Of a stretch of 64,000 bases of DNA, positions 1-64,000 are shown piece after piece. How positions within the stretch are numbered: position 1 is the stretch's first letter; each line of letters begins with the position of its first letter. The notes beneath the pieces are model-generated. The model was not told the DNA's origin. It did no database searches and saw only the letters and a list, made by a program, of their open reading frames with translations. The position numbers were made by a program, and so were the translations under genes. Origin of the DNA: Bacteroidetes bacterium HGW-Bacteroidetes-2 (GTDB lineage: Bacteria; Bacteroidota; Bacteroidia; Flavobacteriales; Flavobacteriaceae); assembly GCA_002842575.1 (NCBI GenBank), contig PHDJ01000010.1, positions 1 through 64,000 of the forward strand, given 5' to 3'.

Positions 1-72
1 AAAAATTAGCCTTTGAAAACCGAAGAAATGAGTATTTAAAATCAAAAAAAACAACTAATAAAAAAAATTATT

Positions 73-80
73 TATATTTG
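73..80 (+). promoter_or_regulatory. Bacteroidota -7 promoter box
   Basis: The octamer TATATTTG matches the Bacteroidota sigma-A -7 consensus TAnnTTTG. It lies 67 nt upstream of the first gene of the window, so the leader would be about 60 nt. No convincing -33 TTG element was picked out. Confidence 0.4.
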
Positions 81-147
81 AAATAATTAACAAACACTCC
101 TTAAGGAAAAGTCCAAATTAGTTTGAAGACATACAAATTTTAAAATA

Positions 148-426
148 ATGAAAACTAGAGCAAACTATTTCACCAAACAAGGGCTATCTTTAGGAGGGAA
201 TATTCATTTTGAAAGTGATAGCTTTACTTTTAACACACATTTGTTAAATTTTAAAAAAGAAACATTAAAAGTTCAATATAAAAACATATTATCAATTGAG
301 CTTGAAGTCATTATTGGTCCAATGCTAAGAATTGTATTAAAAAATGGAGAAACTTTAGCGTTCGTTGTTTCAAATAGAAAAAAAATTAAAGAGTTTCTAG
401 AACAAAAAATAAAAATCAATTCATAA
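148..426 (+). CDS. small GRAM/PH-like protein of unknown role
   Basis: A 92-residue protein without signal peptide or membrane segment. The pattern of short hydrophobic strands (an LSLGGNIHF-like N-terminus, then LKVQYKNILSIELE, MLRIVLKNGETLAF) followed by a C-terminal amphipathic helix resembles the GRAM/PH-like fold of small Bacteroidota proteins. This is inferred from the strand pattern only. The next gene starts 17 nt downstream on the same strand, so the first three genes may be co-transcribed from the box at 73-80. Function unknown. Confidence 0.6.
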   Translation: MKTRANYFTKQGLSLGGNIHFESDSFTFNTHLLNFKKETLKVQYKNILSIELEVIIGPMLRIVLKNGETLAFVVSNRKKIKEFLEQKIKINS

Positions 427-443
427 ACTATTTTTTTAGAACT

Positions 444-623
444 ATGAAATCAACCATATTCATCGCCATCTGCATGACGGCACTTCTTATCGGAAAACTA
501 CTTGAAGGCTCTTTTTTTGAGTCTTTACTCATTCCTGTTTTAATGAATTGGCTTGTTTTGCTTGCTTTTATTGTGAGCTGGCTCCAGGTTTTTGGGGTTA
601 AATATCCTTCTAAAAAGAAATAG
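444..623 (+). CDS. 59-residue membrane protein
   Basis: An uninterrupted reading frame of 59 residues from ATG to TAG. It begins MKSTIFIAICMTALLIGKLL and has a second hydrophobic stretch, NWLVLLAFIVSWLQVFGV, ending in a basic tail PSKKK. Two predicted membrane segments and a positive C-terminus suggest a tiny inner-membrane protein. It sits 17 nt after the GRAM-like gene and 10 nt before the next exported protein gene, which supports it as a real operon member. Function unknown. Confidence 0.55.
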   Translation: MKSTIFIAICMTALLIGKLLEGSFFESLLIPVLMNWLVLLAFIVSWLQVFGVKYPSKKK

Positions 624-633
624 TTTTTTTATT

Positions 634-1107
634 ATGAAAAATTTATTTTTAGCCCTTGTGGTAACGTTATTATTTAGTGGGGGTCACATTTTTTCAAACA
701 ACAATGAAAATGAAAAAATTACAAACCCAACAATTGAAATCATAAAATGTGATTCATTTGAAAATATTGAAGACAATTTAAGAGACATTTCTATTAGTAT
801 TGACTGGGGAAGAAGGTCAAGAGATTGTAGAGGCTTTGGAATATGTGGAATAACAATAACTATTGATATTGTTTTTAGAGCGTCCTCAAATGATGGAGGA
901 CTAGTTCTTAATTTTGATGAAAAAACTCAAAAGGAAGTTTTGAGTTACTTTAAAGAAAACAGCATAATATTAGAAGAAGATTTTATTTTGCCAAGCGAGT
1001 TAACTTCAAGGTTAAATTTAAAAGATGGCTATACTTTGAAAGCTGGGAAATATTCTATCAGGACCACAGATAATCGTGAAAAAGGTCAATATCAAGTTAC
1101 ATTCTAG
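634..1107 (+). CDS. exported protein with GR-x-C-x-G motif
   Basis: A 157-residue protein. I start it at the ATG at 634, because this gives a clear Sec signal peptide (MKNLFLALVVTLLFSGGHIFS); a TTG further upstream would only add residues in front of that signal. The mature part holds a Cys pair in the context RRSRDCRGFGICGITI and ends with a beta-rich tail, LKAGKYSIRTTDN. The protein at 2355-2789 carries a similar GR-x-C-x-G-x(4)-C-I element and a similar tail, so the two may be distant paralogues. No enzymatic motif is seen. A strong terminator follows, so it closes the first transcription unit. Confidence 0.65.
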   Translation: MKNLFLALVVTLLFSGGHIFSNNNENEKITNPTIEIIKCDSFENIEDNLRDISISIDWGRRSRDCRGFGICGITITIDIVFRASSNDGGLVLNFDEKTQKEVLSYFKENSIILEEDFILPSELTSRLNLKDGYTLKAGKYSIRTTDNREKGQYQVTF

Positions 1108-1118
1108 ATTAATTTCAA

Positions 1119-1160
1119 ATATCTGAAAACCTAATATTTAAAAGGTTTTCAGATATTTTT
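1119..1160 (+). terminator. rho-independent terminator
   Basis: A perfect 14-bp inverted repeat, 1119-1132 against 1143-1156, with a 10-nt loop, running into a T-rich stretch. It ends the unit of genes at 148-1107. Confidence 0.75.
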
Positions 1161-1175
1161 TAAATTTTAACATAA

Positions 1176-1817
1176 ATGAAAAATTTATATAAAATTATAC
1201 CCGTCGTATTGTTATTTTTTTTATCAGCTGGCTGTAAGTCGATAATAAAAAAAGCATACGGAGTAAAAGACCCAAAGTTTGAAACCATCCAAACTGCAAG
1301 CAATTACCTCGAGAAATATAGTGTGGAGAATGAAAACCTTTGGATTACTCGCGATTTTAATTCGTATGCTTCATTGCTTAATTCAAAAGAACCATCTATG
1401 TCCTTTCCCGACGCTTATTTTTTTAATTCGCAAGGAAAATTTTTAGATTATAGAAAATCTCCAGAAGAGTGCAGTGCAAATGTTGAAGGTTTTATAAATG
1501 AACTTTCAGAAATTATTCATACCAAACTAACAGGAGCCTTATCAATTGATTACTTTTTAGAACAGGTTTACGATAAAAATCTACAGGCAGCAAAACTTGA
1601 CTCTAAAGTTGATGGTTATGTGGTAATTACCTGGTCCATTTTTATGGGTGACAAGCTCAATAAAGAAAAAGCTTTTGACTGGGTTTCACTCATCAAAAAA
1701 CTGAATGATGAAGGGCTCGTAATCGAGTATTTTTTATTGAATCTCGATCCTCAAAAAAGTTGGGGATTGACCCAGGAGCAAGAAGAAGAATTGTTAAGTC
1801 AATTTAAATTTAAATAA
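1176..1817 (+). CDS. lipoprotein of unknown function
   Basis: A 213-residue protein with a type II signal peptide: a hydrophobic run VVLLFFLSAG followed by Cys20 (lipobox LSAGC). This makes it a membrane-anchored lipoprotein, probably at the outer membrane as is usual in Bacteroidota. The mature part is mixed alpha/beta with no motif I recognise. It stands alone between a terminator and a decayed gene. The role is unknown. Confidence 0.65.
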   Translation: MKNLYKIIPVVLLFFLSAGCKSIIKKAYGVKDPKFETIQTASNYLEKYSVENENLWITRDFNSYASLLNSKEPSMSFPDAYFFNSQGKFLDYRKSPEECSANVEGFINELSEIIHTKLTGALSIDYFLEQVYDKNLQAAKLDSKVDGYVVITWSIFMGDKLNKEKAFDWVSLIKKLNDEGLVIEYFLLNLDPQKSWGLTQEQEEELLSQFKFK

Positions 1818-1844
1818 AATATTTTGTAAAATGTAATTTGAAAA

Positions 1845-2329
1845 ATGACCAAAAAAAAGTTCAAATACTAAAAAATGCAACCATTGCGGTTCACATGATG
1901 TTGGTAAGTATTGTGCAAATTGCGGTCAAAAACAACTGCCTCCAACCCTCATCACCAAAGCCCTTTAGTGAGACGCCTTAGACAATGTTCTAAACATATC
2001 AAAACAAGTTGCCGGCACAATCAAAACACTTCTTTTACAACCACAGCTTGTAATTCATGCTTAAATCTCAGGAAGCAGAAAACAGTATGTAAATCCGTTT
2101 CGGTTTTTACTAATAGTGGGTGCATTAACTTTAACACTTTTTACAGCTCTCAAAGTGGTATTGATTTTTATTTTAACTAAAGTCTTTTACAGTAATTTCT
2201 TGTTATTACTAAGATCTTAAACACATACTCAATACACCAAAAACGTATAGTGAGTACACTTTTAAGAAAATGTACGGTTTCTCCGTAACCACGCTATTGG
2301 CATCTGGTTTAGCTTTAGGGTCTAATTAA
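1845..2329 (+). pseudogene. decayed DUF3667 membrane protein gene
   Basis: Reading the frame of position 1876 gives a Cys4 zinc-ribbon start (CNHCGS...GKYCANCGQKQ), then TIKTLLLQPQLVIHA, SGSRKQYVNPFRFLLIVGA and a hydrophobic run. This is the order seen in DUF3667 proteins: zinc ribbon, TlktLl.rP, Y..GkR..Y..P, membrane helices. The frame is broken by stops at 1966-1971 (TAG TGA) and 2062-2064 (TAA), and again near 2218. The apparent C-terminal end (YSEYTFKKMYGFSV, stop at 2327-2329) lies in a different frame. The intact family members are membrane proteins of unknown function. The open frame in another phase at 1911-2180 is not a gene. Confidence 0.75.
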
Positions 2330-2354
2330 GTCTAACTCTTTAAATTAAATTACT

Positions 2355-2789
2355 ATGATACGGTTTGTTGTATATCTGTCAATTTTTATTCTTTCATTTT
2401 TAGTTTCTAATAGCGTGCAAGCACAGGGAATTGGCAGGGAATGTATTGGGCAAAGCCCAACTTGTATTGACACTAAGTCCAATTCAAATAACAATGAAAA
2501 GATGAGCTTTATAAAAACAGGCGAACATCAATTACAGTTGAGAGTTGAAAGAAGTAAATTATCAGAAAATGAACAACGAAGTATTGCAGGCAATACCTTT
2601 GATAATATAGATTTAAAATCAAGCTTGGTGTTTTTTCAAGAACTCGACTTTGTTTTGGACTCACAACTTTTAATAGAAAAAAAAATAAACCCAACGTATA
2701 ATACTGTAAAATCTGGAAATTATCCAATGGAAATAGTAGGCGATGAAGTTATAATAAACTTGACATTAACAATGAGCAATAAAAAATAA
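2355..2789 (+). CDS. exported protein with GR-x-C motif
   Basis: A 144-residue protein with a Sec signal peptide ending VQAQ, typical of Bacteroidota. The mature N-terminus IGRECIGQSPTCID carries two Cys spaced as in the protein at 634-1107. The tail TVKSGNYPMEIVGDEVIINL also resembles the tail of that protein. The next gene starts 7 nt after its stop, so the two are probably co-transcribed. The function is unknown; the paralogy is inference from short motifs. Confidence 0.65.
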   Translation: MIRFVVYLSIFILSFLVSNSVQAQGIGRECIGQSPTCIDTKSNSNNNEKMSFIKTGEHQLQLRVERSKLSENEQRSIAGNTFDNIDLKSSLVFFQELDFVLDSQLLIEKKINPTYNTVKSGNYPMEIVGDEVIINLTLTMSNKK

Positions 2790-2796
2790 TCAAGTC

Positions 2797-3939
2797 ATGA
2801 AGTTCACTTTTCTTTTCATAGTCTATACTTTTTTAGGTTTTCAGAATGCATCAGCAAAAGAAGACCCAATAGCGGTTTTGAATGAAATGATAGCTGAAAT
2901 AAGTCAGGTAAACTTATTTTATCAGAATAAGAAAGATATTTTACTTGAGAGGGAGTTGCAAATAAATGAAGAGCTAAAGAAACCCATTTCAATAGAGAAA
3001 AAAGTTGACTTATTAATCGAGAAAGGAGAAGTAAACAGTACTATATCTGAGATTTCAAACTTTCAATTTTTAGAGATAAGTAAAATAAGATATCTTAAGG
3101 GAATTCAAGTAATCAGGCTATTATATGGTAAAATATTGGCTTTGGATCACCATTTTGCAGCAGTGAGTTCTTTACACGATATTAATTCTATTTCAAATCC
3201 AAATAGCTTTCCGGAATTTATTAGTGCTAAAGCTGAAATTCAAAACGCTCAGGATCGAAGACATGGCTTTGACTTGACGTCTATTTTAGGGAATAATGTT
3301 TATACATCAGTTGTTCACACACTTGTCTCAGTGTTTACTGGCACAGGAAATTCTAAACAAGAAAAAACCAGGCAAATAAGTAATATCGAGTGTATTTTAG
3401 ATTTTACATTAAGCGTCCACAACGATTTAAATACTATCTATTTTGAAACTGCCTTTCTCAAAAAACAGAATGAAAACATAAAACAAGACATTCTTCAACT
3501 TTTTAATGATTTTACACAACCTATTAAATATGAAAGCGGCCTTGAAGATTTCAGAAAAAAGGATGATTGGGATGAACTAAGAACAGGGTTAGAGGCATAT
3601 TTAGATGAGTTAAAAGATCTTTTAAAAGACAAAACACAACAAGATCGTTCCAGAAGGATGAGGGTTAACCTAGAATTTCCCACAGATCGTTTATTGCAGT
3701 TTATCAGTCAGTATAATACCTTTATAAATCAAGGAACGAATTTTTATGAAAAGTTTTATATAATGCTAGATAGTTACGAAGAAAAAGGTCAATGTGCCAG
3801 CAAAACTCCCGTTGAGTACAAAAGGTTAAAAGAGGGAATAAATATCACAATTGAAAAATTTAACACCGCATACAAGCCAATAGAAATAAACGGTAATAAA
3901 CTCAAAGAAGTTCTATATGGGTTAAATGAATACAATTAG
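2797..3939 (+). CDS. exported helical protein of unknown function
   Basis: A 380-residue protein beginning with a signal peptide (MKFTFLFIVYTFLGFQNASA) with an Ala-x-Ala cleavage site. The mature part is rich in Lys, Glu, Leu and Ile and looks almost entirely alpha-helical. It has probable coiled coils around residues 20-80 and 200-290. There are no membrane segments and no enzymatic motif. It follows the small exported protein by 7 nt and is closed by a terminator, forming a two-gene unit. A periplasmic structural or binding role is possible but not shown. Confidence 0.65.
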   Translation: MKFTFLFIVYTFLGFQNASAKEDPIAVLNEMIAEISQVNLFYQNKKDILLERELQINEELKKPISIEKKVDLLIEKGEVNSTISEISNFQFLEISKIRYLKGIQVIRLLYGKILALDHHFAAVSSLHDINSISNPNSFPEFISAKAEIQNAQDRRHGFDLTSILGNNVYTSVVHTLVSVFTGTGNSKQEKTRQISNIECILDFTLSVHNDLNTIYFETAFLKKQNENIKQDILQLFNDFTQPIKYESGLEDFRKKDDWDELRTGLEAYLDELKDLLKDKTQQDRSRRMRVNLEFPTDRLLQFISQYNTFINQGTNFYEKFYIMLDSYEEKGQCASKTPVEYKRLKEGINITIEKFNTAYKPIEINGNKLKEVLYGLNEYN

Positions 3940-3977
3940 TGTGTAAAAATAACCCTGAAAAATTAACAAATCAAGAA

Positions 3978-4011
3978 AAAAATCTGCTTAAATATTTTAA
4001 GCAGATTTTTA
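3978..4011. terminator. bidirectional terminator
   Basis: A perfect 13-bp stem, 3979-3991 with 3997-4009, over a 5-nt loop. A T-run follows on the plus strand and A-rich flanks give the same on the minus strand. It lies between the convergent ends of the exported-protein operon and metK and can serve both. Confidence 0.75.
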
Positions 4012-4057
4012 TATAAACTAAACTCTCACTCTTTTTTAATCCTTCAATCCGTATTAA

Positions 4058-5314
4058 TTATTCAAACCCAAAAGCTTCTCTAACCGCTTCCACCATATCC
4101 AGTTTTTCCCAGGTGAAAAGTTCGACTTCAATTTCTTTTCTACCGGAGTAGGGGCTTTCAAAGACTTTGGTGATGGTTTGCGGCTCGCGGCCCATATGAC
4201 CGTAAGCTGCTGTTTCACTGTAAATGGGGTTACGCAGTTTTAATCTTGATTCGATTGCGGCCGGGCGCATATCAAAAAGCTTCATGACCTGTTCGGCAAT
4301 TTCGCCATCGGTAAGGTTGAGTGTTGATGAGCCATAGGTATTCACATAAATGGAAGTGGGTTCAACCACACCAATGGCATAACTCACCTGCACTAAAATT
4401 TCTTCGGCAACACCGGCAGCAACCAGATTTTTAGCAACGTGTCTGGCAGCATAAGCGGCACTGCGATCTACTTTGCTGGGGTCTTTTCCTGAAAAAGCAC
4501 CACCACCGTGAGCGCCTTTACCGCCATAGGTATCTACAATGATTTTTCTTCCGGTTAAACCGGTATCACCGTGAGGACCACCAATCACAAATTTTCCGGT
4601 AGGATTGATGTGGTAAACAATTTCATCATTAAACAATTCCTGAACATAGTCAGGCAACTGTGCTTTCACACGTGGAATTAAAATATTGATGATGTCGCTT
4701 TTGATTTTCGCAAGCATTTTTTCGTCCTCATCAAAATCATCGTGTTGAGTGGAAACAACAATGGCTACAATTTTTTGTGGTACGTTGTCATCGCTATATT
4801 CAATAGTTACCTGGCTTTTGGAGTCGGGACGCAAATATGGAATTTCTTTTTCCTCTCGGCGTAAAGCAGCAAGTTCTATTAATATTTTATGTGAAATATC
4901 TAGCGCCAAAGGCATAAAGTTGGCGGTTTCTGAAGTGGCATACCCAAACATCATCCCTTGGTCGCCGGCACCTTGCTCTTCTTTGTTTTCACGGTCCACA
5001 CCTTGATTGATGTCTTGTGATTGCTCGTGAATTAATGAAATCACCCCACAGGAATCCCCACTAAATTGATAAGCTCCTTTGGTATACCCAATCTTGTTCA
5101 CGACATCGCGTGCAATTTGCTGTACATCGAGATAAGTATTGCTTTTTACCTCGCCGGCAAGCACAACTTGTCCCGTTGTAACTAATGTTTCACAAGCTAC
5201 TTTGGAAGAAGGATCAAAGGCTAAAAAATTATCTAAAAGGGCGTCACTAATTTGATCAGCAACTTTATCTGGGTGTCCTTCTGAAACACTTTCTGAAGTA
5301 AATAAATAGGCCAT
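4058..5314 (-). CDS. metK: S-adenosylmethionine synthase
   Basis: MetK joins methionine and ATP to make SAM, releasing phosphate and pyrophosphate. It acts in the cytoplasm as a tetramer. Seen in the 418-residue protein: the N-terminal [19 protein letters not shown], the signature [12 protein letters not shown], the P-loop-like [19 protein letters not shown], and [13 protein letters not shown]. The length is a little above the roughly 380-400 of many homologues and normal for Bacteroidota. It is transcribed divergently from metH, with a 140-nt leader on its own strand. Together with the metH and metF genes it forms the methionine-SAM block. Confidence 0.98.
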
Positions 5315-5456
5315 TCTTTTCGTTTAAGTTTGTTGAGGGAAAACCCTAAGACGCAAAATCAGGTAGGAATTACACTGCTTTAGCATTTTTCACCCTGAGC
5401 TTAATTCAGGATTTATGAGGTTGCAATCAGTCAAATTTTTCCTCAAAAATTGGTTA
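5315..5456 (-). promoter_or_regulatory. metK leader, possible SAM-responsive element
   Basis: The leader between the probable metK promoter and its start codon is about 140 nt, long for this organism. Read on the minus strand it contains GCAACC, then a CCTGA/TCAGG hairpin, then TGCTAAAGC and TTCC, in the order of the SAM-I core sub-motifs. I could not build a P1 or P2 helix. It may be a degenerate or different SAM-responsive leader, or chance similarity. Confidence 0.25.
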
Positions 5457-5464
5457 CAAATGTA
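5457..5464 (-). promoter_or_regulatory. metK -7 promoter box
   Basis: On the minus strand this reads TACATTTG, a full match to TAnnTTTG. It is the only such match upstream of metK within the divergent intergenic region. Confidence 0.45.
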
Positions 5465-5586
5465 CATATTAAATCAGAATGAAAAAATGTTGTAACAAAA
5501 AAGATTGAAAAAATAAAATACTTTTATGTTTCAATTATTTTTTAAAGTTTCATCAAAAAAACTTGCACATTAATTTTTTCTGTCTG

Positions 5587-5594
5587 TATATTTG
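5587..5594 (+). promoter_or_regulatory. metH promoter
   Basis: TATATTTG matches the -7 consensus, and a TTG at 5563-5565 lies 21 nt upstream, within the usual spacing of the -33 element. Transcription would start just ahead of the riboswitch. Confidence 0.65.
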
Positions 5595-5625
5595 CATGTT
5601 TAAAGTTCAAAATACGTATTGTAAT

Positions 5626-5726
5626 GTTATCACGAAAGCTGGAGGGAATAGACCCGTTGAAAGCTTAGCAACCCTACTCTGTAGAAGGTGCTACATTCTA
5701 TCCCGATTTTATCGGGAAAAGATAAC
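5626..5726 (+). promoter_or_regulatory. SAM-I riboswitch
   Basis: The conserved SAM-I core is present in order: P1 strand GTTATC (5626-5631) pairing with GATAAC (5721-5726); CTGGAGGGAATAGACCC; TTGAAAGCTTAGCAACCC; a CTAC/GTAG P3 helix; AAGGTGCTACATTC; and a P4 helix TCCCGAT/ATCGGGA. SAM binding in this class lowers expression of the downstream gene, here metH. A second GATAAC copy at 5756-5761 could compete for the P1 5' strand. A short GAGA/TCTC hairpin followed by six T (5730-5751) is a possible expression platform. Confidence 0.93.
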
Positions 5727-5804
5727 CCCGAGAAATTCTCTTCCATTTTTTCCTCGATAACATATATTTTTAATAATCAACCTTAACCGGTAAATTAGTT
5801 ATAT

Positions 5805-6797
5805 ATGTCCACTATTCAAAATGAAATAAAAAAGCGAATACTCGTCCTTGACGGTGCCATGGGTACCATGCTGCAACGCAATAATTTTTCGGAAGAAGAT
5901 TTTCGCGGTAACCGTTTTAAGGATTTTCCACATTCCTTAAAAGGCAATAACGATTTGTTGTCTATCACACAACCGGAAGCGGTTAAACTAGTGCACCGTT
6001 TATACTTTCAGGCCGGTGCAGATATTGTGGAAACCAATACCTTTTCAGGGACAACTATAGGAATGGCAGACTACCATCTGGAAGATCTGGTCTACGAACT
6101 CAATTATGAATCGGCTAAAATTGCGCGCGAGGTAGCAGATGAATTTTTAGACAAGCCCCGTTTTGTTGCGGGATCTATTGGTCCTACAAACCGCACGGCA
6201 AGTATGAGCTCTGATGTCAATGACCCCGGATATCGTGCCGTTAGTTTTGACGACTTGCGAATAGCATACAAACAACAAGTGGAGGCCTTGATAGATGGAG
6301 GATGTGATGTGCTTTTGGTCGAAACCATTTTTGATACCTTGAATGCTAAAGCAGCCCTTTTTGCTATCGAAGAAGTAAAAGAAGAACGGAATATAGATAT
6401 CCCGATTATGGTTTCTGGAACAATTACCGATGCTTCTGGCAGAACCCTTTCTGGGCAAACGGTAGAGGCATTTTTGATTTCTATTTCACACATTCCTTTG
6501 TTTAGTGTAGGTTTTAATTGTGCTTTAGGTGCTGAGCAATTAAAACCATACTTGAAACGATTAGCTCACCAAACTAATTTTTATACCTCAGCGCATCCCA
6601 ATGCTGGTTTGCCTAATGCCTTTGGAAACTATGACCAAACACCACAAGAAATGCAACTGCTCATCAGGGAGTATGTACAAGATAATCTTGTAAATATTGT
6701 AGGGGGTTGCTGTGGCACCACCCCTGAGCATATAAAATTAATTGCTGAGGTAGCTTCTCAATTTGAACCTAGAAATATTGCAGAAAGCGTATTATGA
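5805..6797 (+). CDS. metH: methionine synthase, homocysteine-binding subunit
   Basis: This is the N-terminal module of cobalamin-dependent methionine synthase as a separate 330-residue protein. It binds homocysteine through a zinc ion. Visible are the opening [14 protein letters not shown], the first zinc Cys in [14 protein letters not shown], and the C-terminal [11 protein letters not shown] that supplies the other two Cys. Its stop overlaps the start of the second metH gene by 4 nt (ATGA), so the two products are made together and must act as one enzyme. Single-chain MetH of other bacteria is about 1200 residues, equal to the sum of the two genes. SAM-I riboswitch upstream. Confidence 0.96.
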
Positions 6798-9481
6798 GGA
6801 AAGATGTAACCAAAAAACAGTTAAAATTATCGGGTTTGGAGCCTTTGATTTTTACGGAACAGACCAATTTTGTAAATGTGGGCGAACGCACCAATGTGAC
6901 CGGCTCTAGAAAATTTCTTCGGCTAATAAAAGAAGGAAATTATAATGAAGCCCTTACAGTAGCTCGTAATCAGGTAGATGGTGGTGCACAAATTATTGAT
7001 GTAAATATGGATGAAGGGATGCTCGACGGGGTATTTGCCATGACCAAATTTTTAAACCTTATTGCAGCTGAGCCTGATATCGCCCGAGTTCCGGTAATGA
7101 TTGATAGTTCTAAATGGGAAATCCTGGAAGCAGGACTAAAAGTGGTGCAGGGAAAAGCAGTGGTAAATTCCATTTCGTTGAAAGAAGGGGACGAAGTTTT
7201 TATGCACCATGCAAAATTGATTAAACGTCATGGAGCTGCGGTGATTGTAATGGCTTTTGATGAAAACGGGCAGGCAGATACTTTTGAGCGACGCATAGAA
7301 ATTTGCAAGAGGAGTTATGATATTTTGATAAATAAAGTCCACTTTCCAGCAGAAGACATCATTTTTGACCCTAATATTTTTCCGGTGGCTACCGGAATGG
7401 ACGAGCATAAACTAAATGCACTTGATTTTTTCAGGGCAACGAAATGGATTCGGGAAAACTTGCCCTATACCAATGTTTCTGGAGGGGTAAGCAATGTGTC
7501 GTTTTCCTTTCGTGGCAACGATAAAGTGCGCGAAGCAATGCATTCTGCATTTTTATACCACGCCATTCAAAACGGCATGACCATGGGTATCGTCAATCCT
7601 GAAATGCTAGAGATTTATGATGAGATAGACAAAAACCTATTAGAACATGTGGAAGATGTTTTGCTCAACCGAAGAGATGATGCTACAGAACGTTTACTTG
7701 ATCTTGCCGAAAGTTTTAAAAGTGACCATAAAGTATCAGAAAAACAAATTCAGGAATGGCGCTCTGGCACAATTCAAGAACGATTGACACATTCTTTAGT
7801 GAAAGGCATTGATGAATTCATTGAAATCGATGTTGAAGAAGCTAGAAGTCAAGCAAATAAAGCGATTGAAGTTATTGAAATTAACCTTATGGAAGGTATG
7901 AATGTAGTGGGTGATTTATTTGGTAGCGGAAAAATGTTTTTGCCCCAAGTGGTGAAATCGGCACGTGTAATGAAAAAAGCGGTGGCGTTTTTATTACCTC
8001 ACATAGAACTTGAAAAGGACTCAACGACTTCGTCCTCTGCTGGAAAAGTTCTAATGGCAACAGTAAAAGGCGATGTGCACGATATAGGCAAAAATATTGT
8101 AGCTGTTGTTTTAGCGTGCAATAATTTTGAAATTATCGATTTGGGCGTTATGGTGAGTCCTGAGAAAATTTTGGAAACTGCAATCCGTGAAAATGTCGAT
8201 ATTATTGGACTTAGTGGCTTGATTACCCCTTCACTAGACGAAATGGTTTATTTAGCAAAGGAAATGAATAAATTAAACATTAAAATACCGGTTATGATAG
8301 GGGGTGCCACCACCTCTCGGGCGCATACTGCCGTAAAAATTGCGCCAGAATATAAAGAAACTGTGGTGCACGTAAACGATGCTTCACGTGCGGTGACCGT
8401 AGCTACAAATTTGCTGCAAACCGAAACTAAAATTGCGTACTCAAAGTCAGTTCGGGAGGAATATGATTTTTTAAGAGAACAGTATTTAAGCAGGAGTAGA
8501 GATAAAAATTATCTTTCTATCACCGAAGCGCGAAAAAATAAATTACAGTTAGATTGGGATAATTTCCGGCCGATAAAACCCAATTACATCGGCGTTAAAA
8601 TAATAAATATTAACTTAGAAGTGTTAGTCGATTTTATCGATTGGACACCCTTTTTTCAGTCTTGGGAGTTACATGGCAAATATCCTGCTATTTTAACAGA
8701 TGCTGTAGTGGGTGAGCAAGCCACTTCATTATTTGAAGACGCACAAAATTTACTTAAACAAATAGTTTCAGAAAAATGGCTTACTGCCAAGGGTATTCTG
8801 GGTATTTTTCCTGCAAATCAAGTAGATGAAGAGGATATTCAAGTAATGGACGAAAGTGGAAAACAGTTGGCTAAATTTCTTACACTTCGTCAACAATCTC
8901 AAAAAACAGTAGGTGCGCCAAATATTGCCTTAGCAGATTTTATTGCGCCAAAAGATTCCGGAAAGCAAGATTACATAGGCTGTTTTTGTGTAACCACTGG
9001 ATTTGGTGTGGATGAAAAAGCAGCAGCATTTGAAAAACAACTAGACGATTACAATGCCATTTTAGTAAAAGCCCTTGGTGACAGACTAGCAGAGGCTTTT
9101 GCCGAATATTTGCATTTGCAACTGCGAAAAGAAATCTGGGGTTATGCCGCTGAAGAAAGGTTAACAAATGTTGAATTAATACAGGAATCTTACAAAGGCA
9201 TCCGGCCAGCACCAGGTTATCCTGCTTGCCCAGACCATTTAGAAAAGCCCACCATTTGGAAATTGTTGCAAGTGGAGGAAAATATAGGGGTAAAACTCAC
9301 CGAAAGTATGGCGATGTGGCCAGCATCATCAGTTTCTGGATATTATTTTGCCCACCCACAGAGCAAATATTTTGGTCTTGGAAAAATAAAAATCGACCAA
9401 ATAGAAGACTATGCAAAACGAAGAGGAATTTCTACCGAAATGGCAACGAAATGGTTAAGTCCTAATATAAGCCCAACCTAA
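6794..9481 (+). CDS. metH: methionine synthase, folate/B12/activation subunit
   Basis: This 895-residue protein holds the remaining MetH modules. First is a pterin-binding domain ([29 protein letters not shown]) that takes methyltetrahydrofolate. Next come the helical cap and cobalamin domain with the cobalt-ligand motif [19 protein letters not shown] and [11 protein letters not shown]. Last is the reactivation domain, with SAM contacts in [12 protein letters not shown] and a conserved end [19 protein letters not shown]. It methylates homocysteine held by the product of the preceding, overlapping gene. All key motifs are intact, so the split is architectural rather than a frameshift. Confidence 0.97.
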
Positions 9482-9610
9482 TCCCACATCATTTGCACGA
9501 CAAACTCACCTCTATTTGGCTAGAATTGCAATAAAAATTATGAAAATTGAATTTTAACTAAAAAGGCATTAAAAATTATACGATTTGAAAAATAAAATAA
9601 ATATTAACCA

Positions 9611-9666
9611 AGTTGTGCTACACTTTTTAAGCACAACTACAATTCCCCATTTGGGGGCTAGGGGGC
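9611..9666. repeat. intergenic hairpins ahead of metF
   Basis: The gap between metH and metF (about 186 nt) holds two inverted repeats. One is a perfect 9-bp stem, 9611-9619 with 9630-9638, and may act as a terminator. The other is CCCC-ATTT-GGGG at 9645-9656, followed by CTAGGGGGC, which abuts the metF start. The second resembles palindromic spacers at 32850 and 34032 in this window, each of the form CCC..TTT..GGG then TAGG. Nothing else is seen in the gap. Confidence 0.5.
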
Positions 9667-9667
9667 A

Positions 9668-10624
9668 ATGAAGGTAACAAAACACATAGAAAATGCTAAC
9701 GGGAAAACCCTTTTTTCTTTTGAAATTTTACCGCCTTTAAAAGGCCAAAACATTCAATCAATTTTTGATAGTATAGATCCATTAATGGAATTTAAACCGC
9801 CTTTTATTGATGTAACTTATCATAGAGAGGAATATCAATTCAAAGAACTACCTAGTGGTTTGTTGCAAAAAAAAGTAGTAAAAAAACGACCTGGAACGGT
9901 GGGTATTTGTGCTGGAATTCAAAATAAATATGAGGTTGATGCCATACCGCATGTTTTGTGTGGCGGTTTTACTAAAGAAGATACCGAAAATCTTTTGATA
10001 GATTTAGATTTTTTAGACATTGATAATGTGGTAGCCTTGCGCGGTGACGCTTTAAAAAACGAAACCTATTTTAAACCTGAAAAAGAAGGAAATGCGTTTG
10101 CCTCAGAGCTTGTAAATCAAATAAGCAACCTTAATAAAGGCATTTATCTCGATGAAGATTTGCAGAATTCCTCTTGCACAAACTTTTGTATTGGCGTTTC
10201 TGGTTATCCCGAAAAACATATGGAAGCACCCAGTATGGATAGTGATATTCATTTTTTAAAACAGAAAATAAAAAATGGTGCCGATTACATCATTACCCAA
10301 ATGTTTTTTGACAACAAAAAGTTTTTTGATTTTGTGGTTAAATGCCGAAAATCTGGAATAACTGTGCCCATTATTCCGGGCTTAAAACCTATTGCTACAA
10401 AAAAACAACTCAATTTAATACCCCATCGTTTTAAAGTAGATTTACCAGATGACTTAATTATGGCAGTAGTGAAAGCCAAAGACAATGATGCCGTAAAAGA
10501 AATAGGAAATGAATGGTGTGTGCAGCAAAGTAAAATACTTATTGCGGCAGGCATCCCAGTTTTGCATTATTACTCGATGGGAAAAAGTGATAATATTAAA
10601 GCCATTGCATCGCAATTGTTTTAA
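9668..10624 (+). CDS. metF: 5,10-methylenetetrahydrofolate reductase
   Basis: MetF reduces 5,10-methylene-THF to 5-methyl-THF, the methyl donor used by MetH. The 318-residue protein shows the TIM-barrel flavoprotein features: the catalytic Glu in FSFEILPPLKG, PPFIDVTYH, the NVVALRGD strand, GVSGYPEKH and the ADYIITQMFFDNKKF segment. Length is standard. It lies 186 nt after metH on the same strand with hairpins between, so it may be separately expressed. The next gene starts 22 nt downstream. Confidence 0.96.
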   Translation: MKVTKHIENANGKTLFSFEILPPLKGQNIQSIFDSIDPLMEFKPPFIDVTYHREEYQFKELPSGLLQKKVVKKRPGTVGICAGIQNKYEVDAIPHVLCGGFTKEDTENLLIDLDFLDIDNVVALRGDALKNETYFKPEKEGNAFASELVNQISNLNKGIYLDEDLQNSSCTNFCIGVSGYPEKHMEAPSMDSDIHFLKQKIKNGADYIITQMFFDNKKFFDFVVKCRKSGITVPIIPGLKPIATKKQLNLIPHRFKVDLPDDLIMAVVKAKDNDAVKEIGNEWCVQQSKILIAAGIPVLHYYSMGKSDNIKAIASQLF

Positions 10625-10646
10625 ATATTCTATTATTTTTACGGCG

Positions 10647-11771
10647 ATGAAAAAAATTGCTGTTTTCCTGTTTTGTCTTTTTGGATTTATTATTTCGACT
10701 TCGCTCACTTCAAGTGTTTTTTCGCAAGAAGTACAAAAGTCATTTTCTCTAGAAGGCACCTACTTTTATGGAACTGTTTTAGAACACAATCCAGGTATAG
10801 GACACTTAATTACGGAACATCCTGAAGGTTTTATTCTTCAATATAATAGAAAAACCTATGGATTTAATGCTTGGGAAAGGCGATACAACTTTCCAGATTG
10901 GGGGTTTACCTTTTCTTATCAAGACATGAAAAATCCTGTTTTAGGTGAACTCTATGGGGTATATGCTCACATGAGTTGGTATTTTTTACGCCGAAATTTT
11001 AAAGTTTCTGTTGCTCAAGGTATTGCTTATGCTACAAATCCGTATGATAGGGACACAAATTTTAGAAACAATGCTTATGGGTCAACCTTATTAAGTACTA
11101 CTTTGTTAAGCGCAAATTTTACCAGAGAAAATATATGGAATGGCATAGGAGTTCATATTGGGGTATCGCTTTTACACTATTCAAACGGGAATGTGAGAGC
11201 GCCAAACACTAGCACAAACACCTTTGGATTAAGTGCAGGAGTTAGCTATCAGTTGGATTATGAAAACGTTCCAGAATTCATATACGATGGTGAAAAAGAA
11301 AAATATACAGAGCCATTTAAATACAATTTTGTGTTTCGTTCCGGCATTAATGAAAGTGATGTAATAGGGCAGGGACAATTTCCTTTTTATGTGTTTTCGG
11401 CTTTTATAGATAAGAAAATAAGCAGAAAAAGTACTTTTCAAGCAGGAGCAGATGTTTTTTATTCCTTGTTTTTAAAGGAATTGATTCAATACCGCTTTGT
11501 TGCTTTTCCTGAAGATAATTTATCGGGTGACGAAGATTATAAACGGGTTGGGCTTTTTGTTGGTCATGAATTACGCTTTAATAAAGTGGCATTTGTTTCT
11601 CAACTAGGGTATTATGTGTATTATCCGTATGATTTTGAGGGAAGAATATATAATCGGTTTGGACTAAAACGTTATTTTGGCGAAAGCGAGCGATTTTTTG
11701 GAGTTGTTTCTTTAAAATCGCATATTGCGAAGGCAGAGGCCATAGAATTTGGAATAGGGATTCGATTATAA
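10647..11771 (+). CDS. PagL-like outer-membrane acyl hydrolase
   Basis: A 374-residue exported protein. I start it at the ATG at 10647, giving a signal peptide ending near SVFSQ; earlier in-frame starts lie inside metF. The body is a beta-barrel pattern with repeated alternating aromatic strands. The segment LLHYSNGNVRAPNTSTNTFG, with His177 and Ser179, matches the His-x-Ser-Asn active-site region of PagL-type lipid A 3-O-deacylases (acyloxyacyl hydrolase family). This suggests trimming of lipid A acyl chains in the outer membrane. It is longer than PagL (about 170 residues), as is common in Bacteroidota versions. The activity is inferred. It follows metF by 22 nt and precedes the lipoprotein gene by 20 nt. 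Confidence 0.7.
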   Translation: MKKIAVFLFCLFGFIISTSLTSSVFSQEVQKSFSLEGTYFYGTVLEHNPGIGHLITEHPEGFILQYNRKTYGFNAWERRYNFPDWGFTFSYQDMKNPVLGELYGVYAHMSWYFLRRNFKVSVAQGIAYATNPYDRDTNFRNNAYGSTLLSTTLLSANFTRENIWNGIGVHIGVSLLHYSNGNVRAPNTSTNTFGLSAGVSYQLDYENVPEFIYDGEKEKYTEPFKYNFVFRSGINESDVIGQGQFPFYVFSAFIDKKISRKSTFQAGADVFYSLFLKELIQYRFVAFPEDNLSGDEDYKRVGLFVGHELRFNKVAFVSQLGYYVYYPYDFEGRIYNRFGLKRYFGESERFFGVVSLKSHIAKAEAIEFGIGIRL

Positions 11772-11791
11772 TTTTTTAAAAAAAGTAAGGC

Positions 11792-12541
11792 ATGAAAAAA
11801 ATTGTTTTTTTATTGGTTGTTGTTTTTTTATTAGGATGCGATTCTGAAAATGCAGACAATTGTCTTAAAACTTCGGGTTCCATCATTCAGCAAGAAGTTT
11901 CAGTTTCAGCATTCACTAAAATAAATGTTGGGCATCGGGTGCAATTAATAGTGCAACAAGGCGCAGAGCAACAAGTCATTCTAGAAACCGGCAAAAATTT
12001 AGCAGGCAATATTACCATTGAAGTAATCGATGACCGCTTGGTCATTACAGATAAAAATAACTGTAATTTGTTTCGTGATTTTGGTATTTCGAAAGTCTTT
12101 GTAACCTCGCCAAACATTTCAGAAATAAGAAATAGTTCTGGATTAACCATTGAAAGTAGAGGAGTGCTTCGTTATCCTAATTTAACATTGCTTTCTGAAG
12201 AACCAAACAATGGCGGAAATATAAATACCGATGGCGATTTTGAACTGGCTATAGAGGTTGAAAACTTTCATATTGTAGCTAATAATATTTCCAATTTTTT
12301 TATAACAGGTTCGGCTACCAACGCAAACATTGGACTCTTCTCTGGCGATTCTCGATTTGAGGGAGCCAATTTCATCATTCAAGATCTTATTTTTTTTCAC
12401 CGAAGCACCAACAAAATGTTTGTCAACCCACAACGTTCCATTCGTGGGGAAATTAGAAGTGGAGGAGATGTGATAGCTGTATTTAGACCACCTGTGGTAG
12501 AGGTGGAGGAGTTTTATACGGGGAGACTTATTTTTGAGTAG
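11792..12541 (+). CDS. DUF2807 (GIN-domain) lipoprotein
   Basis: A 249-residue lipoprotein with lipobox FLLGC (Cys16). The mature protein opens with the hallmark of the putative adhesin-head GIN domain (DUF2807): VSAFTKINVGHRVQLIVQQG, then ITIEVIDDRLVITDKN and a series of short beta-helix-like strands with Ser/Gly turns. These proteins are cell-surface or periplasmic beta-solenoids of unknown ligand. It lies 20 nt after the PagL-like gene and may be co-transcribed with it. Confidence 0.8.
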   Translation: MKKIVFLLVVVFLLGCDSENADNCLKTSGSIIQQEVSVSAFTKINVGHRVQLIVQQGAEQQVILETGKNLAGNITIEVIDDRLVITDKNNCNLFRDFGISKVFVTSPNISEIRNSSGLTIESRGVLRYPNLTLLSEEPNNGGNINTDGDFELAIEVENFHIVANNISNFFITGSATNANIGLFSGDSRFEGANFIIQDLIFFHRSTNKMFVNPQRSIRGEIRSGGDVIAVFRPPVVEVEEFYTGRLIFE

Positions 12542-12580
12542 ATTAAAAATTAATATTTTTAAATTTTTTAATCGGGTTTT
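12541..12580 (+). terminator. possible AT-rich terminator
   Basis: GATTAAAAA at 12541-12549 can pair with TTTTTTAATC at 12564-12573. The stem is AT-rich and weak, and lies between the convergent lipoprotein and toxin genes. Confidence 0.3.
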
Positions 12581-12609
12581 GAATATTTTAGGGTTTTAAT
12601 ATAAAAAAC

Positions 12610-12909
12610 TTATTTTCTTTTAGTCCAAGATTTTGGATTTCTTTTCCCGTGAAAAACACCAAAAACTAAAATTGTGTTTTTTTCAATAGTAAAATGGATT
12701 TGATAAGGAAATTGAGTAAGATTGCAAATTCGGGATTGTTTATATTTAACTGCCAGTTTTTTGGGATTAATTGTAATATAATTTAACCCTTCTTCTAAAT
12801 TTTGTAAAAACCGGGTTTCAAGGTTTTCGGAAGGAATTTCAGCATAATAATCATAGGCTTCTTTTATATCCCAGGAAGCTTCATCAGATAATAGCAACCT
12901 GTATTTCAT
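12610..12909 (-). CDS. RelE/ParE-type toxin
   Basis: A 99-residue protein with the ParE/RelE pattern: an N-terminal MKYRLLLSDEASWDIKEAYDYY helix, then RFLQNLEEGLNYITINPKKL, the ICNLTQFPYQIHFTIEKNTILVFGVFHGKRNP beta-sheet core and basic C-terminal residues. Toxins of this family act on ribosome-bound mRNA (RelE) or gyrase (ParE); the sequence does not decide which, though the long helical N-terminus favours ParE. Its start overlaps the upstream antitoxin stop by 4 nt, the usual antitoxin-toxin order. Confidence 0.85.
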   Translation of the reverse strand: MKYRLLLSDEASWDIKEAYDYYAEIPSENLETRFLQNLEEGLNYITINPKKLAVKYKQSRICNLTQFPYQIHFTIEKNTILVFGVFHGKRNPKSWTKRK

Positions 12910-13139
12910 GGTTCTTTCAAGATTTTATCTTTGGTTACTTCCCATGTATAAAATTGGGTTTCCCCAGTTTTATATCGTTCTAATCTTTTGTCCAATTCAT
13001 CCTTTTGAGCCTGGCTCAATTCCACCTCTTCCTGTTTTTGATAACTTTCAGCTAACTCTTGTATTAAGTGCAAAAGATTGTCATCAGCAGAATGAATATA
13101 TTCAAAAACCTTTTTTCTTAAATCATTATTCTTATTCAT
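12906..13139 (-). CDS. antitoxin of the addiction-module-component family
   Basis: A 77-residue acidic, helical protein. The C-terminal half ELSQAQKDELDKRLERYKTG matches the consensus of the putative addiction module component family that pairs with ParE/RelE toxins. It directly precedes the toxin gene and overlaps it by 4 nt. It would bind and neutralise the toxin and probably repress their shared promoter. The N-terminal half, predicted helical, lacks a clear DNA-binding motif. Confidence 0.82.
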   Translation of the reverse strand: MNKNNDLRKKVFEYIHSADDNLLHLIQELAESYQKQEEVELSQAQKDELDKRLERYKTGETQFYTWEVTKDKILKEP

Positions 13140-13158
13140 AATTCAAATATTTATAAAC

Positions 13159-13166
13159 CAAATTTA
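13159..13166 (-). promoter_or_regulatory. toxin-antitoxin promoter box
   Basis: On the minus strand this reads TAAATTTG, a full -7 match, 20 nt ahead of the antitoxin ATG. Confidence 0.45.
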
Positions 13167-13182
13167 CAAAAATTTTAGAAAT

Positions 13183-13245
13183 TTATTTTTCAATAGACCC
13201 CGTCAATTCTCTAAACAACTGCTCCAAGTTTTTGTGTTCAAGGGC
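13183..13245 (-). pseudogene. orphan 3' tail of gldA
   Basis: Read on the minus strand this encodes LEHKNLEQLFRELTGSIEK and a stop, clearly the C-terminus of GldA. The intact gldA 4.2 kb away ends LKNKNLEQLFRELTGKTD. No further gldA sequence is attached, so it is a displaced tail marking the left edge of an inserted segment. It lies just upstream of the toxin-antitoxin pair in the sense of gldA transcription, which probably was the original downstream neighbour of gldA. Confidence 0.85.
13198..13234. repeat. left direct repeat (gldA 3' end)
   Basis: This 37-bp stretch matches 17404-17440 at 35 of 37 positions in the same orientation. The two differences are both T/C changes at codon third positions of gldA. 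It is a candidate attachment-site half or recombination footprint. Confidence 0.8.
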
Positions 13246-14095
13246 ATATTACTCTACCCCTGCGAGCAAAAAACTCTGCTTCATACTCAAAGAAGTTATC
13301 GAAATAACAGCTATTAGCTCTGTTTTCATAAAGATATAAACCTCTTAATATAATACCCTGAGTATCGAAATATAACAAATTATTAATTCTATTGAATGTG
13401 TTTGATTTATTTTTCCAATTCATTACAGGTTTGTTAAAATATGAATTAATAAAATTATAATCGTAGTATTGATAAATATGAATTAATTCGTGGGAAAATA
13501 AAAAATAATTATCTAAATGATTAGTATCTATCACCATAACATTTCCAAATACAAAAGCCCTTTTATTTCTATCTAATAGCAAATCACTTTGTGAAAATAT
13601 TAACTCACCTGTTTGTAAAGAGCGTGAAAATTCAAATTTAGTTTTAGAGGCAGTTATAGTAGTTAAAATAAATGAAACGGGCATAATCTTATACCTTACC
13701 TTGAATTGATTTTTAGTATAAAATTCAATTCTGTTAAATCCAATATTAAAATGCCATTGCTCAAATAATCCTCGATTAGAAGTGGCATTTTAAACAATTG
13801 AGGTGCCTGCTGAATTAACCATTTTTGCCGCCCAACTATATTCCCAATGCCCCTTTTCTGGAATTTTACCTACTAAATTTTTGCTTTCATAAATTAAGTA
13901 GCCACCGATTGCTCCTTTCCAAAACCCATTTAGAAATATCTCTCCAATTTTATCCTCTGGGTTTTTATTTATAACGGCACCTATACCTCCAAAAACAGAG
14001 CCCAATCCTATGTTATACAATGCTATTTCAGTTTTATTTTGGGCTTGAAAATTTGTGTATAATAATAAGAATATAAGAAGAATAAATCTGTTCAT
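13238..14095 (-). pseudogene. HExxH exported protein interrupted by a stop codon
   Basis: Two open stretches, 14095-13790 and 13789-13238, lie in one frame separated by a single TAA at 13790-13792. Translating through it gives one coherent 285-residue protein: a signal peptide (MNRFILLIFLLLYTNFQAQ), a Gly-rich stretch, VNSAGTSIV-stop-NATSNRGLFEQWHFNIGFNR, then SHELIHIYQ, a zinc-metalloprotease HExxH motif at 13492-13478. A later EYEAEFFARR could supply a third ligand. The C-terminal end runs into the gldA-tail repeat and may also be truncated. Its start overlaps the Lnt-like gene stop by 4 nt. A sequencing error at the TAA cannot be excluded. Confidence 0.7.
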
Positions 14096-15561
14096 AATTG
14101 TTTTCCTGGTTTAAAAAATGTAGCTATCAAAAAAATTAATAAGCAACCAAAAATTGCATCTTTGCCATAGTTGCTATAAAATGAGGGCTTATTTTTAGGT
14201 ACTGATACCTCAAAATAGTTAATAACATCATTTGATTTTTTTAGTATATTGCCTGATGGGCTTATTGCTAAAGACCAACCATAATTTGATGCTTTTATAA
14301 CGGGGCGATTACTTTCAATAGCCCTTAACTTAATAATGTTATCATATTGTGCCATCCTATACCTGTTTGAATTCATAAAAAGTTCACTTGACATTACATA
14401 AATATATGAAGCATTTTTAATTTTATCTGCTACATAGAACGAATAAATTGATTCATAACAAATAAGAGGTAAAATTTGTATAGTATTTATAATTTGTTCT
14501 GACGAATCTTCAACATCTCCTCGATAAAACTTTTTATTAAAATAAGGATACAATTTAGGAAAAATATATTCAGTATATGGCACGAGTCGGTTTTTTACTT
14601 TTCCATAAAGAGTGTCTTTTGTGACTGTTATGGAGGCATTTACCATAAAATCTTTTTTCAAAAATCCTGTAGTACCTATAAATATATTTTCTACTATTCC
14701 ATTTATAATTAAGGTTTTAAAGTAGTGATGTGTTAAAGAGTTAGAAAAATTATTGTTATACATACCCCTAAAAGTTTGTTCTGGTATGATAAGCGATTTG
14801 TAACAACCTAAAGTGTCAATGTTTTTTATTATGTTAAAAGCAAGTTTATCTTTTTGCAATATTTGAGTGTTGTATTGATTATTGTAGGTAATAAAACGAT
14901 CAAATACTCCTAAGTTTTCTTCCTCTATATTGATGTCAAGTAAGAACAATGATAAAATCGAAGGCAATAATATAGTTATAAATAATAGGTTTAAATTCTT
15001 TTTTTTCAGAAAGATAATTTGGAATATAAAATAAGAAATTAACAATAACCACAAACTACCCCCAAGCACTCCGGTAAACTGATACCATTGAGCTAAATAA
15101 GTTTGGTTTGAAAGCAGGTTACCTAAAGTAAGCCAAGGGTATGAAAAATGATAGCTATTCTGTACATACTCAAAAAACAACCATAATGGGATAAAGACCA
15201 GTGTAGTTACATTGTACCTTTTTCTCAATATATAAAAAACTACAAAAGGGACAAGGTAAACTAACACATTTGCAAATAGACCAAAAACTCCCTTGTCAAT
15301 ACTAAACATCCAGAACAAGGCACCTATGTGCCAAGTAACAAGTATTGTAAGTGTTTTAAAAATATATAAATTAAATGGTATTTTATCACAGTAATGTATG
15401 TGATAAAAAATAGCAATTATAAATACTATAAAAAATAACCCAAAGTAGTTCCATGATAAAAATGAAACAAAGGTCAAAGATAAAGGGATCATAATCCATA
15501 AAACAAATAAAAGCAGTTTAATTAAACTGCTTTTATTTGTATAATTACATTTTTGAATCAT
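14092..15561 (-). CDS. apolipoprotein N-acyltransferase-like protein
   Basis: A 489-residue integral membrane protein of the Lnt family. Lnt moves an acyl chain from a phospholipid to the N-terminal Cys of lipoproteins. Seen: about six hydrophobic segments in residues 12-210 with the family's IPLWLFFEYVQN and YPWLTLGN motifs. A carbon-nitrogen hydrolase domain follows with the complete triad, Glu261 (IIPEQTF), Lys323 (KNRLVPYTEY) and Cys368 (LICYES), plus a final membrane helix. Its start overlaps the upstream lipoprotein gene by 4 nt, suggesting that this lipoprotein is a dedicated substrate. Whether it is the cell's only Lnt or an extra one cannot be told here; the cassette setting argues for an extra one. 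Confidence 0.88.
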   Translation of the reverse strand: MIQKCNYTNKSSLIKLLLFVLWIMIPLSLTFVSFLSWNYFGLFFIVFIIAIFYHIHYCDKIPFNLYIFKTLTILVTWHIGALFWMFSIDKGVFGLFANVLVYLVPFVVFYILRKRYNVTTLVFIPLWLFFEYVQNSYHFSYPWLTLGNLLSNQTYLAQWYQFTGVLGGSLWLLLISYFIFQIIFLKKKNLNLLFITILLPSILSLFLLDINIEEENLGVFDRFITYNNQYNTQILQKDKLAFNIIKNIDTLGCYKSLIIPEQTFRGMYNNNFSNSLTHHYFKTLIINGIVENIFIGTTGFLKKDFMVNASITVTKDTLYGKVKNRLVPYTEYIFPKLYPYFNKKFYRGDVEDSSEQIINTIQILPLICYESIYSFYVADKIKNASYIYVMSSELFMNSNRYRMAQYDNIIKLRAIESNRPVIKASNYGWSLAISPSGNILKKSNDVINYFEVSVPKNKPSFYSNYGKDAIFGCLLIFLIATFFKPGKQL

Positions 15562-16322
15562 TTTTTTAGATTCATTTCATTTCGAACAGAAGTGATTGCA
15601 ATAAAAGATGGTTCATTTTCGTGTACTTGGTACGCACCCCTACTGACCCTTATGGTTATTATAGCATCTTTCGGAAATCTTTCAACATCTTGTTGACTGA
15701 TTTGATAACTACCCTGACTATCTTCTACCACAAAAGTTTCAGATATACGAAATTGGTTTTCCCAAGCAATGTTTCCATTTAATTGATGTAATGGATCATA
15801 AGTTATAAATACTACAACACCATTTGTGTTCAGGTTGTCTGCATTCCAACTAATTGTTGAACCAGCTTCAATAAAATTTGAAGAAAAATTTACTGAAATT
15901 AACTCAGGAATATATATTGAATCTCCACTTCCTCCAATTCTCTGTCCTTTTTCATAAATTGTATAATTTAGAGTATCTCCGAATAAATTTTCAAATCGTG
16001 AGTCAAAAGAATTATTTTCAAATTGGATTGAACTTTTCAAACCATCAAATATTTCTATAGATTTATTTGATCTCAAATTAGATTGTTCACTTCTTTTTTC
16101 GGATATGGCTACTCTCCTAGATTGTTTATTGCCAACACCTAGAGCATTTGATTGAAGCAAAATACTTCCGTCTAATTTTTCAGTTAACATTAATTTAGTA
16201 AGTTTTTCAACTAAATCTGCTTTAGCTTTTACTTCTTCATCTAACATGTTATTTTCAGTAGAACATGCATAAAATAATAATATTGATAAAAATGCGCAAA
16301 ATTTGATTATATAATTTTTCAT
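15558..16322 (-). CDS. cassette lipoprotein
   Basis: A 254-residue lipoprotein with lipobox FYAC (Cys20) followed by an acidic STENNMLDEE stretch, a pattern compatible with surface-export signals of Bacteroidota lipoproteins. After a low-complexity linker, the C-terminal half is beta-rich (GSTISWNADNLNTNGVVVFITYDP, YQISQQDVERFPKDAIITIRVSRG), reminiscent of an immunoglobulin-like fold. It starts 11 nt after the exported protein gene and overlaps the Lnt-like gene by 4 nt. Function unknown; probably modified by the neighbouring acyltransferase (inference). Confidence 0.75.
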   Translation of the reverse strand: MKNYIIKFCAFLSILLFYACSTENNMLDEEVKAKADLVEKLTKLMLTEKLDGSILLQSNALGVGNKQSRRVAISEKRSEQSNLRSNKSIEIFDGLKSSIQFENNSFDSRFENLFGDTLNYTIYEKGQRIGGSGDSIYIPELISVNFSSNFIEAGSTISWNADNLNTNGVVVFITYDPLHQLNGNIAWENQFRISETFVVEDSQGSYQISQQDVERFPKDAIITIRVSRGAYQVHENEPSFIAITSVRNEMNLKK

Positions 16323-16333
16323 TTTTTTAGTTT

Positions 16334-17017
16334 TTAGTTTCCTCTGTTAGTTATAAAATCATTTGCATCAGTATAATCTTCAATACCTGCTGGTTTAGAA
16401 TCCCCACAATCTGCACAACCCCATGGATTTATATCTTCAACTAAATGTGATGGTGATAAATAGATAGGTTGTGATACACCTTGATTCCAAGGTGCTAAAA
16501 ATGTATACTCAAAAATGTGTTTCAATCGACCGGCATTTGTTTCTCCGGGATAAGTAGGTGTAATGTTGAAATCAAAATTATGGTATGGTGCATCGTATGT
16601 CTCCCAATAAACAACCTCTAGATGAAATTCAAAATCAGCTGGAGGTACTTGAATACTAACAACTTGACTACCAGTTTGAAGTACATATTGAAATGAAAAA
16701 TCAGGACATTGTGGTGAAGTTACAGTTACCATAGCATACCATTTATTTCTTATCATTAACATAAGTGCTGGTATTGCTCCGAATCTTAAATCTTCAGATG
16801 GTACAAAACCTTGAAAATTTGGTTGTCTAGCCCAGTTTGCATCATTTGGACTATCAAAGTTTAATGTAATTGAACGTGTAAGAGGTGGATCAGTACATCC
16901 AGCGTTATTACCACCGCCCGGGTCATTTTTATCAAAACTTGACATGGTAAACGCAATGCTAAAATAAATGCCCAATGTCAATAAACCGACAATGAAAGCA
17001 ATTCTTTTTTTCTTCAT
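16334..17017 (-). CDS. exported protein, first gene of cassette operon
   Basis: A 227-residue protein with a basic start MKKKR and one hydrophobic segment (IAFIVGLLTLGIYFSIAFTM), a signal peptide or anchor. The mature part is acidic and aromatic-rich, with Cys in NAGCTDPP, SPQCPDF and WGCADCGD. It has no lipobox and no enzyme motif. It is the first gene of a minus-strand operon and faces the XRE regulator gene across a 121-nt gap containing a palindrome. I do not recognise the family. Confidence 0.7.
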   Translation of the reverse strand: MKKKRIAFIVGLLTLGIYFSIAFTMSSFDKNDPGGGNNAGCTDPPLTRSITLNFDSPNDANWARQPNFQGFVPSEDLRFGAIPALMLMIRNKWYAMVTVTSPQCPDFSFQYVLQTGSQVVSIQVPPADFEFHLEVVYWETYDAPYHNFDFNITPTYPGETNAGRLKHIFEYTFLAPWNQGVSQPIYLSPSHLVEDINPWGCADCGDSKPAGIEDYTDANDFITNRGN

Positions 17018-17058
17018 AATTTTTGGTTTTTAATTATTAATTTGTAACTGATATTACT

Positions 17059-17066
17059 CGAATATA
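17059..17066 (-). promoter_or_regulatory. possible promoter of cassette operon
   Basis: On the minus strand this reads TATATTCG, one mismatch from TAnnTTTG. It lies about 40 nt ahead of the exported-protein start. Its -33 region would fall in the palindrome at 17083-17100. Confidence 0.35.
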
Positions 17067-17082
17067 TAAAGAAAATTTTTAA

Positions 17083-17100
17083 CAGAACATAAATGTTCTG
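17083..17100. promoter_or_regulatory. palindromic operator candidate
   Basis: CAGAACATAAATGTTCTG is an 8-bp perfect inverted repeat with a 2-bp centre. It lies in the middle of the divergent region between the XRE regulator and the exported-protein operon. Dyads of this size are typical binding sites of dimeric XRE/Cro-like repressors. The position over the -33 region of the minus-strand promoter suggests repression. Confidence 0.55.
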
Positions 17101-17138
17101 AATTTTTTTCAAATACATCCATAATTTTCATCTAGATT

Positions 17139-17360
17139 ATGGACGAAATTGAAAGTTATATCAAGAAAATTGGTAAGAATATTGTTAAGTTAAGGGAAGA
17201 GAGAAACTTGAAACAAATAGATTTGTCTATAAAACTTAACATTGAAGATTCAGCACTACGTAGAATAGAAACAGGAAGAACTAATCCAACAATTAAAACT
17301 CTTTATAACATTGCTGTTGAATTAAATGTTGATTTAATTGAACTATTAAGAAATGATTAG
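17139..17360 (+). CDS. XRE-family regulator
   Basis: A 73-residue protein that is essentially one Cro/C1-type helix-turn-helix: IGKNIVKLREERNLKQIDLSIKLNIEDSALRRIETG, then RTNPTIKTLYNIAVELNVDLIELL. It has no sensor domain. Such short XRE proteins bind DNA as dimers. It is divergent from the cassette operon and shares its control region, so it is probably the local regulator. A near-match -7 box (TAATTTTC, 17122-17129) sits just before the start, giving almost no leader. It is the last gene before the right-hand gldA repeat. Confidence 0.88.
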   Translation: MDEIESYIKKIGKNIVKLREERNLKQIDLSIKLNIEDSALRRIETGRTNPTIKTLYNIAVELNVDLIELLRND

Positions 17361-17391
17361 TTTGTGTCAACGAACTCTACTAGACAAATTT

Positions 17392-18315
17392 TCAATCGGT
17401 TTTCCCCGTCAACTCTCTAAACAATTGCTCCAAGTTTTTGTTTTTCAAATTGAGTTGCAAAATTTTCAATCCATTATCGTGCGCAAAATCAAACACTGCT
17501 GGGCGCATGTCTTTTTGGGTAGTAAAAGTGAGCTCATATACAAAGTCAAAAGTGTTTTCTACCTTTTTTAAGTTGGGCAATCGCTGTAATGCAACATCTT
17601 CTATACGAAAGTCAAACGCCACTTCTATAACTTGATTTTTTGAGTCCTGCATATGAGAAAGGTTTTGGTCGGTTACAATTTTTCCTTGGTTTATGATAAT
17701 CACACGGTCGCATATTGCCTCCACTTCTTGCATAATGTGGGTGGAAAGAAAAACCGTTTTACCTGCTTTACCGTCAGGTTGGTTTCTGGCTACACTTTTT
17801 ATCAATTCTCTTATTTCCAGCAATTGGTTTGGATCTAGACCAGTTGTGGGTTCGTCTAAAATTAATACCTCCGGGTCGTGCAACAAAGCATTCGCCAAAC
17901 CCACTCGTTGCCGATATCCTTTAGAAAGTGCTTCTATTTTTTTATGTGCTTCTGGCGATAGTCCAGTTTGTTGTATTACTTCTTCCACACGGTTTTTAGG
18001 CGTTTTATAAATAGAAGCGTTAAAAAGAAGATATTCTCTTACATACATATCTAAGTACAATGGGTTGTTTTCCGGCAGATAACCAACACTTTTTTGCACT
18101 TGCATAGCTTGGGTGTCTATAGAAAAACCGTTAACTAGGGCAGTACCTTCGGTAGCGGGAATATACGTGGTTAAAATCTTCATCAGTGTAGATTTACCTG
18201 CGCCGTTTGGACCTAAAAAGCCTACTATTTCCCCCTTTTTTATGCTAAAGGAAATGGAATCTAACGCTTTTTGTAGCCCGTAATATTTTGAAATGTTTGT
18301 AACTTCAATAGACAT
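17392..18315 (-). CDS. gldA: gliding-motility ABC transporter ATPase GldA
   Basis: GldA is the ATP-binding subunit of the GldA-GldF-GldG ABC transporter associated with flavobacterial gliding. The 307-residue protein has a Walker A GPNGAGKST, the Q-loop region around GYLPENNPLY, the signature ALSKGYRQR, Walker B VLILDEPTTGLDP and the switch His in LSTHIMQEVE. It also has the C-terminal extension typical of this subfamily. I place the start at the ATG at 18315, giving MSIEVTNISKYYG. A -7 box lies just upstream and any longer frame would run through the aro leader on the other strand. The C-terminal 13 codons are duplicated at 13183-13245. Confidence 0.93.
   Translation of the reverse strand: MSIEVTNISKYYGLQKALDSISFSIKKGEIVGFLGPNGAGKSTLMKILTTYIPATEGTALVNGFSIDTQAMQVQKSVGYLPENNPLYLDMYVREYLLFNASIYKTPKNRVEEVIQQTGLSPEAHKKIEALSKGYRQRVGLANALLHDPEVLILDEPTTGLDPNQLLEIRELIKSVARNQPDGKAGKTVFLSTHIMQEVEAICDRVIIINQGKIVTDQNLSHMQDSKNQVIEVAFDFRIEDVALQRLPNLKKVENTFDFVYELTFTTQKDMRPAVFDFAHDNGLKILQLNLKNKNLEQLFRELTGKTD
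17404..17440. repeat. right direct repeat (gldA 3' end)
   Basis: This 37-bp stretch, inside the last codons of gldA, matches 13198-13234 at 35 of 37 positions. It marks the right edge of the inserted cassette and keeps gldA intact. Confidence 0.8.
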
Positions 18316-18329
18316 TTTTTTCTTTTTTT

Positions 18330-18337
18330 CAAATTTA
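18330..18337 (-). promoter_or_regulatory. gldA promoter box
   Basis: On the minus strand this reads TAAATTTG, a full -7 match 15 nt ahead of the ATG at 18315. It supports that start. Confidence 0.5.
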
Positions 18338-18382
18338 ATGCAATAGCTGCAATAGCTAACTATTTTACTGAAAGAAATATTG

Positions 18383-18390
18383 TAACTTTG
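18383..18390 (+). promoter_or_regulatory. aro operon promoter box
   Basis: TAACTTTG is a full -7 match in the divergent region and lies 85 nt ahead of the Phe leader peptide. No clear -33 TTG was seen. Confidence 0.5.
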
Positions 18391-18474
18391 TGCTGCTTTA
18401 TGAAAAATTACAAAAAAAATAAAAAGTGTTGGTGGCAACTTCTTAAGTGAAGGGCAATCGGTGTATTCCTTAAA

Positions 18475-18522
18475 ATGAAAGACTTTCATTTTTTAGCTCC
18501 GATTGGAGCTTTTATTTTTTAG
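18475..18522 (+). CDS. Phe-rich leader peptide
   Basis: A 15-codon frame encodes MKDFHFLAPIGAFIF and ends at TAG 18520-18522, 16 nt ahead of aroG. Four of 15 residues are Phe, all TTT. A terminator-like hairpin lies inside the frame. Placed before the enzyme that opens aromatic amino-acid synthesis and also makes prephenate, this is the arrangement of a translation-coupled attenuator sensing charged tRNA-Phe. Slow translation at the early Phe codons would leave a ribosome over the hairpin's 5' arm. The mechanism is inference. Confidence 0.7.
   Translation: MKDFHFLAPIGAFIF
18495..18521 (+). terminator. attenuator hairpin in the Phe leader
   Basis: AGCTCC (18495-18500) pairs with GGAGCT (18505-18510) over a GATT loop and is followed by TTTTATTTTTT. 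This is an intrinsic-terminator shape, placed after the promoter and before aroG, hence an attenuator candidate. Confidence 0.65.
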
Positions 18523-18538
18523 TATGAAAATGGTGTAA

Positions 18539-19636
18539 ATGAAGAATTCAACAATGAAAAATTCAAAAATCTATGGAAAATGGTTAAAAGATTTCGGTCT
18601 GAACCATCCATTAGTAATTGCCGGTCCTTGCAGCGCTGAAACAGAAGAACAAGTTTTAAAAATTGCGCATCAGCTAAAAAAAACTGATGCTACAGTAATG
18701 CGTGCCGGAATTTGGAAACCACGCACAAGGCCTGGAAATTTTGAAGGGGTTGGGGCTATTGGGCTCAAATGGATGCAACGTGCTAAGGAGGAAACAGGAT
18801 TGCTTCTAGCCACCGAAGTGGCAAACAAAGCCCATGTAGATTTAGCACTACAAGCAGGAATCGACATATTATGGATTGGTGCCAGAAGTACCGTAAGCCC
18901 GTTTATTGTTCAGGAAATTGCCAATGCGCTGCAAGGCACCGATAAAATTGTGTTAGTCAAAAATCCAGTAAATCCAGATTTGTCGCTTTGGCTTGGCGCT
19001 GTAGAGCGTTTATACCATGCCGATATTAAAAACTTAGGGGTAATTCATCGTGGATTTTCTACTTATGAAAAAACCAGATATCGCAATAATCCTGAGTGGC
19101 AAATACCTATTGATTTGCAAAGCCGTTTTCCAGATTTACCTCTTTTATTAGACCCGTCTCATATTGGCGGCAGAAGAGATATTATTTTTAACTTGTGCCA
19201 AACGGCATTAGATTTAAACTATGACGGTTTCATGGTTGAAACCCATTTTGACCCTGACAATGCTTGGAGTGATGCTGACCAACAAATTACTCCAGAAACA
19301 CTGGCGCAAATTACTGTGGATTTAAAAATAAGAAAGGAAGAAGGCGACGCTCTTGAATTTAAAAACAAATTAAATACCTTGCGTACACAAATTGATTTGA
19401 TAGACTCGCAATTAATGGCAACGATGGGCAAAAGAATGAAAATTGTAGATTCCATAGGAGAACTAAAAAAACAAAATAACGTAGCTATTTTACAAGTGAA
19501 ACGATGGAATAAAGTTCTTGAAAGAATGAATACCATTGGCAAAGAAGAAAATTTAAGCGAAGAGTTTATAGATCGCGTTTTTAAAGCAATTCATCAAGAA
19601 TCTATACAGCACCAACAACAAAAAGGGAATTCTTAA
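18539..19636 (+). CDS. aroG: DAHP synthase / chorismate mutase fusion
   Basis: A 365-residue bifunctional enzyme. Residues about 20-270 are a type I DAHP synthase of the KDO8P-synthase-like group (VIAGPCSAE, MRAGIWKPRTRPGNFEG, LLATEV, LLLDPSHIGGRRD, YDGFMVETHFDPDNAWSD). It condenses PEP and erythrose-4-phosphate at the head of the shikimate pathway. Residues about 275-355 are an AroQ-type chorismate mutase helix bundle (LNTLRTQIDLIDSQLMATMGKRMKIVDSIGELK). The C-terminal mutase is the usual Bacteroidota order. An alternative start is ATG 18554. Expression is probably attenuated by the upstream Phe leader; rsgA follows after 9 nt. Confidence 0.95.
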   Translation: MKNSTMKNSKIYGKWLKDFGLNHPLVIAGPCSAETEEQVLKIAHQLKKTDATVMRAGIWKPRTRPGNFEGVGAIGLKWMQRAKEETGLLLATEVANKAHVDLALQAGIDILWIGARSTVSPFIVQEIANALQGTDKIVLVKNPVNPDLSLWLGAVERLYHADIKNLGVIHRGFSTYEKTRYRNNPEWQIPIDLQSRFPDLPLLLDPSHIGGRRDIIFNLCQTALDLNYDGFMVETHFDPDNAWSDADQQITPETLAQITVDLKIRKEEGDALEFKNKLNTLRTQIDLIDSQLMATMGKRMKIVDSIGELKKQNNVAILQVKRWNKVLERMNTIGKEENLSEEFIDRVFKAIHQESIQHQQQKGNS

Positions 19637-19645
19637 ATAGCAATA

Positions 19646-20599
19646 ATGAAAGGAACCATATATAAATCTACCGGAAGTTGGTACACCGTAAAAGCGGAAA
19701 ATGGTACTTTTTACGATTGCCGAATAAAAGGAAAATTTAGAATTCGTGGCATCAAAAGTACCAATCCTATTGCAGTGGGTGATCGAGTATCTTTTCAGCT
19801 AGACCCCAAAGGCAAAGAAAACCAAGGGGTTATTTCAGACATTGATGTAAGAGATAATTATATCGTCAGAAAATCAGTAAATCTTTCTAAAAAAACACAT
19901 ATCATTGCTTCAAATATTGACCAATTACTTCTGGTAATTACCTTAAACAATCCGCCTACATTTACTTCCTTTATCGATCGGTTTTTAGTTACCGCTGAGG
20001 CTTATCATATCAAAACCATCCTTTTATTCAATAAAATAGATGCTTACACCAATGAGGAACTTTTTGAAATTAAATTTTTAGCAGCAACCTACAAAAAAAT
20101 AGGTTATGAATGCCTTAGTGTTTCAGCGTTAACAGGTGAAAATATAGAGGTTTTAAAAAAAATGATGCAAGGCAAAGTAAGCATCTTTGCTGGGCATAGC
20201 GGTGTAGGGAAGTCCACTTTGATTAATACATTAGACCCAAAAGTTGCGATAAAAACCAAAAAAATATCAGAGCAACATCAGCAAGGGCAACATACCACTA
20301 CATTTGCCGAAATGTATGATTTGCCTTTCGATGCAAAAATCATAGATACTCCTGGCGTAAAAGGATTTGGGGTTGTGGACATGGAAAAAGAAGAACTAAC
20401 AGATTATTTTCCAGAATTTCTAAAATTAAAACAACTGTGTAAATTTCATAATTGTTCGCACGTTCACGAGCCTAATTGTGCGGTAAAAGAAGCATTAGAA
20501 AAAGAAGAAGTCGCTTGGTCTCGCTACCGAAGTTATATGCAACTCTTAGAAGGCGAAGATGAAAATTACAGAACAGATATCTGGGAACAAGAAAATTAA
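19646..20599 (+). CDS. rsgA: ribosome small-subunit GTPase RsgA
   Basis: RsgA is a circularly permuted GTPase that checks late maturation of the 30S subunit. The 317-residue protein has an N-terminal OB fold (GTIYKSTGSWYTVKAENGTFY). The permuted G motifs are FNKIDAY (G4), SALTGEN (G5), GHSGVGKSTLIN (G1) and DTPGVKGFG (G3). A C-terminal zinc finger follows in CKFHNCSHVHEPNC. It lies 9 nt after aroG and 45 nt before dtd in one operon. Confidence 0.97.
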   Translation: MKGTIYKSTGSWYTVKAENGTFYDCRIKGKFRIRGIKSTNPIAVGDRVSFQLDPKGKENQGVISDIDVRDNYIVRKSVNLSKKTHIIASNIDQLLLVITLNNPPTFTSFIDRFLVTAEAYHIKTILLFNKIDAYTNEELFEIKFLAATYKKIGYECLSVSALTGENIEVLKKMMQGKVSIFAGHSGVGKSTLINTLDPKVAIKTKKISEQHQQGQHTTTFAEMYDLPFDAKIIDTPGVKGFGVVDMEKEELTDYFPEFLKLKQLCKFHNCSHVHEPNCAVKEALEKEEVAWSRYRSYMQLLEGEDENYRTDIWEQEN

Positions 20600-20644
20600 A
20601 ATTAACCTCCCATCTACTTTGGTGAAGAGACAAGCAAAATCATA

Positions 20645-21097
20645 ATGAGAGCTGTAATACAAAGAGTTAAGCAAGCATCAGTAACCGTAGATAACGATAA
20701 AATTTCTGAAATAAATCAAGGTATATTGGTTTTATTGGGAATAGAAAAGGAAGATTCACAGGAAGATGTGCAGTGGTTATGCTCTAAAATAATAAAACTT
20801 CGTATCTTTGAGGATGAAAGTGGGGCAATGAACAAATCCCTGCTCGATTTAGGTGGCGAAGTTTTAGTTGTAAGCCAATTTACACTTCATGCATCTACTA
20901 AAAAGGGTAATCGCCCTTCTTTTATTAAAGCCGCTAAACCTTTTGAAGCAATCCCCTTGTATCAAATGTTCATCACTCAAATGGAGAGTGACTTAGGAAA
21001 AACCATTAGTACTGGAATTTTTGGTGCTATGATGCAAGTTTCCCTAATCAATGATGGACCGGTTACAATTTCAATAGACACAAAAAATAAAGAATAA
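20645..21097 (+). CDS. dtd: D-aminoacyl-tRNA deacylase
   Basis: Dtd removes D-amino acids (for example D-Tyr) and Gly mischarged on tRNA. The 150-residue protein shows the start MRAVIQRVKQASVTV, the SQFTLHASTKKGNRPSF motif and the C-terminal INDGPVTISID, the cross-subunit Gly-cisPro motif. Length is standard. It is the last gene of the aroG-rsgA-dtd unit. Confidence 0.96.
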   Translation: MRAVIQRVKQASVTVDNDKISEINQGILVLLGIEKEDSQEDVQWLCSKIIKLRIFEDESGAMNKSLLDLGGEVLVVSQFTLHASTKKGNRPSFIKAAKPFEAIPLYQMFITQMESDLGKTISTGIFGAMMQVSLINDGPVTISIDTKNKE

Positions 21098-21107
21098 ATT
21101 CTTTTTT
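21087..21107 (+). terminator. weak terminator after dtd
   Basis: AAAGAA-TAAA-TTCTTT (21089-21104) with following T residues overlaps the dtd stop codon. It is short and AT-rich. Confidence 0.3.
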
Positions 21108-21131
21108 CTACCTTTTTTTGGTGAAAATTTT

Positions 21132-21139
21132 TATATTTG
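21132..21139 (+). promoter_or_regulatory. promoter box for DUF3857 genes
   Basis: TATATTTG, a full -7 match, lies 20 nt ahead of the ATG at 21160. Confidence 0.5.
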
Positions 21140-21159
21140 AAAATGTTAAATAGTTGTTA

Positions 21160-23064
21160 ATGAAATTTATTACTATAACCGTTCTATTTGTTTTTACGCA
21201 AATATATTCACAGAAAGCAGATTTTGCAATAAGCAATATTCCCAAAGAACTTACTGAAAATGCTAATGGAGTGACCCGAGTGGATGAGATGGTCGTACAT
21301 GTAAAATCAAAAAGTGAAGTGTCTTATCGTATAAGAGCAGCGGTAACGGTTTTTAATAAATCGGGCGATAGATTTATAAAGGACGCAGTGGGATTTGATA
21401 AATTCAAAAAAATTAATAGCATAGAAGCCATTGTTTATAATGCAGCCGGGATCCAAATAAAAAAATACAAAAAGAAAGACTTCAGAGAAAAAAGTGCCTC
21501 TGATGGTATAAGTTTATACAATGATGACCGAGTTTTATACCTAGACTATACCCCCGTAAGTTACCCATATACTTTTGAAATACTCTATGAATATGCCACC
21601 TCAAATTCATTATACATCTCTAATTGGTATTTCTTATCTAATTATTATTTAAGTTCCGAAAGTAGCTTATTTGTTGTAAACTATCATCCAAATACTATAA
21701 ATTTTAATATTAAAGAATCTAATATAGAGGGTTATGGTATCGTCAATAAAAGTACTTCAGGTAAAATACACTATGAATCTTCTAGCCTAAAAGCGTTGCT
21801 GCCAGAACAATATTCACCAAATTTTTCAGAAAGGACTCCTATGGTACATATTGCACCAACAAGTTTTCAATATGATGGGTATTCTGGCGAAGCCACTAAT
21901 TGGAAAGAATTTGGAAAATGGTGTTATGACAATTTAATTGAAGGCAGAGATAAATTACCAAAAGCCACTATAGAACACATTAAAAACCTTACTAGCAAAA
22001 CCGAAGACCCCATTGAAAAAGCAAAAATAGTTTATGAGTATGTACAAAAAAATACCCGATATATTAGTGTTCAAATTGGTATTGGCGGATTTCGACCTAT
22101 AACAGCCGCTGAAGTCGATAAAGTTAAATATGGTGATTGTAAAGGATTAACCAATTATACAAAAGCACTTCTGAATGCCGTGGGAATTACTTCCTATTAT
22201 TCGGTTGTGGAATCAGGTGATGAGCAAATTGGGTTTTTAGATGATTTTCCGTCCATTGAGCAAGGCAACCATGTCATTCTTGCTATTCCTAACGATGAAA
22301 ACTACACTTGGTTAGAATGCACAAGTCAGCAAACACCCTTTGGTTTTATTGCAAATTTTACCGATAACAGAAATGTTTTAGTAGTAAAACCAGAAGGTGG
22401 TGAAATAGTAAAAACCAAATCCTATATTGAAGAAGATAACAGCCAAAATACAGAGGCAATACTTACACTAGACAAGGATGGCAATCTGAAATCTAACCTA
22501 AAACTTTCCAGCAAAGGCACTTTTTATGATAGTAGGCAATATCTAGCGTCTTTTAATCAGCTAGATATCCTAAAAAATTATAAGAAGAGATGGAGCAAAC
22601 TCAACAATATAACCATTAATACTTTTGAATTTGAAAACAATAAAGACCAAATTCAATTCATAGAAAATGTGCAATTGGATGCCAATAATTATGTATCAAA
22701 AGCAGGCAATCGGATAATTTTTACTTTAAATGCATTCAACAATACCATAGAAATCCCCAATAGATATAAAGATAGAAAATCCCCCATAGAAATTAAAAGA
22801 GGATTTGTTGAAGAAAGCATTTATACCATCTATTACCCAGAAGAATACACCATAGAGGCGATGCCAAAAATTAATAACATAAAAAATTCGTTTGGCGAAT
22901 ATGAGATATCATTACATCAAAATGAAGATAATAGCATTACCTATAGTAGAAAGTTTTTTGTAAAAGAAGGTCTTTATCCTAAAGAAGAATATGATAATTT
23001 CAGAAACTTTTTAAGTGATGCTGCCATTCAAGATAATGCAAAAATAGTGCTAATTAAAAAGTAA
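21160..23064 (+). CDS. DUF3857/transglutaminase-like exported protein
   Basis: A 634-residue protein. I start at the ATG at 21160 because it gives a signal peptide ending IYSQ; the TTG two codons earlier is less likely. After an N-terminal DUF3857 beta domain (to about residue 250), a transglutaminase-core domain has Cys327 (YGDCKGLTNY) and His371 (GNHVILA). The position of the third catalytic residue holds Glu386 (WLECTSQQ) where Asp is usual. A C-terminal beta domain follows. The family is thought to be periplasmic; the substrate is unknown. It is the first of three tandem relatives, 5 nt before the next. Confidence 0.85.
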   Translation: MKFITITVLFVFTQIYSQKADFAISNIPKELTENANGVTRVDEMVVHVKSKSEVSYRIRAAVTVFNKSGDRFIKDAVGFDKFKKINSIEAIVYNAAGIQIKKYKKKDFREKSASDGISLYNDDRVLYLDYTPVSYPYTFEILYEYATSNSLYISNWYFLSNYYLSSESSLFVVNYHPNTINFNIKESNIEGYGIVNKSTSGKIHYESSSLKALLPEQYSPNFSERTPMVHIAPTSFQYDGYSGEATNWKEFGKWCYDNLIEGRDKLPKATIEHIKNLTSKTEDPIEKAKIVYEYVQKNTRYISVQIGIGGFRPITAAEVDKVKYGDCKGLTNYTKALLNAVGITSYYSVVESGDEQIGFLDDFPSIEQGNHVILAIPNDENYTWLECTSQQTPFGFIANFTDNRNVLVVKPEGGEIVKTKSYIEEDNSQNTEAILTLDKDGNLKSNLKLSSKGTFYDSRQYLASFNQLDILKNYKKRWSKLNNITINTFEFENNKDQIQFIENVQLDANNYVSKAGNRIIFTLNAFNNTIEIPNRYKDRKSPIEIKRGFVEESIYTIYYPEEYTIEAMPKINNIKNSFGEYEISLHQNEDNSITYSRKFFVKEGLYPKEEYDNFRNFLSDAAIQDNAKIVLIKK

Positions 23065-23069
23065 TTACA

Positions 23070-25082
23070 ATGAAAAAAAGTGTTTTTATTTTATGGTGCG
23101 TCCTAATGTACAACACCACGTACGCGCAACGATTTGATTTTGGCAAGGTGTCAGAAGAAGAAATAAAGGAAGAAGTTCACCCTATAGACCCCGAAGCCTC
23201 CGCAGCCGTTTTGTATAAAAAAGCAACCCTCAAAATGGAATATAACGATACATGGTTGTATGTGTATGAAGTAGAAGCCAGAATAAAAATTTATAAAAAT
23301 GAAGGGTTTGACAAAGCTACGGTAAGAGTGCCTATATACCAAGTTGGGGTTGGAAGCAATGAGATTTTCTCTAACTTTAAAGCATTTACCTATACGCTAC
23401 AAAATGGAAAAATAGAAAAAGAAAAAATAGGCAATGACGCCATATTTGATGAAGATTATAATGAGTTTTGGAGGTATAAAAAATTTACGTTTCCTAATGT
23501 AAAAGAAGGTGCAGTATTAGAATATACCTATAAAATTACATCCCCATACATCAACGGATTGCCAGAGTTTTATTTTCAGGAAGATATACCCGTTAATTTT
23601 GCAGAATACACCTTAAAAATCCCCGAATATTTAGGCTATAAATCCTATAGTAAAGGGTTTTTTCAATTACAAAGAGAAGAAAGTAGAGAAGTAAACCAAT
23701 TCACGTTTTCCTATGTGCCAAAACTAAGAGCAGGCACTTCGGCTTTAGGCTCTCATAAAACGCAAAATAGCACTGTAAATTATACTTTGTTAACCACTAA
23801 ATACACCGCCAACAATGTTCCAAAACTAGTGGCAGAAGAATATGTAAATAATATCGATAACTACTTAACCTCGATTAGGCATGAATTAGAGGCAGTAAAA
23901 ATGCCAAATTCCGAAGTAAAAACATATGCTCAAAACTGGGAAGATGTAGTTAAAACCATATACAAATATGATCGTTTTGGAAAAGAGTTGGCACAAAAAA
24001 ATTATTTTGAAGCAGAGTTAAACCCGCTTCTTGAAGGCGTAAACTCCAACCTAGAAAAAGCAATTATTATTTTTGAATTTGTAAAAAATAAAATGTCTTG
24101 GAATACCAATAATGGCTATTTCACAAATGATGGCGTAAAAACCGCATACAAAAACAGAACAGGGAATGTAGCAGAAATTAACCTAATGCTAACCGCCATG
24201 TTGCGGTATGCCGGTTTAACAGCAAATCCAGTGCTGGTAAGCACAAAATCAAACGGCATTCCACTTTTTCCCACCCGAAATGGGTTCAATTATGTAGTTA
24301 GTGCCATTGAACTTCCCGAAGGTGCTTTATTGCTAGATGCTACCAATACCTACAGCAGCCCAAATATTTTACCCGAACGCGCCTTAAACTGGTTTGGGCG
24401 TTTGATGCGTAGTGATGAAACCTCAGAAGAAGTAAATTTAATGCCTACAAAACTTTCCAGAAAAGTAATAAATATGGACATAAAATTGAACGAAAATGGA
24501 AGTATAGAAGGAAAAATAAGAAACACACTTACTGATCATTTAGCGTTACAATTTAGAAACCAATATACTGAGGTAGAAGAGAAAACCTATATCGATCAAT
24601 TGCAAAATCAATTTATTTCTTTGGATATCGAAGCGTACTCGATTCAAAACCAAAAAGACGCCTACAAACCAATTGTAGAAAGTTATACATTCACTAAAAG
24701 TAATGCCTATGATAAAATAGGCGATAAAATATATTTCAATCTACTGTTTTTTTTAGCTACTTTAAAGAATCCCTTTACCGCTGAAAGCAGAGAATATCCC
24801 ATAGATTTTAAATATCCTACTTCAAATTCATATACCATAAGCATCACTATTCCTGATGGATACCTTGTGGAATCTATTCCAGAATCTGCAGCTTTACAAC
24901 TTCCGGACGGTTTAGGAAAATATGGGTTTATGATTTCACAAACTGGAAACAGTATCCAATTGCGGGTTACCTCAGATGTTAATTTTACTATGGTACCAGC
25001 ACTTTATTATGATGCACTAAAACAATATTTTAAAGCCATTGTTGAAAAAGAAACCGAAAAAATTGTGTTAGTTAAATTGTAG
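23070..25082 (+). CDS. DUF3857 protein with degenerate transglutaminase domain
   Basis: A 670-residue exported protein (signal peptide ending TTYAQ) with the same layout as the preceding one: DUF3857, transglutaminase-like core, C-terminal beta domain. At the catalytic Cys position it reads TGNVAEINLML, with Val in place of Cys, and the His position is FNYVVSA. The nucleophile is therefore missing and it is probably a non-enzymatic homologue. It is closely related along its whole length to the next gene (shared KVSE.E, VNNIDNYL, RTGNVAEINLML, TEKIVLVKL or similar). Confidence 0.85.
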   Translation: MKKSVFILWCVLMYNTTYAQRFDFGKVSEEEIKEEVHPIDPEASAAVLYKKATLKMEYNDTWLYVYEVEARIKIYKNEGFDKATVRVPIYQVGVGSNEIFSNFKAFTYTLQNGKIEKEKIGNDAIFDEDYNEFWRYKKFTFPNVKEGAVLEYTYKITSPYINGLPEFYFQEDIPVNFAEYTLKIPEYLGYKSYSKGFFQLQREESREVNQFTFSYVPKLRAGTSALGSHKTQNSTVNYTLLTTKYTANNVPKLVAEEYVNNIDNYLTSIRHELEAVKMPNSEVKTYAQNWEDVVKTIYKYDRFGKELAQKNYFEAELNPLLEGVNSNLEKAIIIFEFVKNKMSWNTNNGYFTNDGVKTAYKNRTGNVAEINLMLTAMLRYAGLTANPVLVSTKSNGIPLFPTRNGFNYVVSAIELPEGALLLDATNTYSSPNILPERALNWFGRLMRSDETSEEVNLMPTKLSRKVINMDIKLNENGSIEGKIRNTLTDHLALQFRNQYTEVEEKTYIDQLQNQFISLDIEAYSIQNQKDAYKPIVESYTFTKSNAYDKIGDKIYFNLLFFLATLKNPFTAESREYPIDFKYPTSNSYTISITIPDGYLVESIPESAALQLPDGLGKYGFMISQTGNSIQLRVTSDVNFTMVPALYYDALKQYFKAIVEKETEKIVLVKL

Positions 25083-25109
25083 TGATTAGCCCTTAAAAAA
25101 TAAAAAACC

Positions 25110-27125
25110 ATGAAACAATTGTGCCTTTTAGTTTTGCTATTGAGTAGTTCCTTATTTGCCCAGGATTTTATTTTTGGAAAAGTATCTGAAAGCGAATTAA
25201 AACAACAAATTCATCCTTTAGATTCCTCTGCCATCGCTGCCGTTCTTTATAAAAAAGGAAGTACTAAAATGATTTATGAAGAAAAATGGTATTACGTACA
25301 CGAAATAGAATCCAGAGTAAAAATTTATAAAAAAGAAGGATTTGCCTATGCTACTATAAAAATCCCAATGTATGATAGCGGCGGAGGTAATAAAGAAAAA
25401 ATATCCAATATTAAAGCGTTCACATATAATCTAGAAAACGGAAAAATAAACAAAGAAAAGCTCAAAAGCGATGGACAGTTTGAAGAAGATATAGATGAAT
25501 CTTGGCGGTATTACAAGTTTACACTTCCCAACGTAAAAGAAGGCTCGGTTATCGAGTTTACCTATAGAGTAACCTCGCCGTTTATAAATTCTTTACCAGA
25601 GTTTACCTTTCAAGAAAAAATTCCTGTAGCTAATGTAGAGTACACCATTGAAATCCCCGAATACCTGAACTACAGGGCATATAGCAAAGGCTTTATTCCT
25701 TTAAAACAAACTAAGACTTCAAGAAGAGAAAAACTACTCATTAGTTATCGAGCAGATACCGATCCAAAAGTAGGTGGCTATGGCAATACAAATTCTCTAA
25801 GAACGGAAAGAGGTCAAATAGAATTCAACCTGGAAACCACGGTTTATTCTGTTTCCCAATTACCAAAACTAGTAGATGAAGAATATGTTAATAATATAGA
25901 TAATTATTTAAATTCTATAAAACACGAGTTAGAATGGACAAAAATGCCGGGTTCTTCTCTAGAAACATATACCCATTCTTGGGATGATGTTGCAAAGTCT
26001 ATTTACAAACACAGTAGGTTTGGTAATGAAATAGACACGAGAAAGTATTTTGAACAAGATTTAGATCCATTATTAAAAACAGCTCAAAATAATTTGGAAA
26101 AAATAAAATTGGTTTTTGATTTTGTAAAGCAAAAAGTAAAATGGAATGAAAAATATGGTGTTCTTGTTAAAGATGGAGTTAAAAATGCCTATTCGCAAAG
26201 AACAGGTAACGTAGCAGAAATTAATTTAATGCTTACAGGAATGCTTCGCTATGCAGGATTAAATGCAAACCCAGTATTGGTTAGTACCAGAGCAAACGGC
26301 ATTGCCTATTTCCCTACCAGAGAAGGATTTAATTATGTAATAGCAGCAGTTGAACTAAATAACGAAATAATTTTACTGGACGCAACTAATGAATTTACAG
26401 AACCAAACATCCTTACTGAAAAAACCTTGAATTGGGTAGGAAGACTTATACGAAGTGATTTCAGCTCTGTGGAAGTGGATTTAACGCCAAAAACGCTTTC
26501 CAGAAAAGTTACAGATTTAAACGTCAAAATGGATGCACTAGGCACTATAAATGGCGTTTGTAGAAACAGCTATACAAATCAGGTTGCTTTAAATGTACGA
26601 AATAGTTTAGCCGGAAAAAGCGAAAAAACCTATAATGAAATTATTGAAAACTTTTACGATACTATGGAAATAAGTAACCTTACTATCTCAAACAGAAAGG
26701 AAACAGAAAAACCATATATAGAAAATTTTAATTTCAACAAAACTAGTAGCTTTGATGGTTTAGGAGATAGAATTTATTTTCAACCTTTATTTTTTATGGC
26801 TACTACTGAAAACCCATTTAAAGCAGAAGAGAGAGAATATCCAATAGATTTTTCATACCCTACAGCAAATATGGTTAGGTTACAAATTGAAATTCCGGAA
26901 GGCTATAAAATTGAATCGACACCCGAGAGTGCCACCTATAAACTTCCTGATGATTTGGGAGAGTTTACCTATCTAATTTCTTCAACGGAAAATACCATAA
27001 ATTTGCGCGTTATATCGGAAATAAAAGCCTCAATTTTGCCAGCGGCTTACTACAGCGCAATAAAGGAATATTATAAATTAGTAGTAGAAAAAGAAAACGA
27101 AAAAATAGTGCTTGTAAAATTGTAA
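25110..27125 (+). CDS. DUF3857 protein, tandem paralogue
   Basis: A 671-residue exported protein (signal peptide ending LFAQ). It aligns end to end with the preceding gene and is clearly a tandem duplicate. Like that one it has TGNVAEINLMLTGMLRYAG and GFNYVIAAVEL at the sites of Cys and His, so it lacks the transglutaminase nucleophile. It lies 27 nt downstream of its paralogue. Conservation of both copies without catalytic residues suggests a binding or structural role; this is inference. Confidence 0.85.
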   Translation: MKQLCLLVLLLSSSLFAQDFIFGKVSESELKQQIHPLDSSAIAAVLYKKGSTKMIYEEKWYYVHEIESRVKIYKKEGFAYATIKIPMYDSGGGNKEKISNIKAFTYNLENGKINKEKLKSDGQFEEDIDESWRYYKFTLPNVKEGSVIEFTYRVTSPFINSLPEFTFQEKIPVANVEYTIEIPEYLNYRAYSKGFIPLKQTKTSRREKLLISYRADTDPKVGGYGNTNSLRTERGQIEFNLETTVYSVSQLPKLVDEEYVNNIDNYLNSIKHELEWTKMPGSSLETYTHSWDDVAKSIYKHSRFGNEIDTRKYFEQDLDPLLKTAQNNLEKIKLVFDFVKQKVKWNEKYGVLVKDGVKNAYSQRTGNVAEINLMLTGMLRYAGLNANPVLVSTRANGIAYFPTREGFNYVIAAVELNNEIILLDATNEFTEPNILTEKTLNWVGRLIRSDFSSVEVDLTPKTLSRKVTDLNVKMDALGTINGVCRNSYTNQVALNVRNSLAGKSEKTYNEIIENFYDTMEISNLTISNRKETEKPYIENFNFNKTSSFDGLGDRIYFQPLFFMATTENPFKAEEREYPIDFSYPTANMVRLQIEIPEGYKIESTPESATYKLPDDLGEFTYLISSTENTINLRVISEIKASILPAAYYSAIKEYYKLVVEKENEKIVLVKL

Positions 27126-27140
27126 AATCTACTTCAAAAA

Positions 27141-27467
27141 ATGAACCTAAAACACGCACAACTAGAAGTAGATTCCTGGATAAAACAACATGGTGTTCGC
27201 TATTTTAACGAACTTACCAATATGGCACAACTTACGGAAGAAGTTGGTGAAGTAGCCAGAATCATTGCACGCCGCTATGGCGAACAAAGCGAAAAAGAAA
27301 GCGATAAAAACAAAGACCTAGGTGAAGAACTTGCAGATGTTGTTTTTGTTGTTTTATGTTTAGCAAACCAAACAGGCATTGATTTGCAAGCTGCTTTTGA
27401 TAAAAAATTAGAACAAAAAACCAATCGCGACCACGACCGACACCAAAATAACGAAAAACTAAAATAG
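27141..27467 (+). CDS. MazG-type nucleotide pyrophosphohydrolase
   Basis: A 108-residue all-helical protein with the MazG metal-binding signature: LTEEVGEVARI in one helix and LGEELADVVFVVLCLA in the next (EExxE...ExxD). Such proteins hydrolyse non-canonical or excess NTPs to NMPs. Substrate is not predictable from sequence. It lies 15 nt after the DUF3857 array and 60 nt before aroA. Confidence 0.88.
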   Translation: MNLKHAQLEVDSWIKQHGVRYFNELTNMAQLTEEVGEVARIIARRYGEQSEKESDKNKDLGEELADVVFVVLCLANQTGIDLQAAFDKKLEQKTNRDHDRHQNNEKLK

Positions 27468-27527
27468 GGAATCTACTTTACGGGTTGTACTTTTACCATA
27501 CCTATTTTTATAACTTGTCTTTCACCT

Positions 27528-28775
27528 ATGAATGTACATTTGCAATCTAATGCCATACATCCCTATTCTGAAATCCAAATTTGTGGCTCTAAAAGTGAAT
27601 CCAATCGCTTATTAATTCTACAAGCAATTTATCCAGAAATAAAAATTGAAAATCTTTCTACAAGTGAAGACACCCGTTTACTACAGAATGCTTTAATTTT
27701 AAATGAGAAATCCATAGATATTCATCATGCAGGCACCGCAATGCGATTTTTAACCGCCTATTTTGCTACACAAAAAAATAGAGAAGTCGTATTAACCGGT
27801 TCTGACAGAATGAAACAACGACCCATTGGCGAGCTTGTTAATGCACTAAGCCAATTAGGCGCTCAAATTGAATATTTGGAAAAAGAAGGATTTCCACCTT
27901 TGAAAATTACTGGAACAGAAATTTTTCAAAATAAAGTGAGTATTCATGCAGCAATAAGTAGCCAGTTTATCACCGCCCTTCTCCTTATCGCTCCTTCGCT
28001 AAAAAATGGAATGGAAATAGAGTTGGTTGGTAAAATAACTTCCCAACCGTATATTCAAATGACTTTAGATTTGCTAAACCAAATTGGAGTAAAAACAACC
28101 TTTAAAGATAACAAAATAACCATAGATTATCTAGATAAAACAACCTCCTTGTCAACAACGGTTCACGTAGAATCTGATTGGTCATCGGCTTCTTATTTTT
28201 ACTCTTTTGTTGCTCTTTCGCCATTGAAAACAAAAACTTCATTGTCCATCTATAAAAAAAATAGCCTTCAAGGCGATGCCGCTTTAGTTGCTATATATAA
28301 GAATTTTGGAGTGCAAACTACATTCCAAAAAAATAACATCCTTATAAAGAAAACAACAAACCCAAAAACGGAAACCCTAAACCTTGCTCTACATAACACT
28401 CCGGATCTAGCACAAACGATTGTAGTAACCTGTTTTGGATTAGGAATTGCTTGCCATCTCACAGGTCTACATACCCTGAAAATAAAAGAAACAGATAGAC
28501 TGGAAGCTCTAAAAAAAGAACTTGAAAAATTGGGGGCAGTTATTTCCATTTCTGAAGAAAGTTTAACCTTAGCTTCTAGCAGTTTTCTAATGCAAGAGTA
28601 TTCAGAAAAAGCTGTTTTTATAAAAACCTATAACGACCACCGAATGGCTATGGCTTTTGCTCCTTTAGTTTTAAAAAAAACACTAACCATTGAAGACGCA
28701 AATGTGGTAGATAAATCCTATCCCAAATTCTGGTTAGACCTTCAAAAAGCAGGGGTTCAAATTATTATTAAATAA
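27528..28775 (+). CDS. aroA: EPSP synthase
   Basis: AroA (3-phosphoshikimate 1-carboxyvinyltransferase) adds enolpyruvate from PEP to shikimate-3-phosphate. The 415-residue protein has the substrate motifs SKSESNRLLILQA, GTAMRFLTAYFA, RMKQRPIGELVNAL, IKETDRLEALKKELEKLGA and TYNDHRMAMAFAPL. It is the somewhat divergent, slightly short form found in Bacteroidota. Confidence 0.95.
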   Translation: MNVHLQSNAIHPYSEIQICGSKSESNRLLILQAIYPEIKIENLSTSEDTRLLQNALILNEKSIDIHHAGTAMRFLTAYFATQKNREVVLTGSDRMKQRPIGELVNALSQLGAQIEYLEKEGFPPLKITGTEIFQNKVSIHAAISSQFITALLLIAPSLKNGMEIELVGKITSQPYIQMTLDLLNQIGVKTTFKDNKITIDYLDKTTSLSTTVHVESDWSSASYFYSFVALSPLKTKTSLSIYKKNSLQGDAALVAIYKNFGVQTTFQKNNILIKKTTNPKTETLNLALHNTPDLAQTIVVTCFGLGIACHLTGLHTLKIKETDRLEALKKELEKLGAVISISEESLTLASSSFLMQEYSEKAVFIKTYNDHRMAMAFAPLVLKKTLTIEDANVVDKSYPKFWLDLQKAGVQIIIK

Positions 28776-28814
28776 TAAATCCCTTTTTACTTGACAACGC
28801 CTGTTTACAGGTTG

Positions 28815-28822
28815 TATATTTG
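28815..28822 (+). promoter_or_regulatory. queA promoter
   Basis: TATATTTG at -7 with TTGACA beginning at 28791, 21 nt between TTG and the box. This is the best complete promoter match in the window. The leader is about 30 nt. Confidence 0.7.
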
Positions 28823-28858
28823 CAGCCTTTAAAAAACTAATCTAAAAACCTAAAGTGT

Positions 28859-29908
28859 ATGAAGCTTTCCAGTTTTCAATTTGAACTTCCTCAAGAATTA
28901 TTAGCAGAATACCCAACATTAAATAGAGATGAATCTAGATTGATGGTGTTAAATAGAAAAACGCAAACCATCGAGCATAAAATGTTTAAAGATTTGATTG
29001 ACTATTTTGAAGAAGATGATGTTTTAATTTTAAATGACACTAAGGTTTTTCCAGCAAGACTTTATGGAAATAAAGAAAAAACGGGAGCTCGTATTGAGGT
29101 TTTTTTGCTTCGCGAACTTAATTCAGAAACAAGACTTTGGGACGTTTTAGTAGATCCTGCCAGAAAAATTAGAATTGGAAATAAACTATATTTTGGCGAT
29201 GACGAAAGCCTAGTGGCTGAAGTTATCGATAACACTACCTCAAGAGGAAGAACACTTCGATTTTTATTTGACGGCTCTTATGAAGAATTTAGAAAAAAAT
29301 TAACCGAATTAGGCGAAACACCACTTCCAAAATACATTTCCAGAGAGGTAGAACCCGAAGATGCAGAAAGATACCAAACCATTTATGCTAAAAATGAAGG
29401 AGCTGTAGCAGCACCTACCGCAGGTTTACACTTTTCAAAACACTTGCTTAAACGAATGGAAATTAAAGGAGTAAATTTTGCCGAAGTTACTTTACATGTG
29501 GGTTTAGGCACTTTTAGCCCTGTGGAAGTAGAAGACCTTTCCAAACATAAAATGGATTCTGAAGAAATAGTGGTGAGCGAAGATTGTGCAAGTATTGTAA
29601 ACCAAGGCATCAAAGACAAGAGAAAAATTTGTGCGGTAGGCACCACCGTAATGCGTTCCATTGAAAGCTGCGTATCCTCAAATCATACACTAAACGCATA
29701 TTCTGGTTGGACCAATAAATTTATCTTTCCACCTCACGAATTTAGTATCGCAAATATGATGATAACGAATTTTCATACACCAAAATCTACACTTTTAATG
29801 ATGGTATCTGCTTTTGCGGGTCACGATTTCATAAAAAAAGCGTATGCTGAGGCTATAAAGGAAAAGTACCGTTTTTATTCCTATGGCGACGCAATGCTTA
29901 TTCTTTAA
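28859..29908 (+). CDS. queA: tRNA preQ1 ribosyltransferase-isomerase
   Basis: QueA transfers and isomerises the ribosyl group of SAM onto preQ1 in tRNA to form epoxyqueuosine. The 349-residue protein shows [25 protein letters not shown], the TAGLHFS motif, [12 protein letters not shown] and FIFPPHEF. Length is standard. It has its own promoter and a strong terminator. Confidence 0.96.
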
Positions 29909-29920
29909 TTATTTTTTTTT

Positions 29921-29969
29921 AAACCAAATTCCTCTTCAATTAGTTTTTTAAAGAGGAATTTGGTTTTTT
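29921..29969 (+). terminator. queA terminator
   Basis: A perfect 16-bp stem (29921-29936 with 29951-29966) over a 14-nt loop, followed by T residues. Confidence 0.8.
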
Positions 29970-30029
29970 CAGGCTTATTTTCAATAAAATTAATTACTTT
30001 AGTAAGCATTATTTTAATATTCAGAATGA

Positions 30030-31655
30030 ATGAAAAAAATTACACTGTATTTTCTCTTACTATTTTTTATAAACCTCTCGGCACAAGTTACCAATCAAGG
30101 ACAACCTATGAGCTGGAAGTTTAACCAACTCAACAACGTAGTTCCTGTACAAATGACCGAAGTTGATTTGACATCGCTGCAAGCGGAAGATGCTATAAAC
30201 GATTTAAGAAGAGATATTCCTTGGCGTTTTGGCACTGAATTATCTGTAAACTTATCCATGAATACTTCTGGTACTTGGGACCAATTACCCAACGGAGATC
30301 GAATTTGGCGTTTGAATATTGTTTCAGATGGAGCAAAAACTTTAAATTTTGTGTTTAGTGATTTCTTTTTACCCACAGGAGCAAGTTTGTATTTTTATAA
30401 TCAGGAAAGATCCGACCTTCTTGGAGCCTATACTTCTTCCCAAAACAGAGAAGATAGACAGTTAGGCACTTGGTTTGTTGAGGGAGACAATATTTGGATA
30501 GAATATTACGAGCCTAGAGCAGAATCTGGTAATGGCTCCTTGCAAATTTCTAAAGTAGTTCACGGATATCGTTCAGTATCACAAACCCAAATGGATGGAA
30601 AAGCACTAAACGATTCCGGACCTTGTAACCACGATGTAGATTGTTCAGTGGGTGAAGATTTTGATTCTCTTAAAAATGTTTTAAAAAGATCTGTAGCTAT
30701 GTTTATCCTAGGAGGATCCGTTTGCTCCGGAACCTTAATTAATAATACCGATAATAATAACGCACCCTACTTTTTAACGGCTAACCATTGCGATAATGGA
30801 AATACCGCCGTTTGGGCATTCCGATTTAATTGGGTAAGCCCTAATCCTTCTTGTGGCACAACAACAAACAGTACTAACGGAAATTTTAACCAAACCACCA
30901 GTGGAGCAACTAAACTTGCAAACAATTCAAAATCGGATGTTATGCTAGTTCATATTGACGCTAATTTACCTTCCGCATGGAATTTAACTTGGGCGGGATG
31001 GAACAGAAGCGACACAGACATACCTGTGTTTGCCGTAGGAATTCACCACCCAGCGGGTGATATTATGAAGGTATGCAGAGATGATCAATCTCCGCTTAAA
31101 GTAAATTTAAATTTTAATGGTAACCCCACCGCGCAAATGTGGCGTATTAACGATTGGGATTTAGGCGTAACCGAAGGAGGCTCCTCCGGTTCTGCATTAT
31201 TCGACCAAAACGGCAGAATCGTAGGCCAGCTTGCAGGAGGTGCTGCAGCTTGCGTTGGCACAAATGATAATGGACAACCTGATTTTTACGGTCGTTTTGC
31301 TACCTCGTGGGATTTTGGCACAACCGATAATACCCGACTATCTAACTGGTTAGACCCACAAGGAACAGGTGCCACCTCTATCGATATTTTGAACACTCCT
31401 GATTTTCAATTTCTAGGAAGAATTTCTATTTTTCCAAACCCTGCTACTACAGTTATAATTGTGGCAAACAATAATTCTACACAACTTACATACCAACTAT
31501 ATTCTATAACAGGGCAATTAATTTCAAGTAATAGCTTACCTTTTGTAAACAATACGATTTCTGTAGAGGCTCTTTCTGAAGGCGTTTACTTTTTACAGTT
31601 GCAGGATAAAGCTTCAAACAACACTTTGGTAAAACGTATTGTTGTAAAAAAATAA
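30030..31655 (+). CDS. T9SS-secreted trypsin-like protease (lysyl-endopeptidase type)
   Basis: A 541-residue exported protein with signal peptide MKKITLYFLLLFFINLSAQ. A propeptide-like region runs to about residue 200. The catalytic domain follows with His in FLTANHC, Asp in SDVMLVHID and Ser in EGGSSGSALFD, and paired Cys, as in Achromobacter lysyl endopeptidase (S1 family). The last ~75 residues (RISIFPNPATTVIIV...EGVYFLQLQD...VKRIVVKK) are a type A T9SS sorting domain, so it should be secreted by the gliding-linked type IX system. Lys specificity is inferred from family, not shown. Confidence 0.9.
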   Translation: MKKITLYFLLLFFINLSAQVTNQGQPMSWKFNQLNNVVPVQMTEVDLTSLQAEDAINDLRRDIPWRFGTELSVNLSMNTSGTWDQLPNGDRIWRLNIVSDGAKTLNFVFSDFFLPTGASLYFYNQERSDLLGAYTSSQNREDRQLGTWFVEGDNIWIEYYEPRAESGNGSLQISKVVHGYRSVSQTQMDGKALNDSGPCNHDVDCSVGEDFDSLKNVLKRSVAMFILGGSVCSGTLINNTDNNNAPYFLTANHCDNGNTAVWAFRFNWVSPNPSCGTTTNSTNGNFNQTTSGATKLANNSKSDVMLVHIDANLPSAWNLTWAGWNRSDTDIPVFAVGIHHPAGDIMKVCRDDQSPLKVNLNFNGNPTAQMWRINDWDLGVTEGGSSGSALFDQNGRIVGQLAGGAAACVGTNDNGQPDFYGRFATSWDFGTTDNTRLSNWLDPQGTGATSIDILNTPDFQFLGRISIFPNPATTVIIVANNNSTQLTYQLYSITGQLISSNSLPFVNNTISVEALSEGVYFLQLQDKASNNTLVKRIVVKK

Positions 31656-31678
31656 GTTTCCGATTTTTTGGTTACTCA

Positions 31679-31712
31679 CAAAAAGTGTTTCCCATAAAGA
31701 AGCACTTTTTCT
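31679..31712 (+). terminator. terminator after the protease gene
   Basis: An 11- to 12-bp stem with one G-U pair (31680-31691 with 31699-31710) followed by T residues. Confidence 0.7.
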
Positions 31713-31750
31713 GTTTTTAATATCTAGTGGCATTAACCTCAAATTTGTAG

Positions 31751-31758
31751 TACTTTTG
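31751..31758 (+). promoter_or_regulatory. rlmN promoter box
   Basis: TACTTTTG is a full -7 match ending only 4 nt before the rlmN ATG, so the transcript would be leaderless or nearly so. Confidence 0.5.
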
Positions 31759-31762
31759 CAGC

Positions 31763-32803
31763 ATGCAAGAATTGAAAAAAGACATAAGAGCATTATCAAA
31801 AGATGAGTTAAGAACCTTTTTTGAAAATATAGGCGATAAAACCTTTAGAGGAAACCAAGTGTATGAATGGCTTTGGAACAAAGGGGCACACACCTTTGAA
31901 GAAATGACAAATCTTTCAAAAGAAACCAGAAAACATTTAACCGACCATTTTGTTATTAACCATATCCAGGTAGATCAAATTCAAAAAAGCGCAGATGGCA
32001 CCATAAAAAATGCCGTAAAATTGCATGACGATTTGATAGTGGAATCGGTGCTCATTCCCACTAAAAGCAGAACAACTGCTTGTGTATCTTCGCAAGTGGG
32101 CTGCAGTTTAGACTGTAAATTTTGTGCTACGGCAAAATTGAAAAGAATGCGCAATCTAAATCCTGATGAAATTTACGACCAAGTTGTTGCCATAGATAGA
32201 GAGAGCAGATTGTATTTTGACAAACCACTCTCCAATATTGTTTTTATGGGAATGGGAGAGCCTTTAATGAATTATAACAATGTTTTAAAAGCTATAGAAA
32301 AAATCACCTCCCCAGATGGACTTGGTATGTCGCCAAAAAGAATAACAGTTTCCACTTCTGGTGTTCCTAAAATGATTAAGAAACTAGCCGATGACGAAGT
32401 GAAATTTAAATTAGCAGTTTCTCTGCACAGTGCCATACAAGAAACTAGAATAACCATCATGCCATTTGCTGAAAATTTTACTTTAATCGATTTAAAAGAA
32501 GCCCTTCAATATTGGTATGCCAAAACAAATAGCAGAATCTCTTATGAGTATGTGGTTTGGAAAGATATAAACGACGGGCAGAAAGATATAGATGCTTTGG
32601 TACAATTTTGTAGCTACGTGCCCTGTAAAGTAAATCTTATTGAGTACAACCCCATAGGCGAAGAAGCTTTTAAACAAGCAAGTACTAAAGCCATTGACAA
32701 TTATATTGCGGCTTTAGAGCACAGAGGTATTCCGGTAACAGTTAGAAGAAGTCGCGGTAAGGATATTGATGCCGCTTGCGGGCAATTGGCAAATAAGCAA
32801 TAA
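31763..32803 (+). CDS. rlmN: 23S rRNA A2503 C2-methyltransferase
   Basis: RlmN is a radical-SAM enzyme that methylates A2503 of 23S rRNA and A37 of some tRNAs. The 346-residue protein has the N-terminal DIRALSKDELRTFF accessory domain, the Fe-S motif CSLDCKFCATAK (CxxxCxxC), MGMGEPLMNY, and the C-terminal VRRSRGKDIDAACGQLA with the catalytic Cys. The start is fixed by the conserved N-terminus even though the promoter box almost touches it. Confidence 0.96.
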   Translation: MQELKKDIRALSKDELRTFFENIGDKTFRGNQVYEWLWNKGAHTFEEMTNLSKETRKHLTDHFVINHIQVDQIQKSADGTIKNAVKLHDDLIVESVLIPTKSRTTACVSSQVGCSLDCKFCATAKLKRMRNLNPDEIYDQVVAIDRESRLYFDKPLSNIVFMGMGEPLMNYNNVLKAIEKITSPDGLGMSPKRITVSTSGVPKMIKKLADDEVKFKLAVSLHSAIQETRITIMPFAENFTLIDLKEALQYWYAKTNSRISYEYVVWKDINDGQKDIDALVQFCSYVPCKVNLIEYNPIGEEAFKQASTKAIDNYIAALEHRGIPVTVRRSRGKDIDAACGQLANKQ

Positions 32804-32839
32804 AAAAAAAGGCTTTTCATATTCTGAAAAGCCTTTTTT
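32803..32839. terminator. bidirectional terminator
   Basis: GGCTTTTCA (32811-32819) pairs with TGAAAAGCC (32825-32833), flanked by A-run and T-run. It lies between the convergent rlmN and T9SS protein genes. An almost identical hairpin recurs at 33976-34011. Confidence 0.8.
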
Positions 32840-32849
32840 AAAACAAACC

Positions 32850-32880
32850 AAGTTCTCTCTTTTTTGGAGAGGTATAGGAT
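32850..32880. repeat. intergenic palindromic spacer, degenerate
   Basis: The AAGTT-CTCTC..TTTTTTGG-AGAGG-TATAGG arrangement resembles the better-preserved palindrome at 34032-34050 and follows the same type of terminator hairpin. Confidence 0.35.
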
Positions 32881-32883
32881 AGT

Positions 32884-33687
32884 TTATCTTTTGATAAGTT
32901 TAAAAGTAGTAGTTTGTCCATTTGCTGTAACGTTAGCAATATAAACACCATTTTTCACAGAAGAAAGGTTGATTACTTCCTTAGTAGTTGATAGGTTTTT
33001 AGCAATTACTTCCTGACCTAGAATATTAAAGATTTTAATGCTGCTAAAAGCATCATTTGCAGAAATTGTCAAGTTTTTAGTTTGAGGAGAGTAAAAATAG
33101 TTAAATCCATTGATGTTTGAATCTACAGTGCTTAGTGTACCATCTAATTGAACATCATCAAAATGGATGTAAAACTGGTCAGTAACATCGTGATGTCTAA
33201 AAGCGATGTAAACAGTCGTTGCGCCATCAAGAGCAGTAGCATCAAGAGTTCTGTTAACTAATGCTCCAGCTGCATTAGGGTCATCACCTAAATTTTCAGT
33301 ATAACTTACTGTATTGGCAGGGTTTTGAAAATCAGCTATAGTATTTCCGGTAGAAACATACACAGTATAATTTTCTGCTGACCAATCTGGGTCTTGACCA
33401 CCAACCATATAAGATAACATTAGTCCACTTGCTCCGGTTACATTAATTGCTTGTGAAACTGAGTAATTATCAGGAGTTAATGCTCCAGTATCGGCTGTCC
33501 AAGATGCTGAAGCCATTGTTGCAGAAGGATTTCCGGTAGGAAAATAAGAGAAGAATTCTTGACCATCGCCATCAGCGTCTATTTGAACCCAATCAGAAAT
33601 ATCTTCGTCTTCAAAATCATCAGAAAATATCTGAGCATTCATTCCAAATGCAACCAAAAAAGCTGTAATTAAAGTAATTTTTTTCAT
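32884..33687 (-). CDS. T9SS-secreted protein with choice-of-anchor J domain
   Basis: A 267-residue exported protein (signal peptide ending GMNAQ). Residues about 22-185 have the cleaved-adhesin / choice-of-anchor J pattern: FSDDFEDEDISDWVQIDADGDG, SWTADTGALTPDNYSVSQAI, VYIAFRHHDVTDQFYIHFDDVQL. The C-terminus (SSIKIFNILGQEVIAKNL...NGVYIANVTANGQTTTFKLIKR) is a type A T9SS sorting domain. It is probably a secreted, surface-linked binding protein. Duplicate fragments of its 3' region lie upstream at 33976-34225. Confidence 0.85.
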   Translation of the reverse strand: MKKITLITAFLVAFGMNAQIFSDDFEDEDISDWVQIDADGDGQEFFSYFPTGNPSATMASASWTADTGALTPDNYSVSQAINVTGASGLMLSYMVGGQDPDWSAENYTVYVSTGNTIADFQNPANTVSYTENLGDDPNAAGALVNRTLDATALDGATTVYIAFRHHDVTDQFYIHFDDVQLDGTLSTVDSNINGFNYFYSPQTKNLTISANDAFSSIKIFNILGQEVIAKNLSTTKEVINLSSVKNGVYIANVTANGQTTTFKLIKR

Positions 33688-33975
33688 AATTTTTATTTTA
33701 AAATATTTAATTTATGAGAGCAATATAGCCTAATTTAAGGATCTAACAAGAGGTAATCCTGTTTTTAACAGACGGTTTTATTTTTGTAGCAGCCTCTTAA
33801 AAAATGGATATGCAAAGGATGTTCACAACAAAAATAACATCCTTTAAAAAGGAGATTAAATAAGGATAAATGCACTTGTTTATTAGCAAAAAAATTATGA
33901 ATTAAATAAGGGTATGTTTTCTTTATTGTTAACAGAGCAATAAAGTTTAAAACGCGTTATTAACCCTTCGATAAT
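33688..33975. other. intergenic region, no gene seen
   Basis: About 290 nt between the T9SS protein start and the second terminator-like hairpin. I see no open frame, RNA or clear promoter match; it presumably contains the promoter of the minus-strand T9SS gene. Confidence 0.4.
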
Positions 33976-34011
33976 AAAAAAGGCTTTTCAGAATATGAAA
34001 AGCCTTTTTTT
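33976..34011. terminator. terminator-like hairpin, duplicate copy
   Basis: AGGCTTTTCA pairs with TGAAAAGCCT, with A and T flanks. The hairpin and its flank (TAAAACAAACCA...) are near copies of 32805-32850. Confidence 0.65.
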
Positions 34012-34031
34012 AAAACAAACCACACCAAGTT

Positions 34032-34050
34032 CCCTCTCCTTTGGAGAGGG
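34032..34050. repeat. palindromic intergenic repeat
   Basis: CCCTCTCC-TTT-GGAGAGGG, a perfect 8-bp dyad followed by TTAGG. Related elements are at 9645 and 32850. Such elements are dispersed between genes in many Bacteroidota. Confidence 0.5.
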
Positions 34051-34099
34051 TTAGGTCTCTTACACTTCATAGCTTCAGCGACGAAGCGGTAAGGATATT

Positions 34100-34225
34100 T
34101 TATCTTTTAACCACTTTAAAAGAGGTGGTTTGTCCATTTGCAGTAACATTAGCTATATAAATACCATCTTTTAATGAAGCTAAACTAATTACCTACTTAG
34201 TAGAAGATAATTTTTTAATTGATCA
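34100..34225 (-). pseudogene. fragment of a T9SS sorting domain
   Basis: On the minus strand the frame ending at 34100-34102 reads LSSTK-stop-VISLASLKDGIYIANVTANGQTTSFKVVKR. This is nearly the same as the last 35 residues of the T9SS protein at 32884-33687, with a stop in place of Glu. Nothing upstream of it continues the gene; the next frame is an unrelated lipoprotein. It is the remnant of a second copy of the T9SS protein gene. Confidence 0.8.
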
Positions 34226-34244
34226 ATAATTTGTATAAAATACA

Positions 34245-34880
34245 TTAATCCCAATATATATATCCACTTGCATTTAAAAATGGGTCACAGCAACTATACC
34301 CATCACAACATAAGAGATAATCTAAATAAAAATTTATATTATAGTCGGGTCTTTTACTACTCATTGGTGGATTATTTGTGTTTTGAATTTCATTTATAAT
34401 AAGACAATTTACTTCATTTAAAATTCTATTTGTGTTTATAACATTTGTGTATACATTACCATTAAAGCCATAAAGATCAAATTGCATTTCAATATATTCA
34501 GAGTAAGTACCACCCGCATTCGGAGTATTATATCTATTATTAAGCATAGTTTCTATATCAGAATTCCTCATGTTTGGGTCACCGAAAATTTCTTGATAAT
34601 AATGATTTAGATAAAAAATGCCACTTGTTACATATGTGCCTCCAGAATATCCACCCATAATTTCAGAGCAATAATATTGAGAACTTGAATTACGATTATT
34701 ATTTATAAATATGTTTAGTTTTTCTGAAATTTTTTCCCAGTTTGTTTGGTTATTTTCAATATTTGTTTTTTCGAAATAAACCTCATTTATAGTTGTAGAT
34801 TCTATTAAATTATTCTCATTTTCGGGTGCTGAGCAACTAAATAGTATCAAAAAAGCTGCTATAAAAGTAATTTGTTTCAT
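34245..34880 (-). CDS. lipoprotein of unknown function
   Basis: A 211-residue lipoprotein with lipobox LFSC (Cys16) and an acidic APENENN stretch behind it. The body is rich in Asn and Tyr (about a third of the residues in places) with Cys clusters near the C-terminus (LLCCDGYSCCDPF). No family is recognised. It sits 19 nt after the point where the T9SS-domain remnant ends, so this locus has been rearranged. Codon and residue make-up suggest an accessory gene. Confidence 0.6.
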   Translation of the reverse strand: MKQITFIAAFLILFSCSAPENENNLIESTTINEVYFEKTNIENNQTNWEKISEKLNIFINNNRNSSSQYYCSEIMGGYSGGTYVTSGIFYLNHYYQEIFGDPNMRNSDIETMLNNRYNTPNAGGTYSEYIEMQFDLYGFNGNVYTNVINTNRILNEVNCLIINEIQNTNNPPMSSKRPDYNINFYLDYLLCCDGYSCCDPFLNASGYIYWD

Positions 34881-34978
34881 AATATTTTGTTTTTAAGGGT
34901 TAAATTTAGTTAGTTAAGATACTATTTTTTAAATATTTGTCAAAAACAACAACTTATTTTTAACACCACATTTTTATT

Positions 34979-34986
34979 TATCTTTG
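34979..34986 (+). promoter_or_regulatory. promoter box of polyprenyl synthase gene
   Basis: TATCTTTG is a full -7 match ending 7 nt before the ATG at 34994; the transcript would have almost no leader. Confidence 0.5.
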
Positions 34987-34993
34987 CTTTTAC

Positions 34994-35974
34994 ATGAAGG
35001 TAGTATCCCAGATAAAATTGCCTATTGAGCAGGAAATGGAGCTTTTTGAAAAAAAGTTTACTAACTCTATGGTTTCCAATGTTTCCCTGCTCAATAGAAT
35101 AACACACTATGTAGTAAACCGCAAAGGGAAGCAAATGCGGCCCATGTTTGTCTTTCTCATCGCAAAAATGGTGTCTAGCGAAAGCAAGGTGGAAGAACGC
35201 ACGTATAGAGGTGCCTCAGTTATTGAACTAATTCATACCGCAACTTTAGTACATGACGATGTGGTGGATGATAGCAACCGCAGACGAGGTTTTTTTTCCA
35301 TCAATGCACTCTGGAAAAATAAAATAGCTGTTTTAGTGGGTGATTATTTACTTTCAAAAGGGCTTTTGCTTTCTATTGATAACGGCGATTTTGACTTGTT
35401 ACAAATCATTTCAGTAGCCGTTAGAGAAATGAGCGAGGGGGAACTCTTACAAATTGAAAAAGCCAGAAAACTAGATATTACCGAAGAAATCTATTATGAA
35501 ATCATTCGTCAAAAAACAGCTACACTCATTGCAGCTTGTTGTGCTATGGGAGCAAAATCAGTAAACGCCACGGATGAGGTGGTTGAAGGTATGCGTAAGT
35601 TTGGGGAACTCATAGGTATGGCTTTCCAAATAAAAGACGATCTTTTTGATTATGGCAATGAAAAAATAGGAAAACCCACAGGCATAGATATTAAAGAGCA
35701 AAAAATGACACTGCCTTTAATCTACACCTTAAACCATTGTGATGAAAAGGATAGAAAGTGGCTAATTAATTCTATTAAAAATCATAACAAGGATCATAAG
35801 CGCGTAAAAGAAGTGATTGCTTTTGTTAAAAATAAAGGCGGTTTAGAATATGCAGTTTCTAAAATGAAATCCTTTCAAAAGGAAGCGTTACAAATACTGG
35901 ACAACTATCCACAATCTCCTTACAAAGATTCTTTGGTGTTAATGGTGAACTACGTGATAGAACGAAAAAAATAA
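34994..35974 (+). CDS. ispB: polyprenyl diphosphate synthase
   Basis: A 326-residue trans-isoprenyl diphosphate synthase. The first Asp-rich motif is DDVVDDSNRRRG and the second is DDLFDYGNEKIGKPTGID, with KGKQMRP binding diphosphate at the N-terminus. Residues before the first Asp motif (ELIHTATLVH) are small or non-aromatic at the chain-length-determining positions, fitting a long-chain (C30-C40) product for the menaquinone side chain. The exact chain length is not decided by sequence. Single gene with its own promoter box. Confidence 0.92.
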   Translation: MKVVSQIKLPIEQEMELFEKKFTNSMVSNVSLLNRITHYVVNRKGKQMRPMFVFLIAKMVSSESKVEERTYRGASVIELIHTATLVHDDVVDDSNRRRGFFSINALWKNKIAVLVGDYLLSKGLLLSIDNGDFDLLQIISVAVREMSEGELLQIEKARKLDITEEIYYEIIRQKTATLIAACCAMGAKSVNATDEVVEGMRKFGELIGMAFQIKDDLFDYGNEKIGKPTGIDIKEQKMTLPLIYTLNHCDEKDRKWLINSIKNHNKDHKRVKEVIAFVKNKGGLEYAVSKMKSFQKEALQILDNYPQSPYKDSLVLMVNYVIERKK

Positions 35975-36129
35975 TTTTCTATTCCTAATAAAAAAATCAC
36001 CTTCTGCATAGCTTTATCACAAATTGGTATGTTAAAGCCAAATAGTCCTTTCCAAAATAAAAATAATCTGTTCCTCAGGCAACTATTTCATTAAATTTAA
36101 CGTCTATATAAATAGAAGACGCAAACCCA

Positions 36130-36693
36130 TTGAAAATAATTAACATCCATAAAAACCAAACTACATTAATTAATGCAGCTACTAATAATAACAGGCAGGC
36201 ACAACATGAGCTCTATCAGCTATATGCGCCAAAAATGTTAAGTGTGTGTAGAATGTATATAAAAGACTTGCAATGTGCTGAGGAAGCCATGCTCAATGGT
36301 TTTTTTAAAGTGTTTACGCATATTAATGAATTCAAGAACCAAGGAAGTTTTGAAGGATGGATTCGGAAAATCATGGTAAGAGAGTCTATTTCTTTTCTTC
36401 GACAAAAAACAAACATCACTTTTCAGGATTCTACATTTGAAGACGAAAACGAACAGCCACAGTTTATGCAGACTAAAATGGATATAGAATACATACAAAA
36501 TGCTATAGACACTCTTCCGGAAGGCTATAAAATCATATTTGTAATGTATGCCATAGAAGGATATAAACATCACGAAATTGCAAAAATGCTCGATATTAAT
36601 GAAGGTACTTCTAGGTCGCAGTTACATAAAGCACGAAAAATGTTACAAGAAAAATTAATGCAAAAGAACACCACAGGTTATGGAACTAAATAA
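36130..36693 (+). CDS. ECF-type RNA polymerase sigma factor
   Basis: A 187-residue sigma factor with region 2 (LYAPKMLSVCRMYIKDLQCAEEAMLNGFFKVFTHINEF..GSFEGWIRKIMVRESISFLR) and region 4 (IDTLPEGYKIIFVMYAIEGYKHHEIAKMLDINEGTSRSQLHKARKMLQ). The start must be the TTG at 36130: an in-frame stop lies at 36109 and the next ATG would cut into region 2. The downstream gene overlaps it by 14 nt and probably encodes its anti-sigma factor. Confidence 0.93.
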   Translation: MKIINIHKNQTTLINAATNNNRQAQHELYQLYAPKMLSVCRMYIKDLQCAEEAMLNGFFKVFTHINEFKNQGSFEGWIRKIMVRESISFLRQKTNITFQDSTFEDENEQPQFMQTKMDIEYIQNAIDTLPEGYKIIFVMYAIEGYKHHEIAKMLDINEGTSRSQLHKARKMLQEKLMQKNTTGYGTK

Positions 36694-37411
36694 ATTAGAT
36701 ACCCAAATAAAAAATAAACTAGAACAAAGAGAAATTTTGCCTTCGCCTAAAAGTTGGGAGCAATTAAGGGAGCAATTAGATACAAATGACAAAAAAAGCA
36801 CCATTTCTTTTTGGTCGATAGGAATAGCAGCTTCTATTCTTGCCGGAATCCTTGTGGCAAGCCTTGTTTTTACCAATATAACAAGTCAAAAGAAGCCCAT
36901 GCTAGTTGAAACAAATCAAGAAGCTCCCATTAAAAATAAACAACAAATAGTAATAGCAAACGATGTAAAAACTACCAAAAAAACATATGTTAACCATCCT
37001 GTTAAAATTTCTAAAGTAAAAACTACAAAAAAGGCTATTGTAAGCCAAGAAAATGAAAACAGTACCACACCTTTACTTGTTTTAGAGGAGGTTGAGGTGT
37101 TACAGAAAACTATGCCAGAGGAAATGTTACACATAAACCAAAAAATAGAAGAAATCCTATCAAATATAGCCGAACAAGACTTGAAGAATACCACATTGAC
37201 CGACGCAGAAGTAGATTCTTTATTATTAGAAGCTGCCACAAAAATCTGGAAAAACAATCGGGCAAGCCCTAATAGTGCTGGCATTACTGCATTTAGTTTA
37301 TTAAACAGTGTAGAAGAAGAGCTAGATCAAACCTTTAGAGAGAGAATATTTGAAATGCTTAAAGACGGTTTCTTAAAAACCAAAGAAGCCGTTGCAAACA
37401 GAAACAATTAA
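36680..37411 (+). CDS. probable membrane anti-sigma factor
   Basis: A 243-residue protein with a cytoplasmic N-terminal helix pair (MELNKLDTQIKNKLEQREILPSPKSWEQLREQL), one membrane span (SIGIAASILAGILVASLVF), and a long Lys- and Thr-rich then acidic periplasmic part. The N-terminal PSPKSWEQL element is common in Bacteroidota proteins paired with ECF sigma factors. Overlap of 14 nt with the sigma gene supports a sigma/anti-sigma pair. No zinc-binding HxxxCxxC motif is present. The role is inferred from position and topology. Confidence 0.75.
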   Translation: MELNKLDTQIKNKLEQREILPSPKSWEQLREQLDTNDKKSTISFWSIGIAASILAGILVASLVFTNITSQKKPMLVETNQEAPIKNKQQIVIANDVKTTKKTYVNHPVKISKVKTTKKAIVSQENENSTTPLLVLEEVEVLQKTMPEEMLHINQKIEEILSNIAEQDLKNTTLTDAEVDSLLLEAATKIWKNNRASPNSAGITAFSLLNSVEEELDQTFRERIFEMLKDGFLKTKEAVANRNN

Positions 37412-37457
37412 AACTTTACCAAACTTAAAATTCATTCATCAATCAATCTTTTATTGA

Positions 37458-37477
37458 GCATCTCCGCAAGGAGATGC
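37458..37477 (+). other. GNRA-capped hairpin in the leader
   Basis: GCATCTCC-GCAA-GGAGATGC, a perfect 8-bp stem with a GNRA tetraloop, lies 26 nt ahead of the outer-membrane protein start. It contains a GGAG that could act as a ribosome site. Stabilising or regulatory RNA structure is possible. Confidence 0.4.
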
Positions 37478-37503
37478 CAGTAAAGGATGCTAAATCAACC
37501 CTT

Positions 37504-38535
37504 ATGAAAAATGTTTATGCTTATCTCAGTTTATGGGCACTATTGTTTGCTTTCAACCTTTTGCAAGCGCAAGAAAAGGAAACACTAGTTATAGATCAAC
37601 AAAAAGAACTCGTAATTCAAGAAGAGCGTAGTGCGCTTAAAAATGAAGTCGAAAAAATTAATAAGCGTTTGGAAAATAACGAAATTACATCTGAAGAAGC
37701 AAACACCTTGAAACAATTTGCTGCACAAAAACACGCATTAAATATAGAAAACCGTATTGCCATTCTCGAAAATGAATTTGCACTAAGCCAAAGAAATAAA
37801 ACAGTAATAAGTTATGATAATGAAAAAAACTCCATCAGTATTATTGATGAAGGAAAAATTTTGAGTATCAAATTCAGAAAAAAAAGACCTTTTGATCGCC
37901 GTACAACAAGCGATTTTGTTTTTGCTTTTGGTTTTAATAATGCCCTTACAAAAGGCGAATCTCTGGAGGATAGTGATTTTAAAATTGGAGGTAGCCGTTT
38001 TGCCGAATTGGGTTGGGCCTGGAAAACTAGAGTCTTTAAAAACACTAATTGGTTGCGGGTAAAATACGGGTTTTCATTTCAATTTAACGGGCTAAAACCC
38101 ACAGGAAATAGGGTTTTTGTAGATGAAGGAGATGAAACTTCCCTTCAAGAATTTCCGTTTAATTTAAAAAAATCAAAGTTTAGATATGACAATTTAGTAT
38201 TTCCAGTTCATTTTGAAATTGGCTCCTCAAAAAAGAAAGAGTATGAGGATTATTTCAGATATTCTACAAAAAACCATTTCAAATTTGGAATTGGAGGATA
38301 TGCAGGTTTCAACTTAAGCACCCGTCAAAAATTGAAATTTACACAAGAGGGCAATAAACGAAAAGTAAAATCAAAAGAAGATTTTAATACAAATAATCTT
38401 GTGTATGGTTTGAGCACCTACTTAGGGTGGAGTAATGTAGGGTTGTATGCAAAATACGATTTGAACACCATTTTTAATAACAACCCTTTAGAGCAAAGAA
38501 CAATTTCTTTAGGTGTACGGTTTGATATGGATTAA
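37504..38535 (+). CDS. outer-membrane beta-barrel protein with coiled coil
   Basis: A 343-residue exported protein. I start at the ATG at 37504, which gives a signal peptide ending LLQAQ; upstream frame continues through the leader hairpin. Residues about 25-100 form a Glu/Lys coiled coil. The rest is a beta-barrel pattern of alternating hydrophobic strands (TSDFVFAFGFNNAL, LRVKYGFSFQFNGL, FKFGIGGYAGFNLS) ending RTISLGVRFDMD with an aromatic near the end. It follows the sigma/anti-sigma pair, so it may be its output or sensor. Confidence 0.75.
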   Translation: MKNVYAYLSLWALLFAFNLLQAQEKETLVIDQQKELVIQEERSALKNEVEKINKRLENNEITSEEANTLKQFAAQKHALNIENRIAILENEFALSQRNKTVISYDNEKNSISIIDEGKILSIKFRKKRPFDRRTTSDFVFAFGFNNALTKGESLEDSDFKIGGSRFAELGWAWKTRVFKNTNWLRVKYGFSFQFNGLKPTGNRVFVDEGDETSLQEFPFNLKKSKFRYDNLVFPVHFEIGSSKKKEYEDYFRYSTKNHFKFGIGGYAGFNLSTRQKLKFTQEGNKRKVKSKEDFNTNNLVYGLSTYLGWSNVGLYAKYDLNTIFNNNPLEQRTISLGVRFDMD

Positions 38536-38539
38536 ATAT

Positions 38540-38582
38540 AAACCTGCCGTGTTTTAAAAAATAGGCAGGTTTTCTTTTTTAC
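38540..38582 (+). terminator. terminator of the ECF locus
   Basis: AAACCTGCC (38540-38548) pairs with GGCAGGTTT (38564-38572), followed by a T-rich run. Confidence 0.75.
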
Positions 38583-38623
38583 TTTATTTGAGTACTTTTA
38601 CAATTCCTTAATAAAAGAAATCC

Positions 38624-40594
38624 TTGATTTCAAAAAACACTATAGACAATGTATTTGAAACTGCCCGCGTTGAGGAGGTCATTGGCGATTTTGTTCAACT
38701 AAAAAAAGCAGGAAGTAATTATAAAGGCTTGAGTCCATTTACAGATGAGCGCTCCCCTAGTTTTATGGTTTCGCCTGTAAAACAAATCTGGAAAGATTTT
38801 TCCAGTGGAAAAGGAGGAAATGTGGTTGCTTTTTTAATGGAACACGAGCATTTTACCTATCCAGAAGCTATAAAATATTTAGCTAAAAAATACGGCATAG
38901 AAATAGAAGAAACCGAGCAATCTTCTGAAGAAAAAGAGCAGGCAGATGAGCGCGAGAGTATGTATTTGGTTAGCGATTTTGCTAAAAAATACTTCCATGA
39001 AACCCTATTAAATAGTGAAGAAGGAAAAGCAATTGGGCTTACCTATTTTAAAGAAAGAGGCTTTTTGCCTGAAACCATAGAAAAATTTCAACTTGGCTAT
39101 TCTCCAAATGCTTGGGATGCTTGTACACTTGAAGCAATTAAAAATGGGTACAAACTAGAATATTTAGAAAAAACAGGATTGACCATTGTAAAAGATGCAA
39201 AACAATTTGACCGGTTTAAAGGACGTGTAATGTTTCCTATACATAGCATGAGCGGTCGCACCCTTGGTTTTGGTGGAAGAATTTTAACCAACGATAAAAA
39301 ATCGGCAAAGTATCTCAATTCACCCGAAAGCGATTTGTATCATAAAAGCAAAGTGCTATATGGCATTTTTCACGCCAAGCAAGCCATTGCTAAAGAAGAC
39401 AATTGTTTTCTGGTAGAAGGTTATACAGATGTTATTCAGTTTGCGCAAACAGGCATACACAATGTGGTTTCCTCTTCAGGCACTGCATTAACCTCTGAAC
39501 AAATTAGACTTATAAATAGGCTTACAAAAAATATAACCTTACTTTTTGATGGCGATGCAGCAGGATTACGCGCTTCACTTCGCGGAGTCGATTTGATTCT
39601 AGAGCAAGGTATGAATGTAAAAATTTGCACTTTCCCGGAAGGCGAAGACCCTGATAGTTTTGCTAGAAAAAACTCCTTAGAGCAGCTCAAGGCCTATTTA
39701 GAAGAAAACGCTCAGGATTTTATTAACTTTAAAGCTTCGGTATTAATAAACGAAAGCAAAAACGATCCCATAAAAAAAGCAGATACCATCAGAGATATGG
39801 TAGCTAGTATTTCTAAAATTCCGGATGTAATAAAAAGAGAAATATATATACAGGAATGTTCACGCATCATGGATATTTCAGAAGCTGTGCTTTTTAATGC
39901 TTTGGCTCAACTCATTTCTAAAAACAGTAAAGAGGCTTCTAAGGTCACAAAACAGGTAGAAGAGCCTTTTGAAATAGTCAGTAAAAAATCAGAACTTTCT
40001 GAAAAAATTGATGTTCAAAAGCAAATTGAAAATAAAATAATGGAAATACTCTTTCTTTATGGGGATAAAGAAGCTGTTTTTAAAGAAACCTTTTTAAAAT
40101 TTGATGAGCACGGAAAAGAAATTTCATTAGTGGAGGAAAAAAGTATTAAAGTTTTTCAAAAATTATTTCTCGATTTGCAAGAAGATGAAATGGAGTTTGC
40201 AAATCCTACTTTTCAAGAATTATTTTCTGAAGTGATTGGCCATTTTCAAAACGATACTTCTTTTGAAATAAATGCGTATGCAAAACGATTAGAAAATGAA
40301 AAAGCAAAAATTGTAACCGATATTTTTATGGAAGATGGAAAATACCAACTAGACGATTGGGAGCGAAAAGATGTGTATGTGAAACAAAAAAATGATGCTG
40401 TTTCACAGTTATTAATGGAAACCGTTTTGAGCCTAAGAAATTATTTAATTTCTTCAAAAATAAATAATCTATCTCAAGGAATTAATGAAATGGAAGAAAC
40501 AGAACAACTAGAAATAATTCGCTTGATAATGGATTATCAAAAACTAAGAACAAAACTTTCCAATGAATTACAAACTGTGGTTAGAAGATTTTAA
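38624..40594 (+). CDS. dnaG: DNA primase without zinc ligands
   Basis: DnaG makes RNA primers at the replication fork. The 656-residue protein has an N-terminal CHC2-like domain (1-100), the catalytic core with GRVMFPIHSMSGRTLGFGGR, Toprim EGYTDVIQFAQ and LLFDGDAAGLRA, and a helical C-terminal domain for helicase binding. In the CHC2 domain the four zinc ligands of E. coli DnaG are replaced: Ser37, Thr40, Asp58 and Ser61. The surrounding fold residues (PF..E.SPSF, GGN...FLM) are kept. The start is TTG 38624, since an in-frame stop lies at 38612 and the protein matches the family from its first residues. Confidence 0.95.
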   Translation: MISKNTIDNVFETARVEEVIGDFVQLKKAGSNYKGLSPFTDERSPSFMVSPVKQIWKDFSSGKGGNVVAFLMEHEHFTYPEAIKYLAKKYGIEIEETEQSSEEKEQADERESMYLVSDFAKKYFHETLLNSEEGKAIGLTYFKERGFLPETIEKFQLGYSPNAWDACTLEAIKNGYKLEYLEKTGLTIVKDAKQFDRFKGRVMFPIHSMSGRTLGFGGRILTNDKKSAKYLNSPESDLYHKSKVLYGIFHAKQAIAKEDNCFLVEGYTDVIQFAQTGIHNVVSSSGTALTSEQIRLINRLTKNITLLFDGDAAGLRASLRGVDLILEQGMNVKICTFPEGEDPDSFARKNSLEQLKAYLEENAQDFINFKASVLINESKNDPIKKADTIRDMVASISKIPDVIKREIYIQECSRIMDISEAVLFNALAQLISKNSKEASKVTKQVEEPFEIVSKKSELSEKIDVQKQIENKIMEILFLYGDKEAVFKETFLKFDEHGKEISLVEEKSIKVFQKLFLDLQEDEMEFANPTFQELFSEVIGHFQNDTSFEINAYAKRLENEKAKIVTDIFMEDGKYQLDDWERKDVYVKQKNDAVSQLLMETVLSLRNYLISSKINNLSQGINEMEETEQLEIIRLIMDYQKLRTKLSNELQTVVRRF

Positions 40595-40597
40595 AAA

Positions 40598-40636
40598 TAA
40601 AAAAAAGTAGTGCCTTTTTACAGGACTACTTTTTTT
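40598..40636. terminator. terminator between dnaG and the regulator
   Basis: AAAAAAGTAGTGCC pairs with GGACTACTTTTTT with one bulge. A- and T-runs on both sides allow use in both directions by the convergent genes. Confidence 0.6.
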
Positions 40637-40663
40637 AAGATTTTCTATAACTTAAATTCTGTT

Positions 40664-41296
40664 TTAGCTAAATTGAAACATTCTAGATTGGTTAATCAAA
40701 TCTGCTAAATTATCTACTTTTAACTTTTTAAGCAATCTTGTCTTATAGGTGCTTACTGTTTTTTCGTTAATTTCTAAGGCATTGGCAATGTCTTTATTTC
40801 TTTTGCCATTAGACAAAAGATTTAGCACTTCAATCTCTCTGGAAGAAAGTTTTTTGTACCTGTTTAATGCATTACTTTCTCCCACATTTCTGCTAGTAAA
40901 AGTAGTTGTTAATTCATCGTTTAAGAAAACACCTCCTTTTGCTACCTTTTTTAATGCTTTTTTCAGCAATTTTATAGAAGCGGTTTTAGAAATGTAAGCA
41001 GAAGCACCGGATTTAATAGAGCGAAGCGCATAAATTTCCTCCGGATGGCAGGAGTAAATTAATATTTTTAAAGCAGGAAATTCGGCTTTAATAGTTCTTA
41101 AAACAGTTATGCCATTTACTTGTGGCATGTCAATTTCCATAATTAATACATCTGGCTGGTGCTTTCGTATGGATTTAAATAATTCTTCTCCGTTGTTTAC
41201 TTTATCTGCAATTTTATATTCTGGATTTTTCTTAAGTAAACAACTAATGCCTTTTGTGGCTATTGGGTGATGGTCTGCTATAATTATTGAGGTCAT
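40664..41296 (-). CDS. LuxR/NarL-type response regulator with Glu at the phospho-site
   Basis: A 210-residue regulator with an N-terminal receiver domain (about 1-120) and a C-terminal LuxR helix-turn-helix (LSSREIEVLNLLSNGKRNKDIANALEINEKTVSTYKTRLLKKL). In the receiver the phosphoacceptor Asp is replaced by Glu54 (DVLIMEIDMPQVNG), while Ser82 (LIYSCHPEE) and Lys (YISKTAS) remain. Glu at this site often mimics the phosphorylated state, so the protein may be always on or controlled otherwise. No histidine kinase lies nearby. A TACTTTTG box at 41395-41388 is a candidate promoter. Confidence 0.9.
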   Translation of the reverse strand: MTSIIIADHHPIATKGISCLLKKNPEYKIADKVNNGEELFKSIRKHQPDVLIMEIDMPQVNGITVLRTIKAEFPALKILIYSCHPEEIYALRSIKSGASAYISKTASIKLLKKALKKVAKGGVFLNDELTTTFTSRNVGESNALNRYKKLSSREIEVLNLLSNGKRNKDIANALEINEKTVSTYKTRLLKKLKVDNLADLINQSRMFQFS

Positions 41297-41387
41297 AAGG
41301 GTGAGGTTGACATTTTATATTATTAATTTATCACTAAAAATTTTGTAGGAAATACAATCTATGTTTGTAAATATAATACTACAAAAC

Positions 41388-41395
41388 CAAAAGTA
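41388..41395 (-). promoter_or_regulatory. promoter box of response regulator
   Basis: Minus strand TACTTTTG, full -7 match, with a leader of about 90 nt to the ATG at 41296. Confidence 0.4.
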
Positions 41396-41461
41396 TTAAA
41401 TTACATCAACGTAAAATATTCTTTTCGTTAAAACCCCTGAATAATCGATAAAATACAATAC

Positions 41462-42250
41462 CTATTTATAATTTGATGGAATTTTGCATATAGGTATTGG
41501 TTTCATTTTGTGTTGGTTAGAAAAATTGAGTTTTTTATAAATTTTCAAAACCTCTTTTTCTCTTTCAGAAATGTTGCCTTCCGGTATTTTTGTTTCAATA
41601 AATTGCATTGCCCATTCTAGTTCAATGTAGGAAGCGCCTAGTTGTTGTTCATCTGTTCGGTCATCACCAAATAAGCCGTCTGTAGGAGCTGCTGTTAAAA
41701 TAGAATCTACAATATTCATGAAGTTGCCTAGCAAATACACTTCACTTTTCATTAAATCTGCTATGGGGCTCAAATCTACACCACCGTCGCCATATTTTGT
41801 GTAAAAACCTACACCAAAATCTTCCACTTTATTTCCTGTTCCTACAACCAAAAGTCGGTGCATTCCGGCAAAATAATACAAAGTAGTCATTCGAAGTCTA
41901 GCCCGTGTATTTGCAAAAGATAAATCTACTAATTTCTGATTTTCAATAACAGGAACTTGCTTTTTAAAGGCATCAAAAACAGAGGATAATTCAACGCAAA
42001 CCGTATTTACATTAGCATATTGTTTTTGTAAACTTTGGATATGTTGTTGCCCTCTGTTTACTTGTTTTTTATCCTGGTAAATGGGAATTTCAACACATAA
42101 AGTAGGCAAGCCAGTTTTTGCACAAAGCACAGAAGCAACGGCAGAATCTATGCCACCACTTATTCCAATTACAAAACCTTCCATTTTTGCTTTTATGGCA
42201 TACTCTTTTAACCAGTTTACTATATAATTAATTACTTTCTCTGTTTGCAT
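41462..42250 (-). CDS. nadE: NAD+ synthetase
   Basis: NadE converts nicotinic acid adenine dinucleotide to NAD+. The 262-residue protein is the ammonia-dependent, single-domain form without a glutaminase part. It has the P-loop VIGISGGIDSAVASVL, TRARLRMTTLYYFA, VVGTGNKVEDFGVGFYTKYGDGGVDLSPIADL and a C-terminal KMKPIPICKIP. It is divergent from gldB, the usual flavobacterial arrangement. Confidence 0.95.
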   Translation of the reverse strand: MQTEKVINYIVNWLKEYAIKAKMEGFVIGISGGIDSAVASVLCAKTGLPTLCVEIPIYQDKKQVNRGQQHIQSLQKQYANVNTVCVELSSVFDAFKKQVPVIENQKLVDLSFANTRARLRMTTLYYFAGMHRLLVVGTGNKVEDFGVGFYTKYGDGGVDLSPIADLMKSEVYLLGNFMNIVDSILTAAPTDGLFGDDRTDEQQLGASYIELEWAMQFIETKIPEGNISEREKEVLKIYKKLNFSNQHKMKPIPICKIPSNYK

Positions 42251-42278
42251 AAGTGTGGTTTTTCACAGTGTTAAGTAC

Positions 42279-42286
42279 TACATTTG
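42279..42286 (+). promoter_or_regulatory. gldB promoter box
   Basis: TACATTTG, a full -7 match on the plus strand, 82 nt ahead of the chosen gldB ATG. It lies 5 nt from the oppositely oriented nadE box. Confidence 0.5.
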
Positions 42287-42291
42287 CATTG

Positions 42292-42299
42292 CAAAAGTA
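42292..42299 (-). promoter_or_regulatory. nadE promoter box
   Basis: Minus strand TACTTTTG, a full -7 match 42 nt ahead of the nadE ATG; the two divergent boxes nearly touch. Confidence 0.5.
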
Positions 42300-42367
42300 A
42301 TCTAAATATAAAATTTATAAAACATACTTTCGTTAAAGCAATGACAACCCATAGAATTAAACCACAA

Positions 42368-43327
42368 ATGAAGTATTTATTTTACTTGCTCTTTCTACTA
42401 TTTCTTCTTTTTTCTTGTACTTCCGACAAAAAAATTAATCCTGAAATAGAACGGATACCTGTACATGTTGTCGTGGAGCGATTTGACGAAAAGTTTGCAG
42501 CAGCAACTCCTGAAAGTTTGCAGGAATTAAAAATGGAATTTCCCTATTTATTTCCAGAAAAATATGCAGATTCTATATGGGAAATGAAAATGAAAGATAC
42601 ATTACAGATAGAATTACAAACGGAAGTACATAAAGTTTTTGTAAATTTTTCCGCCATTGAAGAGGAAATAAAATCTCTTTTTCAACATCTAAAATATTAT
42701 TTTCCTTTGTTTCAGGAGCCTAAGATTGTTGCCGTAATTTCGGATGTGGATTACCGAAATAAAATTGTAGTTACTGATAGTTTGTTAATCATAGGTCTAG
42801 ATAATTTTTTAGGAAAAGAGCATTATTTTTATACAGACATACCCCAATATTTATCTAAAAATTTTACACAAGAGCAGCTTACGCCAAACATTGCTGAGGC
42901 TTATGCTGAAAGGATTGTCCCGATACCCACAAGTAAAACTTTTTTAGAGGCTTTGGTGTATTTTGGTAAAATAAATTATTTAAAAGAAACCCTACTTCCT
43001 TTTTTTGAAGAAAATAGAATTTTAGGATATACCGAAGCAGAATTACAATGGGCTAAAGAAAATGAATCAGAAATTTGGAGGTATTTTGTAGAAAAAGAAT
43101 TATTGTACAGTTCAGATCCACAATTAGGTCCTAGATTCATAAATCCAGCGCCATTTTCAAAATTTTATTTGGAATTAGACAATGAATCTCCCGGGCGATT
43201 GGGTCAGTATATGGGTTGGCAAATTGTACGATCGTATGCTAAAAATAATACTATTTCATTACAACAATTACTTAAAACCAACGCCGAAGACCTCTTTAAT
43301 AACTCAAAATTTAAACCACGTAAATAA
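42368..43327 (+). CDS. gldB: gliding motility lipoprotein GldB
   Basis: GldB is a lipoprotein required for gliding motility in Flavobacterium. I start at the ATG at 42368, which gives a 319-residue product with an ideal lipobox (LLFLLFSC, Cys17). An ATG at 42341 would add nine residues. Family features seen are IPVHVVVERFDEKF near the mature N-terminus, YFPLFQEPKIVAVISDVDYRN, the YFYTDIPQYLSKNFT region, and ESPGRLGQYMGWQIVRSYA. gldC follows with a 1-nt overlap. Confidence 0.92.
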   Translation: MKYLFYLLFLLFLLFSCTSDKKINPEIERIPVHVVVERFDEKFAAATPESLQELKMEFPYLFPEKYADSIWEMKMKDTLQIELQTEVHKVFVNFSAIEEEIKSLFQHLKYYFPLFQEPKIVAVISDVDYRNKIVVTDSLLIIGLDNFLGKEHYFYTDIPQYLSKNFTQEQLTPNIAEAYAERIVPIPTSKTFLEALVYFGKINYLKETLLPFFEENRILGYTEAELQWAKENESEIWRYFVEKELLYSSDPQLGPRFINPAPFSKFYLELDNESPGRLGQYMGWQIVRSYAKNNTISLQQLLKTNAEDLFNNSKFKPRK

Positions 43328-43662
43328 TGACCAAAACACATAAATCAACGATTGAAATTGATGTAACCCTCGACGATAACAAAATTCCTGAAAAATTGTA
43401 TTGGACTGCTGCTGATGGAGGTATTTTGCATCAGGAAACCAAAGCCATCATGCTTTCGGTTTGGGATGCCAAGGCAAAAGAGTCGCTTCGAATGGATCTT
43501 TGGACTAAAGATATGCCAGTGGATGAAATGAAAATTTTCTTTCATCAAACCTTACATGCTATGGCAGATACCTATCAACGAGCTACTAACGATGAAAAAA
43601 TGAGCGCCACCATGCGTGATTTTACAGATTATTTTGCTGAAAAACTGGAAATTAAAAAATAA
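43327..43662 (+). CDS. gldC: gliding motility protein GldC
   Basis: GldC is a small cytoplasmic protein that aids gliding in Flavobacterium. The 111-residue product has the family pattern: a beta-rich N-terminal half (STIEIDVTLDDNKIPEKLYWTAADGG, KAIMLSVWDAKAKESLRMDLWTKDMPVDEMK) and a helical C-terminal half. It starts on the last base of the gldB stop, so the two are translationally coupled. Confidence 0.93.
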   Translation: MTKTHKSTIEIDVTLDDNKIPEKLYWTAADGGILHQETKAIMLSVWDAKAKESLRMDLWTKDMPVDEMKIFFHQTLHAMADTYQRATNDEKMSATMRDFTDYFAEKLEIKK

Positions 43663-43668
43663 GGTATT

Positions 43669-44037
43669 ATGCAAAAACTTCTTTTTGTTTACAACGCTAA
43701 TTCAGGCAAGATGAATGGATATATAGATGCACTGCATAAAGTAGTAAGTCCTAAGACGTATGCTTGTAATTTGTGTGATATTACTTATGGTATTTTTAAG
43801 GAAAATAAAGTCTGGAAAAGATTTAGAGAAACTAGTGAAACTCCCATGGAATTTTTGCATTTGGACGAATTTAAAAAGAAATACGCCTCAAAATTTGGAC
43901 ATAAATTTACCTTTCCAATAGTGCTTTTAGATACAGCAAATACTTTAGAAATTTTTATACATACCAAAGAATTGAATGCGATGAAAAATGCAGATGCACT
44001 TATTCAATTAATTGTGGAGAGAATGAAAAGCGATTAA
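43669..44037 (+). CDS. conserved hypothetical protein downstream of gldC
   Basis: A 122-residue cytoplasmic protein, start 6 nt after gldC. Visible features are FVYNANSGKMNGYIDALHKVVSP, a two-Cys element CNLCDITYGIF and FPIVLLDTANTLEIFIHTKEL. The pattern is alternating beta strands and helices. I do not recognise a named family. Its last 4 nt overlap the end of the convergent engB gene. Position in the gldBC unit suggests co-expression with gliding genes, but this need not mean a role in gliding. Confidence 0.75.
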   Translation: MQKLLFVYNANSGKMNGYIDALHKVVSPKTYACNLCDITYGIFKENKVWKRFRETSETPMEFLHLDEFKKKYASKFGHKFTFPIVLLDTANTLEIFIHTKELNAMKNADALIQLIVERMKSD

Positions 44038-44639
44038 GATTCTTTAAAATTTTTGTTGATATCGCCAATGTAACCTAATAATTCTTCACGCCCTAAGTTG
44101 TTTGAGGCTGAGGTGATGAAATAGTTAGGCATTTCTGTCCAAGTCTCTAAAAGTTTTGCTTTATAGATGTCTATGTTTCTTTCTAAAGCCTTGGGTTTTA
44201 CTTTGTCTGCTTTGGTAAAAACAATCCCAAAAGGTATATCATTCTCTCCCATCCATTCTAGAAATTCTAAGTCCACAGCTTGTGGCTCGTGTCTGCTATC
44301 AATCAATACAAAGGCACAAACAAGTTGTTCACGTTGTAAGAAATAATCGGTAATAAACTTTTGAAAGGTTCTTTTACTGCTTTTAGATACTCGCGCATAC
44401 CCATAGCCAGGCAAATCTACCAAATGCCAGTTTTTGTTAATCAGAAAATGATTTATTAATTGTGTTTTTCCGGGCCTTCCGGAGGTTTTTGCTAGTCCTT
44501 TTCGCAACATTAACATGTTGATAAGCGAGGATTTCCCCACATTAGAACGACCAATAAAAGCATATTCTGGAATTCGGTTGGCAGGACATTTCGTAACTTC
44601 GCTGTTGCTCATTAAAAATTCAGCCGATTTTATTTGCAT
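44034..44639 (-). CDS. engB: ribosome biogenesis GTPase EngB (YsxC/YihA)
   Basis: A GTPase needed for assembly of the 50S subunit. The 201-residue protein has G1 GRSNVGKSSLIN, the switch region TSGRPGKTQLINHF, G3 DLPGYGYARV, G4 TKADK and G5 TSAS. Length and motifs are standard. The next gene upstream on the same strand is the hydrolase, 44 nt away. Confidence 0.96.
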   Translation of the reverse strand: MQIKSAEFLMSNSEVTKCPANRIPEYAFIGRSNVGKSSLINMLMLRKGLAKTSGRPGKTQLINHFLINKNWHLVDLPGYGYARVSKSSKRTFQKFITDYFLQREQLVCAFVLIDSRHEPQAVDLEFLEWMGENDIPFGIVFTKADKVKPKALERNIDIYKAKLLETWTEMPNYFITSASNNLGREELLGYIGDINKNFKES

Positions 44640-44683
44640 GCTTTTTATTTTATTATTTAAGTCGTTAAGAGAAAATAAGCGGA

Positions 44684-45448
44684 TTAAATACCTCTTTTAG
44701 TAAGCCACTTATCAAGTAGAATATTAAATTCATCTGGATGTTCCATCATAGCAGCATGTCCACATTTATCAATCCAGAATAATTCAGAATCGGGTAATAA
44801 CTCGTTAAATTCTTTTGCTACATCTGGAGGGGTAACCCCATCGTTTTTTCCCCAAATAATGCAGGTAGGAGTTTGCATTTTTGGTAAGTCTTTGGACATA
44901 TTGTGTCGTATAGCACTTTTAGCAATAGCAAGGGTTCTAATTAATTTTGTTCTATCGTTAACTGTAGTATATACTTCATCTACAATTTCTTTTGTTGCAA
45001 TGGCGGGGTCAAAAAATACGCCTTGCGCCTTTAATTTGATGTATTCATAGTCGCCTCTTTTGGGGTAACTCTCGCCCATTGCACTTTCATATAATCCTGA
45101 ACTACCAGTAATAACAAGTGCTTCAATTTTTTCGGGATAAAGTTTTGTACATAAAAGAGCAATATGTCCTCCTAAGGAATTGCCTAGGAGAATTACTTTT
45201 CCTAGTTTTTTGAATTCAATAAAATCCCTCACGTAATTGGCAATATTTTTTACGTTTGTTTTTAACAAAGGTAGGGAATAGATTGGAAGCTCAGGAAGTA
45301 TTACTCTGTACCCTTTGTTTGCAAAAAAACTAGTAACAGAATCAAAATTACTCAATCCTCCCATCAAGCCATGAAGTATAATGATTGGTTTACCTTCACC
45401 TATTTCAAAATAGCTGAATTTCCCTTCTTTTTTTAAGTTTTTAATCAT
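44684..45448 (-). CDS. alpha/beta hydrolase
   Basis: A 254-residue alpha/beta-hydrolase fold protein. The nucleophile elbow is LLGNSLGGH, the acid is in WGKNDGVTPP and the His in DKCGHAAMMEHP; HGLMGG forms the oxyanion loop. The substrate cannot be told. I place the start at the ATG at 45448, since the -7 promoter box at 45472-45479 lies inside any longer frame. Confidence 0.9.
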   Translation of the reverse strand: MIKNLKKEGKFSYFEIGEGKPIIILHGLMGGLSNFDSVTSFFANKGYRVILPELPIYSLPLLKTNVKNIANYVRDFIEFKKLGKVILLGNSLGGHIALLCTKLYPEKIEALVITGSSGLYESAMGESYPKRGDYEYIKLKAQGVFFDPAIATKEIVDEVYTTVNDRTKLIRTLAIAKSAIRHNMSKDLPKMQTPTCIIWGKNDGVTPPDVAKEFNELLPDSELFWIDKCGHAAMMEHPDEFNILLDKWLTKRGI

Positions 45449-45471
45449 AAAATAGGTAGCTTTTACTTTAG

Positions 45472-45479
45472 CAAATATA
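45472..45479 (-). promoter_or_regulatory. promoter box of the hydrolase gene
   Basis: Minus strand TATATTTG, full -7 match, 24 nt ahead of the ATG at 45448. Confidence 0.5.
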
Positions 45480-45650
45480 ACCATTTCAATGTTATAAATA
45501 ATTTTTCATTTTAAGGAGTTTTGAAAGAATTATTTCCTAAAATATTATCTAAAAAATTTAAAGTTATTCACAATGAGCGCTTTCTATCTCTAATAGTTTT
45601 ATAAGTGATTATATATAAAACCATTGCCTATTTACTAAAATTTATTAACA

Positions 45651-45682
45651 ATGTGGTAAAATGTGGTAAAATGTGGTAAAAT
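45651..45682 (+). promoter_or_regulatory. three MraZ operator repeats
   Basis: The 10-bp unit ATGTGGTAAA occurs three times in a row. MraZ is known to bind short direct repeats with 10-bp period ahead of its own gene (TGGGN units in E. coli). The array covers the -33 region of the promoter at 45688, so MraZ would repress the dcw operon here. Confidence 0.8.
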
Positions 45683-45687
45683 TTAAA

Positions 45688-45695
45688 TATATTTG
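45688..45695 (+). promoter_or_regulatory. dcw operon promoter
   Basis: TATATTTG, a full -7 match immediately behind the MraZ repeats and 29 nt ahead of the mraZ ATG. Confidence 0.65.
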
Positions 45696-45724
45696 AGGTT
45701 ATAAACGAAACCAATTAGTACAAG

Positions 45725-46198
45725 ATGCATAATCTAATAGGGACATTTGAATGTAAAGCAGACGTAAAAGGACGTGTGATGCTGCCTTCTGTGTTGCAAA
45801 AACAATTGTCGTCTATGTTAGAAAAAGGTTTTGTGTTAAAACGTTCTGTTTTTCAGCCCTGTCTGGAGTTATACCCAATGGAGGAGTGGGAAAAGTTGAT
45901 GCAAAATGTTAACAAACTAAATCGTTTTAATCGAAAAAATAATGATTTTGTAAGACGCTTTACTGCAGGTGTTAAGGTGATTGAATTAGACACTACAGGA
46001 AGATTGTTAATTCCGAAAGATTTAGTTGCTTTTGCGGGTATTCAGAAAGATTTAGTGCTTTCATCAGCAATTAGCATTATAGAAATTTGGGATAAAAACA
46101 ATTATGAAAAAGCCATAGACGATGCCGCTAATGACTTTGCTGATTTGGCTGAAGAAGTAATGGGAGATAAAAGTAAGGATGACAATGATGTATCATAA
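45725..46198 (+). CDS. mraZ: transcriptional regulator MraZ
   Basis: MraZ is a ring-forming DNA-binding protein that represses the dcw cluster. The 157-residue protein contains two SpoVT/AbrB-like repeats: FECKADVKGRVMLPSVLQ and IELDTTGRLLIPKDLVAFAG. It is first in the cluster, and its probable binding sites lie directly upstream. The 3' end overlaps rsmH by about 20 nt. Confidence 0.96.
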   Translation: MHNLIGTFECKADVKGRVMLPSVLQKQLSSMLEKGFVLKRSVFQPCLELYPMEEWEKLMQNVNKLNRFNRKNNDFVRRFTAGVKVIELDTTGRLLIPKDLVAFAGIQKDLVLSSAISIIEIWDKNNYEKAIDDAANDFADLAEEVMGDKSKDDNDVS

Positions 46199-47081
46199 TC
46201 CAGTATTGTTACAGGAATCTGTAAAAGGACTTCACATAAAACCAAATGGTATTTATGTAGATGTAACTTTTGGCGGTGGGGGTCATTCTCAAAAAATATT
46301 AAATGCTCTAGGAGAGCAGGGAAAGCTTTTTGCTTTTGATCAAGATGCAGATGCTTTAGAAAACACAATTCAGGACGATAGATTTGTACTTATCCATCAA
46401 AATTTTCGCCATTTAAAACGGTTTTTACGCCTTTATGGAATTACAAAAGTAGATGGTGTTTTAGGCGATTTCGGGGTTTCTTCGCATCAGTTTGATGTTG
46501 CTGAAAGAGGTTTTTCCACACGATTTGAAGCAAACTTAGATATGCGAATGAATCAAAAAAGCGCAGTTTCAGCATATCAGGTAGTAAATCAATATAGCGA
46601 GAAGGATTTACAAGAGGTGTTTTGGAATTATGGTGAGCTTCAAGCGGCAAAGGGAATGGCTAAAATAATTGTAGAAAAAAGACAAGAAGATCCCATAAAA
46701 ACTAGTGAACAGCTAAAAAGCGCATTAGGAAAATTTTTACCAATGCATAGAGAAAATAAAATTTTAGCACAAATATATCAGGCAATTCGCATTGAGGTGA
46801 ATCAAGAAATACAAGCGCTTAAAGAGTTTTTATTACAAACCACAGAGTTACTCGATGTGGGCGGAAGGTTGAGCCTTATTTCTTATCACTCTTTAGAAGA
46901 TAGATTGGTAAAACGCTTTATAAGAAGTGGTCTTTTTGAAGGAGAGCCTGAAAAAGATGTTTTTGGCAATATAGATGTGCCCTTTAAAAAAATAGGAGGG
47001 TTATTAATTCCCACAAAAGAAGAAATAAAACAAAATAGTAGGGCGCGAAGTGCAAAGCTGCGAATTGCTGAACGAATTTAA
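46179..47081 (+). CDS. rsmH: 16S rRNA C1402 N4-methyltransferase
   Basis: RsmH (MraW) uses SAM to methylate C1402 in the decoding centre. The 300-residue protein has YHNPVLLQESV, the SAM motif VDVTFGGGGHS, LGDFGVSSHQFD, RGFSTRFEANLDMRMN, RIEVNQE and the C-terminal NSRARSAKLRIAERI. The start could be ATG 46179, 46185 or 46188; all lie inside the mraZ 3' end. Confidence 0.96.
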   Translation: MTMMYHNPVLLQESVKGLHIKPNGIYVDVTFGGGGHSQKILNALGEQGKLFAFDQDADALENTIQDDRFVLIHQNFRHLKRFLRLYGITKVDGVLGDFGVSSHQFDVAERGFSTRFEANLDMRMNQKSAVSAYQVVNQYSEKDLQEVFWNYGELQAAKGMAKIIVEKRQEDPIKTSEQLKSALGKFLPMHRENKILAQIYQAIRIEVNQEIQALKEFLLQTTELLDVGGRLSLISYHSLEDRLVKRFIRSGLFEGEPEKDVFGNIDVPFKKIGGLLIPTKEEIKQNSRARSAKLRIAERI

Positions 47082-47133
47082 AAAAAAGTCAATATAGTGA
47101 AAAGGCTTCCAACCCATATTTAAAAATTAAAAA

Positions 47134-47454
47134 ATGAAACAGAAAATATATCAAATATTAAAAGGAAAATTTTTAGTAAGTGAAGATGCTTTCAAAAATT
47201 GGAGATTCATCATCTTTCTTTCTCTTTTGGCTTTGGTTATGATTTCAAGTGCACATAGTGCAGATAAAAAAGTTCATAAAATTTCAAAATTAAATACACA
47301 GGTTAAAGAATTACGTAGCGAGTTTGTTGATGTTCGATCCAAATTAATGAAAGTTAAAATGGAAAGTAAAGTAATCGCTTCTTTAGATGGTAAAGGACTA
47401 AAACCATCCATTAATCCTCCTCATAAAATTAGAATAATACATAAAAAAGAATAA
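47134..47454 (+). CDS. ftsL: FtsL-like cell division protein
   Basis: A 106-residue bitopic protein with a short cytoplasmic N-terminus, a membrane span (FIIFLSLLALVMISSAHSA) and a periplasmic coiled coil (VHKISKLNTQVKELRSEFVDVRSKLMKVKMES). Size, topology and place between rsmH and ftsI identify it as FtsL, part of the FtsQLB divisome complex. FtsL is weakly conserved, so the call leans on synteny. It ends 2 nt before ftsI. Confidence 0.9.
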   Translation: MKQKIYQILKGKFLVSEDAFKNWRFIIFLSLLALVMISSAHSADKKVHKISKLNTQVKELRSEFVDVRSKLMKVKMESKVIASLDGKGLKPSINPPHKIRIIHKKE

Positions 47455-47456
47455 AA

Positions 47457-49466
47457 GTGGCTATTCAAGAAAAGAATATATTAAACCGCCTCTATATTAT
47501 CGCAGGATGTTTGTTCCTCTTTGCGATAGCTGTTCTATTTAAGTTGGCAGATATTCAATTTGTGGAAGGAGATAAATACCGCGAATTAGCAAAAAAAAAT
47601 ACCACAAAAAACTTTATTATTCCAGCAAACCGAGGTAATGTATATGCTGATGACGGAAGCTTACTAGCCACTTCGGTGCCTAGATATGACATACGTTTTG
47701 ATGCGGTTACTGTAAGCAGCGAAAATTTTGAAAAATATGTTGCCCCCCTTTCTGAGGCACTTTCTGAAAAATTTGGAAAGAAAGCCTCACAGTATGAATC
47801 CATTTTGCGAAATGCGAGAGCTACACAAAACAGATACTTACTTTTATTAAGAAAACTAGGTTATTCGGATTATATGGAAGTAAAAACCTTCCCTTTATTT
47901 AACCTAGGCCCTTATAAAGGAGGAATTATCGTTGAACAATCTACATTTAGAGAACATCCTATTGGTAAAATTGCTGAACGAATTGTAGGCTATGAACGAA
48001 TTGATGAAAATGGTTTTACAACAAGGGTAGGTTTAGAAGGGGCTTTTAGTGAATACCTACAGGGAATTGACGGCAGACGCCTCAAACAAAAAATTGCACA
48101 AGGACAATGGAAACCAATTTATGATGAAAACGAAGTAGAACCTCAGGACGGTTATGATGTTATTTCAACTATAAATATTAATATTCAAGATATTGCCCAT
48201 CATGCACTCTTAAAACAATTAGAAAAATATGACGCTGACCATGGAACAGTCATTGTTATGGAAACTAAAACTGGCGAAATTAAGGCCGTGGCAAATTTGG
48301 GAAGAACTGTAGACGGAAATTATTATGAAAAATTAAATTATGCCATTGGAGAATCCCACGAACCTGGTTCTACCTTTAAATTAATGGCTTTTGTAGCTGC
48401 TTTAGAAGATAAGGTAATTGACACAGGAACAGTTGTAGACACCGGAAATGGAAGACATATTTTTTACGGAAAAAGTATCGGAGATTCTAGAAGAGGAGGT
48501 AACGGAAAAATTTCTGCTGCCAAAGCACTAGAAGTTTCTTCAAATATAGGATTAGCTAAACTTATTGATGATAACTATAGTAAAAACCCAAAACACTTTG
48601 TAGAATTATTACAGAGCATGCATCTAAATGAGCAGATTGGATTACCAATAAAAGGAGAAGGAAAACCTAAAATACCTCACCCTTCAGACAAAACCGGCTG
48701 GAGTAAAAATGCATTGCCTTCTATGGCCTATGGTTATGGAGTATCTATAACGCCACTTCAAACACTTACCTTTTATAACGCTATTGCTAATGATGGTGTG
48801 ATGGTAAAACCACGTTTTATAAAAGAAGTAAAAGCTTGGAATAAAGAAATATACAAATTTGATAAAGAAATAATCGATCCACAAATGGTATCTATGGAAA
48901 CCATAAAAAAAACACAGGAGGTTCTTAAAAATATTGTGATAAGAGGTACCGGCAAAAGTTTGTATTCGCCAAATTTTTCTATGGCGGGAAAAACAGGTAC
49001 TGCACGTGTGGAATATTGGATGCCAGATTGGGCCTCTAACCCTCGATATATTTCTTCTTTTGCAGGGTATTTTCCAGCAGAGAATCCAAAATATTCGTGT
49101 ATAGTAATTATTCATAAGCCAAAAGTAAGCACTGGTTTTTACGGAGCAGATGTGGCGGGCCCTGTTTTTAAAAGTATAGCCCAAAAAATATATATCGATT
49201 CGCCAAATGTAGATGAGGTTAGTAATCTGGAAGTATTGCAAGCTGCCGTTGAAAAAGATTTTGACAGCTATTTTACAAATGCACAAAAAACATATTCAGT
49301 GGTTCCCAATGTTAAAGGAATGACTGGAATGGATGCCGTTTCACTCCTAGAAAACATAGGACTTAAAGTGCGAATTATTGGCAACGGTAACGTGAAATCT
49401 CAATCCCTTCCGGAAGGAGAAAAATTGGAAAAAGGAAAACAAATTTTATTAGAACTTTCTTCATGA
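47457..49466 (+). CDS. ftsI: division transpeptidase FtsI (PBP3) with PASTA domain
   Basis: The septal peptidoglycan transpeptidase. The 669-residue protein has an N-terminal membrane anchor (LYIIAGCLFLFAIAVLFKL) and a dimerisation domain. The penicillin-binding domain carries Ser305-x-x-Lys308 (EPGSTFKLM), SSN (EVSSNIGLA) and Lys512-TGT (AGKTGTARV). One C-terminal PASTA domain follows (VPNVKGMTGMDAVSLLENIGL). The start is GTG at 47457. The stop overlaps murE by 4 nt. Confidence 0.95.
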   Translation: MAIQEKNILNRLYIIAGCLFLFAIAVLFKLADIQFVEGDKYRELAKKNTTKNFIIPANRGNVYADDGSLLATSVPRYDIRFDAVTVSSENFEKYVAPLSEALSEKFGKKASQYESILRNARATQNRYLLLLRKLGYSDYMEVKTFPLFNLGPYKGGIIVEQSTFREHPIGKIAERIVGYERIDENGFTTRVGLEGAFSEYLQGIDGRRLKQKIAQGQWKPIYDENEVEPQDGYDVISTININIQDIAHHALLKQLEKYDADHGTVIVMETKTGEIKAVANLGRTVDGNYYEKLNYAIGESHEPGSTFKLMAFVAALEDKVIDTGTVVDTGNGRHIFYGKSIGDSRRGGNGKISAAKALEVSSNIGLAKLIDDNYSKNPKHFVELLQSMHLNEQIGLPIKGEGKPKIPHPSDKTGWSKNALPSMAYGYGVSITPLQTLTFYNAIANDGVMVKPRFIKEVKAWNKEIYKFDKEIIDPQMVSMETIKKTQEVLKNIVIRGTGKSLYSPNFSMAGKTGTARVEYWMPDWASNPRYISSFAGYFPAENPKYSCIVIIHKPKVSTGFYGADVAGPVFKSIAQKIYIDSPNVDEVSNLEVLQAAVEKDFDSYFTNAQKTYSVVPNVKGMTGMDAVSLLENIGLKVRIIGNGNVKSQSLPEGEKLEKGKQILLELSS

Positions 49467-50923
49467 ATTTAAGAGACATCCTTTATAAAGTCACCTTGAA
49501 TGCTGTTGTTGGAAACACCGATGTTTCTATCAACAACCTAGAATTTGATTCCAGAAAGGTCTCTTTGAATGACTGTTTTGTGGCTATTAAAGGAACAGCT
49601 TCTAATGGGCACGAATTTATAAAAATGGCTGTTAATCAAGGTGCTTTAGCGGTAATTTGTGAAGACCTTCCAGAAAAAATTATAAATGGCATTACTTACA
49701 TACAAGTAGAAGATTCAAAAATAGCATTAGCCATTATGGCTTCTAATTTTTTTGGGAATCCTTCCCAAAAATTAAAACTTATTGGCATAACAGGTACTAA
49801 TGGAAAAACCACTGTTGCAACACTTTTATACCAATTATTTAAAAATGCAGGCTACAAAGTAGGGCTGCTTTCAACGGTAAAAATTATAGTAGATGAGCAG
49901 GAATTCCCAGCTACCCATACCACACCAGATTCTATAACTATCAATTACTATTTAGGTGAAATGGCACTTCAAGATGTAAAATATTGCTTTATGGAAGTGA
50001 GCTCTCACGGCATTCACCAAAAACGCACAGAAGCCCTGCAATTTTCGGGAGGGGTTTTTACAAACCTTACACAGGACCATTTGGATTATCACAACACCTT
50101 TGCAGAATACAGAGATGTGAAAAAAACATTTTTTGATTATTTGCCTAAAACCGCTTTTGCATTGGTGAACGAAGATGATAAAAATGGATTGGTAATGCTT
50201 CAAAATTCAAAAGCAAAGAAATATACCTACGCTTTACAAACAGAGGCAAATTTTAGAGCGCAGATTTTAGAAAATCAATTTAGCGGGTTACTTCTAAAAA
50301 TTAACAATAAGGAGGTGTGGTCTAAACTCATAGGAAAATTTAATGCCTATAATGTTTTGGCAATTTACGGAGTGGCTTCCATTTTAGGTATGGAAGAATT
50401 GGAGATTCTTCGATTAGTAAGTGAACTAGAAAGCGTAAGCGGAAGGTTTCAATATCAAATTTCTAAAAACAATATTACAACAATTGTTGATTATGCACAT
50501 ACTCCTGACGCGTTAAAAAATGTATTAGAAACCATCAATAGCATCTGCACAGGAAGTGAAACCATTATAACCGTAGTGGGCTGTGGAGGAAACAGAGATA
50601 AAAGTAAACGCCCAATAATGGGATACATAGCTTCTGCATTAAGCACGAAAACAATTTTTACAAGTGACAACCCAAGAAATGAAAATCCAGATACAATTAT
50701 AGAAGAAATTGAAAAAGGGGTAGAGCCACAAAATTATAAAAAAACAATGTCGATTACAGATAGAAAACAAGCTATAAAAACCGCTTGCCAACTAGCCGAT
50801 AACAATGATATTATCCTCATTGCAGGAAAAGGTCATGAAACCTATCAGGAAATTAAAGGAAAACGGTTTCACTTTGATGATTTTGAAACTGTAACTCAAT
50901 TATTAAAACAATTAGACAAATAA
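49463..50923 (+). CDS. murE: UDP-MurNAc-tripeptide ligase
   Basis: MurE adds the third stem residue to UDP-MurNAc-L-Ala-D-Glu. The 486-residue protein has the ATP loop GITGTNGKTTVATLL, THTTPDS, EVSSHGIHQKR and YAHTPDALKNVL. The DNPRNENP motif identifies meso-diaminopimelate as the residue added. The start overlaps ftsI by 4 nt, and mraY begins 3 nt after the stop. Confidence 0.97.
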   Translation: MNLRDILYKVTLNAVVGNTDVSINNLEFDSRKVSLNDCFVAIKGTASNGHEFIKMAVNQGALAVICEDLPEKIINGITYIQVEDSKIALAIMASNFFGNPSQKLKLIGITGTNGKTTVATLLYQLFKNAGYKVGLLSTVKIIVDEQEFPATHTTPDSITINYYLGEMALQDVKYCFMEVSSHGIHQKRTEALQFSGGVFTNLTQDHLDYHNTFAEYRDVKKTFFDYLPKTAFALVNEDDKNGLVMLQNSKAKKYTYALQTEANFRAQILENQFSGLLLKINNKEVWSKLIGKFNAYNVLAIYGVASILGMEELEILRLVSELESVSGRFQYQISKNNITTIVDYAHTPDALKNVLETINSICTGSETIITVVGCGGNRDKSKRPIMGYIASALSTKTIFTSDNPRNENPDTIIEEIEKGVEPQNYKKTMSITDRKQAIKTACQLADNNDIILIAGKGHETYQEIKGKRFHFDDFETVTQLLKQLDK

Positions 50924-50926
50924 CAA

Positions 50927-52159
50927 ATGCTGTATTACTTGTTTGAATATTTAGACCAAAACTACAACCTCCCGGGAACTGGGCTTTTTCAGTTCATTTC
51001 CTTTAGGTCTGCTTTAGCCATTATACTCTCTTTATTCATTGCAACGATTTATGGCAAGAAAATAATTAACTATTTAAGAAGAAAACAAATAGGAGAAACA
51101 GTTAGAGACTTAGGTTTAGAAGGACAAAATGAAAAAGCGGGAACGCCTACAATGGGAGGGGTCATAATTATTTTAGCCACGTTAATTCCAGTTTTATTAT
51201 TCGCAAAACTTGATAATATTTATGTTATCCTATTGATTTTTACCACTATTTGGATGGGAATTATTGGCTTTATAGACGATTACATCAAAATTTCCAGAAA
51301 AAATAAAGAAGGTCTGCCCGGAAAATTTAAAGTGTTTGGTCAAGTTGCTCTAGGTATTGTAGTGGGTGCTACTATGTATTTTCACCCAGATATTACCGTA
51401 AAACTGGATAGCCCGGCAAAACAGAAGTCGTATCAAGTAGTAGCGTTAAGCGCACAACAAATAGCAAATAATGAAACCAAAGCACTAGTAACCACGATCC
51501 CTTTTGTAAAAAATAATGAGTTTGATTATTCGCTCTTAATTAGTTGGATGGGTAAAGATTATTTAAAATATGCTTGGTTATTATTTATTCCTATCGTGAT
51601 TTTTATCATTACAGCAGTTTCAAATGGGGCCAATTTAACGGATGGTATTGATGGATTAGCAGCAGGCTCTTCAGCAATTATTGTTTTGACTTTAGGACTT
51701 TTTGCTTGGGTTTCGGGTAACATTATTTTTTCAGAATATCTTAATATTATGTATATCCCAAGAACCGGAGAAATGACCATTTTCATTACCGCCTTTGTAG
51801 GTGCTCTTATTGGATTTTTGTGGTATAACACCTATCCGGCGCAAGTTTTTATGGGCGACACTGGAAGTTTAACCATAGGGGGCATTATTGCAGTTATTGC
51901 TATTGCTGTTAGAAAAGAACTTTTAATTCCAATTCTTTGTGGGGTGTTTTTTATAGAAACACTTTCCGTGGTCATGCAAGTAGGATGGTTTAAATACACC
52001 AAGAAAAAATTTGGCGAAGGAAGACGCATTTTTAGAATGTCACCCATTCATCATCATTATCAAATAAAAGGATTTCACGAAAGCAAAATCGTTACCCGAT
52101 TTTGGATCGTTGGAATTGTATTAGCAGTTTTGGCAATAGTTACATTGAAAATTAGATAG
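50927..52159 (+). CDS. mraY: phospho-MurNAc-pentapeptide translocase
   Basis: MraY attaches phospho-MurNAc-pentapeptide to undecaprenyl phosphate, making lipid I at the inner membrane. The 410-residue, ten-span protein has [55 protein letters not shown] and [10 protein letters not shown]. It is longer than E. coli MraY (360) by an insertion of about 50 residues after the fourth span (around [15 protein letters not shown]), which is usual in Bacteroidota. murD follows without any gap. Confidence 0.97.
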
Positions 52160-53494
52160 ATGAAACGATTGGTAATTTTAGGCGCTGGCGAAAGTGGTGT
52201 TGGCACAGCACTTTTAGGAAAACAAAAAGGATACGATGTGTTTGTTTCAGACAAACAAAAAATCAAAGAAAAATACAAACAAGTTCTTATACATAATGAG
52301 ATTAACTGGGAGGAAGAAGGCCATACTGAGGCTACAATTTTTCAAGCAGATGTTGTAATGAAAAGCCCGGGCATTCCAGATAACATTCTTTTAATAAAAC
52401 AACTAAAGGAAAAAGGAATTCCCATAATTTCTGAAATTGAATTTGCTGCACAATATACCAATGCAATTTTAATAGGAATAACAGGAAGCAACGGAAAAAC
52501 CACAACAGCAACCTGGCTTCATTACTTGTTAGCTCAGGGTGGATTAAATGTAGGCCTTGCTGGAAACATTGGAGATAGCTTTGCAGGACAGGTGGCAAAG
52601 AACAATCGTGATTTTTTTGTGCTAGAGTTAAGCAGTTTTCAATTAGATGGAATTGTAGATTTTAAACCACATATTGCGGTCTTAACAAATATAAGTCCTG
52701 ACCATTTAGATCGATACAATTACAATTTTGAGGAATATGTAGCTTCTAAATTTAAAATTGCAGAAAACCAAACCGAAGAAGATTATTTTATCTACGACGC
52801 AGATGATGAAGTGTTAGTAGAATGGTTGAAAAACCATCCTATTAAATCTCAAAAATTACCATTTTCCATTTCCAAAAAAATTAAAAATGGAGCAAGCTTA
52901 GAATCAGAAAATATAAAAATAACCATAGATAATAACGAATTTAAAATGCCAACAAAAATTTTAGGATTACAAGGAAGTCACAATGTAAAAAATGCAATGG
53001 CAGCATCTACTGTCGCTAAATTATTGTCTATAAGAAAAGCGACTATAAGAGAATGTATGGAAAATTTTCAAGGGGTAGAACATCGGTTAGAAACCGTTTT
53101 AAAAATTCAAAACGTAACCTATATCAATGACTCTAAAGCTACCAATGTAAACGCCACATTTTATGCCTTAGATAGTATGACATCACCAACTGTTTGGATT
53201 GTTGGGGGTGTAGATAAAGGAAATCTATATGAAGAGTTACTTCCTTTAGTTAATGAAAAAGTAAAAGCAATAATCTGTCTAGGCATAGATAATAAAAAAA
53301 TAATGGATGCATTCGGAAATGTTGTGCCCATAATGATAGAAACTGAATCCATGCAAGATGCCGTGAATGCTGCATATCGAGTTGCAGAGCGTGGCGACAC
53401 CGTTTTGCTTTCGCCAGCGTGTGCTAGTTTTGATTTATTTGAAAACTATGAAGACCGTGGTCGGCAATTTAAAGAATCTGTAAGAAATTTATAA
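52160..53494 (+). CDS. murD: UDP-MurNAc-L-alanine:D-glutamate ligase
   Basis: MurD adds D-Glu to UDP-MurNAc-L-Ala. The 444-residue protein begins VILGAGESGVGTALLGKQ and has the ATP loop GITGSNGKTTTATWL, ELSSFQLDG, NISPDHLDRY, HRLE, INDSKATNVNAT and LLSPACASFDLFENYEDRG. The start codon directly follows the mraY stop. Confidence 0.97.
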   Translation: MKRLVILGAGESGVGTALLGKQKGYDVFVSDKQKIKEKYKQVLIHNEINWEEEGHTEATIFQADVVMKSPGIPDNILLIKQLKEKGIPIISEIEFAAQYTNAILIGITGSNGKTTTATWLHYLLAQGGLNVGLAGNIGDSFAGQVAKNNRDFFVLELSSFQLDGIVDFKPHIAVLTNISPDHLDRYNYNFEEYVASKFKIAENQTEEDYFIYDADDEVLVEWLKNHPIKSQKLPFSISKKIKNGASLESENIKITIDNNEFKMPTKILGLQGSHNVKNAMAASTVAKLLSIRKATIRECMENFQGVEHRLETVLKIQNVTYINDSKATNVNATFYALDSMTSPTVWIVGGVDKGNLYEELLPLVNEKVKAIICLGIDNKKIMDAFGNVVPIMIETESMQDAVNAAYRVAERGDTVLLSPACASFDLFENYEDRGRQFKESVRNL

Positions 53495-53512
53495 CATTTT
53501 TAAAAAGACAAC

Positions 53513-54703
53513 ATGCATAGAATTTTAAATAAAATAGAAGGAGACAAAGCAATATGGGCCATAGCTGGCTTATTGGCTTTATTTTCCTTTTTACCTGTTT
53601 ATAGTTCTAGTAGTAATTTAGCCTATTTATATGGAAATGGAAATACAATAAGCTATCTTCTTAAACATTTAGTGCATCTTAGCTTAGGTTTTGGAATTCT
53701 TTATGGGGTTCATAAAATACCCTATAATTACTTTAGGGGGTTATCTATAATAGGACTGCCCATTGTAGTTTTGTTGTTAGTATTCACTATGGCAGAAGGC
53801 ACAACCATACAAGGCTCTAATGCCAGTAGATGGATACAAATTCCACTTGTAGGTTTTACTTTCCAAACCTCCACCTTAGCTATGGTAGTTTTGATGGTTT
53901 ATGTGGCTAGATATCTCTCGAAAATACAAAACAAAATCATCACGTTTAAAGAAACTTTACTTCCGCTTTGGTTGCCTGTTTTTGTGGTTTTAGCACTTAT
54001 TTTGCCTGCAAATTTTTCTACAACTGCTATTATTTTTTCCATGGTTATCGTACTTGTTTTTTTAGGAGGATACCCTATGAAGTATCTAGGTATTATTTTA
54101 GGAGCAGGTACCATTATGTTGTTGTTTTTTGTACTAGCAGCTAAGGCCTTGCCAGATTTGTTTCCAAATAGAGTGGACACTTGGATAAGTAGAGTAGAAA
54201 AATTTACAGATAAAGATAATATTGAGGAAGGTTATCAAATTGAAAAAGCCAAAATTGCAATTGCCACAGGAGGTATTGCCGGTCTGGGTCCAGGAAAAAG
54301 TGTACAAAAAAACTTTTTGCCACAATCGTCTTCTGATTTTATTTATGCTATAATTGTCGAAGAATGGGGTCTTATAGGAGCTATTTTCTTAATGTCTTTG
54401 TATTTATGGTTGTTGTTTCGTTTAGTAATTATTGTGTATAAATCTACCTCTGCTTTTGGAAAACTGCTAGTTATAGGTGCAGGTCTTCCAATTGTTTTTC
54501 AGGCTTTAATTAATATGGGAGTTGCGGTAGAATTATTTCCGGTTACTGGACAAACATTACCCCTAATAAGCAGCGGTGGCTCCTCTATTTGGATGACATG
54601 TTTGGCATTAGGAATCATATTAAGCGTTAGCGCTAAAAGAGAAGAAATCAAAAAAGAAAAAGAGGAAGAAAATCCTTTAGATATATTAAGTGAAACCATA
54701 TAA
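53513..54703 (+). CDS. ftsW: division glycosyltransferase FtsW
   Basis: FtsW is the SEDS-family glycosyltransferase that works with FtsI in the septum. The 396-residue, ten-span protein has the segments [65 protein letters not shown] and [17 protein letters not shown]. The 3' end overlaps murG by 14 nt. Confidence 0.95.
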
Positions 54704-55787
54704 ATTCATACTATCAGGTGGAGGAACCGGAGGGCATATCTATCCGGCAATAGCTATTGCTAACGAGCTAAAGGCACGGCACCCCCAAGCCTGCTTTTTG
54801 TTTGTTGGTGCTCAAGATCGTATGGAAATGCAAAAAGTGCCTAAAGCTGGATATGAAATAGAAGGATTGTGGATAGCGGGTATTCAGCGTAATCTGTCAC
54901 GAAGAAACCTAATGTTTCCATTTAAATTATTGCATAGTTTGGCTCGAGCTAAAAAAATTATTAAAGCCTTTAATCCAGATGTGGTAATTGGCACAGGAGG
55001 CTATGCTAGTGCACCTTTATTACGCGTTGCATCTCTAAAAAAAATTCCTTGTTTAATTCAAGAACAGAATTCTTACGCTGGTGTTGCTAATAAATGGCTG
55101 TCAAAAAAGGTAAATACTATCTGCGTGGCATATAAGGGTATGGAAAAATATTTTCCAACAGAAAAATTGGTACTAACAGGAAACCCAGTACGCGAGGATA
55201 TTATTGAAATTGCATCCAAAAAAGAAGAAGGACAACATTTTTTTCAACTTAGAAAAGATAAAAAAACCCTTTTAGTTTTAGGCGGAAGCCTTGGTGCTAA
55301 AGCAATTAACGAGTTTATAGCAAATTCATTGGGGTTTTTCAAAGAAAACGAGATGCAAGTGCTTTGGCAAACTGGCTCCTTTTATTTTGAAAATTACAAA
55401 AAACACCATGAAATTTTTGATGTTCAAGTGCACGATTTTATTTATAAAATGGACCTGGCCTATGCTGTTGCTGATATTGTCATTTCAAGAGCCGGAGCTT
55501 TATCGGTGTCTGAATTATCTATGGTTGGAAAACCGGTAATCTTTATCCCGTCACCTAACGTGGCAGAGGATCACCAAAAGAAAAATGCTTTAGCTATCGT
55601 TCAAGAAAATGCAGCCATTTTAATAGAGGAAAAAAATTTAGAAACACAATTTGAAAAAATATTTACGGAATTAATACATTCAGAAGAAAAACAAAAAATA
55701 CTCTCGCAAAACATAAAAAAATTAGCAGCACATAATGCTACAAAAGCTATTGCTGATGAAGTGGAAAAGCTTTTACAAAAACAATAA
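54690..55787 (+). CDS. murG: UDP-GlcNAc:lipid I GlcNAc-transferase
   Basis: MurG adds GlcNAc to lipid I to form lipid II. The 365-residue protein has the glycine-rich [53 protein letters not shown], a donor-binding [17 protein letters not shown] and [11 protein letters not shown]. The start is GTG at 54690 inside the ftsW 3' end. murC follows directly. Confidence 0.96.
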
Positions 55788-57137
55788 ATGAAAACACTGG
55801 AAAACATACAAAACATATACTTTATAGGTATCGGAGGTATCGGTATGAGTGCGCTCGCTAGATATTTTAATACTAAAGGTAAAGTGGTTTCCGGTTATGA
55901 CAAAACACCGTCTGAAATTACCAAGGCTTTAGAAAATGAGGGAATTACTATTCATTTTCACGAAGACATTTCTATTGTAAATGCCTTGCCAAATAAAAAT
56001 ACCTTAGTGGTTTACACTCCTGCTATCCCTGTTGAAAGCTTGCTATTAAACGGCTTTAAAAATCAAGAATTTGTAATGATGAAAAGGGCAGCTGTTTTAG
56101 GATTAATAACCAAACAAACCAAATGTCTCGCAATAGCAGGAACACACGGAAAAACTACTTCAACAGCTATTCTTGGACATTTACTTGCAAGTGCACATGA
56201 AGAAGTGACCGTTTTTCTAGGAGGTGTATCTGAAAATTACAATTCTAATTTAATTTTAAATGGAAGCAAAATTACCGTTGTAGAAGCAGATGAATTTGAT
56301 CGTTCTTTTTTACAATTAAATCCTTATATCGCCGGAATAACTTCCATGGATCCAGATCATTTAGATATCTATGGTGACGAAGCACATCTTATTCAGGCTT
56401 TTACATCTTTTGCAAATTTAGTACCTAACAAAGAATTTTTATTACATAAAAAAGGATTGCCACTTTGTGGAAAAACAGTAGGAATTGAAGATAATTCTGA
56501 TTATGAAGCACAAAATGTTCGAATTGAAAACGGCAGTTATGTGTTTGACTTAAAAACACCACATATAAAACTTGAAAATTTAATACTTAACCTCCCAGGG
56601 CGTCACAACCTCTTTAATGCTACTCTAGCTTTGGGCATGGCAATTTGTCTTGGTTCCCCAACCAGCGGCATGCCTGAAGCTTTATTTAATTTTAAAGGAG
56701 TACAACGTCGTTTTACCTATAAAATTAAAACCGAAAATTTAGTGTTGATAGATGATTATGCACACCATCCTTCTGAAATAAATGCTGTATATCAAGCGGT
56801 AAAAGAAATGTATCCCAACAAAAAAAATCTAGTAGTCTTTCAACCCCATTTATTTAGCAGAACACACGATTTTGGCGATGCATTTGCTGCGAGTTTGACT
56901 CCTTTTGATGAAATAATTTTATTAGATATCTACCCCGCACGTGAAAAACCCATGAAAGGTATAACCTCACAATGGTTATTAAATAAAATAAAAAATAACC
57001 ACAAAAAATTAAGCAATAAAACACAATTAATACAAGATTTAAAAAACTCCTCAGCCACTATTATTTTAATGCTTGGAGCTGGTGATATAGGTGAGGTGGT
57101 AGAAACTATAAAAAACAAATTAATCATTGAAAATTAA
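55788..57137 (+). CDS. murC: UDP-MurNAc:L-alanine ligase
   Basis: MurC adds L-Ala to UDP-MurNAc, the first stem-peptide step. The 449-residue protein has YFIGIGGIGMSALARYF, the ATP loop IAGTHGKTTSTAILGHL, VEADEFDRSFL, PDHLDIYGDE, RRFTYK and DDYAHHPSEINAV. It starts immediately after murG and overlaps ftsQ by 11 nt. Confidence 0.97.
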   Translation: MKTLENIQNIYFIGIGGIGMSALARYFNTKGKVVSGYDKTPSEITKALENEGITIHFHEDISIVNALPNKNTLVVYTPAIPVESLLLNGFKNQEFVMMKRAAVLGLITKQTKCLAIAGTHGKTTSTAILGHLLASAHEEVTVFLGGVSENYNSNLILNGSKITVVEADEFDRSFLQLNPYIAGITSMDPDHLDIYGDEAHLIQAFTSFANLVPNKEFLLHKKGLPLCGKTVGIEDNSDYEAQNVRIENGSYVFDLKTPHIKLENLILNLPGRHNLFNATLALGMAICLGSPTSGMPEALFNFKGVQRRFTYKIKTENLVLIDDYAHHPSEINAVYQAVKEMYPNKKNLVVFQPHLFSRTHDFGDAFAASLTPFDEIILLDIYPAREKPMKGITSQWLLNKIKNNHKKLSNKTQLIQDLKNSSATIILMLGAGDIGEVVETIKNKLIIEN

Positions 57138-57843
57138 CTGGGATTACATAAAGCTTAGTACACTTGCCATTTTGGTGGTGTTTCTTTTTGCGTTCAGTTC
57201 AAATCGAAATTCCAATAGAAATTTGAAAGGAAAAGAAGTCTTTTTTGTAGAGGATGATAACCACTTTATAACCCTTGACATGGTTAATAAATTGTTAATA
57301 CAAAATAACGAGAAGGTTACGAGCATAGGCAAAGAAACTTTAGATTTGAATGCAATGGAACGGCGGTTAAATAATAACCCAATGATTTCAAAAGCAGAAG
57401 TATATGTTACCATTGACGGTATATTGGGGGCAAAAGTCAAACAACGGAAACCTATAGCAAGAGTAAACGCAACAACCCCATTTTATATAGATGAAGACGG
57501 AAAAGAAATGCCTCTTTCAAAAGAGCACACAGCAAGAGTGCCTTTAATTTCAGGAATAGCCATAAAAGACTATAGCCATTTGAAAGAATTGTTATTAAAA
57601 ATTAAAGCAGATTCCTTTATGAAAAATCATGTGGTTGGTATTCAAATTGAAAATAAAGAAGAACTCATAATTCATTTAAGGGTTTACAATTTTAAAATAC
57701 TTTTTGGAAAAGCAGAAAATATAGATAGAAAGTTTCGGAATTTTAAAGCTTTTTATCAAAAAACGGTAAAAGATAGCACTATATCCAATTACAGTTGGGT
57801 GAATTTAAAATTAGAAAGTCAGGTTGTAGGAACTAAAAAATAA
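57127..57843 (+). CDS. ftsQ: cell division protein FtsQ/DivIB
   Basis: A 238-residue bitopic protein with a cytoplasmic start MKINWDYIKL, a membrane span (STLAILVVFLFAFSS), a POTRA-like region and a beta domain. It scaffolds FtsL and FtsB in the divisome. The start is TTG 57127, overlapping murC; a later ATG would remove the membrane span. FtsQ is poorly conserved, so the name rests on topology and its place between murC and ftsA. Confidence 0.9.
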   Translation: MKINWDYIKLSTLAILVVFLFAFSSNRNSNRNLKGKEVFFVEDDNHFITLDMVNKLLIQNNEKVTSIGKETLDLNAMERRLNNNPMISKAEVYVTIDGILGAKVKQRKPIARVNATTPFYIDEDGKEMPLSKEHTARVPLISGIAIKDYSHLKELLLKIKADSFMKNHVVGIQIENKEELIIHLRVYNFKILFGKAENIDRKFRNFKAFYQKTVKDSTISNYSWVNLKLESQVVGTKK

Positions 57844-57846
57844 GGT

Positions 57847-59175
57847 ATGGAAAAGAAAAATATAGCAGTGGGTTTAGATGTTGGAACAACAAAAATCGTC
57901 GCCATGATAGGTTGTTACAATGAATATGGAAAAATGGAGGTTCTTGGCATAGGTAAAGCCAAAAGCTTGGGTGTTCATCGAGGTGTTGTAAACAACATTA
58001 CCCAAACCATTCAGTCTATTCAGCAAGCCGTAGAAGCCGCAGAAATTTCTGCAGACATGAAGATTTCAGATGTGGTAGTTGGTATAGCAGGACAACACAT
58101 TCGAAGTTTGCACCATAGCGATTACATAACCAGAAAAGATGGTGAAGAAGTCATTACTGAGCAAGATATTGAAACTCTTTGTAACCAAGTGCACAAACTT
58201 GTAATGCTTCCAGGGGAAGAAATTATACACGTACTGCCACAAGATTTTAAAGTAGATGGACAACCAGAAATAAAAGAACCAATAGGAATGTATGGTGCTA
58301 GATTAGAAGCTAATTTTCATGTAGTAGTTGGGCAGGTTTCCTCTATAAGAAACATTGGTAGATGCGTAAAAAGTGCTGGCTTAGAACTTGCCGGAATTAC
58401 TTTAGAACCCCTTGCTTCTGCAAATGCGGTTTTAAGTCAGGAAGAAAAAGAAGCAGGAGTAGCACTTATTGATATAGGAGGGGGCACTACCGATTTGGCA
58501 ATTTTTAAAGATGGAATTATCCGTCATACCGCTGTAATACCTTTTGGAGGTAACGTTATAACCGAGGACATTAAAGAAGGTTGTTCCATTATTGAGAAAC
58601 AAGCAGAGATGTTGAAAATAAGATTTGGTTCTGCATGGCCGGGTGAAAACAAAGACAACGAGATTGTCTCTATTCCAGGACTTAGAGGCAGGGAGCCAAA
58701 AGAAATTACACTTAAGAACCTGTCAAAAATCATCCATGCTCGCGTTGTAGAAATTATTGAACAAGTATATACCGAAATAAAAGCTTACGGCCACGAAGAA
58801 CAAAAGAAAAAACTTATTGCAGGTATAGTTATAACAGGAGGCGGAGCACAATTAAATCATCTTAAGCAACTAGTAGAATACCACACAGGTATGGATACCA
58901 GAATTGGATATCCCAATGAACATTTGGCAGGAAACAGCGATGCCGAAACTACCAGCCCAATGTATGCAACAGCAGTAGGTCTTGTACTTAATAGCTTAGA
59001 AAAAGTAAACAAAAATCAGTTTAAAGAAGAACTGGTAGCCGAATCTGCTAAAAATATTTTGGAAGAAAATGAAACAGAAAAAGAAAATATAGGCAAAAGG
59101 CTACCTAAAGCTAGAAAAAGCTTTATTGATAAATGGGCAGAAAAATTTAAAGATTTTTTAGATAATGCCGAGTAG
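57847..59175 (+). CDS. ftsA: cell division protein FtsA
   Basis: FtsA is an actin-like ATPase that tethers FtsZ to the membrane. The 442-residue protein shows the phosphate 1 motif VGLDVGTTKIVAMIG, the SHS2-inserted 1C region, phosphate 2 LIDIGGGTTDLAIF and adenosine motif GIVITGGGAQLNHL. The C-terminal basic amphipathic helix (FIDKWAEKFKDFLDNAE) serves membrane binding. It starts 3 nt after ftsQ. Confidence 0.97.
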   Translation: MEKKNIAVGLDVGTTKIVAMIGCYNEYGKMEVLGIGKAKSLGVHRGVVNNITQTIQSIQQAVEAAEISADMKISDVVVGIAGQHIRSLHHSDYITRKDGEEVITEQDIETLCNQVHKLVMLPGEEIIHVLPQDFKVDGQPEIKEPIGMYGARLEANFHVVVGQVSSIRNIGRCVKSAGLELAGITLEPLASANAVLSQEEKEAGVALIDIGGGTTDLAIFKDGIIRHTAVIPFGGNVITEDIKEGCSIIEKQAEMLKIRFGSAWPGENKDNEIVSIPGLRGREPKEITLKNLSKIIHARVVEIIEQVYTEIKAYGHEEQKKKLIAGIVITGGGAQLNHLKQLVEYHTGMDTRIGYPNEHLAGNSDAETTSPMYATAVGLVLNSLEKVNKNQFKEELVAESAKNILEENETEKENIGKRLPKARKSFIDKWAEKFKDFLDNAE

Positions 59176-59223
59176 TAAATAGTATAATCTCACATAAAAG
59201 AATACACTCTAAAACAAAGAATT

Positions 59224-61200
59224 ATGAGCAGCAACACAGAATTCGAAAACATAGCATTTGACCTTCCTAAAAACCAATCTAATGTTATCAAAGTAATCGG
59301 AGTAGGAGGTGGTGGAAGCAATGCCATCAATCATATGTTTCGCCAAGGCATAAAAGGAGTAGACTTTGTAATTTGCAATACAGACTCCCAAGCATTAGAA
59401 AACAGTCCTGTGCCAATAAAAATACAACTCGGACTTTCTTTAACAGAAGGACTAGGAGCTGGTGCAAATCCTGAAGTGGGAAAAGACGCGGCCATTGAAA
59501 GCATGGAAGAAATTAAATCCATGCTATCTACAAACACAAAAATGATTTTTATTACTGCCGGAATGGGTGGTGGAACTGGTACCGGAGCAGCACCAATAAT
59601 TGCTAAAATGGCAAAAGATTTAGACGTGCTTACTGTAGGCATTGTAACAATTCCTTTTCAATTTGAAGGAAAAATACGTAACGAACAAGCACAAATAGGG
59701 GTTGAAAATCTTCGTAGAAATGTAGATTCACTTATCGTTATCAACAATAACAAACTTCGTGAAGTATATGGAAATCTTGGCTTTAAAGCAGGTTTTTCCA
59801 AAGCAGATGAGGTGTTGGCAACCGCCTCTAGAGGGATTGCTGAGGTAATTACTCACCACTATACACAAAATATTGACCTTCGTGATGCTAAAACAGTTCT
59901 TGCTAATAGCGGCACTGCTATAATGGGAAGCGCAAGTGCTATTGGCTCAAACCGTGCTCATGATGCTATTTCTAAAGCATTAGATTCGCCTTTGCTTAAT
60001 GATAATAAAATCGCAGGAGCTAAAAACGTATTGTTGCTAATCGTCTCTGGTTCAGAAGAAATTACTATCGATGAGATTGGAGAAATAAGCGATTATATTC
60101 AAGCGGAAGCGGGACATGGTGCAAACATCATAATGGGTGTTGGTGAGGATTCTTCTCTAGAAAATGCCATATCAGTAACCGTTATTGCAACCGGTTTTAA
60201 CGTAGAGCAACAAAATGAAATTGTAAATACAGAAACTAAAAAAATCATTCACACACTCGAAGATGAACAATGTGCAGAACAAGTTTTGGTTTCTAAAACC
60301 CATAATTACCCATCAAACAATTTTGATAAACCCATCTATCAAGAGCCCAAAATACCCATAATTAAACACACTCTTTTTGATGAAGAAGATATCGAAAATG
60401 AAAAAGCAAAGATGGAAGAGGTTCCTTTTGAAGGATATATGAAAACTTCTGATTTTTTATGGAATATTCCTATCCACTTTGATGAAATAGTTCCAAATAA
60501 TTTAGCAGAATTTGACCAAAACTTTATTAATACTATAGAAGTCAATGATTTTATCATCGTCGAAGTAAAAAAGGAAATACAGGTTGAAACTAAATTAGAA
60601 GAAGCAACAAAAAAAGAAGAAAATCAAATGTTAATGTTTGATTTGCCTTTAAACCACGACAAAAATGAAGAAATAGAAAAAGAAGCAGTTAAAAACACTT
60701 CTTGCATTAACGATATAGTTGTAAATGATTCCATAGAAATTATACCAGTTACCGAAATTTCGCAGGAAGGAATTAAATACTACAGTTTAGATGACTACCA
60801 AGAAATGGAAAATTTATTAATGCAATCAAAAGCACCACAAAAAGTTGTCAAGGAAGATATGGATGAGGAATTAGTTTTTGAAAAAAGAACGGTCTCTGAA
60901 ACCCCAACACAAGAAAAAAACCTGGAAGTGGACCCTATGAATTCCTCTATTTCTGAATTATTAAGTAAACGAACAGAGGAGCGTAAACAAAAAATGAAAG
61001 CATTTAATTATAAGTTTAATAATAGCAATTCCCGATTAGAAGAATTAGAAAAACAACCGGCATATAAACGATTTGGAATAGAACTAGAGGAATCTAAAAA
61101 TGATAAAAGTGCTTTTTCCAGAACATCATTATCAACAGATGATAATGATGAAATTCAATTTCGAAACAACAATTCTTTTTTACACGATAATGTAGATTAG
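59224..61200 (+). CDS. ftsZ: cell division GTPase FtsZ, long C-terminal form
   Basis: FtsZ forms the division ring. The 658-residue protein has a normal GTPase half: IKVIGVGGGGSNAINHM, the GTP signature GGGTGTG at residues 115-121, and NADFAD-equivalent region in the T7 loop (GEISDYIQAEAGHGANI). A linker of about 300 acidic, low-complexity residues follows. The FtsA-binding peptide equivalent PAYKRFGIELEE lies about 45 residues before the end rather than at the end. Long FtsZ tails are usual in Flavobacteriaceae. It is the last gene of the dcw cluster. Confidence 0.96.
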   Translation: MSSNTEFENIAFDLPKNQSNVIKVIGVGGGGSNAINHMFRQGIKGVDFVICNTDSQALENSPVPIKIQLGLSLTEGLGAGANPEVGKDAAIESMEEIKSMLSTNTKMIFITAGMGGGTGTGAAPIIAKMAKDLDVLTVGIVTIPFQFEGKIRNEQAQIGVENLRRNVDSLIVINNNKLREVYGNLGFKAGFSKADEVLATASRGIAEVITHHYTQNIDLRDAKTVLANSGTAIMGSASAIGSNRAHDAISKALDSPLLNDNKIAGAKNVLLLIVSGSEEITIDEIGEISDYIQAEAGHGANIIMGVGEDSSLENAISVTVIATGFNVEQQNEIVNTETKKIIHTLEDEQCAEQVLVSKTHNYPSNNFDKPIYQEPKIPIIKHTLFDEEDIENEKAKMEEVPFEGYMKTSDFLWNIPIHFDEIVPNNLAEFDQNFINTIEVNDFIIVEVKKEIQVETKLEEATKKEENQMLMFDLPLNHDKNEEIEKEAVKNTSCINDIVVNDSIEIIPVTEISQEGIKYYSLDDYQEMENLLMQSKAPQKVVKEDMDEELVFEKRTVSETPTQEKNLEVDPMNSSISELLSKRTEERKQKMKAFNYKFNNSNSRLEELEKQPAYKRFGIELEESKNDKSAFSRTSLSTDDNDEIQFRNNNSFLHDNVD

Positions 61201-61243
61201 AACATTAAAATATAAAGAGTAAGTTTAGTGTTAAAGTTGCTTC

Positions 61244-61280
61244 AAAACCTCAAAAGCAGAAATTGTTTTTGGGGTTTTTT
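61244..61280 (+). terminator. dcw cluster terminator
   Basis: A 12-bp stem with one G-U pair (61244-61255 with 61267-61278), ending in T residues, 44 nt after the ftsZ stop. Confidence 0.7.
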
Positions 61281-61348
61281 CTTAAATAGAATAGTTTTTT
61301 TTATTTAGTACAAGCCTAATCTCACAACTCTAATCTAAGAAATTATCG

Positions 61349-61356
61349 TATCTTTG
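61349..61356 (+). promoter_or_regulatory. promoter box of yqeY-like gene
   Basis: TATCTTTG, a full -7 match followed by CAG, 24 nt ahead of the ATG. Confidence 0.55.
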
Positions 61357-61379
61357 CAGTCTTAAAAAAATAGAAAATT

Positions 61380-61829
61380 ATGAATTTGCAAGAGAAAGTG
61401 ATGACCGCAATGAAAGATGCAATGCGTGCTAAAGATGCTAATGCATTAGCTTCCTTGCGTGCTATAAAGTCTGAAATACTTTTGGCCCAAACAGAATCAG
61501 GTGCTAAAGAAGAAATTACCCCAGAACAGGAAATTAAATTATTGCAAAAACTCGTAAAACAACGCAAAGACAGTGCTACAATTTATAAAGAGCAAAACAG
61601 GGAAGACCTTGCACAGCCAGAAATAGATCAAGCTTTGGTGATTGAACAGTTTTTGCCGGAACAACTTAGTGAAGTAGAAATAGCAAAAGTAATTGATACC
61701 ATAATAGCAAAAACTGGTGCTAGTAGTATGAAAGATATGGGAAATGTTGTTGGGATGACAAATTCAGAACTTGCAGGAAAAGCTGATGGCAAGACAGTTG
61801 CTATGATTGTAAAGCAGAAGTTAAGTTAA
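61380..61829 (+). CDS. GatB/YqeY-domain protein
   Basis: A 149-residue helical protein of the YqeY family, related to the C-terminal tRNA-contacting tail of GatB. Seen: MKDAMRAKDANALASLRAIKSEI, KLLQKLVKQRKDSATIYKEQNREDLA, EQFLPEQLSE and GNVVGMTNSELAGKADGK. The role is not settled; a tRNA-linked function is suggested by the GatB kinship. It has its own promoter and lies ahead of the tRNA-Arg locus. Confidence 0.92.
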   Translation: MNLQEKVMTAMKDAMRAKDANALASLRAIKSEILLAQTESGAKEEITPEQEIKLLQKLVKQRKDSATIYKEQNREDLAQPEIDQALVIEQFLPEQLSEVEIAKVIDTIIAKTGASSMKDMGNVVGMTNSELAGKADGKTVAMIVKQKLS

Positions 61830-61888
61830 TTATATAAATGAGATTTCACTCAAAATTAATTTGCGTGTAAGATGTAGGGTTTTGAATA

Positions 61889-62096
61889 GAAAGTAAAAAA
61901 GAAAATTTTGAAAGATTGATTAATAAAATCCCTGTTTTGACAGGAATTATGGCCGCGTAGTTCAACTGAATAGTCCGCCACAGGCGGATCGGCTCTGAGG
62001 GTTTTTAAGAAGAAAGTAAAAAAGAAAATTTTGAAAGATTAATTAATAAAATCCCTGTTTTGACAGGAATTATGGCCGCGTAGTTCAACTGAATAG
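61889..62096 (+). repeat. tandem duplication with 123-bp period
   Basis: 61889-61973 and 62012-62096 are the same 85 bp with one difference. Each copy holds an A-rich stretch, a CCTGT-TTTG-ACAGG hairpin and the first 23 nt of a tRNA. The second copy continues into the complete tRNA-Arg; the first does not. Confidence 0.9.
61951..62003 (+). pseudogene. truncated tRNA-Arg copy with palindrome in place of the anticodon arm
   Basis: This begins with the same 23 nt as the intact tRNA-Arg. It then has TCCGCC-ACA-GGCGGA-T (61974-61989) where the intact gene has the 5' anticodon stem and anticodon. It resumes with CGGCTCTGAGGGTT and ends without a T arm or acceptor 3' strand. It cannot fold as a tRNA. 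Confidence 0.8.
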
Positions 62097-62147
62097 AATA
62101 TCAGATTTCGGCTCTGAGGGTTGGGGGTTTGAATCCCTCCGCGGTCA
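62074..62147 (+). tRNA. tRNA-Arg (anticodon TCG)
   Basis: The cloverleaf folds well. The acceptor GGCCGCG pairs with CGCGGTC (one G-U). The D stem is GTTC/GAAT, and the anticodon stem TCAGA/TCTGA carries loop TTTCGGC, giving anticodon TCG. The variable loop is GGGTT and the T stem GGGGG/CCCTC has loop TTTGAAT. The discriminator is A; CCA is not encoded. It would read CGA codons. Confidence 0.9.
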
Positions 62148-62153
62148 CTAAAT

Positions 62154-62190
62154 AAACCTAACAGATTTAATAAACCTGTTAGGTTTTTTC
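62154..62190 (+). terminator. tRNA terminator
   Basis: AACCTAACAG (62155-62164) pairs with CTGTTAGGTT (62176-62185), followed by T residues, 8 nt after the tRNA. Confidence 0.8.
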
Positions 62191-62238
62191 TTTGTAGACC
62201 ATTTTATTTTTATTTTCTTAGCATAAAAAATAAAACGT

Positions 62239-62772
62239 ATGGAACAAATTTTAGGTATAGGCTCCCGAATAAATCACCCAAACCATGGAAAAGGGGTGGT
62301 AACTAATGTAACTTCAAAAATGTATTGGGTTACCTTTTTAGAAAAAGGATTGGAAACCATAAATGTAAATGATGATTTTGATGTCATAGAAGCTGTAGAA
62401 GGTGAAGTGGATACCGTTAGTTTTTCAGAAATAGAAGAATCTCTAGTTGAAATATTAAAACGATGGAGCGATGTTACCGAAGTTGTGCCTCTTGCCGATA
62501 AATGGCGCAATGGAACTATGGTTTTACAACCCAAAGACAAATCGCTTTCTTCAAAAGATATTCCTATTGAAACATTTTTTCATAAAATTGTTATGTTACG
62601 TGACAGGCTTCGGGTCATGGAGCAAAAAATTAATTCCAGTAAAGGTTTACAAGAAGATGAAAAAATTGATTTGCAACAATACATCACCCGTTGTTATGGA
62701 AGTTTGACAACCTTTAATATTCTATTTAAAAATACTTCTCAAAATTTTATTGGCGATTCTTTAAAAAAATAG
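62239..62772 (+). CDS. conserved hypothetical protein with SH3-like N-terminus
   Basis: A 177-residue cytoplasmic protein. The N-terminal 50 residues (GIGSRINHPNHGKGVVTNVTSKMYWVTFLEKGLETI) look like a small SH3/Tudor-like barrel of the kind at the C-terminus of UvrD-type helicases. The rest is helical, with DKWRNGTMVLQPKDKSL and a coiled-coil-like RLRVMEQKINSS. It is conserved-looking but of unknown function; nucleic-acid or polymerase contact is a guess from the barrel. Confidence 0.75.
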   Translation: MEQILGIGSRINHPNHGKGVVTNVTSKMYWVTFLEKGLETINVNDDFDVIEAVEGEVDTVSFSEIEESLVEILKRWSDVTEVVPLADKWRNGTMVLQPKDKSLSSKDIPIETFFHKIVMLRDRLRVMEQKINSSKGLQEDEKIDLQQYITRCYGSLTTFNILFKNTSQNFIGDSLKK

Positions 62773-62857
62773 TGACAAACCAAATTAGTGTATTAGCTAA
62801 ATCGACGATATTTTGGAGAACTAATTTTTGACAGGCTAGTGATAACTAACTTCAGGT

Positions 62858-62865
62858 TATATTTG
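62858..62865 (+). promoter_or_regulatory. orphan promoter-like box
   Basis: TATATTTG, a full -7 match with TTGACA at 62828-62833 (spacing 27, long). No plus-strand gene follows in the 140 nt before rpe, which is on the other strand. It could drive a small RNA or be chance. The rest of the 62773-63005 gap shows nothing. Confidence 0.25.
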
Positions 62866-63005
62866 TTTTCTTAATGTTAGGACAGAAAAATTATTAAAAT
62901 TTTTTAATACTGTTGTGATGCTGTGAGCTTAAAGAAATAAGGCCGAATAAAAATGTATGAGGGGAATTGTATTAATCCAATGACACTACTTCAAAGTTCA
63001 AGGGA

Positions 63006-63665
63006 TTACATATTCACCAGTTTGTTCAAATTTGCAATGGTTTCTAAAGGATTTTCTGCTTTAAAAACAAAGTTTCCGGCTACTAACACATCTGCCCCTG
63101 CAGCTACTAATTGAGAAGCATTTTTATCGTTTACACCACCATCGATTTCAATTTTAGTGGAAGCTCCGTTTCTAGTAATGATTTCTTTGAGTTGTTTGGT
63201 TTTTTTATAGGTATTTTCAATAAAACTTTGACCTCCAAAACCAGGGTTCACGCTCATTAAGCAAACTAAATCAATATTGTTTATAGTGTCTTCTAAAAGA
63301 CTCACGTTAGTATGTGGGTTAATCGCAACACCAGTTTGCATTCCTTCGGCTTTGATGGCTTGTAAAGTTCTATGTAGGTGTGTGCAGGCTTCATAATGCA
63401 CACTGAGTATATTTGCTCCTAAGTCTGCAAAAGTTTTAATATATCTGTCGGGGTCGATGATCATTAAATGAACATCAATGGGTTTTTTTGCGTGTTTAGT
63501 AATGGCTTGTAAAACTGGCATACCAAAGGAAATATTAGGTACAAAAACACCGTCCATAATGTCTATATGAAACCAATGGGCTTCACTATTGTTGATCATT
63601 TCGATATCGCGTTGCAGGTAGGCAAAATCGGCTGCTAAGATGGAAGGTGCTATTTTGATGGACAT
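63006..63665 (-). CDS. rpe: ribulose-phosphate 3-epimerase
   Basis: Rpe interconverts ribulose-5-phosphate and xylulose-5-phosphate in the pentose phosphate pathway. The 219-residue TIM barrel has APSILAADFAYL, WFHIDIMDGVFVPNISFG, DVHLMI, MSVNPGFGGQSFIE, IEIDGGVN and GADVLVAGNFVF. I start at the ATG at 63665, which fits family length; the -7 box at 63682-63689 rules out the longer frame. Confidence 0.96.
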   Translation of the reverse strand: MSIKIAPSILAADFAYLQRDIEMINNSEAHWFHIDIMDGVFVPNISFGMPVLQAITKHAKKPIDVHLMIIDPDRYIKTFADLGANILSVHYEACTHLHRTLQAIKAEGMQTGVAINPHTNVSLLEDTINNIDLVCLMSVNPGFGGQSFIENTYKKTKQLKEIITRNGASTKIEIDGGVNDKNASQLVAAGADVLVAGNFVFKAENPLETIANLNKLVNM

Positions 63666-63681
63666 AATACAATGGTTTTCG

Positions 63682-63689
63682 CAAAGGTA
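63682..63689 (-). promoter_or_regulatory. rpe promoter box
   Basis: Minus strand TACCTTTG, a full -7 match 17 nt ahead of the rpe ATG. Confidence 0.5.
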
Positions 63690-63799
63690 ATAAAGATATA
63701 GAGAAGTGTGTTTGTAGTTGTCTATTTTAAATCCTAAAACAAGTTTTTGTTCTAAATGATGAGATTTCTCCTCAAGTAAACTTAAGTATGGGAATAAAA

Positions 63800-63824
63800 A
63801 ATCCCCGGTAATCAGCCGGGGATT
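63800..63824 (-). terminator. rpoD terminator
   Basis: AATCCCCGG (63800-63808) pairs with CCGGGGATT (63816-63824). In the minus-strand direction the stem is followed by a run of T (AAAAA on the plus strand at 63796-63800). It lies 68 nt past the rpoD stop. Confidence 0.65.
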
Positions 63825-63891
63825 CATTCATCAATCAAAAAACGAACAGTTAGTGATAACTGTTTGTTATCATAATTTAGGATTTTTAAAA

Positions 63892-64000
63892 CTATCCTAA
63901 ATAGGTTTTTAATATTTTACTTCTTGAAGTGTGTTTCAATCTTCGTATCGCTTTTTCTTTAATTTGACGCACACGTTCACGGGTTAAATCAAACGTTTCA
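63892..64000 (-). CDS. rpoD: primary sigma factor RpoD, 3' end only
   Basis: The last 35 codons of a minus-strand gene that runs off the window. They encode [20 protein letters not shown] followed by [15 protein letters not shown] and a stop. This is the recognition helix and end of sigma region 4.2 of the housekeeping sigma factor. The very short tail after region 4.2 is typical of RpoD in Bacteroidota, whose -7 consensus TAnnTTTG is seen throughout the window. Confidence 0.93.

Follow-up and report, generated by a model that had tools for sequence, protein, structure and literature searches.

On balance, we favor the view that two related Flavobacteriaceae acquired a five-gene cassette of 4.2 kb by lateral transfer and that it entered the final codons of gldA by att-type recombination, with the enzyme acting in trans, in the manner of a CIME (cis-mobilizable element). 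Comparison of the genomes demonstrates, at the level of sequence, an insertion, a rebuilt gldA and lateral spread, with limits at or very near a pair of direct repeats. The cassette appears to have moved recently between species, and the genes it carries do not account for the route.

Direct repeats and two gldA ends

In the window, meaning the whole stretch of 64,000 nucleotides analyzed here, genes for an XRE regulator, an exported protein, a lipoprotein, an Lnt-like acyltransferase and an HExxH protein lie at the 3' end of gldA between direct repeats of 41 bp, identical at 38 of 41 positions (93%; 3 mismatches) (Table 1). The count of 35/37 given in the earlier note is correct for its 37 bp, since two of the mismatches fall within them. 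The right copy consists of codons of an intact gldA, which scores 446.8 bits against TIGR03522 (cut-off, 402.6); the left copy, translating as LEQLFRELTGSIEK followed by a stop, belongs to no complete gldA and is an orphan tail, as had been proposed. The last 51 nucleotides of gldA find a 41/51 match in the 9 kb downstream, where 1000 shuffles reached at most 31/51, and a 151-base query containing the left copy matched its own genome only at the two repeat places. A sister MAG (G002) carries the same cassette at the same spot, with repeat copies identical at 42 of 42 positions. An assembly artefact was rejected because two assemblies have the same structure.

The gldA tails of congeners read GGEEN, EPIEK and GDV, and positions 13183 to 13233 match the gldA end of G004 at 80% over 51 bp (blastn). 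On the simplest reading, the orphan SIEK tail is the original gldA end, and the KTD end is one that arrived with the cassette, in agreement with the earlier suggestion that the cassette had brought its own end of the gene.

Table 1. Features of the gldA region in the window. The labels HELIH, EXP, LIPO and LNT for cassette proteins were coined in this analysis.
Feature	Coordinates	Strand	Basis or remark
ParE-like toxin gene, former neighbor of gldA, outside cassette	12610..12909	-	PF05016
Antitoxin gene (Unstab_antitox), former neighbor, outside cassette	12906..13139	-	PF09720, TIGR02574
SIEK-stop, read as old chromosomal gldA end, outside cassette	13183..13197	-	Congener G003 ends EPIEK; blastn to G004
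Left repeat, orphan gldA codons, attR-like	13198..13238	-	42 bp, perfect in G002
HExxH (HELIH) protein gene	13238..14095	-	285 aa in G002; in-frame stop 13790-13792 in window
Lnt-like apolipoprotein N-acyltransferase	14092..15561	-	Second, divergent genome copy; E261-K323-C368 triad
Lipoprotein, 254 aa	15558..16322	-	Lipobox LLFYAC by eye
Exported protein, 227 aa, no family known	16334..17017	-	Sequence reading, Pfam
XRE/HTH_3 regulator, divergent from other four genes	17139..17360	+	PF01381
KTD-stop, gldA end brought by cassette	17392..17403	-	Identical in G002
Right repeat, within intact gldA, attL-like	17404..17444	-	Repeat search, G000/G002 alignment
gldA, target gene, intact	17392..18315	-	TIGR03522

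Lateral movement and the former neighbor

Between the window genome (G000) and G002 the cassette is 98.7% identical, with 53 mismatches in 4165 positions. Divergence exceeds this in gldA (67 mismatches in 871; Fisher p 4e-22) and in the left neighbor (13 in 268; p 1e-4). Values of dS range from 0 to 0.083 in the five cassette genes and from 0.353 to 0.931 in five larger flanking genes, with 0.153 for the antitoxin fragment. The best change points in identity, 13239 and 17415, lie at the repeats, the right one tightly bounded (17354-17430) and the left one loosely (13236-14937). The GC content of the cassette is 29.1%, versus 34.1% in the remaining window. Three congeners have a single gldA end and no cassette at that spot. 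A near-identical cassette amid diverged flanks, together with cassette-free congeners, therefore indicates lateral movement and insertion at the gldA 3' end. The cassette came as a unit, the empty one-copy sites anticipated in the earlier note exist in the three congeners, and gldA stands as the target that it had named.

The toxin-antitoxin pair, which the same note had taken for the former downstream neighbor of gldA, is the immediate neighbor in both carriers, with the toxin gene mostly absent from G002 (a gap in the alignment of the two genomes). In G001, by contrast, a different gene comes next after gldA, and a gene for a 249-aa lipoprotein lies beyond it. The claim thus holds for the carriers but not for G001, and the pair is itself accessory, because the region downstream of gldA in G001 has no such pair. 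The names dksA, lspA, ileS, rnc, pyk, IPExxxVDY, DAHP synthase, rsgA, hotdog gene and Cas genes are presumed identifications.

Cargo of the cassette

Judging from protein families and gene order, the cargo probably serves to produce an envelope lipoprotein or exported protein and to lipidate it with the cassette's own Lnt-like acyltransferase, under the control of the XRE regulator. The acyltransferase is above the Pfam cut-off for LNT_N, just below that for CN_hydrolase, and at 96.2 bits under the curated cut-off of 132.9 for TIGR00546. With the housekeeping Lnt of that family, located elsewhere in the same genome, it shares the LNT_N and C-N hydrolase domains and the Glu-Lys-Cys triad, whose residues we take to be catalytic, but it is an extra copy, ~23% identical to the cell's own enzyme. 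The triad is present in all four full-length aligned Lnt copies of the module, and Lys and Cys are retained in a fifth, fragmentary copy.

The signal peptides and the lipobox of the cassette proteins are presumed from their general appearance. The HExxH gene adjoins the left repeat and is open in G002, but in the window an in-frame stop breaks it; on a reading of its N-terminal sequence the product may be exported, and the G002 copy has no family match in Pfam, PHROGs or PADLOC. Neither this protein nor the exported protein has a sequence relative in the PDB at E 1, and their AlphaFold models (pLDDT 41.8 and 44.3, respectively) were too poor for a structure search. As a single query the 227-aa exported protein found only its own genome among 397 of the family. 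Relatives of the 254-aa lipoprotein occur in loci L039, L062, L057 and L064, the first of which also holds what we take to be an IS-like transposase tail. Two matches in the lipoprotein, one to a recombination directionality factor (PHROG, E 0.012, residues 1-61) and one to Phage_VG64 (Pfam, E 0.039, residues 2-59), cover its signal region and were judged to be chance. A PADLOC scan of 7 proteins for defence systems returned just HTH matches of the regulator.

The AatD/CexE system, in the excerpted text of its report (PMC7943197), has an Lnt-like acyltransferase reserved for an exported substrate. As far as that excerpt describes it, the cassette is alike in placing an extra Lnt-like enzyme beside an exported protein on accessory DNA, a likeness of gene content; it differs in having no Aat transporter genes and in encoding a lipoprotein, with what looks like a lipobox, and an HExxH protein.

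Search for further gldA islands and for the enzyme

A clear second gldA tail was found at none of 60 other gldA loci of the family, where the best second match was 30/51. These loci were the 60 with the highest gldA scores, G001 and G280 being left out, from a search in which 128 of 149 genomes had a gldA match; one locus, L093, spans just 5.3 kb, where its contig ends. Seven of the 60 exceed their own 10-shuffle maximum by 1 to 3, but all fall short of the 31 and 32 reached by 1000 shuffles of the two positive controls, in which the true copies score 41 and 45. A general hotspot at gldA is thus unsupported in this sample, and the other cargo between two gldA tails that the earlier note had envisaged did not turn up in it. 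A degenerate pattern of the repeat core occurs in 17 of 397 genomes, a sample that did not include G002 or G003, and the window genome is the only one with two matches. Outside the genus, gldA tails mostly read LESLFRELT or similar, so the pattern is of little use there. Related cargo modules in other Flavobacteriaceae occupy other sites, and none of the 5 loci searched for a gene-end repeat had one. The tie to gldA belongs to this element rather than to the module.

No recombinase gene was recognized in the cassette by Pfam or NCBIfam. The genus integrases (26 frames, 25 distinct) matched nothing at 1e-4 among 79 sequences, the window and the gldA loci included (tblastn; best, 0.42); in a control, 26 of 26 integrase loci were found with the integrase of another locus, an easy test given the many orthologues, and unlike integrases could escape it. 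The genome G000 as a whole contains five matches to PF00589. The statement that no integrase lies inside is borne out, and the recombinase whose islands always lie at gldA, proposed for searching at the same time, did not emerge, as the 60 loci hold no relative of the 25 integrases. Phage or plasmid origin was also rejected: of 81 stretches fitting the pattern of an alignment of the exported protein, none was confirmed as a viral locus, no viral contig had the core pattern, and no plasmid record matched the cassette DNA.

Mode of insertion

How could a cassette with no recombinase gene enter gldA and leave it whole? In the att-type reading, the 42 bp would act as attL and attR, and a tyrosine recombinase supplied in trans, from an element not seen here, would excise and integrate a circle with one repeat, which would make the element CIME-like. 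With the insertion, the 5' part of gldA was joined to the cassette-borne KTD-stop end, so that the gene stayed whole, and the displaced SIEK-stop was left on the far side, behind the second copy of the 41 to 42 bp. The att sites of tyrosine recombinases are given as 8-60 bp in the excerpted text of a review (PMC5704250), and the length of the repeat, which falls inside that range, counts for this reading. So do the cassette and perfect repeat of G002, the change points, the contrast in dS, the cassette-free congeners and the GC content. Against it count the lack of a recombinase in the cassette and of an integrase match in the window, the lack of a further gldA island in the 60 loci, the related modules without gene-end repeats, and the loosely bounded left change point. 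In addition, both repeat copies in G000 and in G002 carry that species' own two synonymous bases, which an element-borne core does not predict unless the donor was a near-identical host. No inverted core arms were recognized by eye. Of the site-specific island integration that had been proposed, insertion at the gldA end with a rebuilt gene stands, but the role of a recombinase is unsupported by the loci searched.

A recombinase would be unnecessary if the repeats recombined by RecA or short homology, released a circle with one 42-bp piece of gldA, and the circle entered the next gldA by natural transformation and a single crossover. Such a single homology would always target gldA and could acquire host bases in the core, in keeping with the lack of a recombinase in the cassette and of an integrase match in the window. 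We nevertheless think this unlikely: a stretch of 42 bp is short for homologous recombination to be efficient, and two insertions of this kind, precise at their ends, would both need to be retained.

Quite unlikely, in our judgment, is one ancestral insertion before G000 and G002 split, with later exchange homogenizing the cassette alone and gene conversion keeping the repeats alike within each species. The shared site agrees with it, as do the left stretch (95.1% identical) and gldA (92.3%), somewhat above the farther flanks (84.8% and 88.1%); however, this would require exchange tracts with limits at or near the repeats, where the change points lie, and the repeats differ between the species (left at 5/41 positions, right at 2/41) more than the cassette does. 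We view with similar doubt a wider proposal, in which an integrase-free cassette has its end repeats remade from host gldA each time, by 42-bp homology pop-out and pop-in or by target copying, and so spreads a lipoprotein module with a dedicated Lnt-like acyltransferase. An insertion that copied ~42 bp of host gldA twice around a cassette running from the KTD-stop to the stop of the HExxH gene would explain the species' own bases in both copies and the 42/42 identity in G002, but is very improbable, since DDE transposases are not known to make target duplications of this length, there is no transposase family and no inverted pair joining the cassette ends among the 25 of 77 listed, and the copies in G000 differ at 3/41 sites.

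Relation to known elements

In the excerpted review (PMC5704250), a CIME is an att-flanked remnant of an ICE or IME without integration or transfer genes. On that description the cassette is alike in its direct repeats as attL and attR, one of them inside the intact 3' end of the target gene, and in the absence of integration and transfer genes (Pfam and NCBIfam; 25 integrases against the window); it differs in its five-gene cargo and in its target, gldA. Among the 60 gldA loci and the viral contigs searched, no ICE, IME or phage was found to share its att. Nor does the cassette have an integrase of its own beside either end, as an autonomous gene-end island would. Riemerella anatipestifer belongs to the Flavobacteriales. 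Its 10K island, in the excerpted report (PMC6764341), has its own integrase and a 53-bp att repeat at an Arg-tRNA gene. That repeat, as excerpted, is of similar length to that of the cassette and likewise inside a gene, whereas the cassette has no integrase and uses a protein gene. In the titles and abstract openings of the literature searched, the gldA 3' end was not found as an integration site.

Significance

Two species with the cassette, congeners without it and a rebuilt gene together make a clean natural case for studying the travel of recombinase-free, att-flanked elements. The cassette also carries an accessory module of Flavobacteriaceae, for which no name was found, in which a lipoprotein and an exported protein are encoded alongside a second, divergent Lnt; by this pairing, the substrate of acylation becomes directly testable.

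A duplicated gldA end brackets the cassette

A repeat search of the window placed a 41-bp direct repeat of 93% identity on either side of the 4.2-kb, five-gene cassette (see the table), at the coordinates of the repeat described in the earlier note. The right copy belongs to the end of gldA itself, identified by TIGR03522, and the left copy is indeed an orphan gldA tail, terminating SIEK-stop. The downstream match to the last 51 nt of gldA reaches 41/51, compared to at most 31/51 in 1,000 shuffles, and a 151-base query including the left copy matches its own genome at the two repeat places only.

Features and their coordinates
Feature	Sequence	Position	Strand	Remark
SAM-II riboswitch	window	5370-5450	-	
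SAM (S box) riboswitch	window	5624-5728	+	
Most of ParE-like toxin gene (missing from G002)	window	12648-12917		
Left repeat copy	window	13198-13238		orphan gldA tail
Left identity change point	window	13239		range 13236-14937
In-frame stop in HExxH gene	window	13790-13792		open in G002
Right repeat copy	window	17404-17444		gldA end
Right identity change point	window	17415		range 17354-17430
gldA-DAHP synthase-like intergenic stretch	window	18301-18500		95-99% identical to G002
Tandem HExxH pair	L039 (JAKITD010000063.1, MAG D96SM.bin.33)	3543-5275		300-nt stretch 82% identical
HExxH and apparent Cas genes	L059	203-8515		Cas9, Cas1, Cas2 by eye

Within a genus sample of five genomes, including the window's own (G000), the sister MAG G002 carries the same cassette in the same place, likewise with an orphan SIEK tail and a KTD end, and its repeat copies are identical at 42/42 positions. 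The other three, G001, G003 and G004, each have one gldA end (tails GGEEN, EPIEK and GDV, respectively) and no second gldA tail within 9 kb (best 26, 26 and 25 of 51), which provides the single-copy sites that the earlier note proposed to look for. G001 and the window have a far neighbor in common, a 249-aa lipoprotein gene, separated from gldA in G001 by one additional gene, which makes the G001 locus an empty site in synteny; the gldA neighbors differ in G003 and G004. Given these single-ended genes, the orphan SIEK tail is most simply read as the old chromosomal gldA end and KTD as the incoming one, favoring the proposal that the cassette brought its own gldA end.

The gene was located in 128 of 149 family genomes, and 60 loci were taken with up to 14 kb downstream. 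No clear second gldA end was found within 9 kb in these 60 (best match 30/51; the true copies score 41 and 45 of 51 in G000 and G002, where the maximum of 1,000 shuffles is 31 to 32), and no other cargo between two gldA tails turned up in them. Insertions at the gldA end are thus known here from G000 and G002 only. Among the titles and abstract openings listed by literature searches, none reports gldA as an integration site.

The cassette diverges less than its surroundings

Between G000 and G002, the cassette differs at 53/4165 positions, gldA at 67/871 and the stretch left of the repeat at 13/268, and identity falls to 84.8% and 88.1% in the farther left and right flanks. Within the cassette, dS is 0 for the regulator, 0.007 for the exported protein, 0.013 for the lipoprotein, 0.020 for the Lnt-like gene and 0.083 for the HExxH gene, compared to 0.353 for gldA and 0.577, 0.662, 0.765 and 0.931 for the other larger flanking genes; the antitoxin gives 0.153, from just 40 synonymous sites. 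The best identity change points fall at or very near the repeats, the right one tightly and the left one loosely because the HExxH gene there is less alike than the remaining cassette. Together these comparisons indicate that the cassette moved after the two lineages split, its limits being the repeats as far as the data resolve.

Nearby, the toxin gene is mostly absent from G002, which retains the antitoxin. The conserved stretch between gldA and a divergent gene, which we take to encode a DAHP synthase-like protein, adjoins gene bins of ~85 to 94% identity and has no Rfam family at gathering score. Elsewhere in the window, the two riboswitches lie ~170 bp apart on opposite strands.

How the cassette may have been inserted

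Read in the gldA sense, the right copies of G000 and G002 show two differences, each synonymous, and at both of these sites the left copy carries its own species' base in each genome; the left copy of G000 has additional differences of its own (3/41 sites differ from its right copy). If the element carried its att core unchanged, either the left copies or the right copies should agree between species, which is not the case; a donor strain whose core matched that of the host would explain the species-specific bases. Most likely, att-type recombination with an enzyme supplied in trans would have inserted the cassette at the gldA 3' end, given the precise insertion and an architecture of the type made by integrases: a repeat in the 3' end of the target gene, a rebuilt gene, and a repeat size within the 8 to 60 bp given by one account for tyrosine recombinase att repeats (PMC5704250). 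Homology-driven integration and target copying also account for the species-specific bases in both repeats, and are the less likely readings.

As the earlier note stated, no integrase is found inside: Pfam and NCBIfam give no integrase or transposase family among the cassette genes, and the sole recombination-type match is a weak one (E 0.012) of the lipoprotein signal region to a PHROG directionality factor. The recombinase it envisaged for gldA islands was not recovered, as tblastn with 26 integrase frames of the genus (25 distinct; threshold 1e-4) gave no match in the 64-kb window or at any of the 60 gldA loci, nor at the loci of the congeners and of the related modules. No viral contigs with the core pattern were found, and no viral relatives of the exported protein were confirmed. 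In arrangement, the cassette matches a CIME, described as an element without integration and transfer genes that retains attL and attR (PMC5704250); the searches made turned up no related ICE or IME.

The cargo recurs at other sites

The module comprises a divergent XRE regulator, a 227-aa exported protein, a 254-aa lipoprotein, an Lnt-like acyltransferase and an HExxH protein, whose gene in the window has an in-frame stop. An HExxH alignment search matched 12 of 397 family genomes, G000 among them, and 2 of 196 in an order sample (G000 and G160). Neighbors were surveyed by BLAST (1e-4) at 13 HExxH loci in 11 genomes besides G000. All five genes occur at L062, four at L057 (regulator not seen), a lipoprotein-like gene with HExxH at L064, and an Lnt fragment with HExxH at L054 and L056. 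The remaining eight showed no further module gene nearby at this threshold; contig ends truncate L055, L060 and L061, and one neighbor at L060 is lipoprotein-like by eye. At L059, a lone HExxH gene lies ~2 kb past genes that we presume to be Cas genes. L039 holds the entire module with two HExxH genes in tandem, so the HExxH gene duplicates within the module.

The module of L057 sits between genes presumed to be dksA and lspA, which lie within ~1 kb of one another in 13/13 genomes checked, and that of L039 sits ahead of what we take to be an IPExxxVDY-pyk pair, with only 141 bp left on one side. At the five loci tested for it (L062, L057, L064, L054 and L056), no gene-end repeat surrounds the module. 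The module is thus an accessory set that recurs, and the repeat at gldA belongs to this instance of it.

The Lnt-like protein retains Glu-Lys-Cys and has 23% identity to the cell's own Lnt; a housekeeping lnt scores above cut-off in all five genus genomes. Structure models were too poor to inform function. The nearest tested parallel that we saw for this enzyme and the exported protein is AatD, an Lnt homologue described as acylating CexE, an exported protein (PMC7943197). The pairing of a dedicated Lnt-like enzyme with a neighboring lipoprotein and exported protein suggests that the module may make a lipidated envelope or surface product.
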